Shown: positions 1 to 64,000 of the stretch, in pieces
How positions within the stretch are numbered: the stretch's first letter is position 1
Layout of the letters: each line of letters starts with the position of its first letter
Made by a program: the position numbers and the translations under genes
Assembly: GCF_036287235.1 (NCBI RefSeq)
Contig: NZ_CP142850.1
Location: 2,447,336 to 2,511,335, forward strand
From: Exiguobacterium sp. 9-2
GTDB taxonomy: Bacteria; Bacillota; Bacilli; Exiguobacteriales; Exiguobacteriaceae
Length of the DNA: 64,000 nt
Direction: 5' to 3'
Notes under the pieces: generated by a model
The model's input: the letters and a program-made list of their open reading frames with translations, nothing else
The model's database searches: none
What the model was told of the DNA's origin: nothing

Positions 1-873
1 GTCCGCAAGCACTTCAACGCCTGCTAACTCGAATTGTTTTTCATTATAGGTGACGATGTCAGCGTGATCCTTTTGGTATTTCTTCAGGTAACTCGCATCG
101 ATCGATTCATTATTAACGATGATCGTATCGACGACTCCTTGTCCGAGGAAGCGTTCGAGTGCCGCTAAATGTTCATTGGCTGTGAACGCCGTCGTCTCAC
201 CGGGCTGCGTCATGACGTTACAGATGTAGACGACTGGAGCTAGCGATTGCTGGATTGCTTCCCGGATTTCGTCGATCAGAACGTTCGGGATGATACTCGT
301 ATAGAGACTACCCGGACCAAGGACGATGACATCGGCATCAAGAATCGCCTGAATCGCTTCCGGTACTGGACGGACATCTTGTTCTTCAAGGAATATCCGT
401 TCAATCTTCTTACCGACCTTCGGAATCAACGACTCGCCTTTGACGATCGTCCCGTCCTCAAACTCGGCACAAAGTGTGATCGTCCGTTCCGTCGCCGGAT
501 AGACTTTTCCTTCCGCGTTCAACAGTTGCCCCATGACACCGATCGCTTCAACGAACGAACCGTTACAAAGTTGGGTTGCTGCCGTCAACATCAGATTTCC
601 GAGTGAATGACCATGCAGTCCTTCCCCGGTCTCGAACCGGTACTGCATGATCCGGTCCATCAATGTCTCTGACTTCGATAAGGAGACGATGACGTTTCGG
701 ATATCGCCCGGCGGCAACATATTGAATTCCGTCCGCAAACGACCAGAACTGCCCCCGTCATCAGCAACGGTGACGATGGCTGTGATGTCAAGCGGGTAAT
801 GTTTCAGTCCACGAAGAAGCGTCGAGAGTCCTGTTCCACCACCGACAGCGACGACTTTACGTTCCCATTTCAT
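1..873 (-). CDS. yvcK: YvcK/CofD-like gluconeogenesis factor, 3' end outside window
   Basis: The minus-strand frame starts at the ATG at 873 and runs 291 codons to the window edge without a stop, so the C-terminus is missing. The N-terminus reads KVVAVGGGTGLSTLLRGL, followed by DDGGSSGRLR and a GDIRN motif, the nucleotide-binding signatures of the YvcK/CofD-like family. YvcK binds UDP-sugars and in B. subtilis is needed for growth on gluconeogenic carbon sources and for normal wall synthesis. The start overlaps the rapZ stop as TGATG, so the two genes are translationally coupled. In relatives whiA and crh follow, which should lie left of this window. Confidence 0.93.
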   Translation of the reverse strand, partial: MKWERKVVAVGGGTGLSTLLRGLKHYPLDITAIVTVADDGGSSGRLRTEFNMLPPGDIRNVIVSLSKSETLMDRIMQYRFETGEGLHGHSLGNLMLTAATQLCNGSFVEAIGVMGQLLNAEGKVYPATERTITLCAEFEDGTIVKGESLIPKVGKKIERIFLEEQDVRPVPEAIQAILDADVIVLGPGSLYTSIIPNVLIDEIREAIQQSLAPVVYICNVMTQPGETTAFTANEHLAALERFLGQGVVDTIIVNNESIDASYLKKYQKDHADIVTYNEKQFELAGVEVLAD

Positions 874-1742
874 CACTTCTCCCCCTTCGCATACACATAA
901 TCCCGGTGATTCGTCTCAATATGATACTGCGTCGCAAATTCTTTACTGATCGCTTCTGCAAACGTGATTGAGCGATGTTTCCCACCTGTACAACCGAGGG
1001 CGATGACGAGTTGCGACTTCCCTTCCCGCTCGTATTGCGGAATCAGGAATTCGAGCAGGTCGACGAGTTTTTTATAGAACAGCTTTGCTTCCGGCCATTG
1101 CATGACGTACGATGCCACTTCCTCGTCAAGTCCAGTTTTTGGACGCAACTCTGGAATGTAGAACGGGTTCGGTAAGAAGCGCAGGTCAAAGACAAGATCC
1201 GCATCAAGCGGTAAGCCATGTTTAAAGCCGAACGACATGACGTTGACCGTGAACGGAATCCGTGTGCCTTCCGTGAACTCCTTTAAGAGACGTTCTTTCA
1301 GTGCAAGCGGCTTGATGTCACTCGTATCAATCAGCATCTGTGCTTTATCGCGGAATCCTTCGAGCAACGTCCGTTCACGTTCGATTCCAATCAATGGTGA
1401 ATCCGTCGGGGCAAGTGGATGCGAACGACGCGATTCCTTATAACGGCGGACAAGGACATCGTTTCGTGCATCAAGGTACAGCATCCGGATTTGTAAGTCC
1501 GTTTTCTTTAAATCCTCATAGACGACAAAAAAGCTGTCGATGAAATCACGCGCGCGGGTATCGATGGCAACGGCGATTTTAGGACGCACTTGTCCAATGA
1601 CTTCGATGAGATGCGGCAGTAACGTCGGGGGTAGATTGTCGACACAAAAATAGCCTAAGTCCTCAAAGCTGTTCATTGCGACAGTCTTCCCAGCCCCACT
1701 CATACCCGTGATGATGACAAGTTGCGGTTGATTCTGTTCCAT
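873..1742 (-). CDS. rapZ: RapZ/YvcJ family nucleotide-binding protein
   Basis: The 289-residue protein has a Walker A motif GMSGAGKT at residues 13-20 and the C-terminal GCTGGKHRS signature of the RapZ/YvcJ family. Length is normal for the family. In enterobacteria RapZ is an RNase adaptor that controls glmS through small RNAs; in Bacillus YvcJ is a GTP-hydrolysing protein that affects competence, so the exact role here is inferred only at family level. It is the first gene of a rapZ-yvcK operon, with GGAGGG about 7 bases before the ATG and its own promoter just downstream of the trxB terminator. Confidence 0.95.
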
Positions 1743-1793
1743 CTTTTCGCCCTCCAGACAACAGTTCCGTGTGTATTTTTTCGCTTCTTTTTC

Positions 1794-1799
1794 AGTATA
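1794..1799 (-). promoter_or_regulatory. -10 element of the rapZ-yvcK promoter
   Basis: On the minus strand TATACT is preceded by TGA, giving an extended -10 (TGATATACT) about 50 bases upstream of rapZ. No good -35 is visible, which is acceptable for an extended -10. The element directly follows the T-run of the trxB terminator. Confidence 0.5.
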
Positions 1800-1803
1800 T
1801 CAT

Positions 1804-1847
1804 AAAAAAAGAGCCAGCTTCACTGAAGTCTCCTTCAGTGAAACTGG
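1804..1847 (-). terminator. Intrinsic terminator of trxB
   Basis: Inverted arms CCAG-TTCACTGAAG / CTTCAGTGAA-CTGG form a stem of about 14 pairs with one mismatch, followed on the minus strand by a T-run. It begins just after the trxB stop codon. Confidence 0.9.
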
Positions 1848-1854
1848 TTCGATA

Positions 1855-4363
<2,509 letters not shown>

Positions 4364-4442
4364 GATTCAAGCCCCCATAAATAGTAAACTGGTTTCGTAG
4401 TTGCAGACACAAGAATACCCTATCTCTAGAAGGCATGCAACA

Positions 4443-4473
4443 GAAAAAAACGCCGGAGTTCATCCCCAGCGTT
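4443..4473 (-). terminator. Terminator overlapping the 3' end of kapB
   Basis: ACGC-GGGG / CTCC-GCGT arms with the kapB TGA stop in the loop, followed on the minus strand by seven T residues. The hairpin begins in the last kapB codons. Confidence 0.8.
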
Positions 4474-4840
4474 TCGCATAAATCGATTCTAGTTCTTTGT
4501 AATTCTCTAAGCATTTTCGTACAAAAGCATCCGTCTCTGGATTCAGTCCTTCAAGACGTGCCACGTCCTTGTCATATGCCTGCCGTAAGCTCGTCGCATA
4601 ATCGGGAATCTCTCCGTCATACGCATAAACGACTGCGGGCGAAACCGTGATCTTTTCGTGCTTATGCAAGGCGGTCCGAATATGAAAGAGCGGGACATCG
4701 ACTTGGTTCGGTTGATGAAGATCTCCTTGAACCGGATGCTTTTCGACAGCCAGCACCTCCACGACGAGACCTTGTGGACGTTCGGCGAATAATCTTCCGA
4801 AATACTTTCCTGTCTTATACGTAAAGCGGATGTGCGTCAT
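4460..4840 (-). CDS. kapB: Kinase-associated protein B (KapB) family
   Basis: The 126-residue protein begins with a short beta-rich region (YKTGKYFGRL) and contains the family hallmark VLAVEKHPVQGDLHQP followed by VDVPLFHIRTAL, then a helical C-terminal half. This matches the KapB family; in B. subtilis KapB influences the KinB branch of the sporulation phosphorelay. Unlike the name 'lipoprotein' sometimes used, there is no lipobox here, so the protein should be cytoplasmic. It lies 30 bases downstream of yvoF and may be the last gene of the hprK operon. Exiguobacterium does not sporulate, so its role here is open. Confidence 0.78.
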   Translation of the reverse strand: MTHIRFTYKTGKYFGRLFAERPQGLVVEVLAVEKHPVQGDLHQPNQVDVPLFHIRTALHKHEKITVSPAVVYAYDGEIPDYATSLRQAYDKDVARLEGLNPETDAFVRKCLENYKELESIYAKRWG

Positions 4841-4870
4841 CTTTTTTCCTTCTTCCTTCTCACAGTTTTG

Positions 4871-5353
4871 TCACATTTCGTGCCGGCGAAGCGGCTGACT
4901 CGAGACGCGTTCGTTCGGAGCGATGTCCCGATGAACGACCGATCCGGCACCAACGACGGCACCATCTCCGATCGTCACGCCCGGTAGGATCGTCACGTTC
5001 GCACCGATCAAGACGTTACTTCCGATGACGACGTCACCTAAACGGTACTCCGTCGTCAAATATTCATGACAAAGAATCGTCGTATTGAAGCCGATGATCG
5101 TATTGTCACCAATCGTGATCCGCTCCGGGAACATCGTGTCTGGCATCACCATCAAGGCAAGTGCCGTCTTCTCCCCGATTTTCATCCGAAGACAAGTCCG
5201 GTAGAGCGTGTTCTTGAAGCGTAACGACGGGGCAAACCGACCAATCGTGACGATCGTAAAGCACCACATCACTTTAAAGAACGACACCGTCCGGTACATA
5301 TGCCAGAGTGGATTCGTCGTTCCGACCTGAAACCGATCAGTTCGCCGTGCCAT
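4871..5353 (-). CDS. yvoF: YvoF-like hexapeptide-repeat acyltransferase
   Basis: The 160-residue protein has the left-handed beta-helix hexapeptide repeats of the LbH acetyltransferase family (ITIGDNTIIGFNTTI, VVIGSNVLIGANVTILPGV, VTIGDGAVVGAGSVV). Such enzymes move an acetyl group from acetyl-CoA to a sugar or other small acceptor; the substrate is not known. The ATG at 5353 is preferred over an upstream start because GGAGG lies 7 bases before it; it overlaps the ppaX end by 17 bases. Order hprK-lgt-ppaX-yvoF is as in B. subtilis. Confidence 0.85.
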   Translation of the reverse strand: MARRTDRFQVGTTNPLWHMYRTVSFFKVMWCFTIVTIGRFAPSLRFKNTLYRTCLRMKIGEKTALALMVMPDTMFPERITIGDNTIIGFNTTILCHEYLTTEYRLGDVVIGSNVLIGANVTILPGVTIGDGAVVGAGSVVHRDIAPNERVSSQPLRRHEM

Positions 5354-5993
5354 TTTGTTCCTCCAGCCAAGCTGCGAGATGATCCATCGAATCAATGATG
5401 ACATCCGGTTCGAGAGCTTCTAAGTAAGCACGTCCTTTGATCGCCCAACCAACCGCGACCGTCTTCACTCCTGCGTTCTTGCCCCCAAGGATGTCCGTAT
5501 CGTTGTCACCGACCATGATCGTCTCGTCTGGTGTTGATCCAAGTAACTGCATCGTTTTCTCAAACGGCTCGACGGCTGGTTTTTCTTCCGTTACGTCGTC
5601 CGCTGCGATGACAGCGTCAAAGAGTGACGTCAATCCGAATAACTCGATCCCGCGTAAGGCAACGCGACGACTCTTCGACGTCACGACCGCCATCTTATAG
5701 CCTGCTTCATGCAAACGGCGTAATCCGTCAAGCACACCTGGATACTCGAGTACAAGCGCGTCATGCATGGCAATGTTGTAGCTCCGGTAAAAAGCAACCA
5801 TCTCTTTCCACTGTTCCGCGTTCATTGCTGAGAATGACTTTTCAAGCGTCGGACCGATGAACGGAAGCAGTTCCGCTTCCGTGAACGTCCGGTCGGGGTA
5901 ATAGTAACTGAGCGTATGCTCGAAGCTTTTTAAGATCAATGGATTCGTATCAATCAACGTTCCATCTAAGTCAAACAAAAGTGTGCGAATCAT
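5337..5993 (-). CDS. ppaX: Pyrophosphatase PpaX (HAD family)
   Basis: The 218-residue protein has the four HAD motifs: DLDGTLIDT (residues 8-16, nucleophile Asp), VVTSKSRR (motif II), the Lys region EEKPAVEPF and MVGDNDTDILGG (motif IV). In B. subtilis PpaX hydrolyses the pyrophosphate released when HprK/P dephosphorylates Ser46-phosphorylated HPr. The position directly after hprK and lgt supports that role. It starts three bases after the lgt stop region, consistent with one operon. Confidence 0.93.
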   Translation of the reverse strand: MIRTLLFDLDGTLIDTNPLILKSFEHTLSYYYPDRTFTEAELLPFIGPTLEKSFSAMNAEQWKEMVAFYRSYNIAMHDALVLEYPGVLDGLRRLHEAGYKMAVVTSKSRRVALRGIELFGLTSLFDAVIAADDVTEEKPAVEPFEKTMQLLGSTPDETIMVGDNDTDILGGKNAGVKTVAVGWAIKGRAYLEALEPDVIIDSMDHLAAWLEEQNGTAN

Positions 5994-5996
5994 CGA

Positions 5997-6827
5997 TTAC
6001 TTCGCCTCCTTTTTTGAACCGTCCAAGTAACGAACGGCATTGCGACGAATGACAAGCATGATCACACCGAAGATGACTAAACAAATCGAGACGACTTGCG
6101 CCGTCCGCAGTCCGTCAGCCATCAGACTATCCGTCCGGAGTCCTTCGATAAAGTAGCGTCCGATCGAATACCAAATCAAATAACCGAGGAAGACATATCC
6201 ACGACGTGGGTTGAACTTCATCCGCCAGACGATTAATAGAATGACACCAATGATGTTCCAGACGCTTTCATAGAGGAATGTCGGTAAGTAGTATGTCCCG
6301 TCGATGTACATCTGATTGACGATCCAGTTTGGTAAGTGCAACGTATCTTGTAAGTACGACCATGTCGTCTCGCCGCCGTGTGCCTCTTGGTTGAAGAAGT
6401 TGCCCCAGCGTCCGACGGCTTGACCGAACAAGAGCGACGGTGCCAGGATATCAGCGATCTGCCAGAACGAGATCTTTTTCTTCCGCGTATAGATGATGAC
6501 CGTCAAAATCGCGCCGATGATCGCGCCATGGATCGCGATCCCACCTTGGCGGATGTTGATGATTTGATCGAGATGCTGACTGTAGTAGTCCCACTCGAAC
6601 GCGACGTAGTAAATCCGGGCACAGATGATACTGATCGGAATCGACCAGATGACGACATCGACCGCATACTCTTCATTGAAGCCGATCCGCTTCGATTCGA
6701 AGATCGCGATCAACAGGCCGACGACCGCACCGAGTGCGATGACGATCCCGTACCAGTAAATCGGTACCGGTCCGAGATTGATTGCGACGCGATCAAATGT
6801 TGGTTGTACAGAGGCTAGAGTTCCCAT
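5997..6827 (-). CDS. lgt: Prolipoprotein diacylglyceryl transferase
   Basis: Lgt attaches diacylglycerol to the lipobox cysteine of prelipoproteins at the membrane. The 276-residue protein has seven hydrophobic segments, the [11 protein letters not shown] motif, the signature [16 protein letters not shown] and a C-terminal [22 protein letters not shown] block, all hallmarks of the family. The ATG at 6827 is chosen; a TTG codon immediately before it (6830) is a less likely start. The start overlaps the hprK stop as TGATG. Its substrates here would include the CccB and OppA-like lipoproteins. Confidence 0.97.
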
Positions 6828-7762
6828 CAAAGACCACCATTCCCATCTTCAATTGCTTGCGCGAGACGTCCCGCGAATTCTTCTGCTGTATTAATGCCCA
6901 TGTTTTTCAGGCGATAGTTCATCGCTGCCACCTCAATAATGACGGCGAGGTTTCGTCCGGGACGAACCGGAATCGTCAAGAACGGGATTTCCGTATCGAT
7001 GATTTGAAGCGTCTCTTGATCCAGACCAACGCGGTCATAGATTTTCGATTGATCCCAAATCTCGAGGTTACAGACGAGGCTGATCTTCTTGTGCGAGCGA
7101 ACAGCACCTGCACCGAACAACGTCATCACGTCGATGATCCCGATTCCACGAATTTCAAGCAGATGTTGAATCAACTTCGGTGCCGTTCCGACGAGAATCC
7201 CGTCACCCGTTTGACGAATCTCGACCGAGTCGTCTGCGACCAGACGATGACCCCGCTTGACGAGTTCGAGTGCTGTTTCCGATTTACCGACGCCACTTGC
7301 TCCTTTGATGAAGACGCCGACACCATAGATATCAACAAGGACACCATGCATTGCCGTCGTTGGCGCGAGTTCCGCTTCGAGGAAGTTCGTGATCTGTGAC
7401 TCGACCGATGTCGTATGCCCTTTTGTCGTCAACAGTGGCACGTTCGTCTCGTCCGCAGCTTGGATGATCGCTTCCGGCACTTCAAATCCACGTGTGATCA
7501 AAATACCAGGTGTTTCATCTGTACAGAGGACGTTCGCTCGTTCACGTTGTTCCTCGTACGTTAAATTATTGAAGAACGTCAATTCTGTTTTTCCGAGAAT
7601 TTGAAGACGTTCTGCCGGGTAATAAGCATAATAACCGGCAAGCACAAGGCCAGGTCGGCACAAATCAGCCGTTAGAATCGGGCGATGTAAGCCTTCTTCT
7701 CCCGTGACGATGTGGAGATTGAATTGTTTTACGATTTCAGCTGTTCGCACTTTTGGTTGCAC
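6827..7762 (-). CDS. hprK: HPr kinase/phosphorylase
   Basis: This 311-residue bifunctional enzyme phosphorylates HPr on Ser46 in response to glycolytic intermediates and removes the phosphate again, driving carbon catabolite control. The Walker A GASGVGKS is at residues 154-161, with the upstream catalytic His ([11 protein letters not shown]) and the C-terminal family signature [10 protein letters not shown]. The start is GTG at 7762 with AGGGG upstream. It leads the hprK-lgt-ppaX-yvoF operon and is divergent from a small membrane protein gene. Confidence 0.96.
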
Positions 7763-7786
7763 GCTTCGTCAGCCCCTTTCACTTGA

Positions 7787-7800
7787 AGTATTGTACCATA
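7787..7800 (-). promoter_or_regulatory. Extended -10 promoter of hprK operon
   Basis: On the minus strand TGGTACAAT lies about 30 bases before the hprK GTG codon. The TG-n extension is present and the -35 region is weak. Confidence 0.5.
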
Positions 7801-7885
7801 TTTTTATTCGGTTCATGGAATTGGATTAGAAGCATGATTTCTTGGGAATGGAATAAAGAGTTAATATTTTGAAGGAGGTTTTGCC

Positions 7886-8272
7886 ATGATGTCAGGTGGC
7901 GGTATTTGGTTCGTTTTAATACTTATTTTATTCGGAATCCTCGCGATCGCCGGTTTCGTTTATCTCGTGATTTCGCTGATCGATATGTGGAAGGCTTACT
8001 CCCGGAATCAAGATCAAACAGCTCTCTTATTCTTTATTATTTCCATCATCGGGGTCTTCATCAGTGGGTCTTTCATCTCGTACGTCTTAGCCATCATTTT
8101 CTATTGGAATCGCGCACGCGGAAAGAGTTGGCTCGGCATTGGTCTGATTCTCGTTTCGATCGTTCTTGCAATCATCGGTGTCATCGCCTTACTCTCGTTC
8201 GGTTACGATATGAATAATATCGAGAACATGAACTTCGATGAACCGATGATGGATCAAGACTACAACTATTGA
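7886..8272 (+). CDS. Small membrane protein of unknown function
   Basis: The 128-residue protein has three or four hydrophobic segments (about residues 6-32, 46-72 and 83-104) and a soluble acidic, Met/Asn-rich tail (DMNNIENMNFDEPMMDQDYNY). GAAGGAGG lies 9 bases before the first of two ATGs. It forms a single-gene unit divergent from hprK with its own terminator. No family is recognised. Confidence 0.75.
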   Translation: MMSGGGIWFVLILILFGILAIAGFVYLVISLIDMWKAYSRNQDQTALLFFIISIIGVFISGSFISYVLAIIFYWNRARGKSWLGIGLILVSIVLAIIGVIALLSFGYDMNNIENMNFDEPMMDQDYNY

Positions 8273-8280
8273 TTTATGCT

Positions 8281-8315
8281 ACACCCATCCACTTATGAGG
8301 ATGGGTGTTTTTACA
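8281..8315 (+). terminator. Intrinsic terminator of the small membrane protein gene
   Basis: Perfect ACACCCATCC / GGATGGGTGT stem followed by a T-run on the plus strand. Confidence 0.92.
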
Positions 8316-8321
8316 TGTGCA

Positions 8322-8416
8322 GACGAAGTCGTTCCGCATGTGTGACTCCTACAGGAAAAAGCGCGGTCATCCACGCTGTCAGAAACAAACGAGCCTGAGG
8401 AAAGCATGCACAGCGG
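8322..8416. repeat. Dispersed imperfect palindromic repeat, copy A
   Basis: This noncoding stretch shares GACTCCTACAGGAAAA and GAAAGCA with a longer copy at 44909-45049. Its ends pair with each other (8336-8355 with 8394-8409, around CTCCTACAGG and CCTGAGGAAAGCATGC). It resembles the structured intergenic repeats common in Bacillaceae genomes, which begin with a GACTCCTGCGGGAAAAG-like arm. It is AG-rich and has no reading frame. Confidence 0.6.
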
Positions 8417-8431
8417 ATACGATGTCATAAG

Positions 8432-8464
8432 AAAAGCGCAACCTCTTTTTCAAGAAGTTGCGCC
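8432..8464 (-). terminator. Terminator of the DUF4097 gene
   Basis: GCGCAACTTCTT / AAAGAGGTTGCGC arms followed by TTTTCTT on the minus strand, just after the gene's stop. Confidence 0.8.
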
Positions 8465-8472
8465 GAGTATGC

Positions 8473-9582
8473 TTATAACGCTTGTGGACTGAGGTGAACA
8501 CCGTGCGTGACTGAAATCGTACCAGTCTTCGTATCCGCTTCGACCTCAATTTTAGGTGAACGACCGCGCCCTGAGACGAAATGGAGTTTCCGGTTGACGA
8601 TCTCTTTTTGATCCCGAATCAATTCCATATCGTCAAGATTGCAGTTGAGACCACCAAAGTTCGTCTCAAGTTCTCCGTAGACTTCAGCGCCATGCGGCAA
8701 CATCAAGGCGATGCTTCCAGCAAGTGACGAGGCTTTGACTTTCGCATTTTGCGCTGTCTTCAGCTCGCAACGTACGTTTCCGTTCGCTGTTTTCAATTCT
8801 GAACGTTCGAAGACACCAGTCGTGATGATTTGACCGTTGGCTGTCTTCGCTTTCAAGACCTTCAACTCCGACTCTTCGATTTCGATCGAGCCGTTCGCTG
8901 TCGATACTTTGACATCTTCACTGAAGAGGTCACGGACGTTGACCCGACCGTTCGCCGTCATCAGTTGAGCGGACGTCGTATCGAGTGACGATAACGAAAT
9001 CTCCCCGTTCAACGTCTGTAAGACGAATGACTCGTAATGACGGCGTGGTACTTTCAGGTGGACTGTCGCACGAACACTCTTATCCTTCAAACGAATTGAG
9101 AGTGTATTCGCCGACACTGCGTGCTGAACAGCAGCTTGTAGTTGCTCAAGCGCCTGTTCTTCCGTCACCTGTTGGCGGCGGAGCGGACGTCCTGTCACCG
9201 TTAATTCGCATTCTTCGAGATCACTCGGTTCAACGACCAAGTTCGCATTGAACAGATCGACGTGAACCGTCTCACCGCTGAACGGGAATTGTTTGACGTA
9301 GGTGACGTTCGGACCGGACGCCTGATTAAGCGAAAGATCACTGTCCTTGATCCGGCTGACGAGATTATCGAACGCTGACATGACTTTCGTCGTCAACGAA
9401 TCGACGGAATACTGGTCGACCCGATCATATTGTTCTGGTTCATCGACGTACTTATGTTCACTGGCAGAAGTTGCACGTTCGTCGATCGCTTCGAGCCGCT
9501 CGAGTTTATCGAGTGCCTCATCAATCGTTAACTTTCCTTCTTTGACTTGCTCCAATATCAATTGACGCATATCTTGCTTCAT
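8473..9582 (-). CDS. DUF4097-domain protein (YvlB-like)
   Basis: The 369-residue protein starts with a short helical module (DMRQLILEQVKEGKLTIDEALDKLE) of the kind found before DUF4097 domains, then a linker, then a repetitive beta region from about residue 110 with repeated TANG motifs (MTANGRVNV, STANGSIEI, KTANGQI, KTANGNV). The TANG repeats are the hallmark of the DUF4097 beta-helix-like domain. No membrane segment or signal peptide is seen. YvlB of B. subtilis is similar and belongs to the envelope-stress yvlABCD operon near uvrBA, but yvlA, C and D are absent. ATG 9582 is chosen because AGGAGG precedes it by 10 bases. Confidence 0.82.
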   Translation of the reverse strand: MKQDMRQLILEQVKEGKLTIDEALDKLERLEAIDERATSASEHKYVDEPEQYDRVDQYSVDSLTTKVMSAFDNLVSRIKDSDLSLNQASGPNVTYVKQFPFSGETVHVDLFNANLVVEPSDLEECELTVTGRPLRRQQVTEEQALEQLQAAVQHAVSANTLSIRLKDKSVRATVHLKVPRRHYESFVLQTLNGEISLSSLDTTSAQLMTANGRVNVRDLFSEDVKVSTANGSIEIEESELKVLKAKTANGQIITTGVFERSELKTANGNVRCELKTAQNAKVKASSLAGSIALMLPHGAEVYGELETNFGGLNCNLDDMELIRDQKEIVNRKLHFVSGRGRSPKIEVEADTKTGTISVTHGVHLSPQAL

Positions 9583-9682
9583 GAACCGTTCCCTCCTATT
9601 CTTGAACCTCAAACGTGTGTTACATGATACTTTCGTTTAAGTTCCCTTAGTTCCTTCCTACGAATCCTCATCCACAAAAGTT

Positions 9683-12538
9683 TCACGATTCAATTCGTGC
9701 CGCGTCGCGTTCAAGGACAGGCGCGAGGTATCGTCCCGTATAAGACGCTTCGACTTCGGCGATGTGTTCCGGTGTACCGGCAGCAACGATTGTTCCGCCA
9801 CCGTCGCCACCTTCAGGTCCGAGATCAATCAAATAGTCTGCTGTCTTAATGACGTCTAGATTGTGTTCGATGACGAGTACTGTATCACCATTGTCGACGA
9901 GTCGTTGTAAGACTTTCAGGAGGCGCGCGATATCATGGACATGCAGTCCTGTCGTCGGTTCATCGAGGATATAGATCGTCTTCCCGGTCGAACGTTTATG
10001 CAGCTCGGATGCCAGTTTAACGCGCTGCGCTTCCCCACCAGACAGTTCCGTCGCGGGTTGACCGAGACGCATGTACGTCAGACCGACGTCAGCGATCGTC
10101 TGCAGTTTCCGCGTGATTTTCGGAATGTTCTCGAAGAAGGCGAGTGCATCTTCAACCGTCATCTCAAGCACGTCGGCAATCGTTTTGCCTTTATATTTCA
10201 CTTCGAGTGTTTCGCGGTTATAACGTTTACCGTGACAGACTTCACACGGAACATAGACGTCCGGTAAGAAGTGCATCTCGATCTTGATGATCCCGTCGCC
10301 ACGACACGCTTCACAGCGTCCACCCTTGATGTTGAAACTGAAACGTCCTTTTTTGTAACCACGGAGTTTCGCTTCGTTCGTCGAAGCAAAGACGTCCCGA
10401 ATATCATCGAAGACACCCGTATACGTTGCAGGGTTCGAACGCGGTGTCCGACCGATTGGTGACTGATCGATATCGATGACCTTATCGATTTGATCCAGAC
10501 CGGTGATCCCTTTATGGGCGCCTGGTTTTTCCTTCGCCCGGTTCATCTCGTGGGCGATCGTCTTATAGAGAATTTCATTGATCAACGTCGATTTACCAGA
10601 ACCGGATACTCCGGTGACGGCGACGAACAGCCCTAGCGGAATGTCGACATCGACGTTCTTCAAGTTGTTTTCCGATGCTTTGTGGATATGAAGCATCCGA
10701 CCGTCTGGCTCTTTGCGTGTCGACGGAACAGGAATGAACTTCTTCCCGGACAAATATTGACCAGTCAACGAGTTCGCATCCTGCATCAACTCTTCCGGTT
10801 TTCCGGCTGCTGTGACGAATCCACCATGATCCCCGGCACCTGGTCCGATATCGATCAAGTAGTCGGCTGCCATCATCGTATCTTCATCGTGTTCGACGAC
10901 GATCAGCGTATTGCCGAGATCACGCATCGCCTTCAGCGTATTGATCAGACGATCATTATCGCGTTGGTGTAAGCCGATCGATGGTTCATCCAGAACGTAG
11001 AGGACGCCCGTCAGACGCGAACCGATTTGTGTCGCAAGACGAATCCGTTGCGCTTCCCCACCGGATAATGTCCCCGCTGCGCGTGAGATCGTCAGGTAAT
11101 CGAGACCGACGTTCTCAAGGAACGACGCCCGTTCATGAATCTCACGGACGATCATCCGCGAAATCGTCTGATCCTTCTCACTTAATTTCTCCGGTAGTTC
11201 GTCGAAGAACATGACCGCTTGTTTAACAGACATCTTCGTCACTTCACCGATATGGTGATCGGATACTTTGACGGCGAGCGATTCCCGTTTCAAGCGATGT
11301 CCTTTACACGTCGGACACGCCTTCTTCGCCATGTAGCCTTCCATCTGTTCCCGGATATAATCAGACGACGTCTCCTTGAAGCGACGTTGTAAGTTATTGA
11401 GAACTCCTTCGAAGTAGAGGTTCGTATTTCGGACCATCCCGAAGTCATTCTCATAACGGAAGTGAATCTCTTCCTTCGTGTTTCCGTTCAAGATCGTTTC
11501 GCGATGTTCTTCTGACAATTGTTCGAACGGTGTATCCATATCGATTTTAAAGTGGTCACACACCGCTTTGAGCAATTGTGGATAATACTGCGAGCTCGTT
11601 GGTTCCCACGCCACGATTGCCCCTTCGTTCAATGACTTATCGGGATGCGGCACGACGAGATCAACATCGACCTCAAGCTTCGTTCCGAGACCATCACATG
11701 ACGTACAAGCACCAAACGGTGAGTTGAACGAGAACATCCGTGGTTCGAGTTCGCCGATTGAGAAGCCACAAATTGGACAAGCATGATGTTCACTGAACAA
11801 TAGTTCGTTGCCGTCCATCGTATCGACGATGACCCGACCATCCGCGAGGCGAAGTGCAGTCTCAAGTGAGTCCGCAAGACGGGCTTCGACGTCTGGTCGC
11901 ACGACGACACGGTCGACGACGACTTCGATCGAGTGTTTCTTGTTTTTCTCAAGCGTGATCTCTTCGGCGAGATCCATCGTCTCTCCGTTGACACGGACGC
12001 GGACGAAACCTTCCTTCTTCAAATCGTCGAGCACCTTGACGTGCGTTCCTTTGCGTCCGGAAACGATTGGCGCGAGAATTTGCAGACGCGTCCGCTCTGG
12101 TTGTTCCATCACTTGGTCGACCATCTGACTAATCGTCTGGCTCGAAATCTCGATTCCGTGATTCGGACAGATCGGCTTCCCGATCCGTGCGTATAACAGA
12201 CGCAAGTAGTCATAAATCTCCGTGACCGTTCCGACCGTCGAACGTGGGTTTTTACTCGTCGTCTTTTGATCGATCGAAATTGCCGGACTCAGTCCTTCAA
12301 TCGTATCGACATCCGGTTTATCCATTTGTCCGAGGAATTGACGAGCATAGGCAGACAAACTTTCGACATAACGACGTTGTCCTTCAGCATAAATCGTATC
12401 GAAGGCAAGCGACGATTTCCCCGATCCAGACAAGCCCGTCAAGACGACGAGCTGATCGCGGGGGATTTCGACATCGATGTTTTGTAGATTATTGACGCGA
12501 GCGCCTTTGATGATAATCTGATTCTTCTTTTCTCCCAA
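9683..12538 (-). CDS. uvrA: Excinuclease ABC subunit A
   Basis: UvrA is the damage-sensing ATPase of nucleotide excision repair. About 951 residues carry two ABC modules: Walker A GLSGSGKS near the N-terminus and GVSGSGKS near residue 640, signatures LSGGEAQR twice, and zinc-binding Cys clusters ([25 protein letters not shown]). Two starts are possible. TTG 12538 gives a leader length like other Bacilli and has AGGTG six bases before it; GTG 12547 overlaps the uvrB end and has a poor ribosome site. TTG was chosen. The gene directly follows uvrB in one operon. Confidence 0.96.
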
Positions 12539-12539
12539 C

Positions 12540-14507
12540 TTAGGCACCTGCTTTCAATTCTAATATGAGATCGCGGAGCTCGGCAGCTCGTTCGAACTGC
12601 ATGTCCTTCGCCGCTTGACGCATCTCTTGGTCGAGCTGTTCAAGCAACGTTTCGCGCTCCGGTTTTTTAAGTTTGTTGAACTTCTCGAGTTTTTCGACGG
12701 TATCGTCGCTCTCGATCGTCGTACTGATAACACCACGCACGTCTTTTTTGATCGTCTGCGGCGTGATGCCATGTTCTTCGTTGAACGCCATCTGGATCGC
12801 GCGACGACGTTCCGTCTCATCGATCGCCCGTTGCATCGAATCGGTGACTTTATCAGCAAACAAGATGACGTGTCCTTCCGAGTTCCGAGCCGCCCGACCA
12901 ATCGTTTGAATCAGCGAACGGTCCGACCGGAGGAACCCTTCCTTATCAGCATCAAGAATCGTCACGAGTGAGACTTCCGGAATATCGAGTCCTTCTCGTA
13001 ACAAGTTGATCCCGACGAGGACATCGTATTTCCCGAGCCTCAAGTCACGTATGATTTCAATCCGTTCCAGCGTCTTGATCTCCGAGTGCATGTAGTTGAC
13101 CTTGACGCCATTCTCTTTCAAGTAATCGGTCAAATCTTCTGCCATCTTCTTCGTCAGTGTCGTGACGAGAACACGTTCGTTCTTCGCGACCCGGTCACGG
13201 ATGTTATCCATCAAGTAATCGATTTGTCCTGTGATCGGATGAATCTCGATCGTTGGATCAACGAGACCGGTCGGACGGATGATTTGCTCGACCATCTCTT
13301 TCGAATGTTCGAGTTCATACGGTCCTGGTGTCGCCGAGATATAGATCGCCTGACTGACTTTTTCCTCGAACTCCTCGAACCGTAACGGACGGTTGTCTTT
13401 TGCCGACGGAAGACGGAAACCGTGATCGACGAGGACTTGTTTCCGTGCCTGGTCCCCGTTATACATCCCGCGAATTTGTGGCAATGTGACGTGTGACTCA
13501 TCGGCAACGAGTAAAAAGTCCTTCGGGAAGTAATCGAGCAATGTATACGGTGTTGCCCCTTCCGGCATCAAGTTCAAGTGACGCGAGTAGTTCTCGATTC
13601 CGGAACAATAGCCCATCTCACGCATCATCTCAAGATCGTAGTTCGTCCGTTGTTCGAGCCGTTGCGCTTCAAGCAACTGATTGTCTTCACGTAACTTCGC
13701 AAGCTGCACTTCAAGTTCCTTCTCGATGTTCGCGATCGCTTTCTGTAGACGGGTATCCCCCGTCACGAAGTGGGACGCCGGGAAGATCGAGATGTGCTCG
13801 CGGTCCGCGACGATCTCACCTGTCAGCGGATCCATGTCACGGATCCGTTCAATCTCGTCACCGAAGAACTCGACCCGGACACACTGTTCGTCGCGTGACG
13901 CCGGGAAGATTTCGACGACGTCTCCGCGGACGCGGAACCGTCCGCGCTGGAAGTCGATGTCGTTTCGCTCATACTGGATGTCGATCAGACGGCGAAGCAT
14001 CTCGTTTCGCCCCATCTCATTGCCGACACGCAGGGATAAGACGTGGTTGTTGTACTCTTCCGGATTACCGAGACCATAGATACACGAAACGGACGCGACG
14101 ATCAAGACGTCTTCCCGTTCGAACAAGGCGGACGTTGCCGAGTGACGCAACTTATCGATCTCATCGTTGATCGAAGAGTCCTTCTCAATGAACGTATCCG
14201 TCGACGGAACGTACGCTTCCGGTTGGTAATAATCATAAAAACTAACGAAGTATTCGACCGCGTTGTTCGGGAAGAATTCCTTGAACTCCGAGTAGAGTTG
14301 TCCCGCTAGTGTTTTGTTATGGGCAAGGACGAGCGTCGGTTTCTTGATTTCCTTGATGACGTTCGAGACCGTGAACGTCTTCCCGGTACCGGTCGCCCCA
14401 AGCAACGTCTGATGTCGTTCGCCTTGTTTTAGCCCAGTCACCAATTTTTCGATTGCCGTTGGCTGATCACCGCCTGGTTCAAATGGTGAAACGAGTTCAA
14501 AATCCAT
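12540..14507 (-). CDS. uvrB: Excinuclease ABC subunit B
   Basis: UvrB is the helicase-like damage-verification subunit of nucleotide excision repair. The 655-residue protein has Walker A GATGTGKT, the beta-hairpin region [36 protein letters not shown] and a C-terminal UVR domain ([18 protein letters not shown]). ATG 14507 is chosen since it gives the conserved MDFELVSPF start after an AGGGGG site; the frame is open seven codons further. A DinR/LexA-like box lies about 55 bases upstream, so SOS induction is likely. Confidence 0.97.
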
Positions 14508-14546
14508 CGTTTGCTTCCCCCTCATCACGTTAAAAAATCTATTTCT

Positions 14547-14574
14547 ATTGTATCACTTTACGAACAAACATTCG
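14547..14574 (-). promoter_or_regulatory. uvrBA promoter with DinR/LexA-like SOS box
   Basis: The minus strand carries CGAATGTTTGTTCG (14561-14574), close to the Bacillus DinR consensus CGAAC-N4-GTTCG with symmetric half-sites. An extended -10, TGATACAAT, follows at 14547-14555, so the box overlies the -35 region. Repression by LexA/DinR is inferred from motif and from known control of uvrB in Bacillus. Confidence 0.7.
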
Positions 14575-14669
14575 ATTATGAAGTGCTCCTTTTAGGAAGT
14601 TACCCTTTTTTTCGAAAATGCAAAAGTTTCTTTTTACTTCGAGTGCTGATCTTCGATTTTTCTGCCGAC

Positions 14670-14704
14670 AAAAAAATCCCTGTCACGGCTGTTCCGTGAC
14701 AGGG
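14670..14704 (-). terminator. Terminator of the ctpB-minJ unit
   Basis: Perfect CCCTGTCACGG / CCGTGACAGGG stem followed by seven T residues on the minus strand, ten bases after the minJ stop. Confidence 0.93.
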
Positions 14705-14714
14705 ATGTACTAGT

Positions 14715-15878
14715 TTAATGCAAAGAGCGTACCTTCGTCCGACCGTGGACCGGTTCGTTGACGAAGAGGATACCGAGCTCATGATGATCTTGTTCATAAA
14801 AGGCACGTTGCGCAAAACGGATGTCTCCGTTATGGTTCATGACTTCAAGACGCAGATACGGTTTGTGTTTTTGGATGGCTTCATAGAACGATGCTTCCGA
14901 GTCGACCTTTTCACCGTTGACCTTATAGATCGCTTCACCCGGAATCAAGCCCATCTCGGCAGCTGGTTTATCAGGTAGCGTTCCGAGAATGACGGCACCA
15001 CGCGTTCCATTGAGGAACAACGGCGTTTGCGCCCGGTTCAAGCGTTTGACCCGCTGGTGCAACAAAATGTGCAGGACGAGCAACAAGACGATTCCGTAGA
15101 GCCATTCAGCTTGACCAGTCACGTACGCAAGAACCGTCAATAAAACTGCAACAAGACTCGTGATCAAACGTCCTTGAACGAGCGGACGCATCAATTCTTT
15201 CGGCAACTTACCCGTAAAGAGGAAACTGAAACCGATCGGTAACCAGAGAACGACCGGAACGAGTTCCGGGAAGCTGTAACGTGGCCACCAGGCTTCAAGC
15301 ACGTCGCCCGGAACAAAGACGAGCAAAGGCAATAGCCAAAGTTTATTTGCCGACAGCCCACCGATGAAGCGACCGCGCTTTGAGACGACGAGTGACGGTG
15401 ACAGACGCCGTTGCCCGCGCCACCAGACGAAGAGACATTCCGCGACGAGCGTTAACGTCGCAAGCAATAAAATCATTTTCGGCTCAACCGCTCGAACCGG
15501 ATCAAGACGTGAATCCATTAGGAACCAGCCGGCAAGTCCAAGCAAGACGATCGGCCAGAGTGGCAGGTTCAAACGAACGACACCAATCAACAGCAGGACG
15601 CTCGAAAGTCCAAGCAACAGTAGAGCGTACTGCGGTGTCACTGTCAATCCGAGCCATCCGCTGACGACGGACAAGACGAGACCGACGAGTAGGCCTGGTA
15701 AAAGTGTTTCGAGGACATCGCTTCGTTTACCGTGTGTCCGGGAGCGAAACAGTCCGCGTTCCCGTTTGACACGCCGGATGCCGATGACCCAACTGACAAG
15801 GAGTGCTAACCACAAGGTCGGACTGGCGATGAGACTAATCGCGGTCCAACCAATTTCATCGAGTAATTCCACGCGCAT
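14715..15878 (-). CDS. minJ: MinJ-like PDZ membrane protein
   Basis: The 387-residue protein has about eight hydrophobic segments and a C-terminal PDZ domain (about residues 290-375; RGAVILGTLPDKPAAEMGLIPGE). In B. subtilis MinJ links DivIVA to MinCD and controls division-site placement and swarming. Identity rests on this architecture and on the position between ctpB and uvrB, which is the B. subtilis order. It starts 22 bases after ctpB and is probably co-transcribed with it. Confidence 0.85.
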   Translation of the reverse strand: MRVELLDEIGWTAISLIASPTLWLALLVSWVIGIRRVKRERGLFRSRTHGKRSDVLETLLPGLLVGLVLSVVSGWLGLTVTPQYALLLLGLSSVLLLIGVVRLNLPLWPIVLLGLAGWFLMDSRLDPVRAVEPKMILLLATLTLVAECLFVWWRGQRRLSPSLVVSKRGRFIGGLSANKLWLLPLLVFVPGDVLEAWWPRYSFPELVPVVLWLPIGFSFLFTGKLPKELMRPLVQGRLITSLVAVLLTVLAYVTGQAEWLYGIVLLLVLHILLHQRVKRLNRAQTPLFLNGTRGAVILGTLPDKPAAEMGLIPGEAIYKVNGEKVDSEASFYEAIQKHKPYLRLEVMNHNGDIRFAQRAFYEQDHHELGILFVNEPVHGRTKVRSLH

Positions 15879-15900
15879 TCAGACCTCTTTCCATTCCTTA

Positions 15901-17325
15901 TTATTGAGCAGCGACCTCGAGTGCTTTTTTCCGCTGGACGTCATTCTTATCGTCCTGGAGTTTCTTCAGGAGACGCGTCTCCATCTCACCCGCTGTCTGC
16001 TGATCGATTTTTCCAGTGACGTCAAGTTTCGCATCCTTTTGCAAAGCCTCGACAGCTTGTTTCATCGTGTCACCGAAATAGCCGTCCTGTCCTTTTGGCT
16101 CATAACCGATCGCTTCGAGGACGAGGTGGGCATTCTCGACTGATTTTCCGTAATCGCCGACAGCGAGTGACTTTTGATCAGTCAAAATTTTCGTGACGTT
16201 GAAGTACGCCGGTTGTTTGACTTCGACCGTCGGCTTGACCCCTTTTTTGTGGATCCAGTTTCCGTCTGGTGTCAGCCATTTGTTCGTCGTTAACTTCAGG
16301 TCGCTACCGTCCTTCAAATCATACGCACTTTGGACGATCCCTTTCCCGAACGACTTCGTACCGACGACTTCGGCGCCAGCTCCTTCCTTCAGACCGGCTG
16401 CAAGGATCTCGGACGCTGAGGCCGATCCGCCGTCTTCTAAGACGACGATGTTATATGGTTTCTTCTCGTCTGCCTTCCCGAATTCCTGCTGGCGCTCGCC
16501 TTTATTGTTCTCGACTTGATAAATCGGCACGTCTTTCGGAATGAACGGAGCGATCATTTTCGAGACAGCCGTCAAAAGACCACCCGGATTTCCGCGTACA
16601 TCGATGACGAGTCCATCAATGTTCTGACTCTCGAGTTTCGTCAACCCCTTCTCGAACTCTTCTGCTGTCGGTTCCGAGAACTGTGTTACTTGTAAGACAC
16701 CGATCTTCTTGCCGTTGACATTCTCCGTTGACGTATAGACCGTCTCGATTGGAATCGTATCGCGTTTAATCGTGATCTCCATCGCGTCTTGTCCGCTACG
16801 CTGAATCGTCAGGACGACATTCGTTCCTTTTTCACCACGAATTTTTTTAACGGCTTGATCCGTCTTTTGACCTTTTGTCGACTTACCATCGATTTCTAGG
16901 ATGACGTCGCCTGGTTTGATACCAGCTTTTTCAGCAGGTGATCCTTTGATCGGCGAGACGATGACGATCGACTCACCTTTTTGTTCAAGCGTCGCACCGA
17001 TCCCTTCAAACGAAGACGACAGATTTGTGTTGAACGAGGTCGTTTCCGACTCATCCATATAAACGGAATATGGATCGTTAAGCACTTCTGTCATGCCAGA
17101 TAACGCACCATCGAGTAACTCTTTATCTGTCACGTCTTTTAGATAATTTTGTTCGATCATCTGCCGGACCTGGTCGATTTTTTTCCAATCACCTGTCGCA
17201 TTCGAAGATGATGACTGCGTTGCAACGGAATCTGTTCCGCCAGCCGCTAACATACCGACGGCACCTGCCCCTAAACCAAGCCCGAAGGTACTGACCGCAA
17301 TCACTGCTGTTGTAGATTTTTTCAC
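15901..17325 (-). CDS. ctpB: Carboxy-terminal processing protease CtpB (S41)
   Basis: The 474-residue secreted serine protease has an N-terminal hydrophobic anchor/signal (residues 7-30), a PDZ domain (about 105-185, KGSPAEKAGIKPGDVILEID) and an S41 domain with catalytic Ser in DGGSASASEI and Lys in KSFGKGIVQ. A C-terminal peptidoglycan-binding module (about 385-455, GDYGKSVENAHLVLEAIGYEP) follows. In sporulating Bacilli CtpB cleaves SpoIVFA; in non-sporulating relatives its substrate is unknown. Confidence 0.94.
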   Translation of the reverse strand: MKKSTTAVIAVSTFGLGLGAGAVGMLAAGGTDSVATQSSSSNATGDWKKIDQVRQMIEQNYLKDVTDKELLDGALSGMTEVLNDPYSVYMDESETTSFNTNLSSSFEGIGATLEQKGESIVIVSPIKGSPAEKAGIKPGDVILEIDGKSTKGQKTDQAVKKIRGEKGTNVVLTIQRSGQDAMEITIKRDTIPIETVYTSTENVNGKKIGVLQVTQFSEPTAEEFEKGLTKLESQNIDGLVIDVRGNPGGLLTAVSKMIAPFIPKDVPIYQVENNKGERQQEFGKADEKKPYNIVVLEDGGSASASEILAAGLKEGAGAEVVGTKSFGKGIVQSAYDLKDGSDLKLTTNKWLTPDGNWIHKKGVKPTVEVKQPAYFNVTKILTDQKSLAVGDYGKSVENAHLVLEAIGYEPKGQDGYFGDTMKQAVEALQKDAKLDVTGKIDQQTAGEMETRLLKKLQDDKNDVQRKKALEVAAQ

Positions 17326-17374
17326 GCTTGATTCCCCACTTCCATTAAAAACGCATTATTTTTTTCAGTATAGC

Positions 17375-17401
17375 AAAAAAAGATAGGTTACCCTATCTTT
17401 T
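17375..17401 (-). terminator. Terminator after the M23 hydrolase gene
   Basis: AAAGATAGG / CCTATCTTT stem with flanking A and T runs, able to act in both directions; on the minus strand it ends the ftsEX-M23 unit. Confidence 0.85.
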
Positions 17402-17418
17402 CAGTATTCTGTGGGATG

Positions 17419-18840
17419 TCAAAAGATGTACGGTGCTGGGTCAACTGCATTCGGTTGTCCGACTGCCCACTCTCCCTTATGCAATTCGAAATGCAAATGC
17501 GGACCTGTCGACCAGCCCGTTGTACCTAATGTGCCGACCGTCTTACCCGGCATGACTGTTTGACCGGCGGAGACGCTGATCGAATCGAGATGTGCATAGA
17601 CGGTCGTGTAGACCTGTCCATCAATCAAATGCGTCACCATGACGACGTTCCCGTAACCTGTTGCACTACCGGCACGTAGAACGATACCACCTGCCGCTGC
17701 ATGAATCGGTGTTCCTTTTGCATTTACGAGATCAATCCCTTTATGAATCTCCGGCTTCCCTGTCAACGGATTGTTTCGGGGACCGAACGGCGACGAGACA
17801 TATCCTTGAACCGGTAAATGGAACGGACGACTCGTCACGGCATCTGCCGGTTGCTCCGGCGTTGCAGTCGGTGACTCGACTTCAGGAATGGTCGGTTCCG
17901 CACTTGGAGCATCGGATTTTTTCTTTTTTGCCTCTGCTGCACGTGCCGCTTCTGCCGCTTCCGCTTGACGTTTTGCTTCTGCTGCCCGCGCCGCTTCTTC
18001 CGCTTCCGCTTGACGTTTTGCTTCTGCTGCCCGCGCCGCTTCCTCCGCTTTCCGTTTCGCTTCTTCTTTTGCTTTCCGTTCGGCTTCTTGCAGGGCAATC
18101 AATTCGTTTTGAATCAGACGGCGCTGATCCGCGAGAATTTCTGCTTCCTCGGCTTTAGAGAACTGCTCTTGTTGCAGTTCCTTGACCTTCGTGTTCAACT
18201 GGACGACAAGCTTTCGCTTGAGCTCAGATTCCGCAATGATTCGTGTCTGGAGCACGAGCAACTTCCGTTGTTCCCGTTTCATGCTTTCAAGCAATAGTGC
18301 TTGTTCCGACCGTTGTTCGCTCAGTTGTTTGACGTTCCCCTTGTAAGCTTGTAAGACATGATCATCTTGTTTGATGATCTCACTGACCGTACTGAAGCGC
18401 GAAATCAAATCACCAAAGTCTTTTGCGTCGAGCAAGACCTCGATGTATTTGACGTCTCCTTTTTGTTGGACGGCACGCAATCGGCTTCCAAGCAACTCTT
18501 CTTGTTGATGCAGTTCCTTGAGCGTCTCGGAAATCGCTGCTTCCGTCAGACGCAATTGTTCTTTAGATGCAGCAACAGCCGCTTGTTGATCGGCTATCTT
18601 AAGCGCTAAATCATCCAAACGGCTGTTGACTTCATTCAGTTGCGCACGGGCTTCCTTACGCTCCTGTTTCGTCAAGTTCAACTTCTCTGATGTCTGATTC
18701 TGTAATCGTTCCGTCTCTTTCAGACGGCTTTCGACCTCCTGTTGTTCCTTCAGCAAATCTTCTTTCGACGTGGCATCAACGGACACACTAGTTCCAATCA
18801 AAGCTAAGCTCAGGACGGCAGAATAGAATCGGACTTTCAT
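17419..18840 (-). CDS. EnvC-like murein hydrolase activator/M23 peptidase
   Basis: The 473-residue protein has a signal peptide (cleavage likely after SVDA), two coiled-coil stretches (about 25-235), a low-complexity Ala/Glu/Lys linker with repeated AARAAEAKRQAEAEE units (about 255-310) and a C-terminal M23 domain (about 345-470). The zinc ligands are seen in IHKGIDLVN and GPHLHFELH. FtsEX in Gram-positives activates coiled-coil wall hydrolases from across the membrane, so its place directly after ftsX suggests it is the FtsEX partner. ATG 18840 is preferred over 18849 because the GAGGAG site is too close to the latter. Confidence 0.88.
   Translation of the reverse strand: MKVRFYSAVLSLALIGTSVSVDATSKEDLLKEQQEVESRLKETERLQNQTSEKLNLTKQERKEARAQLNEVNSRLDDLALKIADQQAAVAASKEQLRLTEAAISETLKELHQQEELLGSRLRAVQQKGDVKYIEVLLDAKDFGDLISRFSTVSEIIKQDDHVLQAYKGNVKQLSEQRSEQALLLESMKREQRKLLVLQTRIIAESELKRKLVVQLNTKVKELQQEQFSKAEEAEILADQRRLIQNELIALQEAERKAKEEAKRKAEEAARAAEAKRQAEAEEAARAAEAKRQAEAAEAARAAEAKKKKSDAPSAEPTIPEVESPTATPEQPADAVTSRPFHLPVQGYVSSPFGPRNNPLTGKPEIHKGIDLVNAKGTPIHAAAGGIVLRAGSATGYGNVVMVTHLIDGQVYTTVYAHLDSISVSAGQTVMPGKTVGTLGTTGWSTGPHLHFELHKGEWAVGQPNAVDPAPYIF
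17935..18062 (-). repeat. Tandem repeat within the M23 hydrolase linker
   Basis: The segment encoding the AARAAEAKRQAEAEE linker consists of nearly identical units of about 45 bases (AGCAGAAGCAAAACGTCAAG recurs), a likely site of length variation. Confidence 0.75.
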
Positions 18841-18880
18841 GAGAAGCATCTCTCCTCTATTTTATTTTTGGGTAACTGAT

Positions 18881-19780
18881 TTAAATCTTCAAGAAACGAC
18901 CGAGTGATGTCGTTGATCCCCATACACCGATGAATGCACCGAGTCCGAGCAGGATTAAGACGACTTGTGCCGACAATTCACCTGGTGGAATCAACGAGAA
19001 TATTCCCGCATTCACGGTAGAAAGTTGGGGTTGGATCGCGTTGTATGAGACTTCGTAACCGAAGTAGACGACGACGATCGGGATGATGGCACCTAATATG
19101 CCCATCAATAATCCTTCGACGAAGAACGGTGCACGGATGAATCCGTTTTTCGCTCCGACGAGGCGCATGATCTCGATTTCCCGGCGACGGGAGAAGATCG
19201 TGACTTTAATCGTGTTCGAAATAAGGAACATTGCCATGAACGTCAATCCGACGATCAGGATGATTCCACCGATCCGAACTCCTTCAAGGAAGTTAAACAT
19301 CTTTTTAACATAGTCCTTACCATATTCGACACTATCTACATTTTCCATTTTTTTGATGGAATTTGCAAGTGTTTCTGTCTCTTTTGGTGAGGTAGCTTTG
19401 ACGATATATCGGTCGTGAAGCGGATTGTCTTTTTCAACCGACTGGTAGGCTTGAGAACCTTCGCCAAGTTGCTTCTTGAAGCGGTCCAGTTCTTCTTCTT
19501 TTGAACTGTAACGAACAGTGTTGACGCCCGGCATCTGCTTGAGTGCTTCACCGACTGCATCGATCTTCGACTGGTCTGCTTCTCGTTCGACGAATACTTG
19601 GATTTCAACGTCTTTTTCGACGTTATCGGAAATCTTGTTGACGTTGAACATGAGCATCGCGAATATTCCTACGAGAAGTAACGTGACGGTAACGGCACTG
19701 ACAGAAGCGAATGTCATCCAGCCGTTCCGGACGAGACCTTTTGCCCCTTCCCGTAAATGACGGAATCCATTAAACTTCAT
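18881..19780 (-). CDS. ftsX: Cell division protein FtsX
   Basis: The 299-residue integral membrane subunit of FtsEX has an N-terminal membrane segment, an extracellular domain (about 45-165) and three C-terminal membrane segments, with the cytoplasmic loop FSRRREIEIMRLVGAKNGFIR typical of FtsX. ATG 19780 follows AAAGGAA and overlaps the ftsE end by 11 bases, showing coupling. FtsEX signals to wall hydrolases; the M23 gene lies 40 bases downstream. Confidence 0.95.
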   Translation of the reverse strand: MKFNGFRHLREGAKGLVRNGWMTFASVSAVTVTLLLVGIFAMLMFNVNKISDNVEKDVEIQVFVEREADQSKIDAVGEALKQMPGVNTVRYSSKEEELDRFKKQLGEGSQAYQSVEKDNPLHDRYIVKATSPKETETLANSIKKMENVDSVEYGKDYVKKMFNFLEGVRIGGIILIVGLTFMAMFLISNTIKVTIFSRRREIEIMRLVGAKNGFIRAPFFVEGLLMGILGAIIPIVVVYFGYEVSYNAIQPQLSTVNAGIFSLIPPGELSAQVVLILLGLGAFIGVWGSTTSLGRFLKI

Positions 19781-20465
19781 AGCCGTACATTCCTTTCTCT
19801 TCGTCTCGGACGATTTTTCCTCCATCGATCGCTAAGACACGATGACGCATCTTGTTAACGATGTCCCGGTTGTGTGTCGCCATTACGACCGTTGTCCCAC
19901 GGCGATAAATCTCTTCGAATACTTCCATGATCTCCCATGCTGTATCCGGGTCCAGGTTTCCAGTCGGCTCATCGGCGATGACGAGTGACGGACGGTTGAC
20001 GATGGCTCTCGCGATCGAGATCCGTTGTTGTTCGCCCCCAGATAATTCGTCCGGATAGTTGCGCTCTTTATGCTTGAGCTTAACGAGATCGAGTACTTCG
20101 AGTACTTTCTTCCGGATTTGTGCTTTGTCTTCCCCTACGACTTCTAGCGCAAAGGCGACATTTTCATAAACCGTCAGTGACGGGAGTAATTTAAAATCTT
20201 GGAAGATGACGCCGATTTGGCGACGAAGTTCGGGGATTTGACGGTTCTTCAACTTACCGACTTCGATTCCTTTAAACAAAAATGAACCGCTCGTTGGTTT
20301 CTCTTCGCGGTACATCATTTTCATGAATGTTGATTTACCCGCACCCGACGGACCGACGATATAGACGAATTCGCCTTGATTGATCGTCAAATCGACCTCA
20401 CGGAGTGCCGTGACGCCGTTCGGATAAATCTTACTGATTCGTTGCATCTTGATCACGTACTTCAC
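19770..20465 (-). CDS. ftsE: Cell division ATP-binding protein FtsE
   Basis: The 231-residue ABC ATPase has Walker A GPSGAGKS, signature LSGGEQQR, Walker B LVIADEPTGNLD and the switch His in ATHN. It partners FtsX. It is the first gene of the ftsE-ftsX-M23 operon. Confidence 0.96.
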   Translation of the reverse strand: MKYVIKMQRISKIYPNGVTALREVDLTINQGEFVYIVGPSGAGKSTFMKMMYREEKPTSGSFLFKGIEVGKLKNRQIPELRRQIGVIFQDFKLLPSLTVYENVAFALEVVGEDKAQIRKKVLEVLDLVKLKHKERNYPDELSGGEQQRISIARAIVNRPSLVIADEPTGNLDPDTAWEIMEVFEEIYRRGTTVVMATHNRDIVNKMRHRVLAIDGGKIVRDEEKGMYGYEV

Positions 20466-20520
20466 ATCCTTACTTATTTACTGATGCTAAATGAATAGGT
20501 CCAAAAACCTACCGACCACC

Positions 20521-20529
20521 ATTATAACA
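20521..20529 (-). promoter_or_regulatory. Extended -10 promoter of ftsEX
   Basis: TGTTATAAT on the minus strand about 55 bases before ftsE; the -35 is weak. Confidence 0.5.
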
Positions 20530-20584
20530 GGGACAAAATTGAACGCACATTACAATCAAATGTCATTTCAGGCGATTATACCAT

Positions 20585-20634
20585 AAAAAAGAGGCACGAA
20601 TGACGAACACATGTCGTGTGTGTCATCTCGTACC
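20585..20634 (-). terminator. Terminator of cccB
   Basis: GGTACGAGATGAC / GTCATTCGTGCC arms with one bulge, followed on the minus strand by TTTTTT. Confidence 0.8.
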
Positions 20635-20650
20635 CCATCATATCCCATAA

Positions 20651-21025
20651 TCATTTTTTAGCAGCGAGCCAGTCGGCAACAGCCGTGATTTCTTTATCAT
20701 CTTTCAGGATACCAGCAGGCATTTGCCCTTTCCCGTTCTTGATGATTTTTTGAATCTCTTCTGAAGAATATTTCGATCCAACCTTCGTCAAGTTCGGTCC
20801 GACGTTTCCTTCAAGGTTTTTACCATGACACGTTGCACAGTTGTTGGCGAAGATTTTCTCAGCATCTACACCGGATTGTGTCTTCGACGAATCATCGTTC
20901 ATCGTTGACTCATCCTTCGTGCCTGACGATGAATCATCAGAACTCGAATCGTCACTACCACCACATGCCGCGAGCGCAAGTGTCGTTCCTAAGCCTAACG
21001 CGAGTAACAAGTTTTTCAGCTTCAT
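20651..21025 (-). CDS. cccB: Lipoprotein cytochrome c551
   Basis: The 124-residue protein has a lipoprotein signal with lipobox LAAC (Cys at 21), a Ser/Asp-rich flexible linker (about 22-52), and one heme c site CATCH (about residue 65-69) with a distal Met in GQMPAG. It is a membrane-anchored small cytochrome c shuttling electrons outside the membrane. The place next to ftsE and yvjA-like yitT matches B. subtilis cccB. Confidence 0.94.
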   Translation of the reverse strand: MKLKNLLLALGLGTTLALAACGGSDDSSSDDSSSGTKDESTMNDDSSKTQSGVDAEKIFANNCATCHGKNLEGNVGPNLTKVGSKYSSEEIQKIIKNGKGQMPAGILKDDKEITAVADWLAAKK

Positions 21026-21140
21026 CCGGATATCCCCCTCTTGTAAGTATCTACATAAACGCTACTGACCTAGTTAGAGTATAACCGTTATCCGGATGAG
21101 TTAAGCGTGATTTCACAAAAACTTCACGTTTTAAGAACGA

Positions 21141-22010
21141 TTATGGCACATTACGGTAGCGTTTATCGTCTGTAAACCCGAGTCCGAGCACCTCATGGGC
21201 TTCACTGACGACGAGGAATGCCGATGGATCGATGTGTTTGACGATTTCTTTGAGCGTCGTGATTTCCCCTTGACGAACGACGACCATTAGCATCGGTTTG
21301 CGTGTCCGCGTGAACGCTCCTGCTGCCTCGATCTCCGTCGCCCCGCGATCGAGTGTCTCGAAGATTTCTTTCACTAACGCTTCCCGTTGATCGGAAATGA
21401 TATAGGCAAGTTTGTCGTTCGTGATTCCGAGCTGGACGACGTCGATCATTTTGATCGTGATGAACAAAGCAACGAGTGCATACAGCCCAATCTCAAGCGA
21501 GAAGATCGTCGCCGCACTGATGACGATCGTGCCGTCAAGCAAGGCGATACACAGATGAAGTGGCAATTTCGTGAAACGATGCAGGATTTGCGCAATCAAA
21601 TCCATTCCTCCGGTCGACGCTCGCCCCCGGAAGATCAGACCGAGTCCAATCCCGACCCCGGCACCACCAAAGATTGCAGCAAGCATCGGATTCATTGTCG
21701 CAGCCGGAACATCGAACCGCTCATATACGAGGATGACGACCGGTAAGAAGATCGACCCGACGAGTGATTTGACCCCAAAGCCCATCCCGAGGATCATCCA
21801 ACCGATCGCAAGCAAGACGACGTTCGCGACGAGTTGGAACAATCCTGGCGAAATTCCGAACAAATCGTTCAAGACGATCGATAAGCCACTGACCCCTCCC
21901 GAGGCGAGTTGGTTCGGTGCTAAAAATAAACTAAAGGCACTTGCGACGAACAAGGACCCGATTAACAAATACGCATAATCGCGCACGACTTCCTGACGTG
22001 TCGATGTCAT
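21141..22010 (-). CDS. YitT family membrane protein (YvjA-like)
   Basis: The 289-residue protein has five or six membrane segments containing the YitT signature LAPNQLASGGVSGLS and GLIFRGRASTGGMDLIA, and a C-terminal soluble DUF2179 domain (about 205-280). Function is unknown in the family. Location next to cccB and prfB-secA matches B. subtilis yvjA. A paralogue lies at 51397-52278. Confidence 0.9.
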   Translation of the reverse strand: MTSTRQEVVRDYAYLLIGSLFVASAFSLFLAPNQLASGGVSGLSIVLNDLFGISPGLFQLVANVVLLAIGWMILGMGFGVKSLVGSIFLPVVILVYERFDVPAATMNPMLAAIFGGAGVGIGLGLIFRGRASTGGMDLIAQILHRFTKLPLHLCIALLDGTIVISAATIFSLEIGLYALVALFITIKMIDVVQLGITNDKLAYIISDQREALVKEIFETLDRGATEIEAAGAFTRTRKPMLMVVVRQGEITTLKEIVKHIDPSAFLVVSEAHEVLGLGFTDDKRYRNVP

Positions 22011-22107
22011 GACATTCCATTTCCCCTTATCAATTGATTCTCGTGTTTCATTTTAGCGGAAAAGTCAGACAACGACTAGACAGGCGGAACAACTCACAGT
22101 GTTCCCT

Positions 22108-22611
22108 TTATACCGCACTAAAGGGTGGACTGTAGCGAACGATACCGCTAACGCCACGTAATCCATTCCGTTCGAGTGCAAGAACGAGAAAGACCTCCGG
22201 CGGAACGGGGAACGGCGGCTTGATACCGTAGTCAATCGCCCGTTCAAAGCCGAACTGTGGATAATAGCTGTCGTGACCGAGGACGACGATGTGGGATTCC
22301 CCGGCGTCCCGCGCATCCTCGATCACTTGACGGATCAATTCAGAGCCGATACCCTTTCGCTGCCAGGTGGGTAGGACACCGACCGGCGCTAAGGCAAGCG
22401 ACGGGATGTCATCGATATGGATCCGGCTCAAGAGGACATGACCAACGATTTCTCCTTTATCAGTCACCGCGACGCGACCGAAGACCGGTTGCGCCGCTTC
22501 CTCCTCGCGTAAGGCATCAACGAGATTCGCTTCGTTCGGTTGTTCGAATGCCGCTTCATGGACGAGCCGAATTCCCGTTGCGTCCTTAAAGCCTTCTTTA
22601 CGGATGATCAT
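22108..22611 (-). CDS. GNAT family N-acetyltransferase
   Basis: The 167-residue protein has the acetyl-CoA binding motif LPTWQRKGIGSELIRQVIEDA (Q/R-x-x-G-x-G) and the later VVLGHDSYYPQFGFERA motif, as in the YhbS-like group. The acceptor is unknown. Its ATG overlaps the stop of the upstream methyltransferase gene as TGATG. Confidence 0.88.
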   Translation of the reverse strand: MIIRKEGFKDATGIRLVHEAAFEQPNEANLVDALREEEAAQPVFGRVAVTDKGEIVGHVLLSRIHIDDIPSLALAPVGVLPTWQRKGIGSELIRQVIEDARDAGESHIVVLGHDSYYPQFGFERAIDYGIKPPFPVPPEVFLVLALERNGLRGVSGIVRYSPPFSAV

Positions 22612-23378
22612 CAGTTATTGCTCCCTTCAAATGGTTTGGTTGCGAGGAGCGTGAACTCGGACGGGATGTTCTCACCATTCCAGCCACGATGCTCGTCGAA
22701 TCGATCTAATATGAAACGTGTTTGAAGAATCCCGTTTAAGATCTCACTCAATGTAAAATAGCGGACAGAAACGTCTGGAAAATCGACTTGCTCCTCATTC
22801 GTAAAGTGCGTCTTATACGCCAAGTCACCCGCTTGCAAGGCTTGATCGAAGTAGCGTGGTGTATACTTCAAATCAGCATCGATCCAGCGTCCGACCGGAT
22901 GAAAATCGCTAAGGATCAGCTGTCCACCAGGTTGCAAGATTGCAAAGAGAATCTGTAAAAAACGCTTGAGATCAGCAAAATAATGCAAAATCCCGCCTTC
23001 TAAGTAAAGGATATCAAAGGTATCGCGATATCGTTCAAGATCGATCGCATAGAGATCACCGACGACATACGTGATTCTTGTCTCAGCATGGTGCGCCAGT
23101 TCAAGCGCATACTTGGCATTCTCCTCTGAGATATCGAACACAGTGACGTCTGCCCCGAGTAACGCTAACGGAACCGCCTTGCGTCCGTTTGAACCACAAA
23201 TATTCGCAATCGCCTTCCCCGCGACGTCTTCGAGATCATGTCGATGCTTCTTCAGGCATGCGGCTGGATCTTGTTTAATACGTGCAGCATATTTGGCTGG
23301 TGTCCCATCGCGTTTCTCCCAAAATTCATATGCTCGGTATTCCCACGCCTGTTTGTTGACCCGACTTTGCTTCTTCAT
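22611..23378 (-). CDS. Class I SAM-dependent methyltransferase
   Basis: The 255-residue protein has a Rossmann-type methyltransferase core: motif I NICGSNGRKAVPLALLGADVTVFDIS, then VVGDLYAIDL, DILYLEGGILHYF and LQPGGQLILSDFHP. The substrate is unknown. ATG 23378 follows AAAGGGGG; the frame is open eight codons further. It is co-transcribed with the GNAT gene. Confidence 0.88.
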   Translation of the reverse strand: MKKQSRVNKQAWEYRAYEFWEKRDGTPAKYAARIKQDPAACLKKHRHDLEDVAGKAIANICGSNGRKAVPLALLGADVTVFDISEENAKYALELAHHAETRITYVVGDLYAIDLERYRDTFDILYLEGGILHYFADLKRFLQILFAILQPGGQLILSDFHPVGRWIDADLKYTPRYFDQALQAGDLAYKTHFTNEEQVDFPDVSVRYFTLSEILNGILQTRFILDRFDEHRGWNGENIPSEFTLLATKPFEGSNN

Positions 23379-23399
23379 CACGCTTCCCCCTTTGACGGT

Positions 23400-23431
23400 C
23401 AAAAAACCAGTCGAACATCGTCCGACTGGTT
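23400..23431 (-). terminator. Terminator of prfB
   Basis: ACCAGTCG / CGACTGGT stem followed by TTTTTT on the minus strand, close after the prfB stop. Confidence 0.88.
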
Positions 23432-23438
23432 GGTTGTC

Positions 23439-24539
23439 TTACATATTCATGAGACGGAGGTACGCATCGATGAAGCCCATGATGTCACCATCCATTGCCC
23501 CTTGCGTGTTCCCGACTTCATAGTTCGTCCGGTGATCCTTGACCATGCTGTATGGGTGGAAGACGTACGAACGGATTTGGCTACCCCATGCGATATCCGA
23601 TTTTTCACCACGGATTTCGTCGAGTTTCTTTTGTTGCTCTTCGATTTCGCGTTGGTAAAGTTTCGCTTTCAACATCTTCATCGCCGCTTCACGGTTCTTG
23701 ATCTGCGACCGTTCTTGTTGACAAGAGACGACGACGCCTGTCGGAACGTGGGTGATTCGGACAGCTGAGTCCGTCGTATTGATGTGCTGACCACCGGCAC
23801 CAGAAGCACGGTACGTATCGATCCGCAAGTCTTCCGTACGGACTTCAATATCGATGTCATCGTTGAACTCCGGCATGACGTCACACGAGACGAACGATGT
23901 ATGACGACGGCCTGACGAGTCAAACGGTGAGATCCGGACAAGACGGTGGATCCCTTTTTCGGCTTTCAAGTACCCATAGGCATTATGCCCTTGAATACGA
24001 AGCGTGACCGATTTGACACCGGCTTCATCACCTGGTTGGTAATCCATTGTTTCGACTTTCCAGCCCTGCTTATCGCAGAAACGTTGGTACATCCGGAGAA
24101 GCATTGATGCCCAGTCTTGTGACTCAGTACCACCCGCACCTGGGTGTAACTCGAGAATCGCGTTGTTCGCGTCATACTCGCCGTTCAAGAGGATTTGTAA
24201 TTCGAAGTCTTCGAACTTTTTCTTGAGATCGCCGAGTTCTGACTCGAGCTCTTCTTGAAGATCCGCATCCGGCTCTTCCTTAATCAATTCATATGTCAAG
24301 GCAACGTTCTCGTGACCTGCTTCGAGTTCTTTATACTTGTCGACCATCGCTTTTAAGCCGTTCGACTCATCGATGACTTTTTGTGCCGATTCCTGGTTGT
24401 TCCAGAAGTCCGGGTACGTCATCTCGTTTTCGAGTTCTTCAATCCGAGCAATCTTCGACTCAAGGTCGAGTGATGCCTTATATTCGTCGAGTTTCTTTTC
24501 CATCCACTCGGCGGTGTTGCGAATTTCTGCTAATTCCAT
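23439..24539 (-). CDS. prfB: Peptide chain release factor 2, no frameshift site
   Basis: RF2 terminates translation at UGA and UAA. The 366-residue protein has the SPF stop-codon recognition motif ([12 protein letters not shown]) and the catalytic GGQ in [13 protein letters not shown]. The reading frame is continuous from MELAEIRN; the codons where many prfB genes have an in-frame UGA with programmed +1 shift read SLDLESK with no stop. ATG 24539 has AGGTGG six bases upstream; the upstream GTG lies inside that site. The gene follows secA as in other Bacilli. Confidence 0.96.
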
Positions 24540-24561
24540 GTAATCCACCTTCTCTTTCCGT

Positions 24562-24593
24562 GAAAAGAGGCAGGAATCTCCTGCCCCTCTTTC
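24562..24593 (-). terminator. Hairpin between secA and prfB
   Basis: AAAGAGG-GGCAGGAG / TCCTG-CCTCTTTT arms with a two-base bulge and flanking A/T runs; probably a partial terminator or attenuator between secA and prfB. Confidence 0.6.
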
Positions 24594-24607
24594 AGTCGAT
24601 TCATCAC

Positions 24608-27127
24608 TTATGCCTGACGGCCGTGACAGTTCTTATATTTCTTACCGGATCCACACCAGCACGGATCGTTACGTCCGATTTGGTCGTTTGGATTTTTCCG
24701 GACCGGTTTTTTCTTGACCGCTTTGTCTTCCTTACCAGAAACCGCGACTTCGTCTTGGACGACTTTTTCGCGTTTGAGGTTCGGGTCGAGATCCGCACGA
24801 AGGACGAATTGTGTCACTTCTTCTGCGATCGCAGCGTTCATCGCATCAAACATCATCGAACCTTCTGATTGGTATTCACGGAGCGGGTCGTTTTGACCGT
24901 ATGCCCGGAGGTGAATCCCTTCACGGAGTTGATCCATCTGATCGATGTGGTTCATCCAGTGTTGGTCGACGGCACGTAGGACGATGACTTTTTCGAACTC
25001 ATCGAATGCTTCTGCTGGGACTTCTGAGCGCTTGTGCTCGTAGTGCGCGAACGTGCGCTCTTTGAGCAAATCGATGATTTCTTCACGTTCTTTTCCGAAG
25101 AGGTCACTTTCCGTGACTTTCTCTTCGATCGCAAGCGTCTGGTTCGCCCATTCCGCAAGCGCACCGATGCTCCATTCTTCCGGTACGAACTCGACCGGCG
25201 TGTACTGATGGACGCCTGCTTCGATCGTCTGCTCGATCATCGGACGGACGATATCTGACACGGAACCGGCATCGAGAATCGCTGCCCGGTCCGCGTACAT
25301 GACTTTCCGTTGATCCGCCATGACGTTATCGTATCCGAGGACTTGTTTCCGCGCATCAAAGTTATTTCCTTCGACGCGTTTTTGAGCCGATTCAACGGCA
25401 CGAGACACCATCCGACTCTCGATCGGTTGCGAATCATCCATTCCGAGACGATCCATCATCGACTGCAGCGAATCAGAACCAAAGCGACGCATCAATTCAT
25501 CTTCAAGTGAGAGATAGAATTGTGATGCACCTGGATCCCCTTGACGACCGGCACGACCACGGAGTTGGTTATCGATCCGGCGTGATTCGTGACGTTCTGT
25601 CCCGAGGATATAGAGACCACCTTTTTCTAAGACACCTTGACCGAGCTTAATGTCGGTACCACGACCAGCCATGTTCGTTGCGATCGTGACCGAGTTCGCT
25701 TGACCCGCGTTCTCAATGATTTCCGCTTCACGTGCGTGGTTCTTCGCGTTCAAGACTTCGTGACGAATGCCACGTTTTTTGAGGATGTTACTCAGCAACT
25801 CCGACGTCTCGACGGCAACCGTACCGACGAGGACTGGTTGTCCTTCACGGTGGGCACGTTCGATTTCGTCTGCGACAGCAGCAAACTTCCCGTTCATCGT
25901 CTTGAAGATCAAGTCCGGCATATCATTTCGGACGACCGGTTTGTTCGTCGGAACCGGTACGACGTGCATGTTGTAGATGTTACGGAACTCTTCTTCCTCC
26001 GTCTTCGCTGTACCGGTCATTCCGGCAAGCTTCGTATACATCCGGAAGAAGTTTTGGTACGTGATCGTCGCAAGGGTCATGGATTCGCGTTGAATCTCGA
26101 CGCCTTCCTTCGCTTCGATCGCTTGGTGCAGACCTTCCGAATAACGACGACCTTCCATGACACGACCTGTGAATTGGTCGATGATCATGACTTCGTCTTC
26201 GCGAACCATATAGTCGACGTCGCGATGCATGACAGCGTTCGCCCGCAGTGCGAGGCTTAAATGATGGTTGAGCGCGACGTGTTCGAGACCAAACAAGTTA
26301 TCAATACCGAAGTATTTTTCAGCACGGTCGATTCCTTGCTCCGTCAACAGGACACTCTTCGTCTTGATGTCGACCGTGTAGTCCTCCTCTGCCTTCATGA
26401 TTTTTGCGAACGCATCGGCTTGTGAATAGAGCGCTGTCGATTTTTCGGCCGATCCTGAGATGATGAGCGGAGTCCGCGCTTCATCGACGAGAATCGAGTC
26501 GACTTCATCGACGACGGCATAACTGAGTGGACGTTGAACGCGGTCTTCTTTGTAGAGGACCATGTTATCACGCAAGTAATCGAAACCGAACTCGTTGTTC
26601 GTTCCGTACGTGATGTCACAGCTGTATGCTGCTTGTTTTTCTTGACGCGACATGCTTGAGAGATTCAAGCCGACCGAGAGACCAAGTGCTGCATAAAGCG
26701 GCTCCATGATGTCACGGTCACGTTTTGCGAGATATTCGTTGACGGTAACGACGTGTACGCCGTTGCCTGCGAGAGCATTCAAATAGACAGGGAGTGTTGC
26801 TACGAGCGTCTTACCTTCCCCGGTCTTCATTTCGGCGATATCCCCATTGTGCAGGACATATCCACCAATCAACTGAACGCGGTAGTGGCGCATGCCGAGA
26901 ACGCGTGTTGACACTTCGCGACAGACCGCGAAGGCTTCCGGTAAAATATCATCTAAGTCTTCTCCGTTAGCGAGACGCTCACGGAATTCAACGACTTTCC
27001 CTTCCAGTTCTTGATCCGATAACGCACCGATTTGTGTCTCGAGCGCTTCTACAGCGTCTGCTGCTTTTTCGGCTTTCTTCAGGACACGTTTCGTTGGTGC
27101 AAATAATTCTTTTAGAAAATTAGCCAT
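24608..27127 (-). CDS. secA: Preprotein translocase ATPase SecA
   Basis: The 839-residue motor drives Sec-dependent export. It has Walker [34 protein letters not shown], the [12 protein letters not shown] and [10 protein letters not shown] motifs, and a C-terminal SEC-C zinc motif [14 protein letters not shown]. Length is that of SecA1 in Bacilli. It lies between hpf and prfB, the conserved order. Confidence 0.98.
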
Positions 27128-27194
27128 GCCTTACAGTCCCCTTACTTCGAACGATTCTTTGAACGAACAGAATTCCGAGATTTTTCCTTTATTC

Positions 27195-27223
27195 AGTGTA
27201 CCGAATACAACGTCAAATTTCAA
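27195..27223 (-). promoter_or_regulatory. SigA-type promoter of secA
   Basis: Minus strand TTGAAA (27218-27223), 17-base spacer, TACACT (27195-27200), about 67 bases before the secA ATG. Confidence 0.7.
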
Positions 27224-27301
27224 CAAGCGGACCGAGCAGCGGTCTCGGTCTTTTGTCGTAGAGCAAACGTACCTTGTTTAGAAATAGTTTTTCATCATAT
27301 C

Positions 27302-27332
27302 AAAAAGGGACTCGCCCGTAAGAGCGAGTCCC
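27302..27332 (-). terminator. Terminator of hpf
   Basis: Perfect GGGACTCGC / GCGAGTCCC stem followed by TTTTT on the minus strand. Confidence 0.93.
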
Positions 27333-27343
27333 TGTTGCATTCA

Positions 27344-27907
27344 TTATTCTGGTTCAATCAAACCGTAACGACCATCCTTACGACGGTAGACGACGTTCGT
27401 GTTGCCCGTTTCTGCGTCTGAGAAGACGAAGAATGCGTGTCCGAGCATGTCCATCTGAAGAATTGCTTCTTCCGTGTCCATTGGTTTGAGTGTGAAACGT
27501 TTCGTCCGAACGAGTTCGAGTTCTGCCTCGTCCTCTTCATAGACTGGCGCTTCCGCTTCCGGTCCTTCGAGCGTTTTGAAGTACTCTCCGATGCCGCCTT
27601 CTTTAGCGCGCCCTCTCCGGTTCAATTTCGTTTTGTGTTTCCGGATCTGACGTTCGAGCTTATCGACGACGAGGTCGATTGCTGCATACATATCGCCATT
27701 GACATCCTCAGCACGGAGCAAGAGGTTTGGCATTGGAATCGTCACTTCGACTTTTTGTTTCTCATTATTGACTTTGAGATTGACATAAGCCGTTTGCGCT
27801 TCCGTAGGAGTTGTAAAATAACGAGTTAACTTTTCAAGCTTTTTCTCGACGTAATCCTTGAGAGCATCTGTGACGTCCAAGTTTTCACCGCGAATGTTGT
27901 AGATCAT
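27344..27907 (-). CDS. hpf: Long-form ribosome hibernation promoting factor
   Basis: The 187-residue protein has an N-terminal ribosome-binding domain (1-100, IRGENLDVTDALKDYVEKKL) and a C-terminal dimerization domain (about 130-187, VRTKRFTLKPMDTEEAILQMDMLGH), so it is the long form that makes 100S ribosome dimers. SD AAGGAGG precedes the ATG. It is monocistronic with its own promoter and terminator. Confidence 0.97.
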   Translation of the reverse strand: MIYNIRGENLDVTDALKDYVEKKLEKLTRYFTTPTEAQTAYVNLKVNNEKQKVEVTIPMPNLLLRAEDVNGDMYAAIDLVVDKLERQIRKHKTKLNRRGRAKEGGIGEYFKTLEGPEAEAPVYEEDEAELELVRTKRFTLKPMDTEEAILQMDMLGHAFFVFSDAETGNTNVVYRRKDGRYGLIEPE

Positions 27908-28000
27908 GTAAACTCCTCCTTAAGTAACCGGTTGAACCTATGAATTCGAGATGCTCCAGTCGTTTCCTTCTGAATATTCGAAATTCTTTGGTTCGTTTTT

Positions 28001-28009
28001 ATTATAGCA
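28001..28009 (-). promoter_or_regulatory. Extended -10 promoter of hpf
   Basis: TGCTATAAT on the minus strand about 95 bases upstream of hpf; a strong extended -10 with no clear -35. Confidence 0.6.
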
Positions 28010-28130
28010 CGATAAGTGAAGGAAGACCATGAGAACAATGACATTCTCATGAACGTTCGCTACTGTTCTTAGCGTACGATAATATTGAAGCATGTTGATG
28101 TTAACGTATATACCCGTTTTATTCGAACTC

Positions 28131-28170
28131 AAAACAAAAACCGCTTTTAGGCGAATAGCCTAAAAACGGT
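28131..28170 (-). terminator. Terminator of the cold-shock gene
   Basis: ACCG-TTTTAGGC / GCCTAAAA-CGGT stem followed by TTTTTG on the minus strand. Confidence 0.88.
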
Positions 28171-28186
28171 GGCGGCTGCTATTGGA

Positions 28187-28387
28187 TTAGATCTTTGAAA
28201 CGTTCGCAGCTTGTGGACCACGATCGCCTTCAACGATTTCAAATTCCACTTCTTCGCCTTCTTCAAGTGATTTATAACCATCGACTTGAATCGCTGAGAA
28301 GTGTACGAATACGTCTTTCGCGTCAGACGTTTCGATGAATCCATAACCTTTTTCAGCATTAAACCATTTTACTTTACCTTGTTCCAT
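28187..28387 (-). CDS. csp: Cold-shock protein
   Basis: The 66-residue OB-fold protein has RNP1 (KGYGFIE) and RNP2 (VFVHFSAI) motifs and [14 protein letters not shown] start, so it is a CspA/CspB family single-strand nucleic acid chaperone. It is monocistronic, preceded by a SigA promoter and a leader of about 55 bases. Confidence 0.96.
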
Positions 28388-28442
28388 TCGAATTCACGTT
28401 CCCTTCGCAAACCAGAGTTCGAGAGCAAGCTCTCTACGGCTT

Positions 28443-28471
28443 AGTCTATCAAAAGAAGGAATTATTGACAA
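28443..28471 (-). promoter_or_regulatory. SigA-type promoter of the cold-shock gene
   Basis: Minus strand TTGTCA (28466-28471), 17-base spacer, TAGACT (28443-28448). The transcribed leader contains an inverted repeat GAGAGCTTGCTCTC that may form a small hairpin. Confidence 0.7.
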
Positions 28472-28638
28472 TTAAAAATTCTGATTACTTTGAATTCATT
28501 CTAAAAAATGAATAATATTCCCTACTTATTGCTCTATATTTTAAAAAATTACATTGTCATTACAGTTGTATTATTGTATTATATCGTTAGTAATTACCTA
28601 TTTTATCCATTGTCCTATCTTAAGGAGGATGTAGTCGA

Positions 28639-29145
28639 ATGCGACCATTCCATAATGACGAAAAGTATCGAATCACGAAACGGACGGTGGCGATTCTCCC
28701 GTGCTACGATATGATGAAGCAATCCATCATCGTACTCGAGGATGGCTCGACCATCATGACCCCGCTTCGACCGTATCAACTACTGCAGCTTTCCTGCAGG
28801 CAATACAACAGTTCCATTGAGGAACGCATCGTGACAGCAAAACGTGTCGCATCTGTAAAAGGAAAAGTCCCAGTCGTCATTGAACCGACACTCGGCCTCG
28901 TGTTTTTCCCAACGAAATCACCGAAACGTGATGATTGCGAGTGGTATGCTTGGAGCCACATGTCTGAAGTCATCGAGGAAGACGGACAGACGAAGCTCAA
29001 GACTCGTAATGGCATGATCCTTCCCGTAAACGCCTCTCCTTACATCGTCCGCAACCAAATGAAAGCAACTGGCGAGCTGATGGCTCGTTATCAACAATTG
29101 AACGCGATGACATTAGAGGAACGCTTTAATGCAATCAAATCTTAA
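28639..29145 (+). CDS. comK: ComK-family competence transcription factor
   Basis: The 168-residue protein matches ComK over its conserved core: SCRQYNSSIEERI (cf. SCRFFGSS), VPVVIEPTLGLVFFPTKSP, CEWYAWSHM and the C-terminal NGMILPVNASPYIVRNQ. ComK activates late competence genes by binding A/T-tract K-boxes. It is shorter than B. subtilis ComK (192 residues), mainly at the C-terminus. TAAGGAGG lies 10 bases before the ATG. Late competence genes comFA/comFC are also in this window. Confidence 0.88.
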   Translation: MRPFHNDEKYRITKRTVAILPCYDMMKQSIIVLEDGSTIMTPLRPYQLLQLSCRQYNSSIEERIVTAKRVASVKGKVPVVIEPTLGLVFFPTKSPKRDDCEWYAWSHMSEVIEEDGQTKLKTRNGMILPVNASPYIVRNQMKATGELMARYQQLNAMTLEERFNAIKS

Positions 29146-29165
29146 AGAGTAACCGTAAAAAAATC

Positions 29166-29198
29166 AGGGTTGGGCGATGAATTCGCTCAATCCTTTTT
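29166..29198 (+). terminator. Terminator of comK
   Basis: AGGGTTGGGCGA / TCGCTCAATCCT arms (two G-U pairs) followed by TTTTT. The 3' arm contains the -35 element of the next promoter. Confidence 0.85.
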
Positions 29199-29213
29199 GG
29201 TTTCTGCCGATAT
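29187..29213 (+). promoter_or_regulatory. Sigma-D-type promoter of the second flagellin operon
   Basis: TCAA (29187-29190), 15-base spacer, GCCGATAT (29206-29213), close to the Bacillus sigma-D consensus TAAA-N15-GCCGATAA. It lies 41 bases before the first gene. A TATAAT at 29213-29218 overlaps it but has no -35. Confidence 0.72.
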
Positions 29214-29253
29214 ATAATGAGATGACAGTTTTAAAAAACAAGGAGGCTTCTCG

Positions 29254-31107
29254 ATGAACATCCAATTGAATCCGGCACGTCCGGCACAATCCCCTGGTCA
29301 GACGCCGCTTTTGGACACAAAGACCTATAAAGGAACGGTCCTTGAGCAGACTGGTCCGCATACGGCTCTCGTCCAGGTCGGTCGGGATAAGATCGAGATG
29401 ACCTTCACAGGCGACGTTCCGACAGGTGATTTCCAGTTCAAGGTCAAAGGACAGACAGCAGAAGGTTACCTGATTGAACAACTAACACCAGCGACACCGG
29501 ATGCGGAAACGCCACCTGTCCTGTCTGTTCCATCAAATGTCAATCCCGCTTTGCTTGAAGGTGTGCCTGCAGAACTGAAGCAAGCCGTCGCGAAGTTACT
29601 CGCGAGCGGTCAACTGCCACAGACACCGGAAATCGTCGCCCAACTCGTGACGGCACTGCAAGGAACGTACAAGGACTTAGCACTCGAACTCGTGTCGCGA
29701 CCGGATACTGCACTGCCCGTTGACGCCGACGTCTTGATCGCAAGTCTCCTTGCGACGACGGAAGACTATCGGAACGTCCTGCCGGAACGAGACGCCTTAA
29801 AGGAGCAGCCGACGTTCGAAAAAGCCGTCGCGCTTGACGTCGCCCGTGTGACGCTACCGACGCAACGCGAGATCGAGACAGCGTCGCCCTTGCATATCCG
29901 ACAATACATTGAACACATACCAGCAGAGAAACGCCCGGCACTCGTCGCAACGCTCGAACAAGGCGAGATCGAGACTGTCCGCAAACAACTGGCGCCCTAT
30001 TTCCCGCAAGCGCCACTCGAGCCGAAGACGAGTGTCCGTGAGCAATTGATCGGTCTGACGGCACGGGCAAGTCAATCGGAACCAGTAACAGGGCAACCGG
30101 CACCGGTCCGCTCTGCCTTAACGCTCGTCCGTGAAGTGACGCCACGGCTTGCTGAGATCACGAATGATTTCAAGAGCCAACAGCGAACGATCGTCTCCCA
30201 ACTCCGGCAAATCGAACCGCTCGTCGAGACACGTCCGGTCCAGATGGTCGCCGTCATCGAGAGTACGGCGCAACGCTTAAAACAAGTCTTCCAGCAAACG
30301 GACGCCTTATTACATACCTCGATGAAGGATGAAAAACAGCTGATCCATTTCTTATCGAAACTTGAACGGGGTGCGGAACTGGCGTTACTCGGACGCGGAA
30401 CAGAAGCAAAAGCCGTTTTACAGGAAGTCCGAGTCGCCTTTGAAGCCTTCCGCTATGCGCCAGCAAATGTCCGTCCGACCTACTTACCAGAGATGCAGGG
30501 ACTGCCGCCACAAGCGCCGTTTCCTTCGTCACAAACGGCACAAAAAGCCGTTCCATATGAGCCGCAACAGAACAGTCCACGCCTCTTGCAGGAGACCGTC
30601 CAAAAGACGCTCCAGCTCCAGACGGCGGAACTGAAACTGAGTACGCCGGCAGCAAATCCGGAAGCTGCCAAATTGCAGACATTCCTTGCAGCACAACAGC
30701 AAGTTAATAAACCGGACAGTCAGCAACAGTTGAACCAGATTTTACTCGCCTTACCGGTCCAACTTATTGAAGCGACGGCAGGACTCCACGTCCACTTACA
30801 AAACAAACGGCCGGACGAAGTGATCGACTGGGAAAACAACATGTTGTACGTCCAGCTCAATACGCCACGCCTCGGGGAGATCGGTGTCCGGGTCGAGACC
30901 GTCAATCGCAAGATGCAGATCACAATCGAAAACGATCATCCGGTCCTTGAACAACTGGCAACACCGTTCCTCGACCGGACGACGGACGCTCTGCAAGCAA
31001 CCGGTTACCAAGACGTCCGAATCCAGTTCCGTCCATTCACGCGCGAACAAGTCACAGAAACCGTCAAACAAAACGAGACACCAGGTGGCTACGACTACCG
31101 TATCTAA
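29254..31107 (+). CDS. FliK-like flagellar protein (YlqG-like)
   Basis: The 617-residue protein is rich in Gln, Thr, Pro and Ala with no signal peptide. A central region (about 100-400) is helical. The C-terminal part (about 505-610; WENNMLYVQLNTPRLGEIGVRVETVNRKMQITIENDH) resembles the FliK C-terminal hook-length control domain (Flg_hook). The next gene encodes an FlhB C-terminal homologue, the same pairing as ylqG-ylqH of B. subtilis, and FliK-type proteins act on FlhB. It may be a diverged FliK paralogue; function is inference. Confidence 0.72.
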   Translation: MNIQLNPARPAQSPGQTPLLDTKTYKGTVLEQTGPHTALVQVGRDKIEMTFTGDVPTGDFQFKVKGQTAEGYLIEQLTPATPDAETPPVLSVPSNVNPALLEGVPAELKQAVAKLLASGQLPQTPEIVAQLVTALQGTYKDLALELVSRPDTALPVDADVLIASLLATTEDYRNVLPERDALKEQPTFEKAVALDVARVTLPTQREIETASPLHIRQYIEHIPAEKRPALVATLEQGEIETVRKQLAPYFPQAPLEPKTSVREQLIGLTARASQSEPVTGQPAPVRSALTLVREVTPRLAEITNDFKSQQRTIVSQLRQIEPLVETRPVQMVAVIESTAQRLKQVFQQTDALLHTSMKDEKQLIHFLSKLERGAELALLGRGTEAKAVLQEVRVAFEAFRYAPANVRPTYLPEMQGLPPQAPFPSSQTAQKAVPYEPQQNSPRLLQETVQKTLQLQTAELKLSTPAANPEAAKLQTFLAAQQQVNKPDSQQQLNQILLALPVQLIEATAGLHVHLQNKRPDEVIDWENNMLYVQLNTPRLGEIGVRVETVNRKMQITIENDHPVLEQLATPFLDRTTDALQATGYQDVRIQFRPFTREQVTETVKQNETPGGYDYRI

Positions 31108-31121
31108 AAGGAGAGACCGAT

Positions 31122-31412
31122 ATGTATCAGAAAATCGACTTAACCGGACGCAAGACTGCTGCTGTCCTCCGCTACGATGAAGCATCCGGTCAAGCACCGG
31201 TCGTCGTCGCTAGAGCTAGCGGTCAAGCCGCCGATCGAATCCTACAAGAAGCACGGGCGAACGGGGTCGCGATCGAACACGATACGTCCCTTCTCGGTCA
31301 CTTGCTTGATCTCGACCTCGGGACAGCGATCCCACCGCAACTTTACGACGTGATGGCAGAACTGCTCTTACTGATCGAAGAACTCGACAACGCGAAAGGA
31401 CGGCAGACATGA
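31122..31412 (+). CDS. FlhB C-terminal domain homologue (YlqH-like)
   Basis: The 96-residue protein corresponds to the part of FlhB/YscU after the NPTH self-cleavage site: AAVLRYDEASGQAPVVVARASGQAADRILQEARANGVAIEHDTSLLGHLLDLDLGTAIP-type sequence, ending with the YDVMAELLLLIEEL helix. No membrane region and no NPTH motif are present. Such FlhX proteins can replace the cleaved FlhB domain in the export-specificity switch. It sits 14 bases after the FliK-like gene and overlaps the next gene by four bases. Confidence 0.82.
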   Translation: MYQKIDLTGRKTAAVLRYDEASGQAPVVVARASGQAADRILQEARANGVAIEHDTSLLGHLLDLDLGTAIPPQLYDVMAELLLLIEELDNAKGRQT

Positions 31413-31801
31413 CAGAACAAGAACTCTACGCGATGACCCCGCAACAGCTGACGGAAGTGATGTTGACGGGACTCGTCCTTCAATACGATCGCGCCATTCT
31501 CGCACGTGATACGAACCGTTTTGACGAGGTCAACGAACGCTTACAAAAAGCCTATCAGTTACTAGACAAATTGCAGGCGGGGTTACACGACGACGGTGGC
31601 ATCATCACGGCACAACTGGACGCGCTCTACCACTATCTTGCTGAGCAAACGTTACAGGTTTATAAGACGCCGCGTGTCTTAGACGAACTACTCGAACTGG
31701 CAGAAGACTTACGCGTCACTTGGCAAGCGGCACAGACCGTCGATCGACCACTCGTGCGCGCCGCACATCATCAACGATACGAAGGGATGGAATACGAATG
31801 A
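31409..31801 (+). CDS. FliS-like flagellin chaperone, second copy
   Basis: The 130-residue all-helical protein follows the FliS layout: TPQQLTEVMLTGLVLQYDRAI, then NERLQKAYQLLDKLQAGL and an alpha helix with LYHYLAEQTLQVYK. It overlaps the next flagellin gene by ATGA, so chaperone and flagellin are translationally coupled. It is diverged from the canonical FliS at 34462-34830. It probably serves the flagellin encoded directly downstream; this is inference. Confidence 0.75.
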   Translation: MTEQELYAMTPQQLTEVMLTGLVLQYDRAILARDTNRFDEVNERLQKAYQLLDKLQAGLHDDGGIITAQLDALYHYLAEQTLQVYKTPRVLDELLELAEDLRVTWQAAQTVDRPLVRAAHHQRYEGMEYE

Positions 31802-32688
31802 GAATCACGAACAACGTTCAAGCCTTAAAGGCTTATCGCAATCTCAGCATCAACCAGACGAACGTCAAGACGACGATGGATAAACTATCGAGCGGTCAAA
31901 AAATCAACCGGGGTGCGGATGATGCAGCTGGTCTCGCGATCTCGGAGAAGATGCGCAACCGTTTGAAGGCGCTCGATAAAGCGGAACAGAACGTCCTTGA
32001 CGGCGTCTCGATGATTCAAACGGCTGAAGGCGGTTTGAGTGAGACACATAACTTATTACAACGTATGCGCGAACTCGCCGTCCAAGCTGGTAACGGTACA
32101 CTCGCGACGGAAGACCGGACAGCGATTCAAGAAGAAATCAACCAGCTGACGAACGAGGTCTCGCGGATTGCAAAGACGACCCAGTTCAACGGCAAAGAAT
32201 TGTTGAGCGGCAAGTTCAACGATGCCGACAGTGCGCTGTTCATCCAAACGAATGCTGGCGCCAACGAAGGCATCTCGATCACGATTGACGACATGCAAGC
32301 TCTTGCGCTTGATATCAGTTCAACGACACAAGCTGATCCCTCGATTCGTCCGCTTGATTTCTCGAGCAGTGACGCACCCGAATACGCCCTCAGCGTCATG
32401 ACGGCAACGGATGCGAATGATGCGATCAGCCATTATACGAAAGCAATTGATACGATCTCTCAGCAACGTTCACAACTCGGGGCAATTCAGAACCGGTTTG
32501 AAGCGACGTCATCCGTCCTCAGCGTCAGCGTCGAGAACTTGACGGCTTCAGAGTCGCGGATTCGCGACACCGATATGGCGCGTGAGATGATGGAATATGC
32601 GAAGTACAACATCCTTAACCAATCGGGGATGGCGATGATCGCTCAAGCGAACGCCTTGCCGCAAGGCGTCTTACAATTACTCAACTAA
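31798..32688 (+). CDS. Second flagellin
   Basis: The 296-residue protein has full N-terminal (MRITNNVQALKAYRNLSIN; KINRGADDAAGLAISEKMR) and C-terminal (SRIRDTDMAREMMEYAKYNIL; ALPQGVLQLLN) D0/D1 domains and a short variable centre (about 140-215). It is shorter than the main flagellin (454). The ATG at 31798 overlaps the chaperone stop. Under the sigma-D promoter at 29187 it could contribute a minor filament or an alternative surface. Confidence 0.92.
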   Translation: MRITNNVQALKAYRNLSINQTNVKTTMDKLSSGQKINRGADDAAGLAISEKMRNRLKALDKAEQNVLDGVSMIQTAEGGLSETHNLLQRMRELAVQAGNGTLATEDRTAIQEEINQLTNEVSRIAKTTQFNGKELLSGKFNDADSALFIQTNAGANEGISITIDDMQALALDISSTTQADPSIRPLDFSSSDAPEYALSVMTATDANDAISHYTKAIDTISQQRSQLGAIQNRFEATSSVLSVSVENLTASESRIRDTDMAREMMEYAKYNILNQSGMAMIAQANALPQGVLQLLN

Positions 32689-32701
32689 GGAGGCAGATCC
32701 G

Positions 32702-33142
32702 ATGGATATCCGCCGCATCCAAGAAACGCAAAGACTCCAGTCCTTAAAAGGCGGTCCCCGTGAAGTCGAAGCGTCGACGACGTTCTCTGCCTTGATGCAG
32801 GAGAAACGGGACCACAAAGGTTATGAACGCTTGCAACAAAAGCTCGCGCTCGTCGAAGAACATGGTCAATTGCTCGCTGAGAGCCAGACGATCGAGCACC
32901 TCGAAAGCTATAAAGAAAAAATCAAGGACTTCTTAAAAGATGCCCTCGACCAATCGCAACAACTCGAAGAGAAGCGCGGCTTCAATCGCCGCGGTCGGAC
33001 GAAAATCTATAAAGTCGTCGAACAAGTCGATGCGAAGCTCCTTCAGTTGACGGATACGGTCATCTCCGGCGAATCGCGCCGGCTTGATATCCTCGATCAA
33101 GTTGGCGAGATCAAAGGAATGCTCGTCAACGTCTTCGTGTAA
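32702..33142 (+). CDS. YaaR/DUF327 family protein
   Basis: The 146-residue helical protein matches the DUF327 pattern: FSALMQEKRD, LVEEHGQLLAESQTIEHLESYKEKIKDFLKDAL, RRGRTKIYKVVEQVDAKLLQLTD and a C-terminal LDILDQVGEIKGMLVNVFV. Function of the family is unknown. It is in the operon 13 bases after the flagellin gene, which suggests a link with the flagellum. Confidence 0.85.
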   Translation: MDIRRIQETQRLQSLKGGPREVEASTTFSALMQEKRDHKGYERLQQKLALVEEHGQLLAESQTIEHLESYKEKIKDFLKDALDQSQQLEEKRGFNRRGRTKIYKVVEQVDAKLLQLTDTVISGESRRLDILDQVGEIKGMLVNVFV

Positions 33143-33166
33143 TCTAGATTAGAGGAGTTCCCCAAC

Positions 33167-33829
33167 ATGCCAGACTTATATCTTAAAAAATGCACCTGCC
33201 CCTACTGCTTGAAGACGACGGAGACGAAACGTGTCCTGTCGCGACATATCCGTGTCGCCTCGACTGACTTTGATGGCTTCATCCGCCATCAAGGCGTCAA
33301 CGTCTACCTCTATGAACCGGTTCAGTGCAGCCATTGTCGGTTCTTCTTCCACGAGTCGTTCGGAAAATTGTCGCCGGACGTTCGGGCGACCTTGCAAGAT
33401 CACATCCTGTCGACGCTTCCCGTATTGCCGTTCGCTAGCACGGAGCGGACGATCGAGCAGGCGATCCAGCTCTATAAACTCTGTCTCTATACGGCTCAAG
33501 TGACGGAGCAAAAACCAGCCATCCAAGCAATGCTGGGCGTTCGTCTGTCCTGGTTGCATCGCTTGACCGGTCAATCAGCGGAAGAACAACTGTGGGCGAG
33601 CCGAGCGATCGAGAAGTATGTCTCGCTTTACGACAACTACACGTCCGTCAAAGAGAGCGGGCTTCCGGAAGACGTCCTCCTACTTCGGATCGCCGACCTG
33701 CATGCTGTGACGAAAGATAAAGAGCAGTCTCGCCTATGGTACAGCCGCTTATTCCAAAGTAAGACGGCGACCGATAAAATCAAAAAAGAAGCACGGACCC
33801 ACTGGGAATGGGTCCAGGAACAAGAATGA
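33167..33829 (+). CDS. DUF2225 zinc-ribbon protein
   Basis: The 220-residue protein begins with a CPYC ... CSHCRFFF zinc-ribbon pair (residues about 9-65) with RHIRVASTDFDGF between, then a helical TPR-like C-terminal half (IQLYKLCLYTAQV; LRIADLHAVTKDKEQSRLWYSRLFQ). This is the DUF2225 layout. Function unknown. Last gene of the second flagellin operon. Confidence 0.85.
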   Translation: MPDLYLKKCTCPYCLKTTETKRVLSRHIRVASTDFDGFIRHQGVNVYLYEPVQCSHCRFFFHESFGKLSPDVRATLQDHILSTLPVLPFASTERTIEQAIQLYKLCLYTAQVTEQKPAIQAMLGVRLSWLHRLTGQSAEEQLWASRAIEKYVSLYDNYTSVKESGLPEDVLLLRIADLHAVTKDKEQSRLWYSRLFQSKTATDKIKKEARTHWEWVQEQE

Positions 33830-33846
33830 CGTTTTTTATAAAAACA

Positions 33847-33900
33847 ACACAAATACCGGTCAGACGAGGAATTGCTCCACGACCTGACCGGTATTTGTGT
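33847..33900. terminator. Long inverted repeat between convergent operons
   Basis: ACACAAATACCGGTCAG and its perfect complement are separated by about 20 bases. On the minus strand a T-run follows; on the plus strand there is none of length. It can terminate the fliD operon and probably also the convergent DUF2225 operon. Confidence 0.85.
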
Positions 33901-33907
33901 TGTACGC

Positions 33908-34084
33908 TTACGACTCACGACGGTATTTTTCTTCTTCATAGGCATCTGGTGTATCGGAGATAGGGCGTTCGAATTCTTCCCATGATTCCGATTCAACGTC
34001 CGGTTCAATGAACTGATCGTACGAGCCGTCCGATTGGAAATACGGCTGCGGTACGGGACGCTTCTTGTCTTCCCGCTTGGTCAC
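33908..34084 (-). CDS. Small acidic protein after fliT, unknown
   Basis: A 58-residue hydrophilic protein (VTKREDKKRPVPQPYFQSDG, then acidic, Glu/Tyr-rich) with no family recognised. GTG 34084 is chosen because GGGAGG lies eight bases upstream; the upstream GTG at 34102 lies within that site. It follows fliT by 27 bases in the flaG-fliD-fliS-fliT operon. Confidence 0.55.
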   Translation of the reverse strand: MTKREDKKRPVPQPYFQSDGSYDQFIEPDVESESWEEFERPISDTPDAYEEEKYRRES

Positions 34085-34111
34085 GAAAGATCCCTCCCTC
34101 ACACAAGAAAG

Positions 34112-34465
34112 TTACTGACGAGAATCAAAATACGGTGAAAAACTATGATCGACTTCTTCGTACGGATCGACGTACGATTTACGACTCGTTTGCGTCTGAC
34201 GCAACTGACTGATTTGTACCCCTAATTTAGCCGTTTCCGCTGATAATTTCAAGTCGATTTTCCGACTATCAGCGACGAGTTCTTGGATGATGGCTTGATT
34301 GGCACCAGCTAGCAGATTCGAGTGTGCGGCAATGAATGCTTCCCGTTCGTTCAAGAGACCATGAATCTTCTCAATCCATTCGTCATATGTCTCTTCATTT
34401 GGTGTTTGATCAAGCAGTTCAATCAATCGTTTTGTCTTCAGGCGAAGCGGATCGAGCGGACTCAT
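34112..34465 (-). CDS. fliT: FliT-like flagellar chaperone
   Basis: The 117-residue helical protein lies directly after fliS, with ATGA overlap, as in B. subtilis where FliT is the FliD export chaperone. Sequence identity in this family is low; the call rests on size, helicity (LRLKTKRLIELLDQTPNEETYDEW; AGANQAIIQELVADSRKIDLKL) and position. Confidence 0.72.
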   Translation of the reverse strand: MSPLDPLRLKTKRLIELLDQTPNEETYDEWIEKIHGLLNEREAFIAAHSNLLAGANQAIIQELVADSRKIDLKLSAETAKLGVQISQLRQTQTSRKSYVDPYEEVDHSFSPYFDSRQ

Positions 34466-34830
34466 CGTTGCCGTGCGAGTTTCATCGCTTCTTTCCACGT
34501 CTCACGGAATTCTTCGGCAAAGCCAATCACTTCGTCGATTGCCACTAAATCGTTTTTGACGTTGGCATCAATCAGGCGTGTTTGCATGTAGTCATAAAGA
34601 CTATTCAAGTCTTTCGATAGCGCAATCGATTGATTGAGCGTCAATTGTAACTCCGAAATGATTGCTTGTGCTTTTTGGATGTTCGTATTTTTTTGCTCGA
34701 TCATCTTCTGTTCGATCGCTCGTTTCGCAAGCATCGAGAATTTGATCAGTCCTTCGTATAACATCAGTGTTAAATCTTGAGGTAACGCTGTCGTTACCGA
34801 GTTCGTTTGATACGTCGCATAAGGGTTCAT
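34462..34830 (-). CDS. fliS: Flagellin chaperone FliS
   Basis: The 122-residue protein has the FliS pattern: NPYATYQTNSVTTALPQDLTLMLYEGLIKF at the N-terminus and LYDYMQTRLIDANVKND in the centre. FliS binds the flagellin C-terminus and, in Bacillus, tunes the FliW-CsrA-Hag loop. It lies between fliD and fliT. Confidence 0.95.
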   Translation of the reverse strand: MNPYATYQTNSVTTALPQDLTLMLYEGLIKFSMLAKRAIEQKMIEQKNTNIQKAQAIISELQLTLNQSIALSKDLNSLYDYMQTRLIDANVKNDLVAIDEVIGFAEEFRETWKEAMKLARQR

Positions 34831-34845
34831 CGCGTTTCCTCCTTT

Positions 34846-36417
34846 TTATTGTCCTTGTCCGAGATAGCCAGCAAGCGTTGATGACTGACTGTTTGCTTGG
34901 TTCATCGCTTGTTCCATCGCCGCAAATCGACGATAGTAGCTGTCTTCTTTCCGCTTTAACTTATCTTCCCATGACAGCATGCTCTTATCGAGATCAGCGA
35001 GTGATTTCCCGAGCCGATACGTCGTCGCAACCGCTCCATCTCGTCCGGCGACTCCAGAAATCTTATCGCGAAGCGTCGTTGCAAAACCTTGAATCTGACG
35101 GACGAAACCGTCGAGGCCATTTGGATTGGGAATCGTATTCCCTTGCGCATCCTTTGTCGGTTCCGGAGCGTCAGCAGTGAATAGTTTATAGACGCCTTCC
35201 GGCTGTTCTTCAAGCATCTTCTTCAGTTTCGTTTCATCGATTTTCAGCTTCCCACCATCCCGGAAGTCACTTGTTGAAGTGATCCCGATTTGCGACATGT
35301 ACTGGAGTTGAATCGTATCCGTTCCTGACGTGTACGAATACCCGGTATCGATTTTCGACGAGATTGCACTTCGGAACTGATTCAGTCCGTCCTGTAAGTA
35401 GCTATCGTTCTTCAGCACACCACTCATCGCTTTTTCTTCCCACTTCTTGACTTCATCCTCACTCAGTTCCTTACGCTGGGCATCCGTCAGCGGCTGATAA
35501 TCACGATATTTTTCTTCTCGGACTTTTTTGTTCATCTTGTCGATGACGTCATTGTATTTATCGACGAAGTTCTTGATCGAATCAAAGTTTTTCTGTGTGT
35601 CGAGCACTGTATTGATCGTCGTCGCTGTCGTCGAGACGTTATTCAACGTGATCGTCAGACCGTTCTGAGTGAACGTATTCGTCGTCTGTTCAAGTTGTTG
35701 TCCACCAATCGTGTACTTGGCGTTTTTCCCTTCGCGACCGAATATACTGTCTTGTGAATTCACCTTCGCAGTATTATCTGATGCATCAACGATCGAAATA
35801 TCTGCTCCTACGGGGTTTAAGTTACCGGTACTCGTTTTTGTTAAAACGAGTTTTCCTGTTAAATCATTGAAGACCGCGTTCATCCCAAGACTGGCTTTAC
35901 CATTGATTGCCGCTGTCAAATCCGAGATTTTTTGTGTTGCATCCAGCTGCAAAGTTTCCGTCACTGCAACACCGGCTACATCGAATGTATTGATTTGGAC
36001 GTTGATTTTGCCATTCGCGTCCTTCGTGAACAATCCACTATCTTCAAGCGTTGCATCGCTCTTCTTACCACTTGCCGCAACAAGTGTTACCGATGCAACA
36101 CTTGCGAGTTGATCGATACTATCAATCGTCACACTACCTGCTGATGCTGCTGGACTTGCCGTTACGGTCAATGCAGTCGGGTTTGAACTCGTGACGGTCT
36201 TTGATTGATAGTTCTTCGATAACAGCATATCGCTTGCGGCTGTCCGGAAATCAAGCAATGCCCGGTTCATCTCCCGGTATGCATCGCGTTGCCACGTCAA
36301 CGTCTGTTTCTTTTGTGATAACCGGTCGACCGGTGCCCGTTCCGCCTGCATTAATTGTTTGATCATCGTTTCTGTATCAATTCCACTTGCTAAACCACTC
36401 AGTCGAATTCCTGACAT
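34846..36417 (-). CDS. fliD: Flagellar filament cap FliD
   Basis: The 523-residue protein has the N-terminal MSGIRLSGLASGIDTETMI motif of FliD, a Thr/Asn-rich variable centre and a C-terminal coiled coil (RRFAAMEQAMNQANSQSSTLA). It caps the filament and helps flagellin polymerise. Same operon as flaG and fliS. Confidence 0.95.
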   Translation of the reverse strand: MSGIRLSGLASGIDTETMIKQLMQAERAPVDRLSQKKQTLTWQRDAYREMNRALLDFRTAASDMLLSKNYQSKTVTSSNPTALTVTASPAASAGSVTIDSIDQLASVASVTLVAASGKKSDATLEDSGLFTKDANGKINVQINTFDVAGVAVTETLQLDATQKISDLTAAINGKASLGMNAVFNDLTGKLVLTKTSTGNLNPVGADISIVDASDNTAKVNSQDSIFGREGKNAKYTIGGQQLEQTTNTFTQNGLTITLNNVSTTATTINTVLDTQKNFDSIKNFVDKYNDVIDKMNKKVREEKYRDYQPLTDAQRKELSEDEVKKWEEKAMSGVLKNDSYLQDGLNQFRSAISSKIDTGYSYTSGTDTIQLQYMSQIGITSTSDFRDGGKLKIDETKLKKMLEEQPEGVYKLFTADAPEPTKDAQGNTIPNPNGLDGFVRQIQGFATTLRDKISGVAGRDGAVATTYRLGKSLADLDKSMLSWEDKLKRKEDSYYRRFAAMEQAMNQANSQSSTLAGYLGQGQ

Positions 36418-36434
36418 CCAATCAGTCCTTTCTG

Positions 36435-36791
36435 TTAAATCCGTTTATCGATTAATTGATTAAATTCCATGAATGCCGCAAAGAAATCGAGTTCTTTTTT
36501 ACTTGGAATTTCCTGGACGACGTTATTATTCGTATCAACGACTTGGATATAGTATTCGTTTAATTTTTCATGCTTGACGAATTTAAGTCCTGTCCGTTGC
36601 AGTTCGAGCTTGATATTCGCTTGTTCCATCGCTGTTTCAAGTTTCGTAACGTGTTGAGGTGTCGGTAGGACAACGACTCCTTCTTCTGCTAGTGCTTCCT
36701 GATTCGCTTCCACAAACACATTCCGTGTCGCTTCGTACGGTAGGACGTTCGAAGGCAGATGAAGGCGAATTTCCGTATTGATGGAATTCAT
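36435..36791 (-). CDS. flaG: FlaG family protein (YvyC-like)
   Basis: The 118-residue protein ends with the FlaG pattern FVKHEKLNEYYIQVVDTNNNVVQEIPSKKELDFFAAFMEF. FlaG affects filament length in some species. It is first in the flaG-fliD-fliS-fliT operon behind a sigma-D-type promoter. Confidence 0.92.
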   Translation of the reverse strand: MNSINTEIRLHLPSNVLPYEATRNVFVEANQEALAEEGVVVLPTPQHVTKLETAMEQANIKLELQRTGLKFVKHEKLNEYYIQVVDTNNNVVQEIPSKKELDFFAAFMEFNQLIDKRI

Positions 36792-36824
36792 AGTCGGTCA
36801 CTCCTTATTTATTCTCTATGTAGT

Positions 36825-36851
36825 ATATCGGTCAAATCATCTGATTTGTTA
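36825..36851 (-). promoter_or_regulatory. Sigma-D-type promoter of flaG-fliDST
   Basis: Minus strand TAAC (36848-36851), 15-base spacer, ACCGATAT (36825-36832), 33 bases before the flaG ATG. Confidence 0.72.
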
Positions 36852-36870
36852 GAGTTCGAATACAACAAAA

Positions 36871-36901
36871 CAAAAAAGGTCACGGAACGAGTCCGTGACC
36901 T
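36871..36901 (-). terminator. Terminator after the downstream flagellin 3' segment
   Basis: Perfect AGGTCACGGA / TCCGTGACCT stem followed on the minus strand by TTTTTTG. It is the first terminator after hag and lies beyond the group I intron and the extra flagellin 3' end, so all of these should be in one transcript. Confidence 0.92.
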
Positions 36902-36927
36902 GAACAATCGATATGTGCCAATTATGA

Positions 36928-36972
36928 TTAACGGAGTAATTGGAGAACGCCTTGCGGCTGTTGGTTCGCTTG
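36928..36972 (-). CDS. Flagellin C-terminal coding segment (probable hag 3' exon)
   Basis: The minus strand encodes QANQQPQGVLQLLR followed by TAA, the canonical flagellin C-terminus. It has no start codon and is preceded in frame by TAG (36973-36975), the presumed last bases of the intron. It aligns codon for codon with the C-terminus of the complete hag frame (QSNQTPQGVLQLLR), so it is best read as the exon that a group I intron would join to hag. It could also be a leftover of a recombination event. Confidence 0.7.
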   Translation of the reverse strand, partial: QANQQPQGVLQLLR

Positions 36973-37296
36973 CTACGCGCATTAGCTTTCGCTAATGATA
37001 AGACTATATCTTCATCCTAGATTTACTAGGAGCTGGGCACTTCCCCCGCCGTTTACGGAGTACGGATTTCATAACCATCGGACAAGTCCATTAGGTCGTC
37101 TATCCTAGTCGTTGAACCTTCACCAAGGTTTCCCTACAGGTGCTTGGCTGCTGATTGTCCAATCCTTGATGTTTTTCAGAACGGTCACGCTCGCCGTTTC
37201 CAGCCACGTTGTCGTACATCAAGGCTCTCAGGAGTTCCAGCAATTCACCCAGTCATGATCTAATCCGTTACCAGATTAGACGCCCGGTAGAATCGA
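36973..37296 (-). ncRNA. Group I intron downstream of the hag frame
   Basis: On the minus strand the conserved elements appear in order. P2 hairpin TCTAATC/GATTAGA (37259-37280); P3 5' strand CTGGG (37248-37252); P element AATTGCTGGAA (37235-37245); Q element AATCAGCAGCCAAG (37143-37156); R element GTTCAACGACTA (37106-37117); P3 3' strand CCCAG (37033-37037); P8 hairpin TCCTAG/CTAGGA (37015-37031); S element AAGATATAGTC (37002-37012), whose TAGTC pairs with GACTA of R to form P7; and a GAAA-capped P9 hairpin CATTAGC/GCTAATG (36980-36997). Extra sequence between R and P3 3' fits P7.1/P7.2 of subgroup IA. There is no endonuclease frame. The likely terminal G is complementary to 36973. The 5' splice site and P1 are not certain and may lie inside the hag frame. 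Confidence 0.88.
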
Positions 37297-38661
37297 TCAT
37301 CGAAGGAGTTGGAGAACGCCCTGCGGTGTTTGATTCGATTGAGCCAACATTGCTTGTGCAGCTTGTGCAAGAATCGAGTTCTTTGTTTGGTTCATCATTT
37401 CTTTCGCCATATCAACGTCGCGAACGCGAGATTCAGCGGCTGTTAGGTTTTCAGAAGATGTTTTGAGGTTGTTGATTGTATGATCCAGACGATTTTGCGT
37501 CGCTCCTAATTTAGAACGTTCAGAGGACACAGTTTCAATCGCTTTATTGATTGAAGTAATAGCCGCATTAGCCCCTACTTGACTTGTTACATTTAGAGCA
37601 TCCACTCCCAGAGCAGCCGCACCCATATCATTGACTGAAAGAGTTGTATTTTGATCAGCATTTGCTCCAATTTGTAGTTTCACTGCATTATCTTTTACAT
37701 TTAATACCGTTGTATCATTAGTAGTAGCTTGTCCCCAAGTCATCTTAAACTCAAGACCACCTACGTTTAATGATTCACCTGCATAAGAAGAAATTGCTGC
37801 TGTTGTTACAGTTTTTGCACCACTTAAATCAACTTTTAGTCCTGCATTAGTCAAACTAAAGTTAATGTTTCCAGATGTATTTGCCGCTAAATCAAGTGCA
37901 TGAGTATCAAAATCAAATGTAATACCACCAATTGCTAAATCACTGTTTAAGGCAACGCCAGAAGCAGTTGTTTGCTTTCCGTCTGGACCTGTTAACGTTA
38001 CATCAGCAGTACTACCAGCACCGCGAGTAACCGCTAATGAGTAGTCACCATAGTTAGTACCTGCTGCTGCAGTAATATCTCCTGCAACAAGAGTACTTGC
38101 AGCTGTTTTTGTGTTAACTGTTGTAGTGTCAGTACCACCTGCAGTTGCAGTTAGCGTGTAAGTCCCATTAGTAATATCATTCCCAGTAATTTTTAAATCA
38201 GTAGGTCCTAAAGTATTTGTAGAAGATGAAAAAGTTTTGCCCATTTGACCATTTAATAATTTCTTAGTATTGAACTCTGTATTTGTTGAAATTCTAGTGA
38301 CTTCTGTAGAAAGTTGATCCATTTCTTTTTGAATTTCAGAACGATCTGAGCTAGTGTTTGTATCAGTCGCTGATTGAACAGCTAACTCACGCATACGCTG
38401 TAAGATATCATGCGTTTCATTCAATGCACCTTCAGCCGTTTGAATCATTGAAATACCATCTTGTGCATTTCGTGAAGCTTGATCAAGTCCGCGAACTTGA
38501 GCACGCATTTTTTCAGAGATTGCAAGACCAGCTGCATCGTCGCCTGCTTTATTGATGCGGAGACCTGAAGCAAGTTTCTCCATTGACTTGCTTTGTGCTG
38601 CAGAAGCTGCAGACAATTTGTTGTGCGTGTTAAGCGCAGTTACGTTGTGATTGATAATCAT
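37297..38661 (-). CDS. hag: Main flagellin Hag (5' exon of an intron-containing gene)
   Basis: The 454-residue flagellin has conserved N- (MIINHNVTALNTHNKLSAA; GDDAAGLAISEKMRAQVRGLDQ) and C-terminal (SRVRDVDMAKEMMNQTKNSIL; QSNQTPQGVLQLLR) D0/D1 domains around a long Thr/Ala/Gly-rich variable domain (about 145-365). ATG 38661 follows GGAGGG; the frame is open 77 codons further but that is leader. The central part is visibly richer in A/T than the flanks. A group I intron and a second copy of the C-terminal coding segment follow the stop codon. Expression should be under sigma-D and CsrA control. Confidence 0.95.
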   Translation of the reverse strand: MIINHNVTALNTHNKLSAASAAQSKSMEKLASGLRINKAGDDAAGLAISEKMRAQVRGLDQASRNAQDGISMIQTAEGALNETHDILQRMRELAVQSATDTNTSSDRSEIQKEMDQLSTEVTRISTNTEFNTKKLLNGQMGKTFSSSTNTLGPTDLKITGNDITNGTYTLTATAGGTDTTTVNTKTAASTLVAGDITAAAGTNYGDYSLAVTRGAGSTADVTLTGPDGKQTTASGVALNSDLAIGGITFDFDTHALDLAANTSGNINFSLTNAGLKVDLSGAKTVTTAAISSYAGESLNVGGLEFKMTWGQATTNDTTVLNVKDNAVKLQIGANADQNTTLSVNDMGAAALGVDALNVTSQVGANAAITSINKAIETVSSERSKLGATQNRLDHTINNLKTSSENLTAAESRVRDVDMAKEMMNQTKNSILAQAAQAMLAQSNQTPQGVLQLLR

Positions 38662-38667
38662 TGTAAT

Positions 38668-38713
38668 TTCCCTCCATAGTATAAGTTTTTTGTCTCTTCG
38701 AAGATCCGTCTTC
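38668..38713 (-). promoter_or_regulatory. Probable CsrA binding sites in the hag leader
   Basis: The minus-strand leader contains GAAGA-CGGA-TCTTC (38700-38713), a hairpin with GGA in its loop, the ideal CsrA target. A second GGA is in the ribosome binding site ATGGAGGG about 30 bases on. Two such sites, one over the SD, match the arrangement known for B. subtilis hag. csrA and fliW are in this window. Confidence 0.65.
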
Positions 38714-38783
38714 TCCGAGATGTGCCCCCTGGCCGGCCCAAGGGTGACACGGTGGATGAAGTCGATGACTGCTTCCACCCTAT

Positions 38784-38809
38784 ATATCGTCTTCCACCCG
38801 AAATGTTTA
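38784..38809 (-). promoter_or_regulatory. Sigma-D-type promoter of hag
   Basis: Minus strand TAAA (38806-38809), 14-base spacer, GACGATAT (38784-38791), about 120 bases before the hag ATG. A GC-rich imperfect hairpin (about 38720-38755) lies in the leader. Confidence 0.75.
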
Positions 38810-38831
38810 ACAACTTTCTTCAAAAAAATGC

Positions 38832-38866
38832 AAAAAAATCGTACATCTATATCGGACGTACGATTT
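38832..38866 (-). terminator. Terminator of the MCP gene
   Basis: ATCGTAC / GTACGAT arms flanked by A and T runs on both sides; on the minus strand it follows the MCP stop and separates it from hag. Confidence 0.82.
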
Positions 38867-38875
38867 TCTCGTAAT

Positions 38876-40159
38876 TTAGAGACGCGTCGCACCAGTCTCT
38901 TCTTGTAATTGTTCCGCTATCGCTACAAGTTCTTCCATCGCCCCATTTACTTCACCAAGTGAAGCCGCTTGATGACTAGACGCTTGTAAAACTTGCTCAG
39001 CGTGCTTCGATGCTTCCTCGACCATTGCAAGGATATTCGCTGTCGTTAAGCCAACTTGATCGATTTCTTGATCAGATTTGACTACGAGTTGATCAACCGA
39101 TTTAACGCGTGAGTAAACATTTTCTGTCGAATGATGAATTTCTTCAAATGACGAGCCTGCTTGTTCTACGAGTCCAACACCAGTTGCGACTTCACTCTGA
39201 ACATCCGTCATCGCGTTCGCCGTGTCATTAACAAGACGTTTGACGCCGGAGATCAAATCGGTAATTTCTTTTGCTGATGTCGCCGTCTGTTCAGCAAGTT
39301 TTTTAACTTCTGCTGCAACAACGGCAAATCCACGTCCTGCTTCTCCTGCTCGTGCCGCTTCAATCGATGCATTCAAACTGAGTAAGTTCGTTTGTGCCGA
39401 AATGTCACTGATAACATCCGTAATTCGTGAAATCTCACCTGTCATATCTGTCAAACGACCGTTCAGTGTTGCCGACTGTTCCATCTTCTTCGAAATCATA
39501 TGCATTGCTTCAACAGAATCTGTCGCGAGTGTTTTCCCGTTTTGGGCTTCCGTCTGCATGACCGTCGCCGATTTCAAGGCTTCGTTCATCTCTTTTGCGA
39601 CTTCATCCATCGTCCGTTTAACGGCACCAAGAGCATCCATCGATAGGTAGGCTTGATCGACGTTTTCGTTCATCTTCGCTGACAACTCTGCCATCGCTGA
39701 ACGAATACTCTCCCCTGATGCATTGCCTTCCTGGACTGCTGCTGCGATTTCTTGCGCGGACGCTGTCAGCTTATCGCTTGAACTGCCCATCTGTGTCGCT
39801 TGTTTGCGGATATGTAGAACCATGACTTCGAGTTCATGCATCAATTGGTCGACTTCATCGCCGCGCTTCGCTTCCTCGAAATCGACGTTGAAGTTGCCGT
39901 TCGCGACTTCGCGTGCCGTCTCTGTTGCCTTTTCGATCGCTTTGATCGGTTGACGTAGGATTAATTGCGTCAACGACGTTCCAATCAACGATAACAATAA
40001 GCCAATCCCTGCTCCGAACCAAATTGCGTTCGTATCCGCGACATCAAGTCCGCGGTGGAGATAGAGCACGAGCTGGGCTGAGATACCACTCGTGATGACT
40101 GAGATCGCTAAGACCCAAAAGAATAACCGTACCTTCAAGTTGCTTCGTAATTTACGCAT
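38876..40159 (-). CDS. Methyl-accepting chemotaxis protein
   Basis: The 427-residue protein has two closely spaced membrane helices (about 10-30 and 42-62) with almost no extracellular domain, a HAMP domain (about 63-115) and a long MCP signalling coiled coil with the conserved hairpin tip [24 protein letters not shown]. With no ligand domain outside, it may sense a cytoplasmic or membrane state. ATG 40159 follows GGAAAGGA. It is monocistronic with a sigma-D-type promoter. Confidence 0.94.
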
Positions 40160-40200
40160 AACCGAAACTTCCTTTCCTGTATCTTCTTTCACCGTCCTCT

Positions 40201-40227
40201 CTATCGGTTTCTTTTGTAACCGTTTTA
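40201..40227 (-). promoter_or_regulatory. Sigma-D-type promoter of the MCP gene
   Basis: Minus strand TAAA (40224-40227), 15-base spacer, ACCGATAG (40201-40208), about 42 bases before the ATG. Confidence 0.72.
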
Positions 40228-40283
40228 AGTCAGTTGACCCGATTTTCAAAAACACTTACCAGTGAACTGACAAAAACACACCA

Positions 40284-40315
40284 AAAAGAGTGATGGACCA
40301 AATCGTCCATCACTC
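40284..40315 (-). terminator. Terminator of the OppA-like gene
   Basis: Perfect GAGTGATGGAC / GTCCATCACTC stem followed by TTTTTGG on the minus strand. Confidence 0.92.
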
Positions 40316-40323
40316 TCTCTTTC

Positions 40324-41832
40324 TTATTTCCGCTCAATCTCAACATACTTATATGAGATATCCGTTCCGACATTGTGTCGTGCGAGATTTTTGACTTCCG
40401 TGTTTTGCAAGAAGGCATTCTTCCGTTGGTAGACCGGTGAGATCGCTTGATCGTCGAGCAACAAGCTTTCCGCTTTACTGAGTAAGGCGAGACGCTTGTC
40501 TTGATCGAGTTCACTTTCAGCCTGTTTCAAGAGACGGTCATACTGTTTGTTCGAATAACCCATCATGTTGAACGGGTTACCCGTCGTGAACAAGTTCAGG
40601 TATGTCGTTGCATCCTGATAGTCTGGTGCCCAGCTCGCAAGTGACAGATCGTAATCCCCTCGTCCTTCACGGGCGAGACGCTCTTTCTTCGGTAGTGATA
40701 ACAATTTAACGTCGACATTCTGCTTCTTCAACGCCCCTTGGATATACTCCCCGATTTTTTTCGAGACGTCGTCATCTTCGATCAACATCGTCAACTCAAG
40801 GTTTTGCTTTGCCAGCACTTTGTTTGCCGCTGCTACATCATATGACGATTCGATTTGACGCGCACTATCGTATTTCGGATCAAGTTCTTTTGGCACGATG
40901 TAGTCAGCAGGGAGTGATCCGTTTCCGAGCAACGTTTCCGTCATCGCTTTTTTATCATATGCCGCATCGATCGCTTGGCGTGTTTCTTTATCTTTTAAGG
41001 CATCTGTTTTTTCGTTCATCCGGATGAAGAACATCCGCGAATCACTGAACGTGTTGTACTCTTTTTGATCCTTATACGTGACGACGTTCTCCGAGTTGAG
41101 TGGCGCGACATCGAGCTCTCCTGACTCGAACAAGTTGATCGCAAGCATCGGATCCTTGATGATTTTAACGTCGACTTCGTCGATTTTGACGTTCTTCCGG
41201 TCTGCGTACTCAGCGTTTTTCGCGAGCGTATAACCTTGTTCCGCTTGATATTTCTTGAACGTGAACGGTCCGTTGTAGACGTTCGTCTTTGGATCCGTTC
41301 CGAACTGGTCGCCTTCTGCTTTGACGATATCTTCCCGGACCGGCATATATGTGCCGAACGTCGTCATGCTGAGAAAGTACGGTGTCGGACGTTTCAGTTC
41401 GATTCGGAGTGTCTCGTCGTCGACTGCTGTCGTTTTTTCGACCGGCTCAAGCAAATAAGCGAACGGTGAGTTCGTTTTGACGACACGCTCGAACGCATAA
41501 CGGAAGTTCTCCGCTGTGACGGGCTTTCCGTCTGACCATTTGGCATTCGGGTCGAGCTTGAACGTGTAGACTTTTCCGTCCTCTGATACGCTATGCGATT
41601 TGGCTGCTGCCGGAACAAGTTCGTTCTTCTCATCAAAACGATAGAGTCCTTCGTAGATTTGATTGAAGATGTTTGACGTGATGGCATCTGCCGGGTCGAC
41701 CGACAGGAGGTCGTAACTTTCCATCGTATGCAAGACCTTTTTGTCCGCTTGTTTGTCTTCTGCTGGTTCTGTCGTTGCACATCCTGCTAATAGGACTGCC
41801 GTACTCGCCGCTGCGATCAATGTCTTTTTCAT
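40324..41832 (-). CDS. OppA-like peptide-binding lipoprotein under T-box control
   Basis: The 502-residue protein has a lipoprotein signal (lipobox LLAGC, Cys at 18) and the SBP family 5 pattern (SVDPADAITSNIFNQIYEGLYRFDEKNELVPAAAKS; WSDGKPVTAENFRYAFERV; VYNGPFTFKKYQ). It should capture peptides outside the membrane for an ABC importer. No permease or ATPase genes are adjacent, so it would have to use a transporter encoded elsewhere. Its leader is a T-box with a Trp specifier, suggesting induction when charged tRNA-Trp is scarce. Confidence 0.93.
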   Translation of the reverse strand: MKKTLIAAASTAVLLAGCATTEPAEDKQADKKVLHTMESYDLLSVDPADAITSNIFNQIYEGLYRFDEKNELVPAAAKSHSVSEDGKVYTFKLDPNAKWSDGKPVTAENFRYAFERVVKTNSPFAYLLEPVEKTTAVDDETLRIELKRPTPYFLSMTTFGTYMPVREDIVKAEGDQFGTDPKTNVYNGPFTFKKYQAEQGYTLAKNAEYADRKNVKIDEVDVKIIKDPMLAINLFESGELDVAPLNSENVVTYKDQKEYNTFSDSRMFFIRMNEKTDALKDKETRQAIDAAYDKKAMTETLLGNGSLPADYIVPKELDPKYDSARQIESSYDVAAANKVLAKQNLELTMLIEDDDVSKKIGEYIQGALKKQNVDVKLLSLPKKERLAREGRGDYDLSLASWAPDYQDATTYLNLFTTGNPFNMMGYSNKQYDRLLKQAESELDQDKRLALLSKAESLLLDDQAISPVYQRKNAFLQNTEVKNLARHNVGTDISYKYVEIERK

Positions 41833-41895
41833 GTGTAGTGCCTCCTGAGAAATATGATGAGCGTTGGATGATTCGGCATACCTTGACGTACAACA

Positions 41896-42185
41896 AAAGG
41901 CGTCCTCTACGCATAGCTAACAGCTAATGCATAGAGGACGCCTGTATCCGCGCGGTGCCACCTCTGATTGAGACGAAGAATCGTCTCCCCTTGTCGCTGG
42001 TCCAACAACCAGCTAGCCCGGTAACGGGGGCAACCGTCCTGTCTACTCGAAGGTTCAACAGGCTCTCAGCGGTCCATTCTCGTTCAGCTTACCGTGTCAG
42101 GCTCTCACCATTCCTGACTCGCTTGGTCGGCAGTGTTGACGATACTTACTCCGCGTCGTCGATGTAATTGATATGGCTTAACTTG
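41896..42185 (-). ncRNA. T-box riboswitch, UGG (Trp) specifier
   Basis: On the minus strand the leader holds the T-box GAGGTGGCACCGCG (41951-41964) and a terminator with long arms AGGCGTCCTCTA / TAGAGGACGCCT plus TTTTG (41898-41943, T-run to 41893). Stem I has a specifier loop flanked by GCGG/CCGC and TCGT/ACGA pairs: 5' strand AGTAAGTA (42143-42150) and 3' strand GAATGGA (42073-42079). AGTA/GAA forms the loop E motif, which places the codon as UGG (42074-42076), followed by A. The T-box bulge UGGC pairs with a GCCA acceptor end, consistent with a G discriminator as in bacterial tRNA-Trp. The stem I apical motif GGAATGGTGAGAGCC is also present. Confidence 0.92.
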
Positions 42186-42191
42186 TTGTTT

Positions 42192-42220
42192 ACTTTACAC
42201 GGCTTGTTTTTCGCTGTCAA
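42192..42220 (-). promoter_or_regulatory. SigA-type promoter of the T-box leader
   Basis: Minus strand TTGACA (42215-42220), 17-base spacer, TAAAGT (42192-42197), ideally placed for the T-box leader. Confidence 0.75.
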
Positions 42221-42230
42221 CGAAAAAAAC

Positions 42231-42623
42231 TCAGAACGGATGGTCTTCTTGTTTTTCTTGTTCCCGACGGACCGGTCGTGGTTGAATCGGTTCGACGTGT
42301 TTGACATGTGTTCGTGTAACGATGCGGTTACTGAGTGCTGCATCGACCAAAATCGTGATCGCTGCTGCCATGTGTAAGAACATCCCAACGACGGGAATGA
42401 CACCGACCGTTGATGCGACGATCCCGACGATGTTCCCTTTTGAAACATTTCCAGCACGTGCCGTCAATACGACAACGACGATGTGGAACGCGAGCATCAA
42501 CCACAGGGCATTATAACCTGAGAAAATAACGATTGAACCACCTAAAAGCGGAATCCCGAGCACCGCTTCCATTCCACCTGATACCCACTTCAACGTCCGC
42601 AATGAATCCTGTCGACTCTCCAT
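42231..42623 (-). CDS. Small membrane protein, unknown
   Basis: The 130-residue protein has three hydrophobic segments (about 17-55 and 62-95) and a basic, Pro/Gln/Glu-rich hydrophilic tail. No family is recognised. A GGAGG site precedes the ATG. It lies upstream of the T-box promoter and is separate from the OppA-like gene. Confidence 0.68.
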   Translation of the reverse strand: MESRQDSLRTLKWVSGGMEAVLGIPLLGGSIVIFSGYNALWLMLAFHIVVVVLTARAGNVSKGNIVGIVASTVGVIPVVGMFLHMAAAITILVDAALSNRIVTRTHVKHVEPIQPRPVRREQEKQEDHPF

Positions 42624-42716
42624 GACGTCGCCTCCTCTTTTTTTCCATATGTTTAGTATACGACGGATCGCAGAAAAGGTTCCAACGTTTTTGTTTAGTT
42701 TCTGTAATAATCATCA

Positions 42717-42745
42717 TAAAAAAGAACGATCCGGAGACCGTTCTT
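42717..42745 (-). terminator. Terminator of the tandem GNAT gene
   Basis: AAGAACG / CGTTCTT stem with extra GG-CC pairs, followed on the minus strand by TTTTTTATG. Confidence 0.85.
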
Positions 42746-42807
42746 CGATGAGGCATCACACGTCCACTCGACTTCTGCGAGCCGAAAAGTCGTAATGCTT
42801 GCTTCAA

Positions 42808-43638
42808 TTAAACCGCCAACACATGGAACTGATAACCACGATGGACGACGAATCCTGCTTCTTTATAAAGATCAAGCGCCCGGTCGTTATCCGTCTCGAC
42901 GTCGAGCTCCAGTTGTGTCCGCCCTGTCCGGAACAACGCTTGAACCATCAGCTTCAGCATCTTCTTCCCGTAACCATTACCTTGGGCTTCCGGACGAACG
43001 GCGAACGCATGAATGCTCGCTTGCGTATCAGAAGCAAGGTAAGCACGGATGACGCCGACCGGTTTGCCGCTCGCGACACCGATGAACGTAATCCGATCAT
43101 CAGATTCGATTGCTTGATAGATCGACTCTGCTTCTTCGTCCGTATTCCCGAACGATTTACCGAGCGTCTCGACGATGAACGGGCGGTCGTCTGCTGTCGC
43201 TTCACGTAATTCGAAATCCGGATCGGCTTTCAAGAACAACTGCGCCTTTTTCAAGATCATGTTGTACTCGGTCATCCGGTACTCAGCACCCAATCCTTCG
43301 AGGACAGCTTGACCTGACTCACTTGCATCGTCAATAACGAACGTAAATGCTTCAACGCCTGCTTCCGTCGCCCGCGCCCGTGCTGCTTCAACGAGTGCCG
43401 TGAAAATGCCTTGTTTCCGGTAATCCGGATCAACGAAGACATTCAATTCCCACTCCGTCGGTAAGTACGCGAATGCTTGTAAATATCCAATCAATTGTTC
43501 GCCATCATAGATTGCGAAATCGTTCTCGCCGACCCAATCGGCTGCGACTTTTAATTCAATGCCATCGTGATCGTTGACACATTTTTCGAGTTGTAATACA
43601 TCTGTTGTTTGTTTGACGTCTGTGACGTTCCATTCCAT
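42808..43638 (-). CDS. Tandem-domain GNAT acetyltransferase
   Basis: The 276-residue protein has two GNAT domains. The first (about 1-130) carries VFVDPDYRKQGIFTALVEAARARA; the second (about 140-276) carries FAVRPEAQGNGYGKKMLKLMVQAL with the intact acetyl-CoA loop QGNGYG. The first loop is less typical (RKQGIF). Substrate unknown. ATG 43638 is preferred over 43644 because the GAGGTG site is seven bases upstream. Confidence 0.85.
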   Translation of the reverse strand: MEWNVTDVKQTTDVLQLEKCVNDHDGIELKVAADWVGENDFAIYDGEQLIGYLQAFAYLPTEWELNVFVDPDYRKQGIFTALVEAARARATEAGVEAFTFVIDDASESGQAVLEGLGAEYRMTEYNMILKKAQLFLKADPDFELREATADDRPFIVETLGKSFGNTDEEAESIYQAIESDDRITFIGVASGKPVGVIRAYLASDTQASIHAFAVRPEAQGNGYGKKMLKLMVQALFRTGRTQLELDVETDNDRALDLYKEAGFVVHRGYQFHVLAV

Positions 43639-43675
43639 ATTCATTCACCTCATTTTCAACTATACCGAACGAACA

Positions 43676-43702
43676 AAAGAAGCACTAGCAAAAGCTAGTG
43701 CT
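43676..43702 (-). terminator. Terminator of the secreted-protein gene
   Basis: Perfect AGCACTAGC / GCTAGTGCT stem followed on the minus strand by TCTTTTGTT; it overlaps the last base of the stop codon. Confidence 0.85.
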
Positions 43703-44184
43703 CATTGCAGTTTGAATGTCTTCATCATCTGCGGGACGTCCTTGACGATCAAGTTTTCGATCGCTTTCTTGCCGACAGCACCTTTAACGGCTTCCGTCGG
43801 TAAGACGTAGTAGTAGGTTTTACTACCTTTCGTCCCGAGATATGTACCATATCCGATTTCACGGTCGAACTGTTTTTTCGAGAGCTTCTTCGGCTCGTAG
43901 TTCAAATTGACGAGCAGCTGATCCGCTCCTTTGACTTTATAATACAACGCGAACGTACCACTCCGCGTGACGACACCGTATTTTGATTTAACGGTCTTAT
44001 TCTTGACGAATTCGACCTTGTCTTGCTGGATTGCCTTTTTCAACGCATCCGTCGTCTTGACCGTATAGCCGAACGTCTTGTTCGCGACGACTCCTTTGCT
44101 ATACGTTACGTTGCTTGCAGCAAAGCCCGTCACTGGAGTCAGACATGCTCCGAGTAAGACTCCTGTCATTGCGATTCGTTTCAT
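43702..44184 (-). CDS. Secreted protein of unknown function
   Basis: The 160-residue protein has a signal peptide (cleavage likely after GFAA, residue 23) and a Lys/Tyr-rich mature part (TYSKGVVANKTFGYTVKTTD; YGTYLGTKGSKTYYYVLPTE). No domain is recognised. AAGGGGG precedes the ATG. Single-gene unit. Confidence 0.7.
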   Translation of the reverse strand: MKRIAMTGVLLGACLTPVTGFAASNVTYSKGVVANKTFGYTVKTTDALKKAIQQDKVEFVKNKTVKSKYGVVTRSGTFALYYKVKGADQLLVNLNYEPKKLSKKQFDREIGYGTYLGTKGSKTYYYVLPTEAVKGAVGKKAIENLIVKDVPQMMKTFKLQ

Positions 44185-44261
44185 GCTGACTCCCCCTTAA
44201 AATGATCGATAGTTATGGATTCCCTTTTGTGAAATAGGTAAACTCTATTCTCGAAAAAGAT

Positions 44262-44290
44262 TTGACGGAATTGTCTAAATTTCTTACGAT
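44262..44290 (+). promoter_or_regulatory. SigA-type promoter
   Basis: TTGACG (44262-44267), 17-base spacer, TACGAT (44285-44290), 32 bases before the ATG at 44322. Confidence 0.7.
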
Positions 44291-44321
44291 AGGGATAACG
44301 AAACGAAATGGGGTTAAAGCG

Positions 44322-44825
44322 ATGACTGAACAAGAACAATTAACGCAAGAACAGCTCGATAACTTGCTCAAGAATGCGTTTGCAATGCAGGTTCCGATCC
44401 TCGAGAAGTTCATGAAGGATACACACGATCGTTATGCACTCGCAACGACGTCGTTCAAGCGTGACATGGAAGCAATGAAAGAGACGGAATGGCATCAGTT
44501 CTTCGCTAGTAAACTGTTACCGCACTTCTTCCTCGAGCACCTCGGATTCGGTGCATCGTTCCGCTTCAATGGACACGACAAGGAAGTCGATCTTCCGGAA
44601 AACGTCGTGCCGGTCCGCAATGATGCCGATGAGCAAATCGACAAGGTCGTCCTTGGGGTCAAAAAGGCGATGCAAGATGAGCACATCAAGAATCACGATC
44701 TCGTCGCGAACTTCTATAAGGAAACACTCGAACTCGCTTGTCAAATGGGCAGCCGTGTCGGGATGAGCGATGAGTTCTATACCCTCGTTAAACCAAGTCT
44801 CGTTCATGCGAACGAAGGCGAATGA
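44322..44825 (+). CDS. Cytoplasmic protein of unknown function
   Basis: The 167-residue protein is helical and charged, without signal peptide or membrane segment (TQEQLDNLLKNAFAMQVPIL; LEHLGFGASFRFNGHDKEVDLPENVVPV). No family is recognised. The ATG at 44322 follows GGGG; the frame is open 20 codons further but that overlaps the promoter. It has a consensus-like promoter and a strong terminator, so it is likely well expressed as a single gene. Confidence 0.7.
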   Translation: MTEQEQLTQEQLDNLLKNAFAMQVPILEKFMKDTHDRYALATTSFKRDMEAMKETEWHQFFASKLLPHFFLEHLGFGASFRFNGHDKEVDLPENVVPVRNDADEQIDKVVLGVKKAMQDEHIKNHDLVANFYKETLELACQMGSRVGMSDEFYTLVKPSLVHANEGE

Positions 44826-44849
44826 TCTTTAACTTCTACCAACATTAAT

Positions 44850-44893
44850 AGGAGAATAGCTTCTGTGTGATACGGAAGCTATTCTCCTTTTTC
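44850..44893 (+). terminator. Terminator of the unknown 167-residue protein gene
   Basis: AGGAGAATAGCTTC / GAAGCTATTCTCCT stem followed by TTTTT. Confidence 0.93.
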
Positions 44894-44908
44894 GTGTGCC
44901 TATTCCAG

Positions 44909-45049
44909 AACGAAGTAGCTCATCCGCGACTCCTACAGGAAAAGAAAGTGCCAATAGCACTTTCGTCGGGGATTAGTAAGACCCTGCAGATGGCACGGAG
45001 TGCAAGATGCCGCGGCTTACTCCCGCCTGTGGAAAGCAAGGATGACGGA
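44909..45049. repeat. Dispersed imperfect palindromic repeat, copy B
   Basis: The outer arms pair: 44921-44939 (around CGACTCCTACAGG) with 45026-45044 (CCTGTGGAAAGCAAGGATG). Inner hairpins include AAAGTGCCAATAGCACTTT. It shares ACTCCTACAGGAAAA and GAAAGCA with copy A at 8322-8416 and matches the general form of Bacillaceae intergenic repeats. No reading frame. Confidence 0.65.
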
Positions 45050-45083
45050 ATCGTTTGTCAAAACCCTCTACCCTTCTATCCAA

Positions 45084-46349
45084 TCAAAATCGTACGTAGA
45101 ACACCGCTCCGCCACCACTTCGGTCGCGGACACCGTAGTCAAATTGATGACTATCAAGAATCATCCGACTGATCGCAAGACCGAGTCCATGCCCGGCACT
45201 GCCTTCTTGTTTGACGTAGACGTCCCAGATCATCGCCCGGTCTTCTGCTCGGACACCCGCTCCTTCATCCTCGACCGTCAATTCGTCATGCGTTAAACGA
45301 ACGGTGACCGTTCCACCGACGGGTGAAGCAAAGCGGGCGTTCATCAAGAAATTAATCAGGACACGTTCGAACATCCGTGGATCAAGGGATTGCCTTATCG
45401 GTTGCAGCTCCATCGCCAGCGTCAGCCCTGCCTGTATGAACGTTCCACGGAGTCGTTCGACTGTCTCAAGTACGAGCTCGTCGAGTGACACATCCGTCTT
45501 TTCAAGCGGCATCCGTCCACCGGCAAGCTTCGAATAAAGTAACGTCTCGTCAATCAGATGACCGAGTCGATCCGTCTCCTCGATGATGCTCGTCGTTACG
45601 TCGGGCAGTTCGTCGACGGGAATGACACCTGCCGCGAGCGCCTCGGTCTCGTTTCGAATGATTGCGAGCGGCGTCCGCAAGTCATGGGTGATACCGGCGA
45701 TGAACGTCTTTTGCAGATGATCCTTTTGTTTGAGTTGTGTCTGCATCTCATCGACGGCGTCAATCAACTCCCCGACTTCATCCTTCGGTCGTGCCGGCAG
45801 GACGACGTCCGTTTCGCCAGCACCAATCTTTTGGGCGACGGACCGGAGCGTCACGATCGGTCGTGTCAAGTGTCGTCCCATGTAGTAAGCAAGCAGTGAT
45901 GCGAGCAGCAACGTCACGAGTAATGCGAGTCCGATCGCGATGTAAACACCGTCGAGGGCGCTACTTGCTAATGGCGCTTGCCGGACCGTCGTAATCCGCG
46001 TTCCGTCAACGGTCAGCTGATATGTCAGCAACCGTTCGTCTTGCACTTCGATGACGTCTTTTTTCTTCAGCCCATCTAAAAGTGGTAACCGTCCCGCTGG
46101 TCCACGCGCACCGATCCGTTGCGTTAATCCATCGGTCGTCAAAAAACCTTGAATGTCACGCGGAATCGGCGTGTCGGCTTCAATCGCCTGTTTGATGATG
46201 TTCGCTTCCCGCGCGAGTTGATCGTACCGTTCACCTTCCGCGAACCGATTGACGAGGAACGCCGTCAAGACGAAACTGAGGACGCCCATCACCAGCAAGG
46301 GACCGATGACGGCGTATAAGAATTTTCGGATCAAAGGGCGTCGTTTCAT
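45084..46349 (-). CDS. Sensor histidine kinase
   Basis: The 421-residue protein has two membrane helices (about 10-33 and 133-155) around an extracellular domain of about 100 residues, a HAMP domain (155-205), a HisKA H-box GITHDLRTPLAI and an HATPase domain with N-box INFLMNARFA, G1 VEDEGAGV and G2 GHGLGLAI. The partner regulator gene overlaps by ATGA. The signal is unknown. Confidence 0.93.
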   Translation of the reverse strand: MKRRPLIRKFLYAVIGPLLVMGVLSFVLTAFLVNRFAEGERYDQLAREANIIKQAIEADTPIPRDIQGFLTTDGLTQRIGARGPAGRLPLLDGLKKKDVIEVQDERLLTYQLTVDGTRITTVRQAPLASSALDGVYIAIGLALLVTLLLASLLAYYMGRHLTRPIVTLRSVAQKIGAGETDVVLPARPKDEVGELIDAVDEMQTQLKQKDHLQKTFIAGITHDLRTPLAIIRNETEALAAGVIPVDELPDVTTSIIEETDRLGHLIDETLLYSKLAGGRMPLEKTDVSLDELVLETVERLRGTFIQAGLTLAMELQPIRQSLDPRMFERVLINFLMNARFASPVGGTVTVRLTHDELTVEDEGAGVRAEDRAMIWDVYVKQEGSAGHGLGLAISRMILDSHQFDYGVRDRSGGGAVFYVRF

Positions 46350-47002
46350 TCAATCGCCTCCAATCGGTAGCCGACCCGGTGGACCGTTTTCAATTGTTGT
46401 TTAATGACAGGTAACTTATCGCGCAATTGTTTGACATGTGTATCGACGGTCCGGGTATCGCCTCCGAATGCGTACCCCCAGACGTCATCAAGAATCTGAT
46501 CCCGGCTCAGTGCTTCCCCGAGATGTTCGATGAAGTAGAGCAACAGTTCGAATTCCATCTTCGCGAGACTGACTGCCTGTTCTCCTGTTTTGACTTGGCG
46601 TCCCTTCTCATCGATCGTCAAGTCACCGAACGCATGGCGGGCGACCGGCCGGACTTTCAATGCCCGTTCGAGCCGGATCGTCAATTCCTTCAGGACGACC
46701 GGTTTGACGAGATAATCATCGGCACCGAGTTCAAGTCCGAAGACACGATCATCTGCCTCCCCACGCGACGTCATCATAAAGACGACCGGCGGTTGGACTT
46801 GTGATTTGATACTTGGTACGAGCGACCAACCGTCACCGTCCGGCAAGCGGACGTCGATTAAGACAGCGTCAAACGTTGTCGTTAAGCACTGTTTCGCCTC
46901 CGCTAACGAACCAGCAATCGTTACCTCATACGCATGGTGACGGAGGAAACGTGCCGTCACCTGCGCTAATTTTTGTTCATCTTCAATCAATAGTACATTC
47001 AT
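46346..47002 (-). CDS. OmpR-family response regulator
   Basis: The 218-residue protein has a receiver domain with acidic pair EDE, phospho-acceptor Asp in LIDVRLPDGDGW and Lys in DDYLVKPV, and a winged-helix C-terminal domain (VDTHVKQLRDKL; VHRVGYRLE). ATG 47002 has GGAGGG six bases upstream; the frame is open 35 codons further without support. It is divergent from the repeat protein gene at 47133 and 11-base repeats lie between them. Confidence 0.93.
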   Translation of the reverse strand: MNVLLIEDEQKLAQVTARFLRHHAYEVTIAGSLAEAKQCLTTTFDAVLIDVRLPDGDGWSLVPSIKSQVQPPVVFMMTSRGEADDRVFGLELGADDYLVKPVVLKELTIRLERALKVRPVARHAFGDLTIDEKGRQVKTGEQAVSLAKMEFELLLYFIEHLGEALSRDQILDDVWGYAFGGDTRTVDTHVKQLRDKLPVIKQQLKTVHRVGYRLEAIE

Positions 47003-47050
47003 GGTCATCCCTCCACTCTTAGTGTAGCGCCTTTTTATCCAGATTTTCCT

Positions 47051-47094
47051 TTCTTCGCAGTTTCTTTGCAACTTCCTCACAACTTTTCTTTCGT
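47051..47094 (+). promoter_or_regulatory. 11-base direct repeats in the divergent intergenic region
   Basis: Three adjacent 11-base units TTCTTCGCAGT, TTCTTTGCAAC and TTCCTCACAAC (47051-47083) are followed by a weaker TTTTCTTTCGT. OmpR-family regulators bind such 11-base tandem repeats. A -10-like TACCAT at 47102-47107 places the repeats over the -35 region of the repeat-protein gene. Binding by the adjacent regulator is inference. Confidence 0.6.
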
Positions 47095-47132
47095 GACCCT
47101 CTACCATAAAAGGTGAAAGGAGTGATCATCCC

Positions 47133-48287
47133 ATGACATTTAAAAAACAATGGATCACTGCATTGACAATTAGCGCATTAACCGTCGGAGGCGCATCAGC
47201 ATACGCTGCGACGAACGACGACTCAAGCACGACAAAACAAGCGAAACACGGACACCACTTCGAAGGTATGAAAAAGCACGACATGACGTTACTCTTGAAA
47301 AAATTGAATCTGACACGAGCCGAGGCAGATGCTGCCCGGGAGAAAGGGCAATCAATTGCCGATCTCGCAAAAGCAAAAGGCATCTCGTTCGCTGATTATA
47401 AGAAAGCAGAACTCGCAGCAGCGAAGGAACAGCTCGCTAGTCTCGTTAAATCCGGTGACTTAACACAAACGCAAGCAGACGACATGTTGAAGCGCCAAAC
47501 GGAACGCTTCAGTGGCGTCAAGAGCTACGATGAACTCAAAGACAAAATGCCGATCGGTCGTCACGGCGGACCCGGCTTCTTCAATGAATCATTGATCGCT
47601 GACGTCTTGAAGGCACTCGGACTGAGCCAGTCGAAATTCGACGCCGCGAATCAATCGCTTGCGGCTTATGCGAAGGCACAATCGATCAAGTTCGCTGACT
47701 ACAAAAAAGCATTACTTGCGGCGCAGACAAGTGAACTCAATCAACTCGTCAAAGACGGGAAGATGACGAAAAAACAAGCAACGGAAATCAAGTCTCGACT
47801 GACAGAGGAATATAAGGATGCAAAGAGCTACGACGATCTTCCGGATCGCGGCGAACACGGCAAGCGCGGTGACCATGGACCCGGCGGTGTCTTCGGCGAC
47901 GCGACGTCAGCAATCCTAAAGGCACTCGGACTCGATGAAGCGAAGTTCAAGAAAGCGGATCAACCCTTACCTGAATTCGCGGAAGCGAACAAGATCACTT
48001 ATGCCGATTTCGAGAAAGCCGTTCTCAACGCTCAAAACGCTGCCGTCGATCAACAAGTCAAAGATGGCAAGCTGACAGAAAAACAAGCGAAACAGATCAA
48101 GGAACACATCCAGTCGCGCGCAGATGAGGTCTCAAGCTACGCTGACCTCAAAAAAGGTCCAGCACGGGATGGTCATGGTCCAGGACACGGACATGGTCCG
48201 GATGGTGACATGGGACCAGGCGCACCGGATCAAGGACCGGATACGGATCCAAATACGAGTGACACGTCCGTTGATTTAGCGATTTAA
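47133..48287 (+). CDS. Secreted three-repeat protein, His/Gly/Pro-rich
   Basis: The 384-residue protein has a signal peptide (cleavage after SAYA, residue 25), then three homologous units of about 90 residues (about 48-130, 152-230, 258-335). Each contains LLK-LGL, an SIADLAKAKGISFADYKKA-like segment and a DGKLTEKQA-K-like segment, ending with SYDDL. The tail is rich in GHGPG and Asp. The repeats resemble DUF2680-type secreted proteins, but identity is uncertain. It is probably a target of the divergent two-component system. Confidence 0.78.
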   Translation: MTFKKQWITALTISALTVGGASAYAATNDDSSTTKQAKHGHHFEGMKKHDMTLLLKKLNLTRAEADAAREKGQSIADLAKAKGISFADYKKAELAAAKEQLASLVKSGDLTQTQADDMLKRQTERFSGVKSYDELKDKMPIGRHGGPGFFNESLIADVLKALGLSQSKFDAANQSLAAYAKAQSIKFADYKKALLAAQTSELNQLVKDGKMTKKQATEIKSRLTEEYKDAKSYDDLPDRGEHGKRGDHGPGGVFGDATSAILKALGLDEAKFKKADQPLPEFAEANKITYADFEKAVLNAQNAAVDQQVKDGKLTEKQAKQIKEHIQSRADEVSSYADLKKGPARDGHGPGHGHGPDGDMGPGAPDQGPDTDPNTSDTSVDLAI

Positions 48288-48295
48288 GATTTAGA

Positions 48296-48328
48296 CCGAA
48301 GCTCCTTCATGAGAGCTTCGGCTTTTTT
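48296..48328 (+). terminator. Terminator of the repeat-protein gene
   Basis: CCGAAGCTC / GAGCTTCGG stem followed by seven T residues. Confidence 0.93.
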
Positions 48329-48439
48329 TATTCACTTTAGGACAGATGTCTTTTAATCGTGATTTTCATATACTGGTTCACTTTTTTGAAAAATAAGTCT
48401 ATTCCTTGAACGAATGTTGCAATTTCCATTTCCTACACC

Positions 48440-48468
48440 CGATACTAGTAGAGAGAACGTTAGTATCG
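48440..48468 (+). promoter_or_regulatory. Inverted repeat before the GGDEF/EAL gene
   Basis: Perfect CGATACTA / TAGTATCG arms with a 13-base loop end two bases before the AAGGAGGTGA ribosome site. It may be an operator or a hairpin affecting translation. Confidence 0.55.
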
Positions 48469-48484
48469 TAAGGAGGTGACGTGG

Positions 48485-51310
48485 ATGGCTTTTCATGAAG
48501 CGATGAATCGGATTCGTCAATCCGACACAGCCCCACTCTATATCGGTGGACTTGAAGTATCCCGTCCGGAAACGGCGGAAGCCTTCTTTCAGCAACAGAC
48601 AGATGCAATCTTTTTATTTGATGCCTCTGGCACGATCATCTATTTCAACGAACAGTTACCAGACATGCTCGGCTATTCCGCTGAAACGCTCTATGAGCAT
48701 TTTGCCGTCTTCAATCCGCCAGATCAGGTCGAAGCGGTGACATCCTTTTTCAATCGTGCGCTACATGGTGAGACCGTTCATTATACGGCACAAGGACTCC
48801 ATGCCGATCAACACCGGGTTACGTTAAAAATTACGAACATGCCGATCGAACAAGACGAACAAGTCATCGGTGTCTACGGGGTCGCCCGCGATATCACACG
48901 TGAGAAACAACTCGAACAAGATGTCTCGTCGATTCGCTCTCAACTCGAACTGACGGAACAGATTCCAGAACTCGTCGTTTTCCACTTCGACGTCAACACA
49001 CAAACGATCGAGTTTTCTCCCGCTTTGTTGCATTTTTTAGGTCTTTCAGAAGTCGACGCGACGACGCTTGATCAAGAACAGTTATTTAGTCGGATTCATC
49101 CACGTGACTTCGATCCGCTCCGGTTCGAGATGGAACGTTTGATTGCGGGTGAAAAAGAACGTTTTGAAATGGAAGTCTCCCTGCTGACGGCTGACGAAAC
49201 GTATCAGCTGTTGCGCTTGAAAGCCTTCCATCGTCCGCATCATCCAAATCATCTGTCGGTCGTCCTCTATGACTTATCAGAAGTCGACGAGGCGCGGCGT
49301 CAACTCGTCACGGAACGGGCACAGGCACGTGAAATCTACGAAGCCGTCAATGCCGCGATCTCACAAATCGACTTGTTCTCGGGACGAATCCTGTTTCACT
49401 CACAAGGATTTCTGCATATCTTCGAAGAATTGCCAGAGAATTTAATCCTTAGTCGCGAGTGGTTGTACGAACGACTAGACGCGCGCGATCATGTTGCAAT
49501 GAAACAATTCATCGGACGATTGGTTGACGGTCAGGCTGATACGATCCAGTACCGCCTTCACTTCCCGGATGGTCGCGTCAAATGGATTGAGGATCAACAG
49601 ATCCCTGTCTTCCAACTGGACGGTACGATTGCCTATACGAATAGCATCATGCATGATATCACGCTTCAAAAAGCGTACGAGGAACGATTGCGGCAGCTCG
49701 CTTTGCGTGACGCTGTGACGCATCTGCCGAACCGGCAAGCACTGATTGAGACGATCGATGTGTGGCAACAGAAGGACCACCCCTTCTTCGTCCTGACCGT
49801 CTCCTTCAACCGGATTGCTGAGATCAATAATGCCTTCGGACATGGCTCCGGTGATCAGTGGCTAAAAGGAACGGCTGCCTTATTACAACAAACAAAGTCA
49901 GATGGAATGTTTCTCGGACATCTTGGTGGTGATGAGTATGCCTTGCTCGTACCGACAAGCTTTAAACAGGATGTGACGGCATGCGCTGAGGCACTACTCG
50001 ATCTATCGGAAACACCGATCTCGATCGAACCATACGCCTTGTTCGCACGTATTTCCGTCGGGGTCAGTCGTTATCCGGAAGACAGTACGGACGCCGTCGA
50101 ATTATTGAAGCATTCCTATACCGCCTTACGACGATCGCGTCGTGAAAATCACAGTACGATACACCACTACGCATCGAATCTCGATATCGATTATTACCGG
50201 CGCTACCGGCTCGAGCAGGACTTACATTACGCGATCGAACGTAATCAACTGTTTCTCGAATATCAACCGAAGGTCGACAGCTGGACAGGAAAGATTGTCG
50301 GTCTCGAAGCACTGATTCGCTGGCAACACCCGGAATGGGGACGGATTCCACCGAACGATTTCATTCCGCTTGCCGAAGAGAGTGCCTTACATGTCGCAAT
50401 CGGAGACTGGGTCGTCGAGACGGCGTGTCGTTCGATGCAAGACTGGAAGGCGACTGGAGCAGAGCTTGTTCCAATTTCCGTCAACGTCTCACCGAAACGC
50501 TTCTTGATCCCCGGCTTCGAACACCATATCGAGCGGATGCTGTCGACGTACGATCTCGCGCCTGAGTTACTCGAACTTGAGATCACGGAAGCGGCTTTAA
50601 TCATGGATGATCCGATGACGAGTCGGACACTCGAATACGTCAGCCGGATCGGTGTTCGGATCGCACTCGACGACTTCGGGAAAGGCTATTCCTCAATGGT
50701 CTACCTGCAACGCTATCCAATCGACGTCATCAAGATCGATCGGCAGTTCGCGACCCACATCACGGATGACGCCAAAGCCCAAGCAATCGTCAAAAGCATT
50801 CTCTATATGGCAGGTGAGTTCAATCTGACCGTCGTCGCAGAAGGCATCGAGACGCTCCGTCAGCTCGATACGTTCCGGACGCTCAATTGTCCGAGTATCC
50901 AAGGCTATCTATTCAGTCACCCGGTTCCAGCGGATGTCATGGTATCGTTCCTCCTGCGGGAGATTTTGTATCCAATCGAAGCCTGTTCCTTGTCGAGCGA
51001 TACCATTCCCCGTTTTTCCGTCTCTGGGAAAGTTCGCATGCTGACACATCATGCCCAGTCGTTCGAACTGCCCTTCTCAGACATTAAAGCGCATCAAACG
51101 AGTACGCGGGCACTCTATTTTTCGTCAAAGACGTTGTTACCGTTGTCGGACGCAACGTTTGAGATTCGCTTGAGTGAAGGAGTTCAACTCGTCTCCTGTA
51201 CGGTGACGATCACCGGACAACAAGATCATCAATACATCGGTGAATATACGAATCCGGCAGAAGCAGAACAGATCATGCGTTTCTTCCAGTCGTTACGTTA
51301 TCGCCCTTGA
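48485..51310 (+). CDS. PAS-GGDEF-EAL cyclic di-GMP protein
   Basis: The 941-residue protein has no membrane segment. It has two or three PAS domains (about 30-140, 155-270, 285-395), a GGDEF domain (about 405-560; PNRQALIETIDVW; active-site GGDEY near 480), an EAL domain (about 575-815; EALIRWQHP; DDFGKGYSS; LEITE) and an extra C-terminal region of about 110 residues that looks PilZ-like. The EAL motifs are intact, so phosphodiesterase activity is likely; the cyclase motif has Tyr for Phe. ATG 48485 sits five bases after AGGAGGTGA. Confidence 0.92.
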   Translation: MAFHEAMNRIRQSDTAPLYIGGLEVSRPETAEAFFQQQTDAIFLFDASGTIIYFNEQLPDMLGYSAETLYEHFAVFNPPDQVEAVTSFFNRALHGETVHYTAQGLHADQHRVTLKITNMPIEQDEQVIGVYGVARDITREKQLEQDVSSIRSQLELTEQIPELVVFHFDVNTQTIEFSPALLHFLGLSEVDATTLDQEQLFSRIHPRDFDPLRFEMERLIAGEKERFEMEVSLLTADETYQLLRLKAFHRPHHPNHLSVVLYDLSEVDEARRQLVTERAQAREIYEAVNAAISQIDLFSGRILFHSQGFLHIFEELPENLILSREWLYERLDARDHVAMKQFIGRLVDGQADTIQYRLHFPDGRVKWIEDQQIPVFQLDGTIAYTNSIMHDITLQKAYEERLRQLALRDAVTHLPNRQALIETIDVWQQKDHPFFVLTVSFNRIAEINNAFGHGSGDQWLKGTAALLQQTKSDGMFLGHLGGDEYALLVPTSFKQDVTACAEALLDLSETPISIEPYALFARISVGVSRYPEDSTDAVELLKHSYTALRRSRRENHSTIHHYASNLDIDYYRRYRLEQDLHYAIERNQLFLEYQPKVDSWTGKIVGLEALIRWQHPEWGRIPPNDFIPLAEESALHVAIGDWVVETACRSMQDWKATGAELVPISVNVSPKRFLIPGFEHHIERMLSTYDLAPELLELEITEAALIMDDPMTSRTLEYVSRIGVRIALDDFGKGYSSMVYLQRYPIDVIKIDRQFATHITDDAKAQAIVKSILYMAGEFNLTVVAEGIETLRQLDTFRTLNCPSIQGYLFSHPVPADVMVSFLLREILYPIEACSLSSDTIPRFSVSGKVRMLTHHAQSFELPFSDIKAHQTSTRALYFSSKTLLPLSDATFEIRLSEGVQLVSCTVTITGQQDHQYIGEYTNPAEAEQIMRFFQSLRYRP

Positions 51311-51316
51311 CCTCTC

Positions 51317-51351
51317 CACGAAGACGTTCACACACGTCTTCGTGCTTTTTT
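51317..51351 (+). terminator. Terminator of the GGDEF/EAL gene
   Basis: Perfect CACGAAGACG / CGTCTTCGTG stem followed by six T residues. Confidence 0.93.
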
Positions 51352-51396
51352 GTTATAGTAATCCTAAAGCGTTTTACTATAGAAGGGAGGAATGGC

Positions 51397-52278
51397 ATGC
51401 AGTCACCACTACCTACGAAACATCATCGCCGCTCTACGAAAGGTCAGCTTTTTCGACGATTACTGATGCTGACAATCGGTGCCATCATCTTCGCACTCGG
51501 ACTCAAAGGGTTCCTTGTTCCCAATAACATCATCGATGGCGGGATCGTCGGAATCTCGATCATCGGCTCAAAGGTGACGGATACGACGCTCGCTTTGTGG
51601 CTGTTCTTCTTGAACATCCCGTTCATCTTTTTCGGCTATAAGCAGATTGGAAAGACGTTTGCCCTGTCGACGTTATATGCGATCTTCGTCATGGCAATCG
51701 CAACGAAACTCCTCGAACACATCGGTCCCTTGACGAGTGTTGATCTGCTCGCGACCGTTTTCGGTGGCTTAATTCTCGGAATCGGCGTCGGGATCGTCAT
51801 CCGTTCGAGTGGATCACTCGACGGAACTGAGATTCTTGCTGTCTCTTTCAGCCGCTCGACACCGTTTTCAGTCGGTGAGATCGTCATGTTCTTCAACGTC
51901 TTCATTCTCGGTGCTGCTGGATTTGTTTTCGGTTGGGACCGAGCAATGTACTCGTTGATCACCTATTTCGTCGCCTTCAAGACGATTGACGTCGTCATCG
52001 ACGGACTCGATCAATCGAAGAGTGTCTGGATCATTTCGGAGAATTACGAAGAGATCGGTCTTGCGATCATGGACCGACTCGGTCGAAGCATGACGTACTT
52101 AAACGGGGAAGGTGCCTTTACCGGTGACGGCAAAAAAGTCATTTTTTGTGTCATCAGCCGGCTCGAAGAATCTAAACTGAAGGATATCGTTCGTGACTTC
52201 GATGAACAAGCCTTTATTGCGATCGGCAACATCCATGATGTCCATGGCGGTCGCTTCAAGAAAAAAGATATCCATTAA
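51397..52278 (+). CDS. YitT family membrane protein, second copy
   Basis: The 293-residue protein has five or six membrane segments with the YitT signature LVPNNIIDGGIVGISI and IVIRSSGSLDGTEILAV and a C-terminal DUF2179 domain (about 205-290). It is a paralogue of the protein at 21141-22010. ATG 51397 follows GGGAGG. Function unknown. Confidence 0.9.
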   Translation: MQSPLPTKHHRRSTKGQLFRRLLMLTIGAIIFALGLKGFLVPNNIIDGGIVGISIIGSKVTDTTLALWLFFLNIPFIFFGYKQIGKTFALSTLYAIFVMAIATKLLEHIGPLTSVDLLATVFGGLILGIGVGIVIRSSGSLDGTEILAVSFSRSTPFSVGEIVMFFNVFILGAAGFVFGWDRAMYSLITYFVAFKTIDVVIDGLDQSKSVWIISENYEEIGLAIMDRLGRSMTYLNGEGAFTGDGKKVIFCVISRLEESKLKDIVRDFDEQAFIAIGNIHDVHGGRFKKKDIH

Positions 52279-52301
52279 CCGAACGAAGGGAAGGAACGCG
52301 G

Positions 52302-53198
52302 GTGTGGAAAAAACATCGTAAGAAAATCATCGGCGGCGTGATCGTCATCGTGACGCTCGCTGTCATCGTTGTCATCGGGATTTCCGGTTATGTCGGATCA
52401 TCGTTGACGCAACCGGAACGCGAAGCCTTGACGACGACACCCAAAAAAGCAGAAGGACTTGACTATGAAGATGTCACCTTCCGTTCTTATAAAGACCGGA
52501 CACGTTTGTCTGGCTGGTGGATGCCAAGCGAAGATGCGAAGTTGACGATCGTTTTCGCTCACGGCTATGGCAAGAACCGGGAACAAGATGATGTTCCTGT
52601 CTTCCCGCTATTTAAGAAGTTTCACGATGCCGGATACAACGTCTTGACGTTCGATTTCCGAGGATCGGGTGAATCGGACGGGAAACGCGTTACGGTTGGT
52701 GCCAAGGAACAAGATGATCTACTGACAGCTGTTCGTTACGCGAAGTCACGTTCTTCAAAACCGGTCGTCCTCTATGGTATCTCAATGGGCGCAGCGACAT
52801 CACTCGTAACGGCACCGAAAGCGGATGTCGTCGGTGTCATCGCCGACAGCCCGTTCAGCGACTTAGAGAATTATCTCGCAACGAACCTGCCCGTCTGGAG
52901 CGGGTTACCGAACTTCCCGTTCACACCGATCATCCTTGAAATCACGCCACCGTTGACAGGTCTTAATCCAGAACGAGTCAAACCGGTCGAAGCGGTCCGG
53001 CGCATCGAGTACCCGATTCTGTTGATTCACGGGAAGGATGATGATGCGATTCCCGTCACGGAAAGCATGAAGATCCAAAAAGCTGCTCCGCGCTCGGAAC
53101 TCTACGTGACGGAAAACGGCGGACACGTCCAGTCATACGCGCATGACCGGAAGGCGTATGAAGATAAAGTGTTGACCTATCTGTCTGACTTGCATTGA
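52302..53198 (+). CDS. Membrane-anchored alpha/beta hydrolase (YqkD-like)
   Basis: The 298-residue protein has one N-terminal membrane helix (about 9-30) and an alpha/beta hydrolase fold outside: oxyanion region FAHGYGKNREQ, FDFRGSGESDG, nucleophile Ser in YGISMGAA, Asp in HGKDDDAIP and His in ENGGHVQSY. The catalytic triad is intact. Start is GTG with GGAAGGA upstream. Substrate unknown. Probably co-transcribed with the flanking yitT-like gene (23 bases). Confidence 0.9.
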   Translation: MWKKHRKKIIGGVIVIVTLAVIVVIGISGYVGSSLTQPEREALTTTPKKAEGLDYEDVTFRSYKDRTRLSGWWMPSEDAKLTIVFAHGYGKNREQDDVPVFPLFKKFHDAGYNVLTFDFRGSGESDGKRVTVGAKEQDDLLTAVRYAKSRSSKPVVLYGISMGAATSLVTAPKADVVGVIADSPFSDLENYLATNLPVWSGLPNFPFTPIILEITPPLTGLNPERVKPVEAVRRIEYPILLIHGKDDDAIPVTESMKIQKAAPRSELYVTENGGHVQSYAHDRKAYEDKVLTYLSDLH

Positions 53199-53213
53199 TT
53201 GAAGGAGAGACAC

Positions 53214-53381
53214 ATGCAACAGCTATCTGTGTTCTTGACCTGGTTTGTCGCGTTGACGGTGATGGCGATCGGACTACTCGTCTCCCGTCGCGCTGGCTAT
53301 CGTTTGCCCCATGGACGGACGATCGCTTTGATTTGGACGGGTTCTGCCTTGATTGGACTCGCTTTTTATCTATTACGTTAA
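53214..53381 (+). CDS. Small two-helix membrane protein
   Basis: A 55-residue protein with two hydrophobic segments (about 5-22 and 35-53) separated by a basic loop. GAAGGAGAG precedes the ATG at 53214. Last gene of the yitT-hydrolase unit. No family recognised. Confidence 0.65.
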   Translation: MQQLSVFLTWFVALTVMAIGLLVSRRAGYRLPHGRTIALIWTGSALIGLAFYLLR

Positions 53382-53424
53382 AAACAGCCGCCCACTTCCT
53401 TGACGGAAACGGGCGGCTGTTCGT
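53381..53424. terminator. Bidirectional terminator between convergent genes
   Basis: Perfect AACAGCCGCCC / GGGCGGCTGTT arms; a T-run follows on the minus strand and TTCGTTTG on the plus strand. Confidence 0.88.
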
Positions 53425-53430
53425 TTGTGC

Positions 53431-54255
53431 TTATCGTTTTAATACGGCGGCGCCGACGATCTTCAAGACTTCCGGACGACTCAGTTTTTCTTTCCCTTTT
53501 GCAAGGGCATCCAGCGTTCCATGTGCGAGTGCAAGTGGAATGTGACAGAATTCATAAATCGTCGTCTCCTTCGGAATGGACGCAAGGTACGCATCGGCTT
53601 CTGCAAGGTTCTCACGCGCATAGGCGAACATCGTATCCGTCGTCCAACCAGGTGGGAAGTAGCCGACACCACGCTCCGCATCTTCCTGTTGGTTACGAAG
53701 GATGTTGACGGCTTGCAAACCACGACCGAATCCGATCGCTTGCTGTTTATCGGTGACGATACCAGCCTTCCAGTACCAGATGTCGGATAACATAACACCG
53801 ACAAGTCCCGCGACATAGTATGTGTACTCATCAAGATCCGCTTCCGTCTCGACCGTCCAGTCACGCTCAGCCCAGACCGCCATGCCTTCTGCCATCTCAG
53901 CCGTCGAATCGAGCACTTTCGGACGAATCGCAGCCGGACAATAGGCGATCCACTCCGGTAGACGAAGGGTCACTTCTGGTAGGTGTGCCGTATACGGCGC
54001 AATCAACTCAAGATAGGCGGTAGCGGAAAATGTGCCCCGCATCAACAATGCCGTCTCCCGGAGCAACATCGTCTTGACGTCCGTCGCCAAGTCTTCATGA
54101 TCTTCAATCTCATCGATGGCGCGCATGCATAGATAAGCAGCACCGACCGCTTCCTGTAAGTCTTGCGATAGTCGACTAATCGGGATATAGAAGGTGCGAC
54201 TCGTCGCTTTCAATACTCGGTTCGCGTCTTTTTTCAGCTGCTTCGTCTCATTCAT
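53431..54255 (-). CDS. Squalene/phytoene synthase family protein
   Basis: The 274-residue prenyl-condensing enzyme shows the first Asp-rich site as MRAIDEIED, YYVAGLVGVML and the second site as LQAVNILRNQQEDAERGVGYFP, the family signatures. It should join two prenyl diphosphates to make a C30 or C40 carotenoid precursor. No desaturase or other carotenoid gene is adjacent. ATG 54255 is preferred over TTG 54264 because GAGGGAG is nine bases upstream. Chain length specificity cannot be read. Confidence 0.88.
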   Translation of the reverse strand: MNETKQLKKDANRVLKATSRTFYIPISRLSQDLQEAVGAAYLCMRAIDEIEDHEDLATDVKTMLLRETALLMRGTFSATAYLELIAPYTAHLPEVTLRLPEWIAYCPAAIRPKVLDSTAEMAEGMAVWAERDWTVETEADLDEYTYYVAGLVGVMLSDIWYWKAGIVTDKQQAIGFGRGLQAVNILRNQQEDAERGVGYFPPGWTTDTMFAYARENLAEADAYLASIPKETTIYEFCHIPLALAHGTLDALAKGKEKLSRPEVLKIVGAAVLKR

Positions 54256-54346
54256 TCCTGACAACTCCCTCTTTGGCTCAAAAGGTTTCTTTTCTCTCCA
54301 TTACTATACACGATTCAACGCGTTTCAGCATTCGTTTCATGATAAG

Positions 54347-54388
54347 AAAGACTCCCTTTGCGCTAGATTCAGGCAAAGGGAGTCTTTT
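54347..54388 (-). terminator. Terminator of the flg-fliW-csrA operon
   Basis: AAAGACTCCCTTTG / CAAAGGGAGTCTTT stem; on the minus strand it follows csrA by about 60 bases. Confidence 0.9.
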
Positions 54389-54449
54389 CATCCTCGTTTG
54401 AAGCGTATCGTTCACAAGAAAAATACGTTCCAATGACATTCAAATGGAA

Positions 54450-54674
54450 TCATTTTTCCTGTTGTTTCAAGAGTTGTCCGATCAACCCTGTGCTACGGGA
54501 GGCTTCCGTGTTCTCTTCTTGGATCGACAAGTAGACTTCCTTCCGGTGGATGTCGACCTGTCGCGGTGCCTTGATACCGAGCTTGATTTGATCGCCTTCA
54601 ATCGCAAGAATCGTCAGTTCAATGTCGTCACCGATTTGAATCGCTTCTCCCGTCTTTCGTTTGAGTACGAGCAT
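54450..54674 (-). CDS. csrA: Translational regulator CsrA
   Basis: The 74-residue protein is a typical CsrA dimeric RNA-binding protein ([42 protein letters not shown]). In Bacillus it represses hag translation and is antagonised by FliW. Its start overlaps the fliW stop as TGATG. The hag leader in this window has matching GGA sites. Confidence 0.97.
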
Positions 54675-55114
54675 CAGCGACCACCTACTTCCGTCAGGCT
54701 GCCGATCAGATGACGATTCGTATAGGTATCGTCTAAGATGATTTGTTTCGCGAGTCGTTGTTTCGTCTCCATGACGAAGGGTGCCCGTAAGTTCGTCGTC
54801 GACGTCGTGAACGGATCTCGTAACGTGACCGTCGTATAGACAGCGACTTGCGCCGTATCCTCGATCCCGAGCTGTTCTTTCGCTGCGTCTGGTAACTCGA
54901 AGACGTATTCCGGATCAATCCAGAACGGGTTCGTCACGACGAACGCACACTCCGGCTGATCAATCGATTGAAACGACCAGAATGGTACGCCCTCTCCAAA
55001 TGGGAGCAGGATGAAGCGCTTCGCGTCCGGAAAACCTGGTAATTCGGACGCGAAAGTGATGATTTCCGTCTCGTCAATCGTGATAGTTCCAAAAAAATCG
55101 GTTTCGATTTGCAT
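54674..55114 (-). CDS. fliW: Flagellar assembly factor FliW
   Basis: The 146-residue protein has the FliW pattern [21 protein letters not shown] and [15 protein letters not shown]. FliW binds either Hag or CsrA, coupling flagellin level to its translation. ATG 55114 has GGAAGGA upstream; the frame is open 11 codons further. Confidence 0.95.
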
Positions 55115-55118
55115 GTCG

Positions 55119-55697
55119 TTATCCTTCCCCGTCGAATATGCCACCAACCGGCCACATATTCAATTGATTTTGTTCTTGTAAGAAAATCTCGACCTGTCCG
55201 TCTTTTACGGTCAGCTCCGGTTGATGCGTTTCGACATCGATCTTCGGACGATTCGCGGTGTAGCTCAATCGGACTTCCGCTGGTGTAAAAGTCGTCTTGA
55301 CCCGATCAAGACTCCGCGGGATGAATCCGAGTGTCGTCACTTCGGCAGGCGGTGCGTCGTTAGTTTTTGCAATCCGCGCGACCGTTCCCCCACCTTGCTC
55401 GATCCGCATCAGTTGATCCCCTTCCGATGCTCTCTGCGCGACCGCTTCCTGTCCCTTTTGTCGACCGTAGGCAGCGTACTGCCGAACGGACTCGAGCGCA
55501 GGAACACGCCCCATCTCGATCCAGGCTTGTGTCGAATCGATCTCAAGACGTGCCGCGACGGTTTCAATCGACAGTTCCCCGCGAGGCTGTTCGATCGAAA
55601 GGGAGGCAGGTGTCTGCTTCTGCTCGATTTGCGGACGCGTGATGTTCATCCCGATTCGTGCTGCCGTCTGACGCATTTCAAGATGTGGAAGATTCAT
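55119..55697 (-). CDS. yviE: YviE/DUF6470 family protein
   Basis: The 192-residue protein has the layout of YviE: repeated MNITRPQIEQKQTPASLSIEQPRGELSIET-like strands and a Tyr/Gln-rich middle (VRQYAAYGRQKGQEAVAQ). Function is unknown; the gene is always between flgL and fliW in Bacillus. Confidence 0.85.
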   Translation of the reverse strand: MNLPHLEMRQTAARIGMNITRPQIEQKQTPASLSIEQPRGELSIETVAARLEIDSTQAWIEMGRVPALESVRQYAAYGRQKGQEAVAQRASEGDQLMRIEQGGGTVARIAKTNDAPPAEVTTLGFIPRSLDRVKTTFTPAEVRLSYTANRPKIDVETHQPELTVKDGQVEIFLQEQNQLNMWPVGGIFDGEG

Positions 55698-55710
55698 CTG
55701 CCTTCACCCC

Positions 55711-56649
55711 TTATCGTAGGAAATCGAGTAACGTTGGTTGAATGATTCGTGCTCCGGCGCTGAGAGCCGCTCGGTGTAACGTTTCGTACGACTTCAGTTC
55801 CATGATGACTTTTTCCGCCTCGATGTCTTCGTTATCCGACATGACCGTCTTTGCGATGATTTCCTGATCCTCGAGCCGTGACGTGTTCAAATCCATCCGG
55901 TTGACCCGTGCCCCGAGATCCGCACGCGTCTCGACCGTGCCGTTCACCATCTCATCGATATCCTTCAACATACCGGATAAAGCAGCTCCATTATTGTCAG
56001 CATTCGTCCCTAGGGCATCGTAGACTTTTTTCAACGTCTGGAACGTTCCCGGTCCAAAGACGCTAAGTGGCGAGATGTTGACTTGGACTTCGATACCGGA
56101 AGAGACTTCATATTGAATTGATTCCGTCTCCTTACCTGTCGGATCTCCATCCGTGAAGACACCATCAACAGGACCTGAAGCACTTGCTAAGTAATCACGC
56201 AATCCGTCCATCGAGACGAATTCCGTATCCGTCTTCGTCCCGTTGAAGATCCCTTTTTCATTGTATTTCGTATTCGCGAGCGTCCCGATGTGTTCGATCA
56301 ATTGACCGACCTCGCTCTGGATCGCTTTACGCTGTGTCGCATCATACGTATCCGTCGCCGCCTGTGTTGTCAACTCACGAATCCGGCTCATCGCCGACGT
56401 GACTTCGTTAAGGGCCGAATCCGTCAAGTCCATCCAGCCCGTTGCTTCACTGGCATTTTTCTTGAACTGTTCGACTTCTCGTACTTCCGTCCGGTAACGC
56501 ACGCCCTGCATCGCGACGACCGGATCATCGGATGGACGCTGAATTTTCTTCCCGCTGATCAATTGCTCTTGAAGCGTGCTCAAGCGCTGGTAGCTAGAGG
56601 ATAAGTGCCCGATATTCGTTTTCGTCAACATCGTTTGTGTTACTCTCAT
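55711..56649 (-). CDS. flgL: Flagellar hook-associated protein FlgL
   Basis: The 312-residue protein has flagellin-like terminal coiled coils (MRVTQTMLTKTNIGHLSSSYQRL; DEIAEKVIMELKSYE-like C-terminus ending ARIIQPTLLDFLR). It is the hook-filament junction protein 3. Follows flgK by seven bases. Confidence 0.95.
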   Translation of the reverse strand: MRVTQTMLTKTNIGHLSSSYQRLSTLQEQLISGKKIQRPSDDPVVAMQGVRYRTEVREVEQFKKNASEATGWMDLTDSALNEVTSAMSRIRELTTQAATDTYDATQRKAIQSEVGQLIEHIGTLANTKYNEKGIFNGTKTDTEFVSMDGLRDYLASASGPVDGVFTDGDPTGKETESIQYEVSSGIEVQVNISPLSVFGPGTFQTLKKVYDALGTNADNNGAALSGMLKDIDEMVNGTVETRADLGARVNRMDLNTSRLEDQEIIAKTVMSDNEDIEAEKVIMELKSYETLHRAALSAGARIIQPTLLDFLR

Positions 56650-56656
56650 CTATTCA

Positions 56657-58183
56657 TCACCGTCCTACGAGTCCCATACCGTTGATGATTTTATCGAGCA
56701 TCTCATCGACGGTCGTAATATTTCGTGCTGCTGCATTATAAGCGTGTTGATACTGAATCATCATCGTCATCTCTTCATCGATCGAGACGGCAGACATCGA
56801 CATACGCCGCTGGTCCGCACTCTCCATCAAGACAGCGGCACTTTTTCCGAGGCGCGCGACTTGGTCGGTCGAGACCGCCATGTTGCCGATGACGTTTTGA
56901 TAAAACGAGCCGATCGTCGTCGTCGTGTTCGACTTCGTAAACGTAATGCTTGCTGTCTTCATCTTCGCCAGTTTCAGCGCCCCTTGGCTGTCACCGATGT
57001 TCCCGTCCGTCGACGTTGCAATGTTATCGAGACTCGCTTTGATGTCCGCACCGACGGAAATCGTTGCTGCCGTGATGTCGCCACTTGTCGAAGCAAAGAA
57101 CGCATTCGATCCCGCTGTCCCGTCTTTTTTCAAGTTCGTCGCGTGCGCGGCGTTGAACGCATCGGCGAATGTTTTCGCCATCTCATCAAGTTGACTCTCC
57201 ATCTTGACGTATTCACCGACAGCTTGACCGTTTCGTTCTTGACCATACATCTCGAGCAATCCGGATAAGCGTCCCGTCGTAAATCCCTTGGTCGTATCAA
57301 ACGTTTGTGCTACTCCGTTCACTTCAAGACCGTTGTAAATCCCGTCGGTATTTTCGGTAAATCGGAGCGTCACGGCTGATGCAGCTTTTGCGTCAACGAC
57401 TTTGATTTTCGTCCCGTCAGGCATCTTCAGCTCAATGTCGATTCGTCCTTCCGCGTTGCGTAACGCATTCCCCATCTTGCCATTCCCGATGTCCTGCGCG
57501 TCGACAGCTACTTTCTCGAAGTCGGTATATTGTGCGAGCTCATCTAAGTAGCGGTCACGTTCATCATAAAGCGCATTCGGAAGAGCACCGAGTGGTTCGA
57601 CCGTATGAATCTCGATATTGATATTATTGATTTTTTGCAAGAGATCGTTGACTTTTTTCGTCGAGACATCAATTTCACTTTTTAAGTCTGATTTGACTTG
57701 ATTGATTGCCTTCGACATATAATTGAAGGTCTGTGCGAGCGTCTCTGCTTTTTGCCGGACGACACTGCGTGCACCCGAGTCCTGCGGATTCGTCGACAAA
57801 GTCTGAAGTGATTCCCAGAATCCGTCGAATGCCTTCGCAAGACCCGTATCCGACGGTTCATTGATGATATCTTCCATCCGTCCGAACGCCGCTTCCTTCG
57901 TGCCGTAATAGGAAACTTTCGTCACTTCATCCCGGTATTGCTTATCGAGCATGATGTCACGAATCCGCTCGATCATTTCTCCGCGGACACCCGTTCCGAC
58001 TTGACCATTTCGGCCAGATCCAAGCGATATCGAAAGCTGTTCTGTTGTTCCCATGACGAGACGCTGACGAGAGAATCCTTCCGTACCGGCGTTCGCAATG
58101 TTATTTCCAGTCGATTGCAGGGCCCACTGGTTCGTCGTTAATGCCCGACGTCCTGTCTCAAGCCCCATGAAAGTCGATCCCAT
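56657..58183 (-). CDS. flgK: Flagellar hook-associated protein FlgK
   Basis: The 508-residue protein begins MGSTFMGLETGRRALTTNQ and has the rod-type motif STGNNIANAGTEGFSRQR, with the conserved C-terminus SIDEEMTMMIQYQHAYNAAARNITTVDEML. It is hook-filament junction protein 1. Confidence 0.96.
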   Translation of the reverse strand: MGSTFMGLETGRRALTTNQWALQSTGNNIANAGTEGFSRQRLVMGTTEQLSISLGSGRNGQVGTGVRGEMIERIRDIMLDKQYRDEVTKVSYYGTKEAAFGRMEDIINEPSDTGLAKAFDGFWESLQTLSTNPQDSGARSVVRQKAETLAQTFNYMSKAINQVKSDLKSEIDVSTKKVNDLLQKINNINIEIHTVEPLGALPNALYDERDRYLDELAQYTDFEKVAVDAQDIGNGKMGNALRNAEGRIDIELKMPDGTKIKVVDAKAASAVTLRFTENTDGIYNGLEVNGVAQTFDTTKGFTTGRLSGLLEMYGQERNGQAVGEYVKMESQLDEMAKTFADAFNAAHATNLKKDGTAGSNAFFASTSGDITAATISVGADIKASLDNIATSTDGNIGDSQGALKLAKMKTASITFTKSNTTTTIGSFYQNVIGNMAVSTDQVARLGKSAAVLMESADQRRMSMSAVSIDEEMTMMIQYQHAYNAAARNITTVDEMLDKIINGMGLVGR

Positions 58184-58195
58184 CCGTATTCCTCC

Positions 58196-58603
58196 TTACG
58201 CGTTTCGGTTAAAGTGTGTCTGGTTCAGTGCGGACTGACCATATGTGAAGTCGTCTGCTTCTGGAATCAAGAGTTGGAGATGCCAATCCAAATAGTGCAA
58301 CGATTGCTCGAGCAGCTCTGCGTTCAGTGCATTCAGCTGCCGCAACTGACCGATCGTCTGCAACAATGTCCGGAGTGAGTCGACATCTTCCGGATGCGTC
58401 GCGATCCATTCCGTCATCGTCACGCTCCCCATCAGTGCGAGCCGCTCTTGTTCTAGTCCTTCGATCCGTTTGATATGTACGGGTTCTTCCTTGACGATTT
58501 CAGACAAGCGACGCATGTCATTTGCAACCAAGACTTGCTTCTTTTCTTCTGCGAGCGCAAGTAAATGAGCATGCGCCTCGTTAAGCTGATTGATGAGTTG
58601 CAT
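58196..58603 (-). CDS. flgN: FlgN-like flagellar export chaperone
   Basis: The 135-residue helical protein has the FlgN pattern (LNEAHAHLLALAEEKKQVLVANDMRRLSEIVKEEPVHIKRIEGLEQER). FlgN is the chaperone for FlgK and FlgL, and lies directly before flgK as in B. subtilis yvyG. Confidence 0.88.
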   Translation of the reverse strand: MQLINQLNEAHAHLLALAEEKKQVLVANDMRRLSEIVKEEPVHIKRIEGLEQERLALMGSVTMTEWIATHPEDVDSLRTLLQTIGQLRQLNALNAELLEQSLHYLDWHLQLLIPEADDFTYGQSALNQTHFNRNA

Positions 58604-58642
58604 TCGGTTTCTCCTTCCGAATTAAAAAGGTTCCATTCATAT

Positions 58643-58675
58643 AAAAAACGACCCGCGCATCCGTGCCCCGAGTCG
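58643..58675 (-). terminator. Terminator-like hairpin between flgM and flgN
   Basis: CGACTCG / CGGGTCG stem followed by TTTTTT on the minus strand, within the operon, so it may reduce expression of flgN-flgK-flgL relative to flgM. Confidence 0.72.
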
Positions 58676-58699
58676 CCTCCATTTTCTACGATGTTCCGC

Positions 58700-58948
58700 T
58701 TACAGGTTCAAGAAACGTTCCGCGATTTTTTTCGCGTCCGGTTTATAGGTTCCATCCTGGATCGCCTGCTTGAGGGATTCAATCTTTTCAGTCCGTGACG
58801 TCTGTGTCTCATTAAAACGCGCGCGCGCTTCTGTTGAGATACTGACTTCGTCCGGACGGTTCGTGCGTTGGTTTTTTGTTCCTTCTACTGATTGAGTTCT
58901 TTCGTACGTTTTGGGCATGTTCACCCATTTCGTAGAATCAATTCGCAT
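58700..58948 (-). CDS. flgM: Anti-sigma-D factor FlgM
   Basis: The 82-residue protein has the FlgM C-terminal pattern (DEVSISTEARARF; EKIESLKQAIQDGTYKPDAKKIAERFL). It inhibits sigma-D until secreted through the hook. Located between yvyF and flgN as in B. subtilis. Confidence 0.93.
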   Translation of the reverse strand: MRIDSTKWVNMPKTYERTQSVEGTKNQRTNRPDEVSISTEARARFNETQTSRTEKIESLKQAIQDGTYKPDAKKIAERFLNL

Positions 58949-58984
58949 GTGAACACCTGCTTTCTAGACTACAAGATTCTTAGT

Positions 58985-59365
58985 TCAAGTCCGATACGTC
59001 CTTGGTTTCGAAGAGTCAGAAGAGTCAAGCATCGCCTGGGCGAGGTCACGTCGTAAACGATCACGACATGCGGCACAAATCGTGCCTTCACGGGAGGGCT
59101 TCCCGCAATTCTCACACATGATTTCCATTTGGGAAATCTCGGAGATCAATAAGCGCCCTTCCTTGATGTAACGGAAGACGGTATCTCGACTGACACCCGT
59201 TCCGATCTCGACATCTTTAGGTGAAGTCCGGATTTTTCGTCGTTCTCGCAGAAATTCGCGCACCTTCTCAAAATCCGTATGATCCTTTCGTATGCAATCA
59301 ATACACAGTTCTGAAGATTGACGCACGACTAACTTTCCGCAAGATTTACAATTGATGACATCCAT
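58985..59365 (-). CDS. yvyF: YvyF flagellar operon protein
   Basis: The 126-residue protein has two zinc-ribbon pairs, CKSCGK ... CIDC at the N-terminus and CENCGK ... CAAC near the C-terminus, and a central helix-turn-helix-like segment (VEIGTGVSRDTVFRYIKEGRL). Function unknown. ATG 59365 has GAGGTG six bases upstream. Confidence 0.9.
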   Translation of the reverse strand: MDVINCKSCGKLVVRQSSELCIDCIRKDHTDFEKVREFLRERRKIRTSPKDVEIGTGVSRDTVFRYIKEGRLLISEISQMEIMCENCGKPSREGTICAACRDRLRRDLAQAMLDSSDSSKPRTYRT

Positions 59366-59407
59366 TTCTTTCACCTCATATAGAGTATCGGCAGGATTGT
59401 CGCTTTC

Positions 59408-60049
59408 TTAAACACTTCGAAATAAAGTTACAGCAGAAATTTCTTTTGCGCCTGCCTCCTTCAGTCGAGACATTGCCTGCCGAAGAGTCACACCTGTCGT
59501 GTAGACGTCATCGACGAGCACAATGTTCTTCCCTTTGACGTCATTCGTCACGCAAAACGGATTACTTCGCGCAAGACGAGCCTGTCGTCCTGCCTTACTT
59601 TGGGCAGGACCCTCCAAACGATTCAAATACGGCGCGATTTTCCCACGCATCTGGCGTGCGATCAACTCCGCTTGATTGAAACGACGGTCTGCGAGACGCT
59701 CGGTGCTTAACGGTATCGGAACAAGAACAGCTTGTTTGATTTTTACCTTCTTCAAGTCATCGGTAAACATCTCAAGCAACGCAGTATCTCCGAGAAACTT
59801 GAACCGACGCATGAATTCCTTGGCTGCATCATTGTACAGATAAAGAGGTGTCGTCTGGAGCGTCAGCCCTTGCTGCCGCCACACCGTACAATCTGAACAG
59901 CATGGCGAACCCGGCTTTCCACAATCGACGCATTCCCCTCTTTTTACAAACTTTATTTTACAGGTCGGACAGGTCACTTGCCTAGTCCATAGATTTCCGA
60001 GTTCCCAACTAGGTAGATAGACCTCTTGACAGAATAAACATCGATTCAT
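59408..60049 (-). CDS. comFC: Competence protein ComFC
   Basis: The 213-residue protein has an N-terminal zinc-finger region (CLFC; CPTC; CVDCGK; CCSDC) and a phosphoribosyltransferase domain with the PRPP loop VLVDDVYTTGVT. It works with ComFA in DNA uptake. ATGA overlap with comFA. It is intact here. Confidence 0.93.
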   Translation of the reverse strand: MNRCLFCQEVYLPSWELGNLWTRQVTCPTCKIKFVKRGECVDCGKPGSPCCSDCTVWRQQGLTLQTTPLYLYNDAAKEFMRRFKFLGDTALLEMFTDDLKKVKIKQAVLVPIPLSTERLADRRFNQAELIARQMRGKIAPYLNRLEGPAQSKAGRQARLARSNPFCVTNDVKGKNIVLVDDVYTTGVTLRQAMSRLKEAGAKEISAVTLFRSV

Positions 60050-61260
60050 GGTTGCACGGCATTCGCTTTTTTAATGTGATGGATCGCTTCATACATCGCA
60101 TCACTTCGGTCATTGGCGCAAAATAAAATGTCACCATCTGGATACGCCGACGATCGTCCGACACGTCCGCTGATTTGAATCAAGGCTGCCGTACTGAATC
60201 CTTGATCGGCATCAAGAATCGCAACCTGGACGTTTTCGATCGTCACACCCCGCTCTAGAATCGTCGTTGTCAGTAAGATTCCTGTCGATTGTCGAAAGCG
60301 TCGGACCTTCTCGACTCGTTCTGAATCCGCGGCATGGACCGTCTCGACGGTATAGCCTGCATCTGCGAATCGGTTCTGCCATCGCTCAAGCTCCGCAATA
60401 CGCGAGACGAACACGAGCCGTGGTACAGCAGCATGACGCGCCAACCAATCGAATACGATCTGTTCGGTATAAGGTACGACGAGCTTTGGTACCGGTAACG
60501 GATACCCGTGATAGCGCCGCATCAGTCGGACTATCGGAAAGCGTCGATGCCAAAACGAAGGGGTGGCGCTTAATAAAATCAAGGCAGCGTCTTTCGTCAT
60601 TGCTCGTTTGACGTACCGGTGCAACGTCCGGTCCATCCGGTAAGGGAAGGCATCGACCTCATCCAAGAAGACGACATCGAAACAATGCCGGTAATGAATC
60701 AATTGGTGTGTCGTACTGACCGTGATGTCACCTAACTCGAGACGCTCCGACGAACCACCGTATAAAGAGACAATGGACGTATTTGCGAATGCTCGCTTCA
60801 AATGTCCTGTCAATTCTCGGACGACATCTGCCCGAGGTGCTGCGACAAGAACACGTCGTCCGTTTGTAAGGGCGTCGGCGATTCCTGGAAAGAGCATCGG
60901 CGTTTTTCCGGCACCACACACGGCATGGACAAGAAGTCGTTTCGGACGCAAGACGGTCTGCTGGATTGCTTGTGCGATGCGCAGTTGCGCCGGCGTCAAC
61001 AACAATGGTCCGTGTTGCGACGGGATCACTGGATCAAGCGCCTCCAAATCCGTCACGAGCCTCCCGCAGCTTCGCAATTTGCCATAAGCGAGACATTTTC
61101 GACAATAATAACAGGCTTTTCCACATGTACAGGCACCTCGTACTGGTAGTGCACCACACCGTTGACAACGCCATGTTACGGCTGGCATGTATCGATATGT
61201 TTCGTTTGGTGTATCTATCCATTCAGCAGGTACGAGTCGTCCTCGAAGATCCATCATCAT
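60046..61260 (-). CDS. comFA: DNA translocation ATPase ComFA
   Basis: The 404-residue DEAD/DEAH-type ATPase pulls single-stranded DNA during transformation. It has four N-terminal Cys pairs (CQRCGA; CTCGKACYYCRKC), Walker A CGAGKT, DEVD, SATP, and QISGRVGRSS. Start ATG 61260 follows AAAGGAG; the next two codons are also ATG. comFC overlaps its stop. Confidence 0.95.
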   Translation of the reverse strand: MMMDLRGRLVPAEWIDTPNETYRYMPAVTWRCQRCGALPVRGACTCGKACYYCRKCLAYGKLRSCGRLVTDLEALDPVIPSQHGPLLLTPAQLRIAQAIQQTVLRPKRLLVHAVCGAGKTPMLFPGIADALTNGRRVLVAAPRADVVRELTGHLKRAFANTSIVSLYGGSSERLELGDITVSTTHQLIHYRHCFDVVFLDEVDAFPYRMDRTLHRYVKRAMTKDAALILLSATPSFWHRRFPIVRLMRRYHGYPLPVPKLVVPYTEQIVFDWLARHAAVPRLVFVSRIAELERWQNRFADAGYTVETVHAADSERVEKVRRFRQSTGILLTTTILERGVTIENVQVAILDADQGFSTAALIQISGRVGRSSAYPDGDILFCANDRSDAMYEAIHHIKKANAVQP

Positions 61261-61431
61261 GACCTCTCCTTTCTGTGACGTTCCTTTCTCGCATATGCCT
61301 GGTATCTCCTTGTCCGCATACGTTCCTGCTCCATCGCTTTTTTCCTCAGTCAATTTAAGAGAATAGCGTACATTATGCCTCTAAAAGTCCTCGTAAGTAG
61401 AATCATTCATGAAAATCGAGGATTTTGACAA
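61261..61431 (-). promoter_or_regulatory. comFA upstream region with possible ComK site
   Basis: The minus strand contains AAAATCCTCGATTTT (61412-61426), an A4/T4 motif with a seven-base spacer instead of the five of the ComK K-box, and an inverted partner CGAGGACTTTTAG (61381-61394). A -10-like CATAAT follows. ComK binding is possible but not shown. Confidence 0.3.
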
Positions 61432-61476
61432 AACAAAAGCAACAGGTATTCTCAATGTAAGAGAATTCCTGTTGCT
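61432..61476 (-). terminator. Terminator of degV
   Basis: AGCAACAGG-ATTCTC / GAGAAT-CCTGTTGCT stem followed by TTTTGTTTT on the minus strand. Confidence 0.9.
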
Positions 61477-61500
61477 CATCTGTTTTATCGGTTATGTTGT

Positions 61501-62349
61501 TCATTCCGCTGCATGATACCACGTGATCCCAATTGCACCAGGTCCGAGGTGTGTCCCGATGACGGGTCCGAAGAAGCTCATCTCGATGCGCGCCTGCGGG
61601 AAAAGTGCCGTTAGTTCGGCAATTTCTGCTTCTGCTTTCATAGAATCCTCCGCATGGATGACACCGATGACATATCCTGCTCCGTCCCCTTTGATGTCTT
61701 CCTTCATCATTTCCTCGATTCGATTGACCGCTCGCTTGAACGTCCGGATTTTTTCGAACGGAACGATTTTCCCGTCGATGAAGTGAAGGACCGGTTTTAT
61801 CTTCAGAAACGAGCCGACGAATGCCTGTGTGACACTCAAACGTCCACCACGCTGAAGGTGGGCTAGATCGTCGACGACGAAGTAGGCTCGAATCTGTTTT
61901 TTTAATGTCTCCAGACGATTAACGATCGTCTCTGCCGTCGCTCCTGCATCTCGCAAACGAACGGCTTCTTGGACGAGAAACGCTTGCGGCATACAGGAAA
62001 TACGTGAATCGATTGGATGAACGTTAACATGCTCCACCATCATGTTGATCGTATGTAACGCTTGATACGTTCCACTGATCCCACTCGATAGTGTGATACC
62101 GATGATATCCGTTCCTTCCGGCAATTGCTCGAACGACGCAACGAGATCACCGATGTTCGGTTGTGATGTCGTCGGGAGGCTGCCCGTCTGGATGCGTTTA
62201 TAAAATTCAGCTACTGAGATGTCAAACCCTTCTCGATAGGCGTCACCGTCGAAGATGACACTAAGTGGTGCGACGTGCACTTGATGTTCTTCACAATAGG
62301 TAGTTGGCAGATAGGCTGTGCTATCCGTTAAGATCACAATCTGGCTCAT
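61501..62349 (-). CDS. degV: DegV family fatty-acid binding protein
   Basis: The 282-residue protein has the DegV signature IVILTDSTAYLP, TSQPNIGDL and ITLSSGISGTYQ. DegV-fold proteins bind fatty acids, some as FakB partners of FakA kinase. The place between degU and comFA is the B. subtilis yviA position, so the symbol follows that locus. Confidence 0.92.
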   Translation of the reverse strand: MSQIVILTDSTAYLPTTYCEEHQVHVAPLSVIFDGDAYREGFDISVAEFYKRIQTGSLPTTSQPNIGDLVASFEQLPEGTDIIGITLSSGISGTYQALHTINMMVEHVNVHPIDSRISCMPQAFLVQEAVRLRDAGATAETIVNRLETLKKQIRAYFVVDDLAHLQRGGRLSVTQAFVGSFLKIKPVLHFIDGKIVPFEKIRTFKRAVNRIEEMMKEDIKGDGAGYVIGVIHAEDSMKAEAEIAELTALFPQARIEMSFFGPVIGTHLGPGAIGITWYHAAE

Positions 62350-62440
62350 CCGTGAATTTCCTCGCTTTTATAGTTCCGTCGTGACGCTGCCGAATGTGAC
62401 ACGCCACAATCGTTTTTAAGTGTAGCATTTTTCCTTGGAT

Positions 62441-62477
62441 AAAAAAAGAAAGACGGGAGCCCCGGCTCCTGTCTTTC
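62441..62477 (-). terminator. Terminator of degU
   Basis: GAAAGACAGGAGCC / GGCTCCCGTCTTTC stem with one mismatch, followed by TTTTTTT on the minus strand. Confidence 0.9.
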
Positions 62478-62483
62478 GAGATA

Positions 62484-63176
62484 TTAGACGACGACCCATC
62501 CACGGCGAATTGATTCGACGACGGCACCAGTTCGGTCCGGTACATTCATCTTCCGAAGGATCGATGAAACGTGGTTCTTAACCGTCTTTTCACTGATGTA
62601 TAACGTATCGCTGATCGCACGGTTTGAGAAGCCGTCCGCCAGTAACTGTAAGACTTCGCATTCGCGACGTGTTAGAACGTGGAGCGGTGCTTCCGCGACT
62701 CGTTTTTCAACAGGCTGTGATGCCATCGTTTGTTTCATCTTCATCAAACGACGATATTCCTGTAACAAGTTCGGTGTGACCTTCGGATGGACGTAGCCAC
62801 CTTCGCGGTATACGGAACGAATCGCATTGACGAGCTCATCGGTTGCCATTTCTTTTAAGAGATAACCGACCGCGCCTGCACCGAGTGCATGCATGACATA
62901 TGTCTCATCATCATGAATCGATAAGATGATGACACGGACGTCCGGATAGACTTCCATCAGACGTTTTGTTGCTTCGACACCATTGACTTGCGGCATGTTG
63001 ATATCCATTAAGACGATATCCGGTTGGTGGGTTTCGACGAGCGAGATGACTTCCGCTCCACTTTCCCCCTCCGCTACGACGACGAACTCTTCTTCGAAAT
63101 CAAGAATTCGTTTAACGCCTTCACGGAATAACTGATGATCGTCGACGATGACTACTTTCACTTGCTCGTTGTTCAC
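62484..63176 (-). CDS. degU: Response regulator DegU
   Basis: The 230-residue NarL-type regulator has a receiver domain (Asp in [12 protein letters not shown]; Lys in [10 protein letters not shown]) and a LuxR-type DNA-binding domain ([43 protein letters not shown]-type). DegU directs exoenzymes, motility and competence, including comK and flagellar genes in Bacillus. Start is GTG overlapping the degS stop (GTGA). Confidence 0.95.
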
Positions 63177-64000
63177 AGTGTTTCCCCTCTCGCTTCGGAT
63201 TCCTCGATTGGAATCTTTACCTTGATGACCGTACCTTTTCCGGGTTGCGTCTCGATTTCGAATTCACCATCGATCAATTCGATCCGTTCACGCATACCGA
63301 CGAGTCCGAATGACTCGTCACACGACGCGACGATGGAATCAAAATCAAATCCAACGCCATTATCCTTTACATGGATTCGTACGGAATGTTGATATTGTTC
63401 TATGATAATACGAATGTCACTCGCTTTGGAATGCTTAACTGCATTTTGAACGGCTTCTTGCACGATTCGGAAAACGGCGACTTCATACGTCGAATCGATT
63501 CGTTCACCGCCTCCGAGATAGTTGAAGTGAACCGGAATATTCGAAATTTCTTGAATATGACGAAGATAACGTTCGAGCGTCGGAACGAATCCGAGATCGT
63601 CAAGCGTCATCGGACGTAAATCGTATATGATACGACGGATATCAGCAAGCCCATCCCGAATCAACGTCCGTAAACGGTGAATCTCTTCAAAAGCTGCCTC
63701 TGCCCCATTGTGCTGGTGAATCTTTTCAATCAAATCTGCCCGGATCAAGACATGGGCAAGCGTCTGTGCCGGACCATCATGCATATCGCGCGACAGCCGG
63801 CGGCGTTCATTTTCGGCGGACTGGAAGACTTTTAGACCCATCTCCTGCTTTTGCATCGCCTTTTCATATTTTTCATTCATCATCTGCATATCGTCCGTCA
63901 AGAAGTTCAAGACGACCGAGACACGTCCAATCAATTGATCTGCTCGTTCTATCGTCTCATCGAGCTGAATCAGTCGGCGCTCGAGCTCATCACGTCGTTT
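63173..64000 (-). CDS. degS: Sensor kinase DegS, 5' end outside window
   Basis: The open frame enters from the right edge ([21 protein letters not shown]) and continues to the stop at 63173, so about 275 C-terminal residues are present. The phospho-acceptor His is in [18 protein letters not shown] and the HATPase motifs are [26 protein letters not shown] and [12 protein letters not shown]. It is a cytoplasmic kinase lacking membrane segments in the visible part. Partner of DegU. Confidence 0.93.

Follow-up and report, generated by a model that had tools for sequence, protein, structure and literature searches.

Group I introns are known from the flagellin genes of thermophilic Bacillus and Geobacillus (Hayakawa and Ishizuka 2009, 2012, as cited in the available parts of PMC3984707 and PMC4853749), as the original prediction for the locus described here had noted. 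The available part of PMC4853749 assigns the flagellin intron to subgroup IA2 and describes its activity as temperature dependent, and that of PMC3984707 states that group I introns are disfavoured in bacterial protein genes, where coupled translation disturbs intron folding. The closest described case that we have seen is C.te.I1, a group II intron in a surface-layer gene of Clostridium tetani: its true 5′ splice site precedes the stop codon of the upstream open reading frame (ORF), so that this codon falls within the intron; protein is encoded by the mRNA both before and after splicing, and four alternative splicing reactions give rise to distinct proteins in this one organism (PMC3919590, available part). 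In Clostridioides difficile, a c-di-GMP-controlled group I intron acts through the ribosome-binding site; the available part of PMC8987985 describes no duplicated coding end.

This study concerns a group I intron in the flagellin gene (hag) of Exiguobacterium sp. 9-2, located in a stretch of 64,000 nucleotides of contig NZ_CP142850.1 that is termed the window throughout. As far as the citing papers describe them, the introns of Hayakawa and Ishizuka are likewise group I introns in flagellin, and their insertion site and ending may differ; in the genomes read here there are two flagellin intron sites, and a copied gene ending is found at the second site only. The window intron shares with C.te.I1 the position of the upstream frame's stop codon within the intron and a message that encodes protein in either state, but belongs to group I, has one 3′ exon, is predicted to yield near-identical products, occurs in many genera and carries copied codons that form ribozyme structure. 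With the C. difficile intron it shares the absence of an endonuclease and a splicing state that would matter for translation. Fungal mitochondrial endonuclease elements also supply a replacement coding end: they bring their own gene C-terminus and the native end is displaced, whereas in hag both ends appear to be under protein selection. A literature search, which did not reach the Hayakawa and Ishizuka originals, found no description of a duplicated flagellin ending in an intron, and this does not imply absence. Flagellin-gene group I introns are already known; for the duplicated ending within one, no earlier report was found.

The hag locus and its intron

Table 1. Features of the hag locus, in window positions. 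P and Q labels were assigned in this analysis.
Feature	Position	Strand	Remarks
hag (flagellin) exon 1	37342..38661	−	ATG at 38661, GGAGG before it; last base U37342
last exon-1 codon, GCU (Ala)	37342..37344	−	U37342 is the predicted 5′ splice-site base, U.G pair with G37284
group I intron	36973..37341	−	369 nt; first base C37341, terminal G36973; RF00028 82.9 bits
intron-encoded copy of flagellin C-terminus, QSNQTPQGVLQLLR-stop	37297..37341	−	in frame with exon 1; P1 loop
P1 extension 5′ strand, GAAUC	37332..37336	−	within copied coding region; duplex energies
P1 extension 3′ strand, GAUUC	37290..37294	−	just after intron-encoded stop; duplex energies
guide GGGC (P1)	37282..37285	−	pairs with exon GCU and intron C1; invariant or compensated in 62/62
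P element region	37231..37245	−	Rfam alignment and position comparison
Q element region	37146..37159	−	Rfam alignment and position comparison
R element, P7 5′ strand	37106..37117	−	Rfam alignment and position comparison
S element, P7 3′ strand	37002..37012	−	Rfam alignment and position comparison
hag exon 2, QANQQPQGVLQLLR-stop	36928..36972	−	45 nt; protein-type parsimony changes over 62 genomes
terminator-like hairpin 3′ of exon 2	36877..36901	−	terminator scan of 36800–37400

The Rfam model RF00028 matches the minus strand of the window at 37305–36980 (E 1.4e-19), with a score above the gathering score of 50 (table 1). The alignment spans the whole model (1–253), with a 64-nt insert after the R element, and includes the P, Q, R and S elements and the P3–P9 core. 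Marks of subgroup IA2 include P7.1/P7.2 after P7, among others. The folding energy of the RNA lies 3.0 s.d. below that of 100 dinucleotide shuffles, by a method that cannot show the P3/P7 pseudoknot; in the minimum free energy fold of the window RNA, exon 1 is paired with exon 2 in place of the proposed P1, and the pseudoknotted core is outside such folds. No ORF of at least 60 amino acids was found inside the intron on its own strand, and thus no endonuclease of the kind that marks a mobile group I intron; two short plus-strand ORFs overlap its ends. The window element is a group I intron for which self-splicing is predicted.

These results agree closely with the original prediction, which from the letters alone had proposed an endonuclease-free group I intron of about 320–370 bases between two flagellin C-termini and had named a covariance-model search of the minus strand as one check. 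A C-terminus with its stop codon flanks the core on each side, all four elements could be placed (R and S reading as it had written them), and the span that it had marked, 36928–37341, coincides to the base with the intron and the 45-nt exon 2 together. Its description of a C-terminal coding stretch followed by a terminator also holds: exon 2 is followed by the single terminator-like site in 36800–37400, where 0.4 would be expected by chance. Its remark that the intron lies beside a complete hag frame needs revision, since it had placed no splice sites. The frame exists, and matches Pfam Flagellin_N and Flagellin_C (run on 37297–38637), but it ends inside the intron; because the 5′ splice site lies upstream of the first C-terminus, that C-terminus is not exon and the frame is completed by intron sequence.

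The upstream C-terminus, comprising the last 14 codons and the stop, is therefore the first 45 nt of the intron. Predicted splicing drops this copy and joins ...MLA to QANQQPQGVLQLLR-stop. The unspliced mRNA encodes 454 amino acids ending LAQSNQTPQGVLQLLR; the predicted spliced mRNA also encodes 454, ending LAQANQQPQGVLQLLR, and its product differs from the unspliced one at two residues. The C-terminal peptides SNQTPQGVLQLLR and ANQQPQGVLQLLR tell the two predicted products apart. Exon 2 of the window has no start codon of its own and directly follows an in-frame TAG, so its translation should depend on splicing. A possible start codon is present in the short open stretch that leads in frame into exon 2 in 15 of 62 genomes (ATG in three), and there exon 2 might be translated from unspliced RNA as a tiny peptide.

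A second flagellin gene is situated at about 31801–32690 of the window on the plus strand, some 4 kb from hag; it ends ANALPQGVLQLLN and has no intron. Each of the 19 same-genus genomes has two flagellin N-terminus matches with an E-value of 1e-30 or lower. Elsewhere in the window, a T-box leader (41931–42168, minus strand, 99.6 bits) lies just upstream of an ORF (40324–41832) that by eye resembles an oligopeptide-transport substrate-binding protein.

Splice sites and P1

The placement of the splice sites relies on comparison of 62 introns at the same position, MLA↓Q (site 2; the arrow marks the splice site), for which both exons were read. The first intron base C, the last base G, the exon-end U and the guide GGG are each kept in all 62. 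Exon GCU is combined with guide GGGC in 59; the other three, from genomes of one clade, have exon UCU with guide GGGA, which, as read from the exon and guide sequences, is a compensatory change. The common layout is an exon ending in MLA or MLS and an intron that starts with C, encodes 14 residues before a stop codon, and continues through a short segment and the guide (GGGC or GGGA) to the core and a terminal G, followed by CAA of the 3′ exon; another genus of the family and numerous other Bacilli show this layout. In two site-2 introns that lack the copied ending (L094 and L100) P1 is, by eye, a simple hairpin that begins at the same GCU↓. Because of this P1 anatomy, the terminal G in 62/62 and the compensatory change, the intron was set at 36973–37341. 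Inspection by eye shows a single C–G pair between the guide and the 3′ exon and no evident P10.

The alternative P1 of the Rfam model, with the 5′ splice site after the stop codon, was rejected: its pairing is not kept in relatives (genus alignment, by eye). T is the final base of the codon before the site in 60/60 distinct copy-bearing genes, against 6/27 distinct genes without an intron there, or 6/15 once the genus's own distinct second flagellin is set aside. In five of five same-genus genomes with an intronless main hag, the gene runs uninterrupted through MLAQANQQPQG/AVLQLLR-stop, the protein that splicing would restore.

Distribution in the Bacilli

Of 19 genomes of the genus, 14, among them that of the window, match a stretch of 371 nt around the intron at 93–100% identity, either over its entire length or short of it by one base. 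A 22-base pattern from the core occurs at 13 loci of the genome collection, 13/13 in Exiguobacterium records; the same motif was seen at 1425–1446 of an IMG/VR viral contig (L081), near an ORF (1521–2246) that by eye is maybe a homing endonuclease. The class-wide search matched 76 of 398 genomes, and a core-only query of the same genomes matched 71, all among those 76. The five that were lost had matched just the first 45–58 bases of the query, the flagellin ending, and the notion that relatives were found merely through the copied ending was rejected.

Outside the window's family 55 genomes matched. Stretches from 40 were read, the other 15 comprising 11 weak core pieces and four matches to the flagellin ending alone, and these 40 stretches yielded 22 site-2 introns with both exons (20 with the copy, two without). 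A search of one family (f3) matched 107/200 genomes; the best 30 loci were read and the copy was present in 30/30, of which ten had already been counted and 20 were added, at least two more near-full-length matches (G493, G530) standing outside the count. With 20 loci from the window's family, the sample comprises the 62 site-2 introns, 60 with the copied ending and two without, and the copy layout extends over 60 genomes, 15 genera and nine families (by search codes) of the class Bacilli. The original prediction had called the placement unusual, a fair guess that this recurrence qualifies. One of two near-identical contigs of G022 was counted, and two relics without recognisable exon 1 (G070 C6, G267 C61) were excluded. 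Truncated site-2 introns with exon 2 and no upstream flagellin exon 1 were seen in L187 (about 1500–1650) and L107 (about 6300–6690).

The two copy-free introns (L094 and L100; genomes G059 and G070) occupy different places on an intron-core tree from which the copied region was left out, in which 30 of 76 inner forks are weak and L100 and some neighbours sit on long branches. Their placement fits two losses of the copy, and their existence means that the copy is not essential.

A second intron site and mobility

The second flagellin intron site, RDVD↓MAKEMM (site 1), holds 18 introns at 17 loci, which form a separate clade (support 99/99); a further site-1 intron, in L100, was missed by junction recognition and is outside the 18. 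In contrast to site 2, these 18 introns all stop after a frame of 5–6 codons, without a copied ending. This frame starts with Y and ends in AA before the stop in 18/18 (YAKAA, YALAA, YVLAAA and others; e.g. the first intron copy in L082). Two introns occur in one hag gene in 12 of the 40 stretches read (L082, L084, L087–L093, L096, L100 and L104, with RDVD↓MAKEMM and MLA↓QANQQ), site-1 junctions being recognised too in 11; as the exon between tandem introns is short, exon skipping is conceivable.

One intron, that of L097, holds an endonuclease (PF03161, E 1.4e-19). In the sister genus, an open LAGLIDADG-like frame is found outside the intron at four of six loci, past the terminator and on the opposite strand, convergent with hag (L018, L020, L021, L025); in L019 it is split into two frames, and the sixth locus is without it. 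The L018 frame, the one tested, matches PF03161 at E 4.7e-13. Set beside the endonuclease-free window intron, these frames suggest an element once mobile and now mostly fixed. The sister genus also contains weak RF00028 matches (24–32 bits; L038–L043 and L045–L047, at 1501–1766) beside an ORF resembling a YfcE-type phosphodiesterase; ARAGORN found no tRNA beside these matches in the five of nine loci scanned.

Selection on both endings

The copy varies as coding sequence does. Among 14 same-genus copies there are nine variable columns, 9/9 at third codon positions. On the intron-core tree, parsimony assigns 66/19/173 changes to codon positions 1/2/3 of the copy over 60 genomes, the corresponding figures for exon 2 over 62 genomes being 35/11/134, and codons 9–13 (VLQLL) have undergone 88 nucleotide changes with no amino acid change in the copy (60 genomes) and 82 with one in exon 2, all of these counts resting on a tree with 30/76 weak inner forks. 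Mean pairwise differences per codon position are.249/.099/.511 for the copy; for the 42 nt that begin with the guide they are.263/.295/.276. The copy read out of frame gives pN > pS. Between each copy and its own exon 2, pS is 0.836 and pN 0.165 (60 genomes), and residue 8 is identical in 52/60; with synonymous sites near saturation, gene conversion was rejected as the cause of the protein similarity between the two endings. By these comparisons both endings evolve as translated protein, and protein selection on both is the plain reading. Such selection would mean that the unspliced and spliced messages have both been translated to useful flagellin over this history; as evidence for the use of both messages it is indirect.

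The copied codons also form RNA structure. Codons 2–5 lengthen P1 by pairing with the bases immediately 3′ of the copy's stop codon; in the window P1 is weak (four pairs plus a five-pair extension). At 40 loci the mean duplex energy with the own partner is −6.15 kcal/mol, against −4.30 (s.d. 0.22) with shuffled partners (0/1000 as low), and among 26 representatives it is −6.18 against −4.17 kcal/mol (0/2000 as low), kinship being ignored in both comparisons. Different codons with a matching partner are seen in L176 and L178 (GAAUACA opposite UGUAUUC); pairing is poor in L032 (−2.1 kcal/mol), L018 (−3.0), L003 (−3.2) and L021 (−3.4).

This pairing bears on the main rival explanation, a regulated isoform switch in which the difference between the endings has a function and splicing, under the control of temperature for instance, determines which flagellin C-terminus is produced. 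The copy and exon 2 do differ mostly at codons 2–5, e.g. SNQT or SNQM versus ANQQ, and the available part of PMC4853749 reports that ribozyme activity of a thermophilic Firmicutes flagellin intron, at a site that may differ from MLA↓Q, is temperature dependent and may regulate flagellin expression. The differing codons are, however, those of the P1-extension stem (pN between copy and own exon 2 of 0.341 in codons 2–5 and 0.098 in codons 6–14), so that RNA pairing can explain their divergence from exon 2, and the difference is not constant, since 6/60 copies keep A-N at codons 2–3 as in exon 2. We consider a regulated switch unlikely.

It is far less probable that the intron lies in the 3′ untranslated region, with its 5′ splice site after the upstream stop and exon 2 an untranslated relic of a duplicated gene end. 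The Rfam alignment does begin at 37305, beside that stop, but the P1 that this implies is the one rejected above; moreover, the copy-free introns and the exon-guide compensation both fit GCU↓, and an untranslated exon 2 would drift, yet shows a single amino acid change among the 82 nucleotide changes in codons 9–13. That the intron is a dead relic between copies made by recombination, with the upstream ending alone in use, is equally improbable: truncated forms of the intron do occur at other loci (G070 C6, G267 C61), but here the region is conserved in 14 of 19 same-genus genomes, the terminal G, guide and P1 extension are maintained, and exon 2 is under protein selection.

Splicing and the ribosome

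The best explanation, which we judge the most likely and probably correct, is a splicing-optional group I intron at MLA↓Q with a fail-safe flagellin ending. As the copy occupies the first 45 bases of the intron, complete flagellin can apparently be made with or without intron removal, and the arrangement appears to be maintained by selection in many related bacteria. Bacterial ribosomes trail the polymerase and would move into an intron whose 3′ half had yet to be transcribed; in an ordinary intron they would yield truncated flagellin and may unwind the core. On unspliced hag RNA, a ribosome would run from exon 1 into the intron copy, complete flagellin and halt before the catalytic core; on spliced RNA, exon 1 joined to exon 2 would give nearly the same flagellin. 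Both mRNAs should then be present in cells, and both proteins in the filament.

Judging from the size of ribosome footprints, a ribosome terminating at the stop codon within the intron would lie over both the P1 extension and the adjacent guide. Ribosome and P1 would thus compete: a given RNA molecule should be either translated or spliced, splicing would have to await an interval free of ribosomes, and neither outcome would waste protein. A further possibility, put forward tentatively, is a ribosome-gated switch: heavy translation would keep the RNA unspliced and light translation would permit splicing, so that the ratio of endings reports translation and the copied codons are selected as protein and ribozyme at once.

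The copy would be a direct answer to the conflict between translation and folding, in that the intron brings the protein's missing end. The two C-terminal peptides allow one to ask, by mass spectrometry, what share of a protein comes from spliced and from unspliced mRNA in a bacterial cell. Across many genera of Bacilli, one stretch of RNA appears to be under selection for its codons and, at the same time, for its part in a ribozyme.
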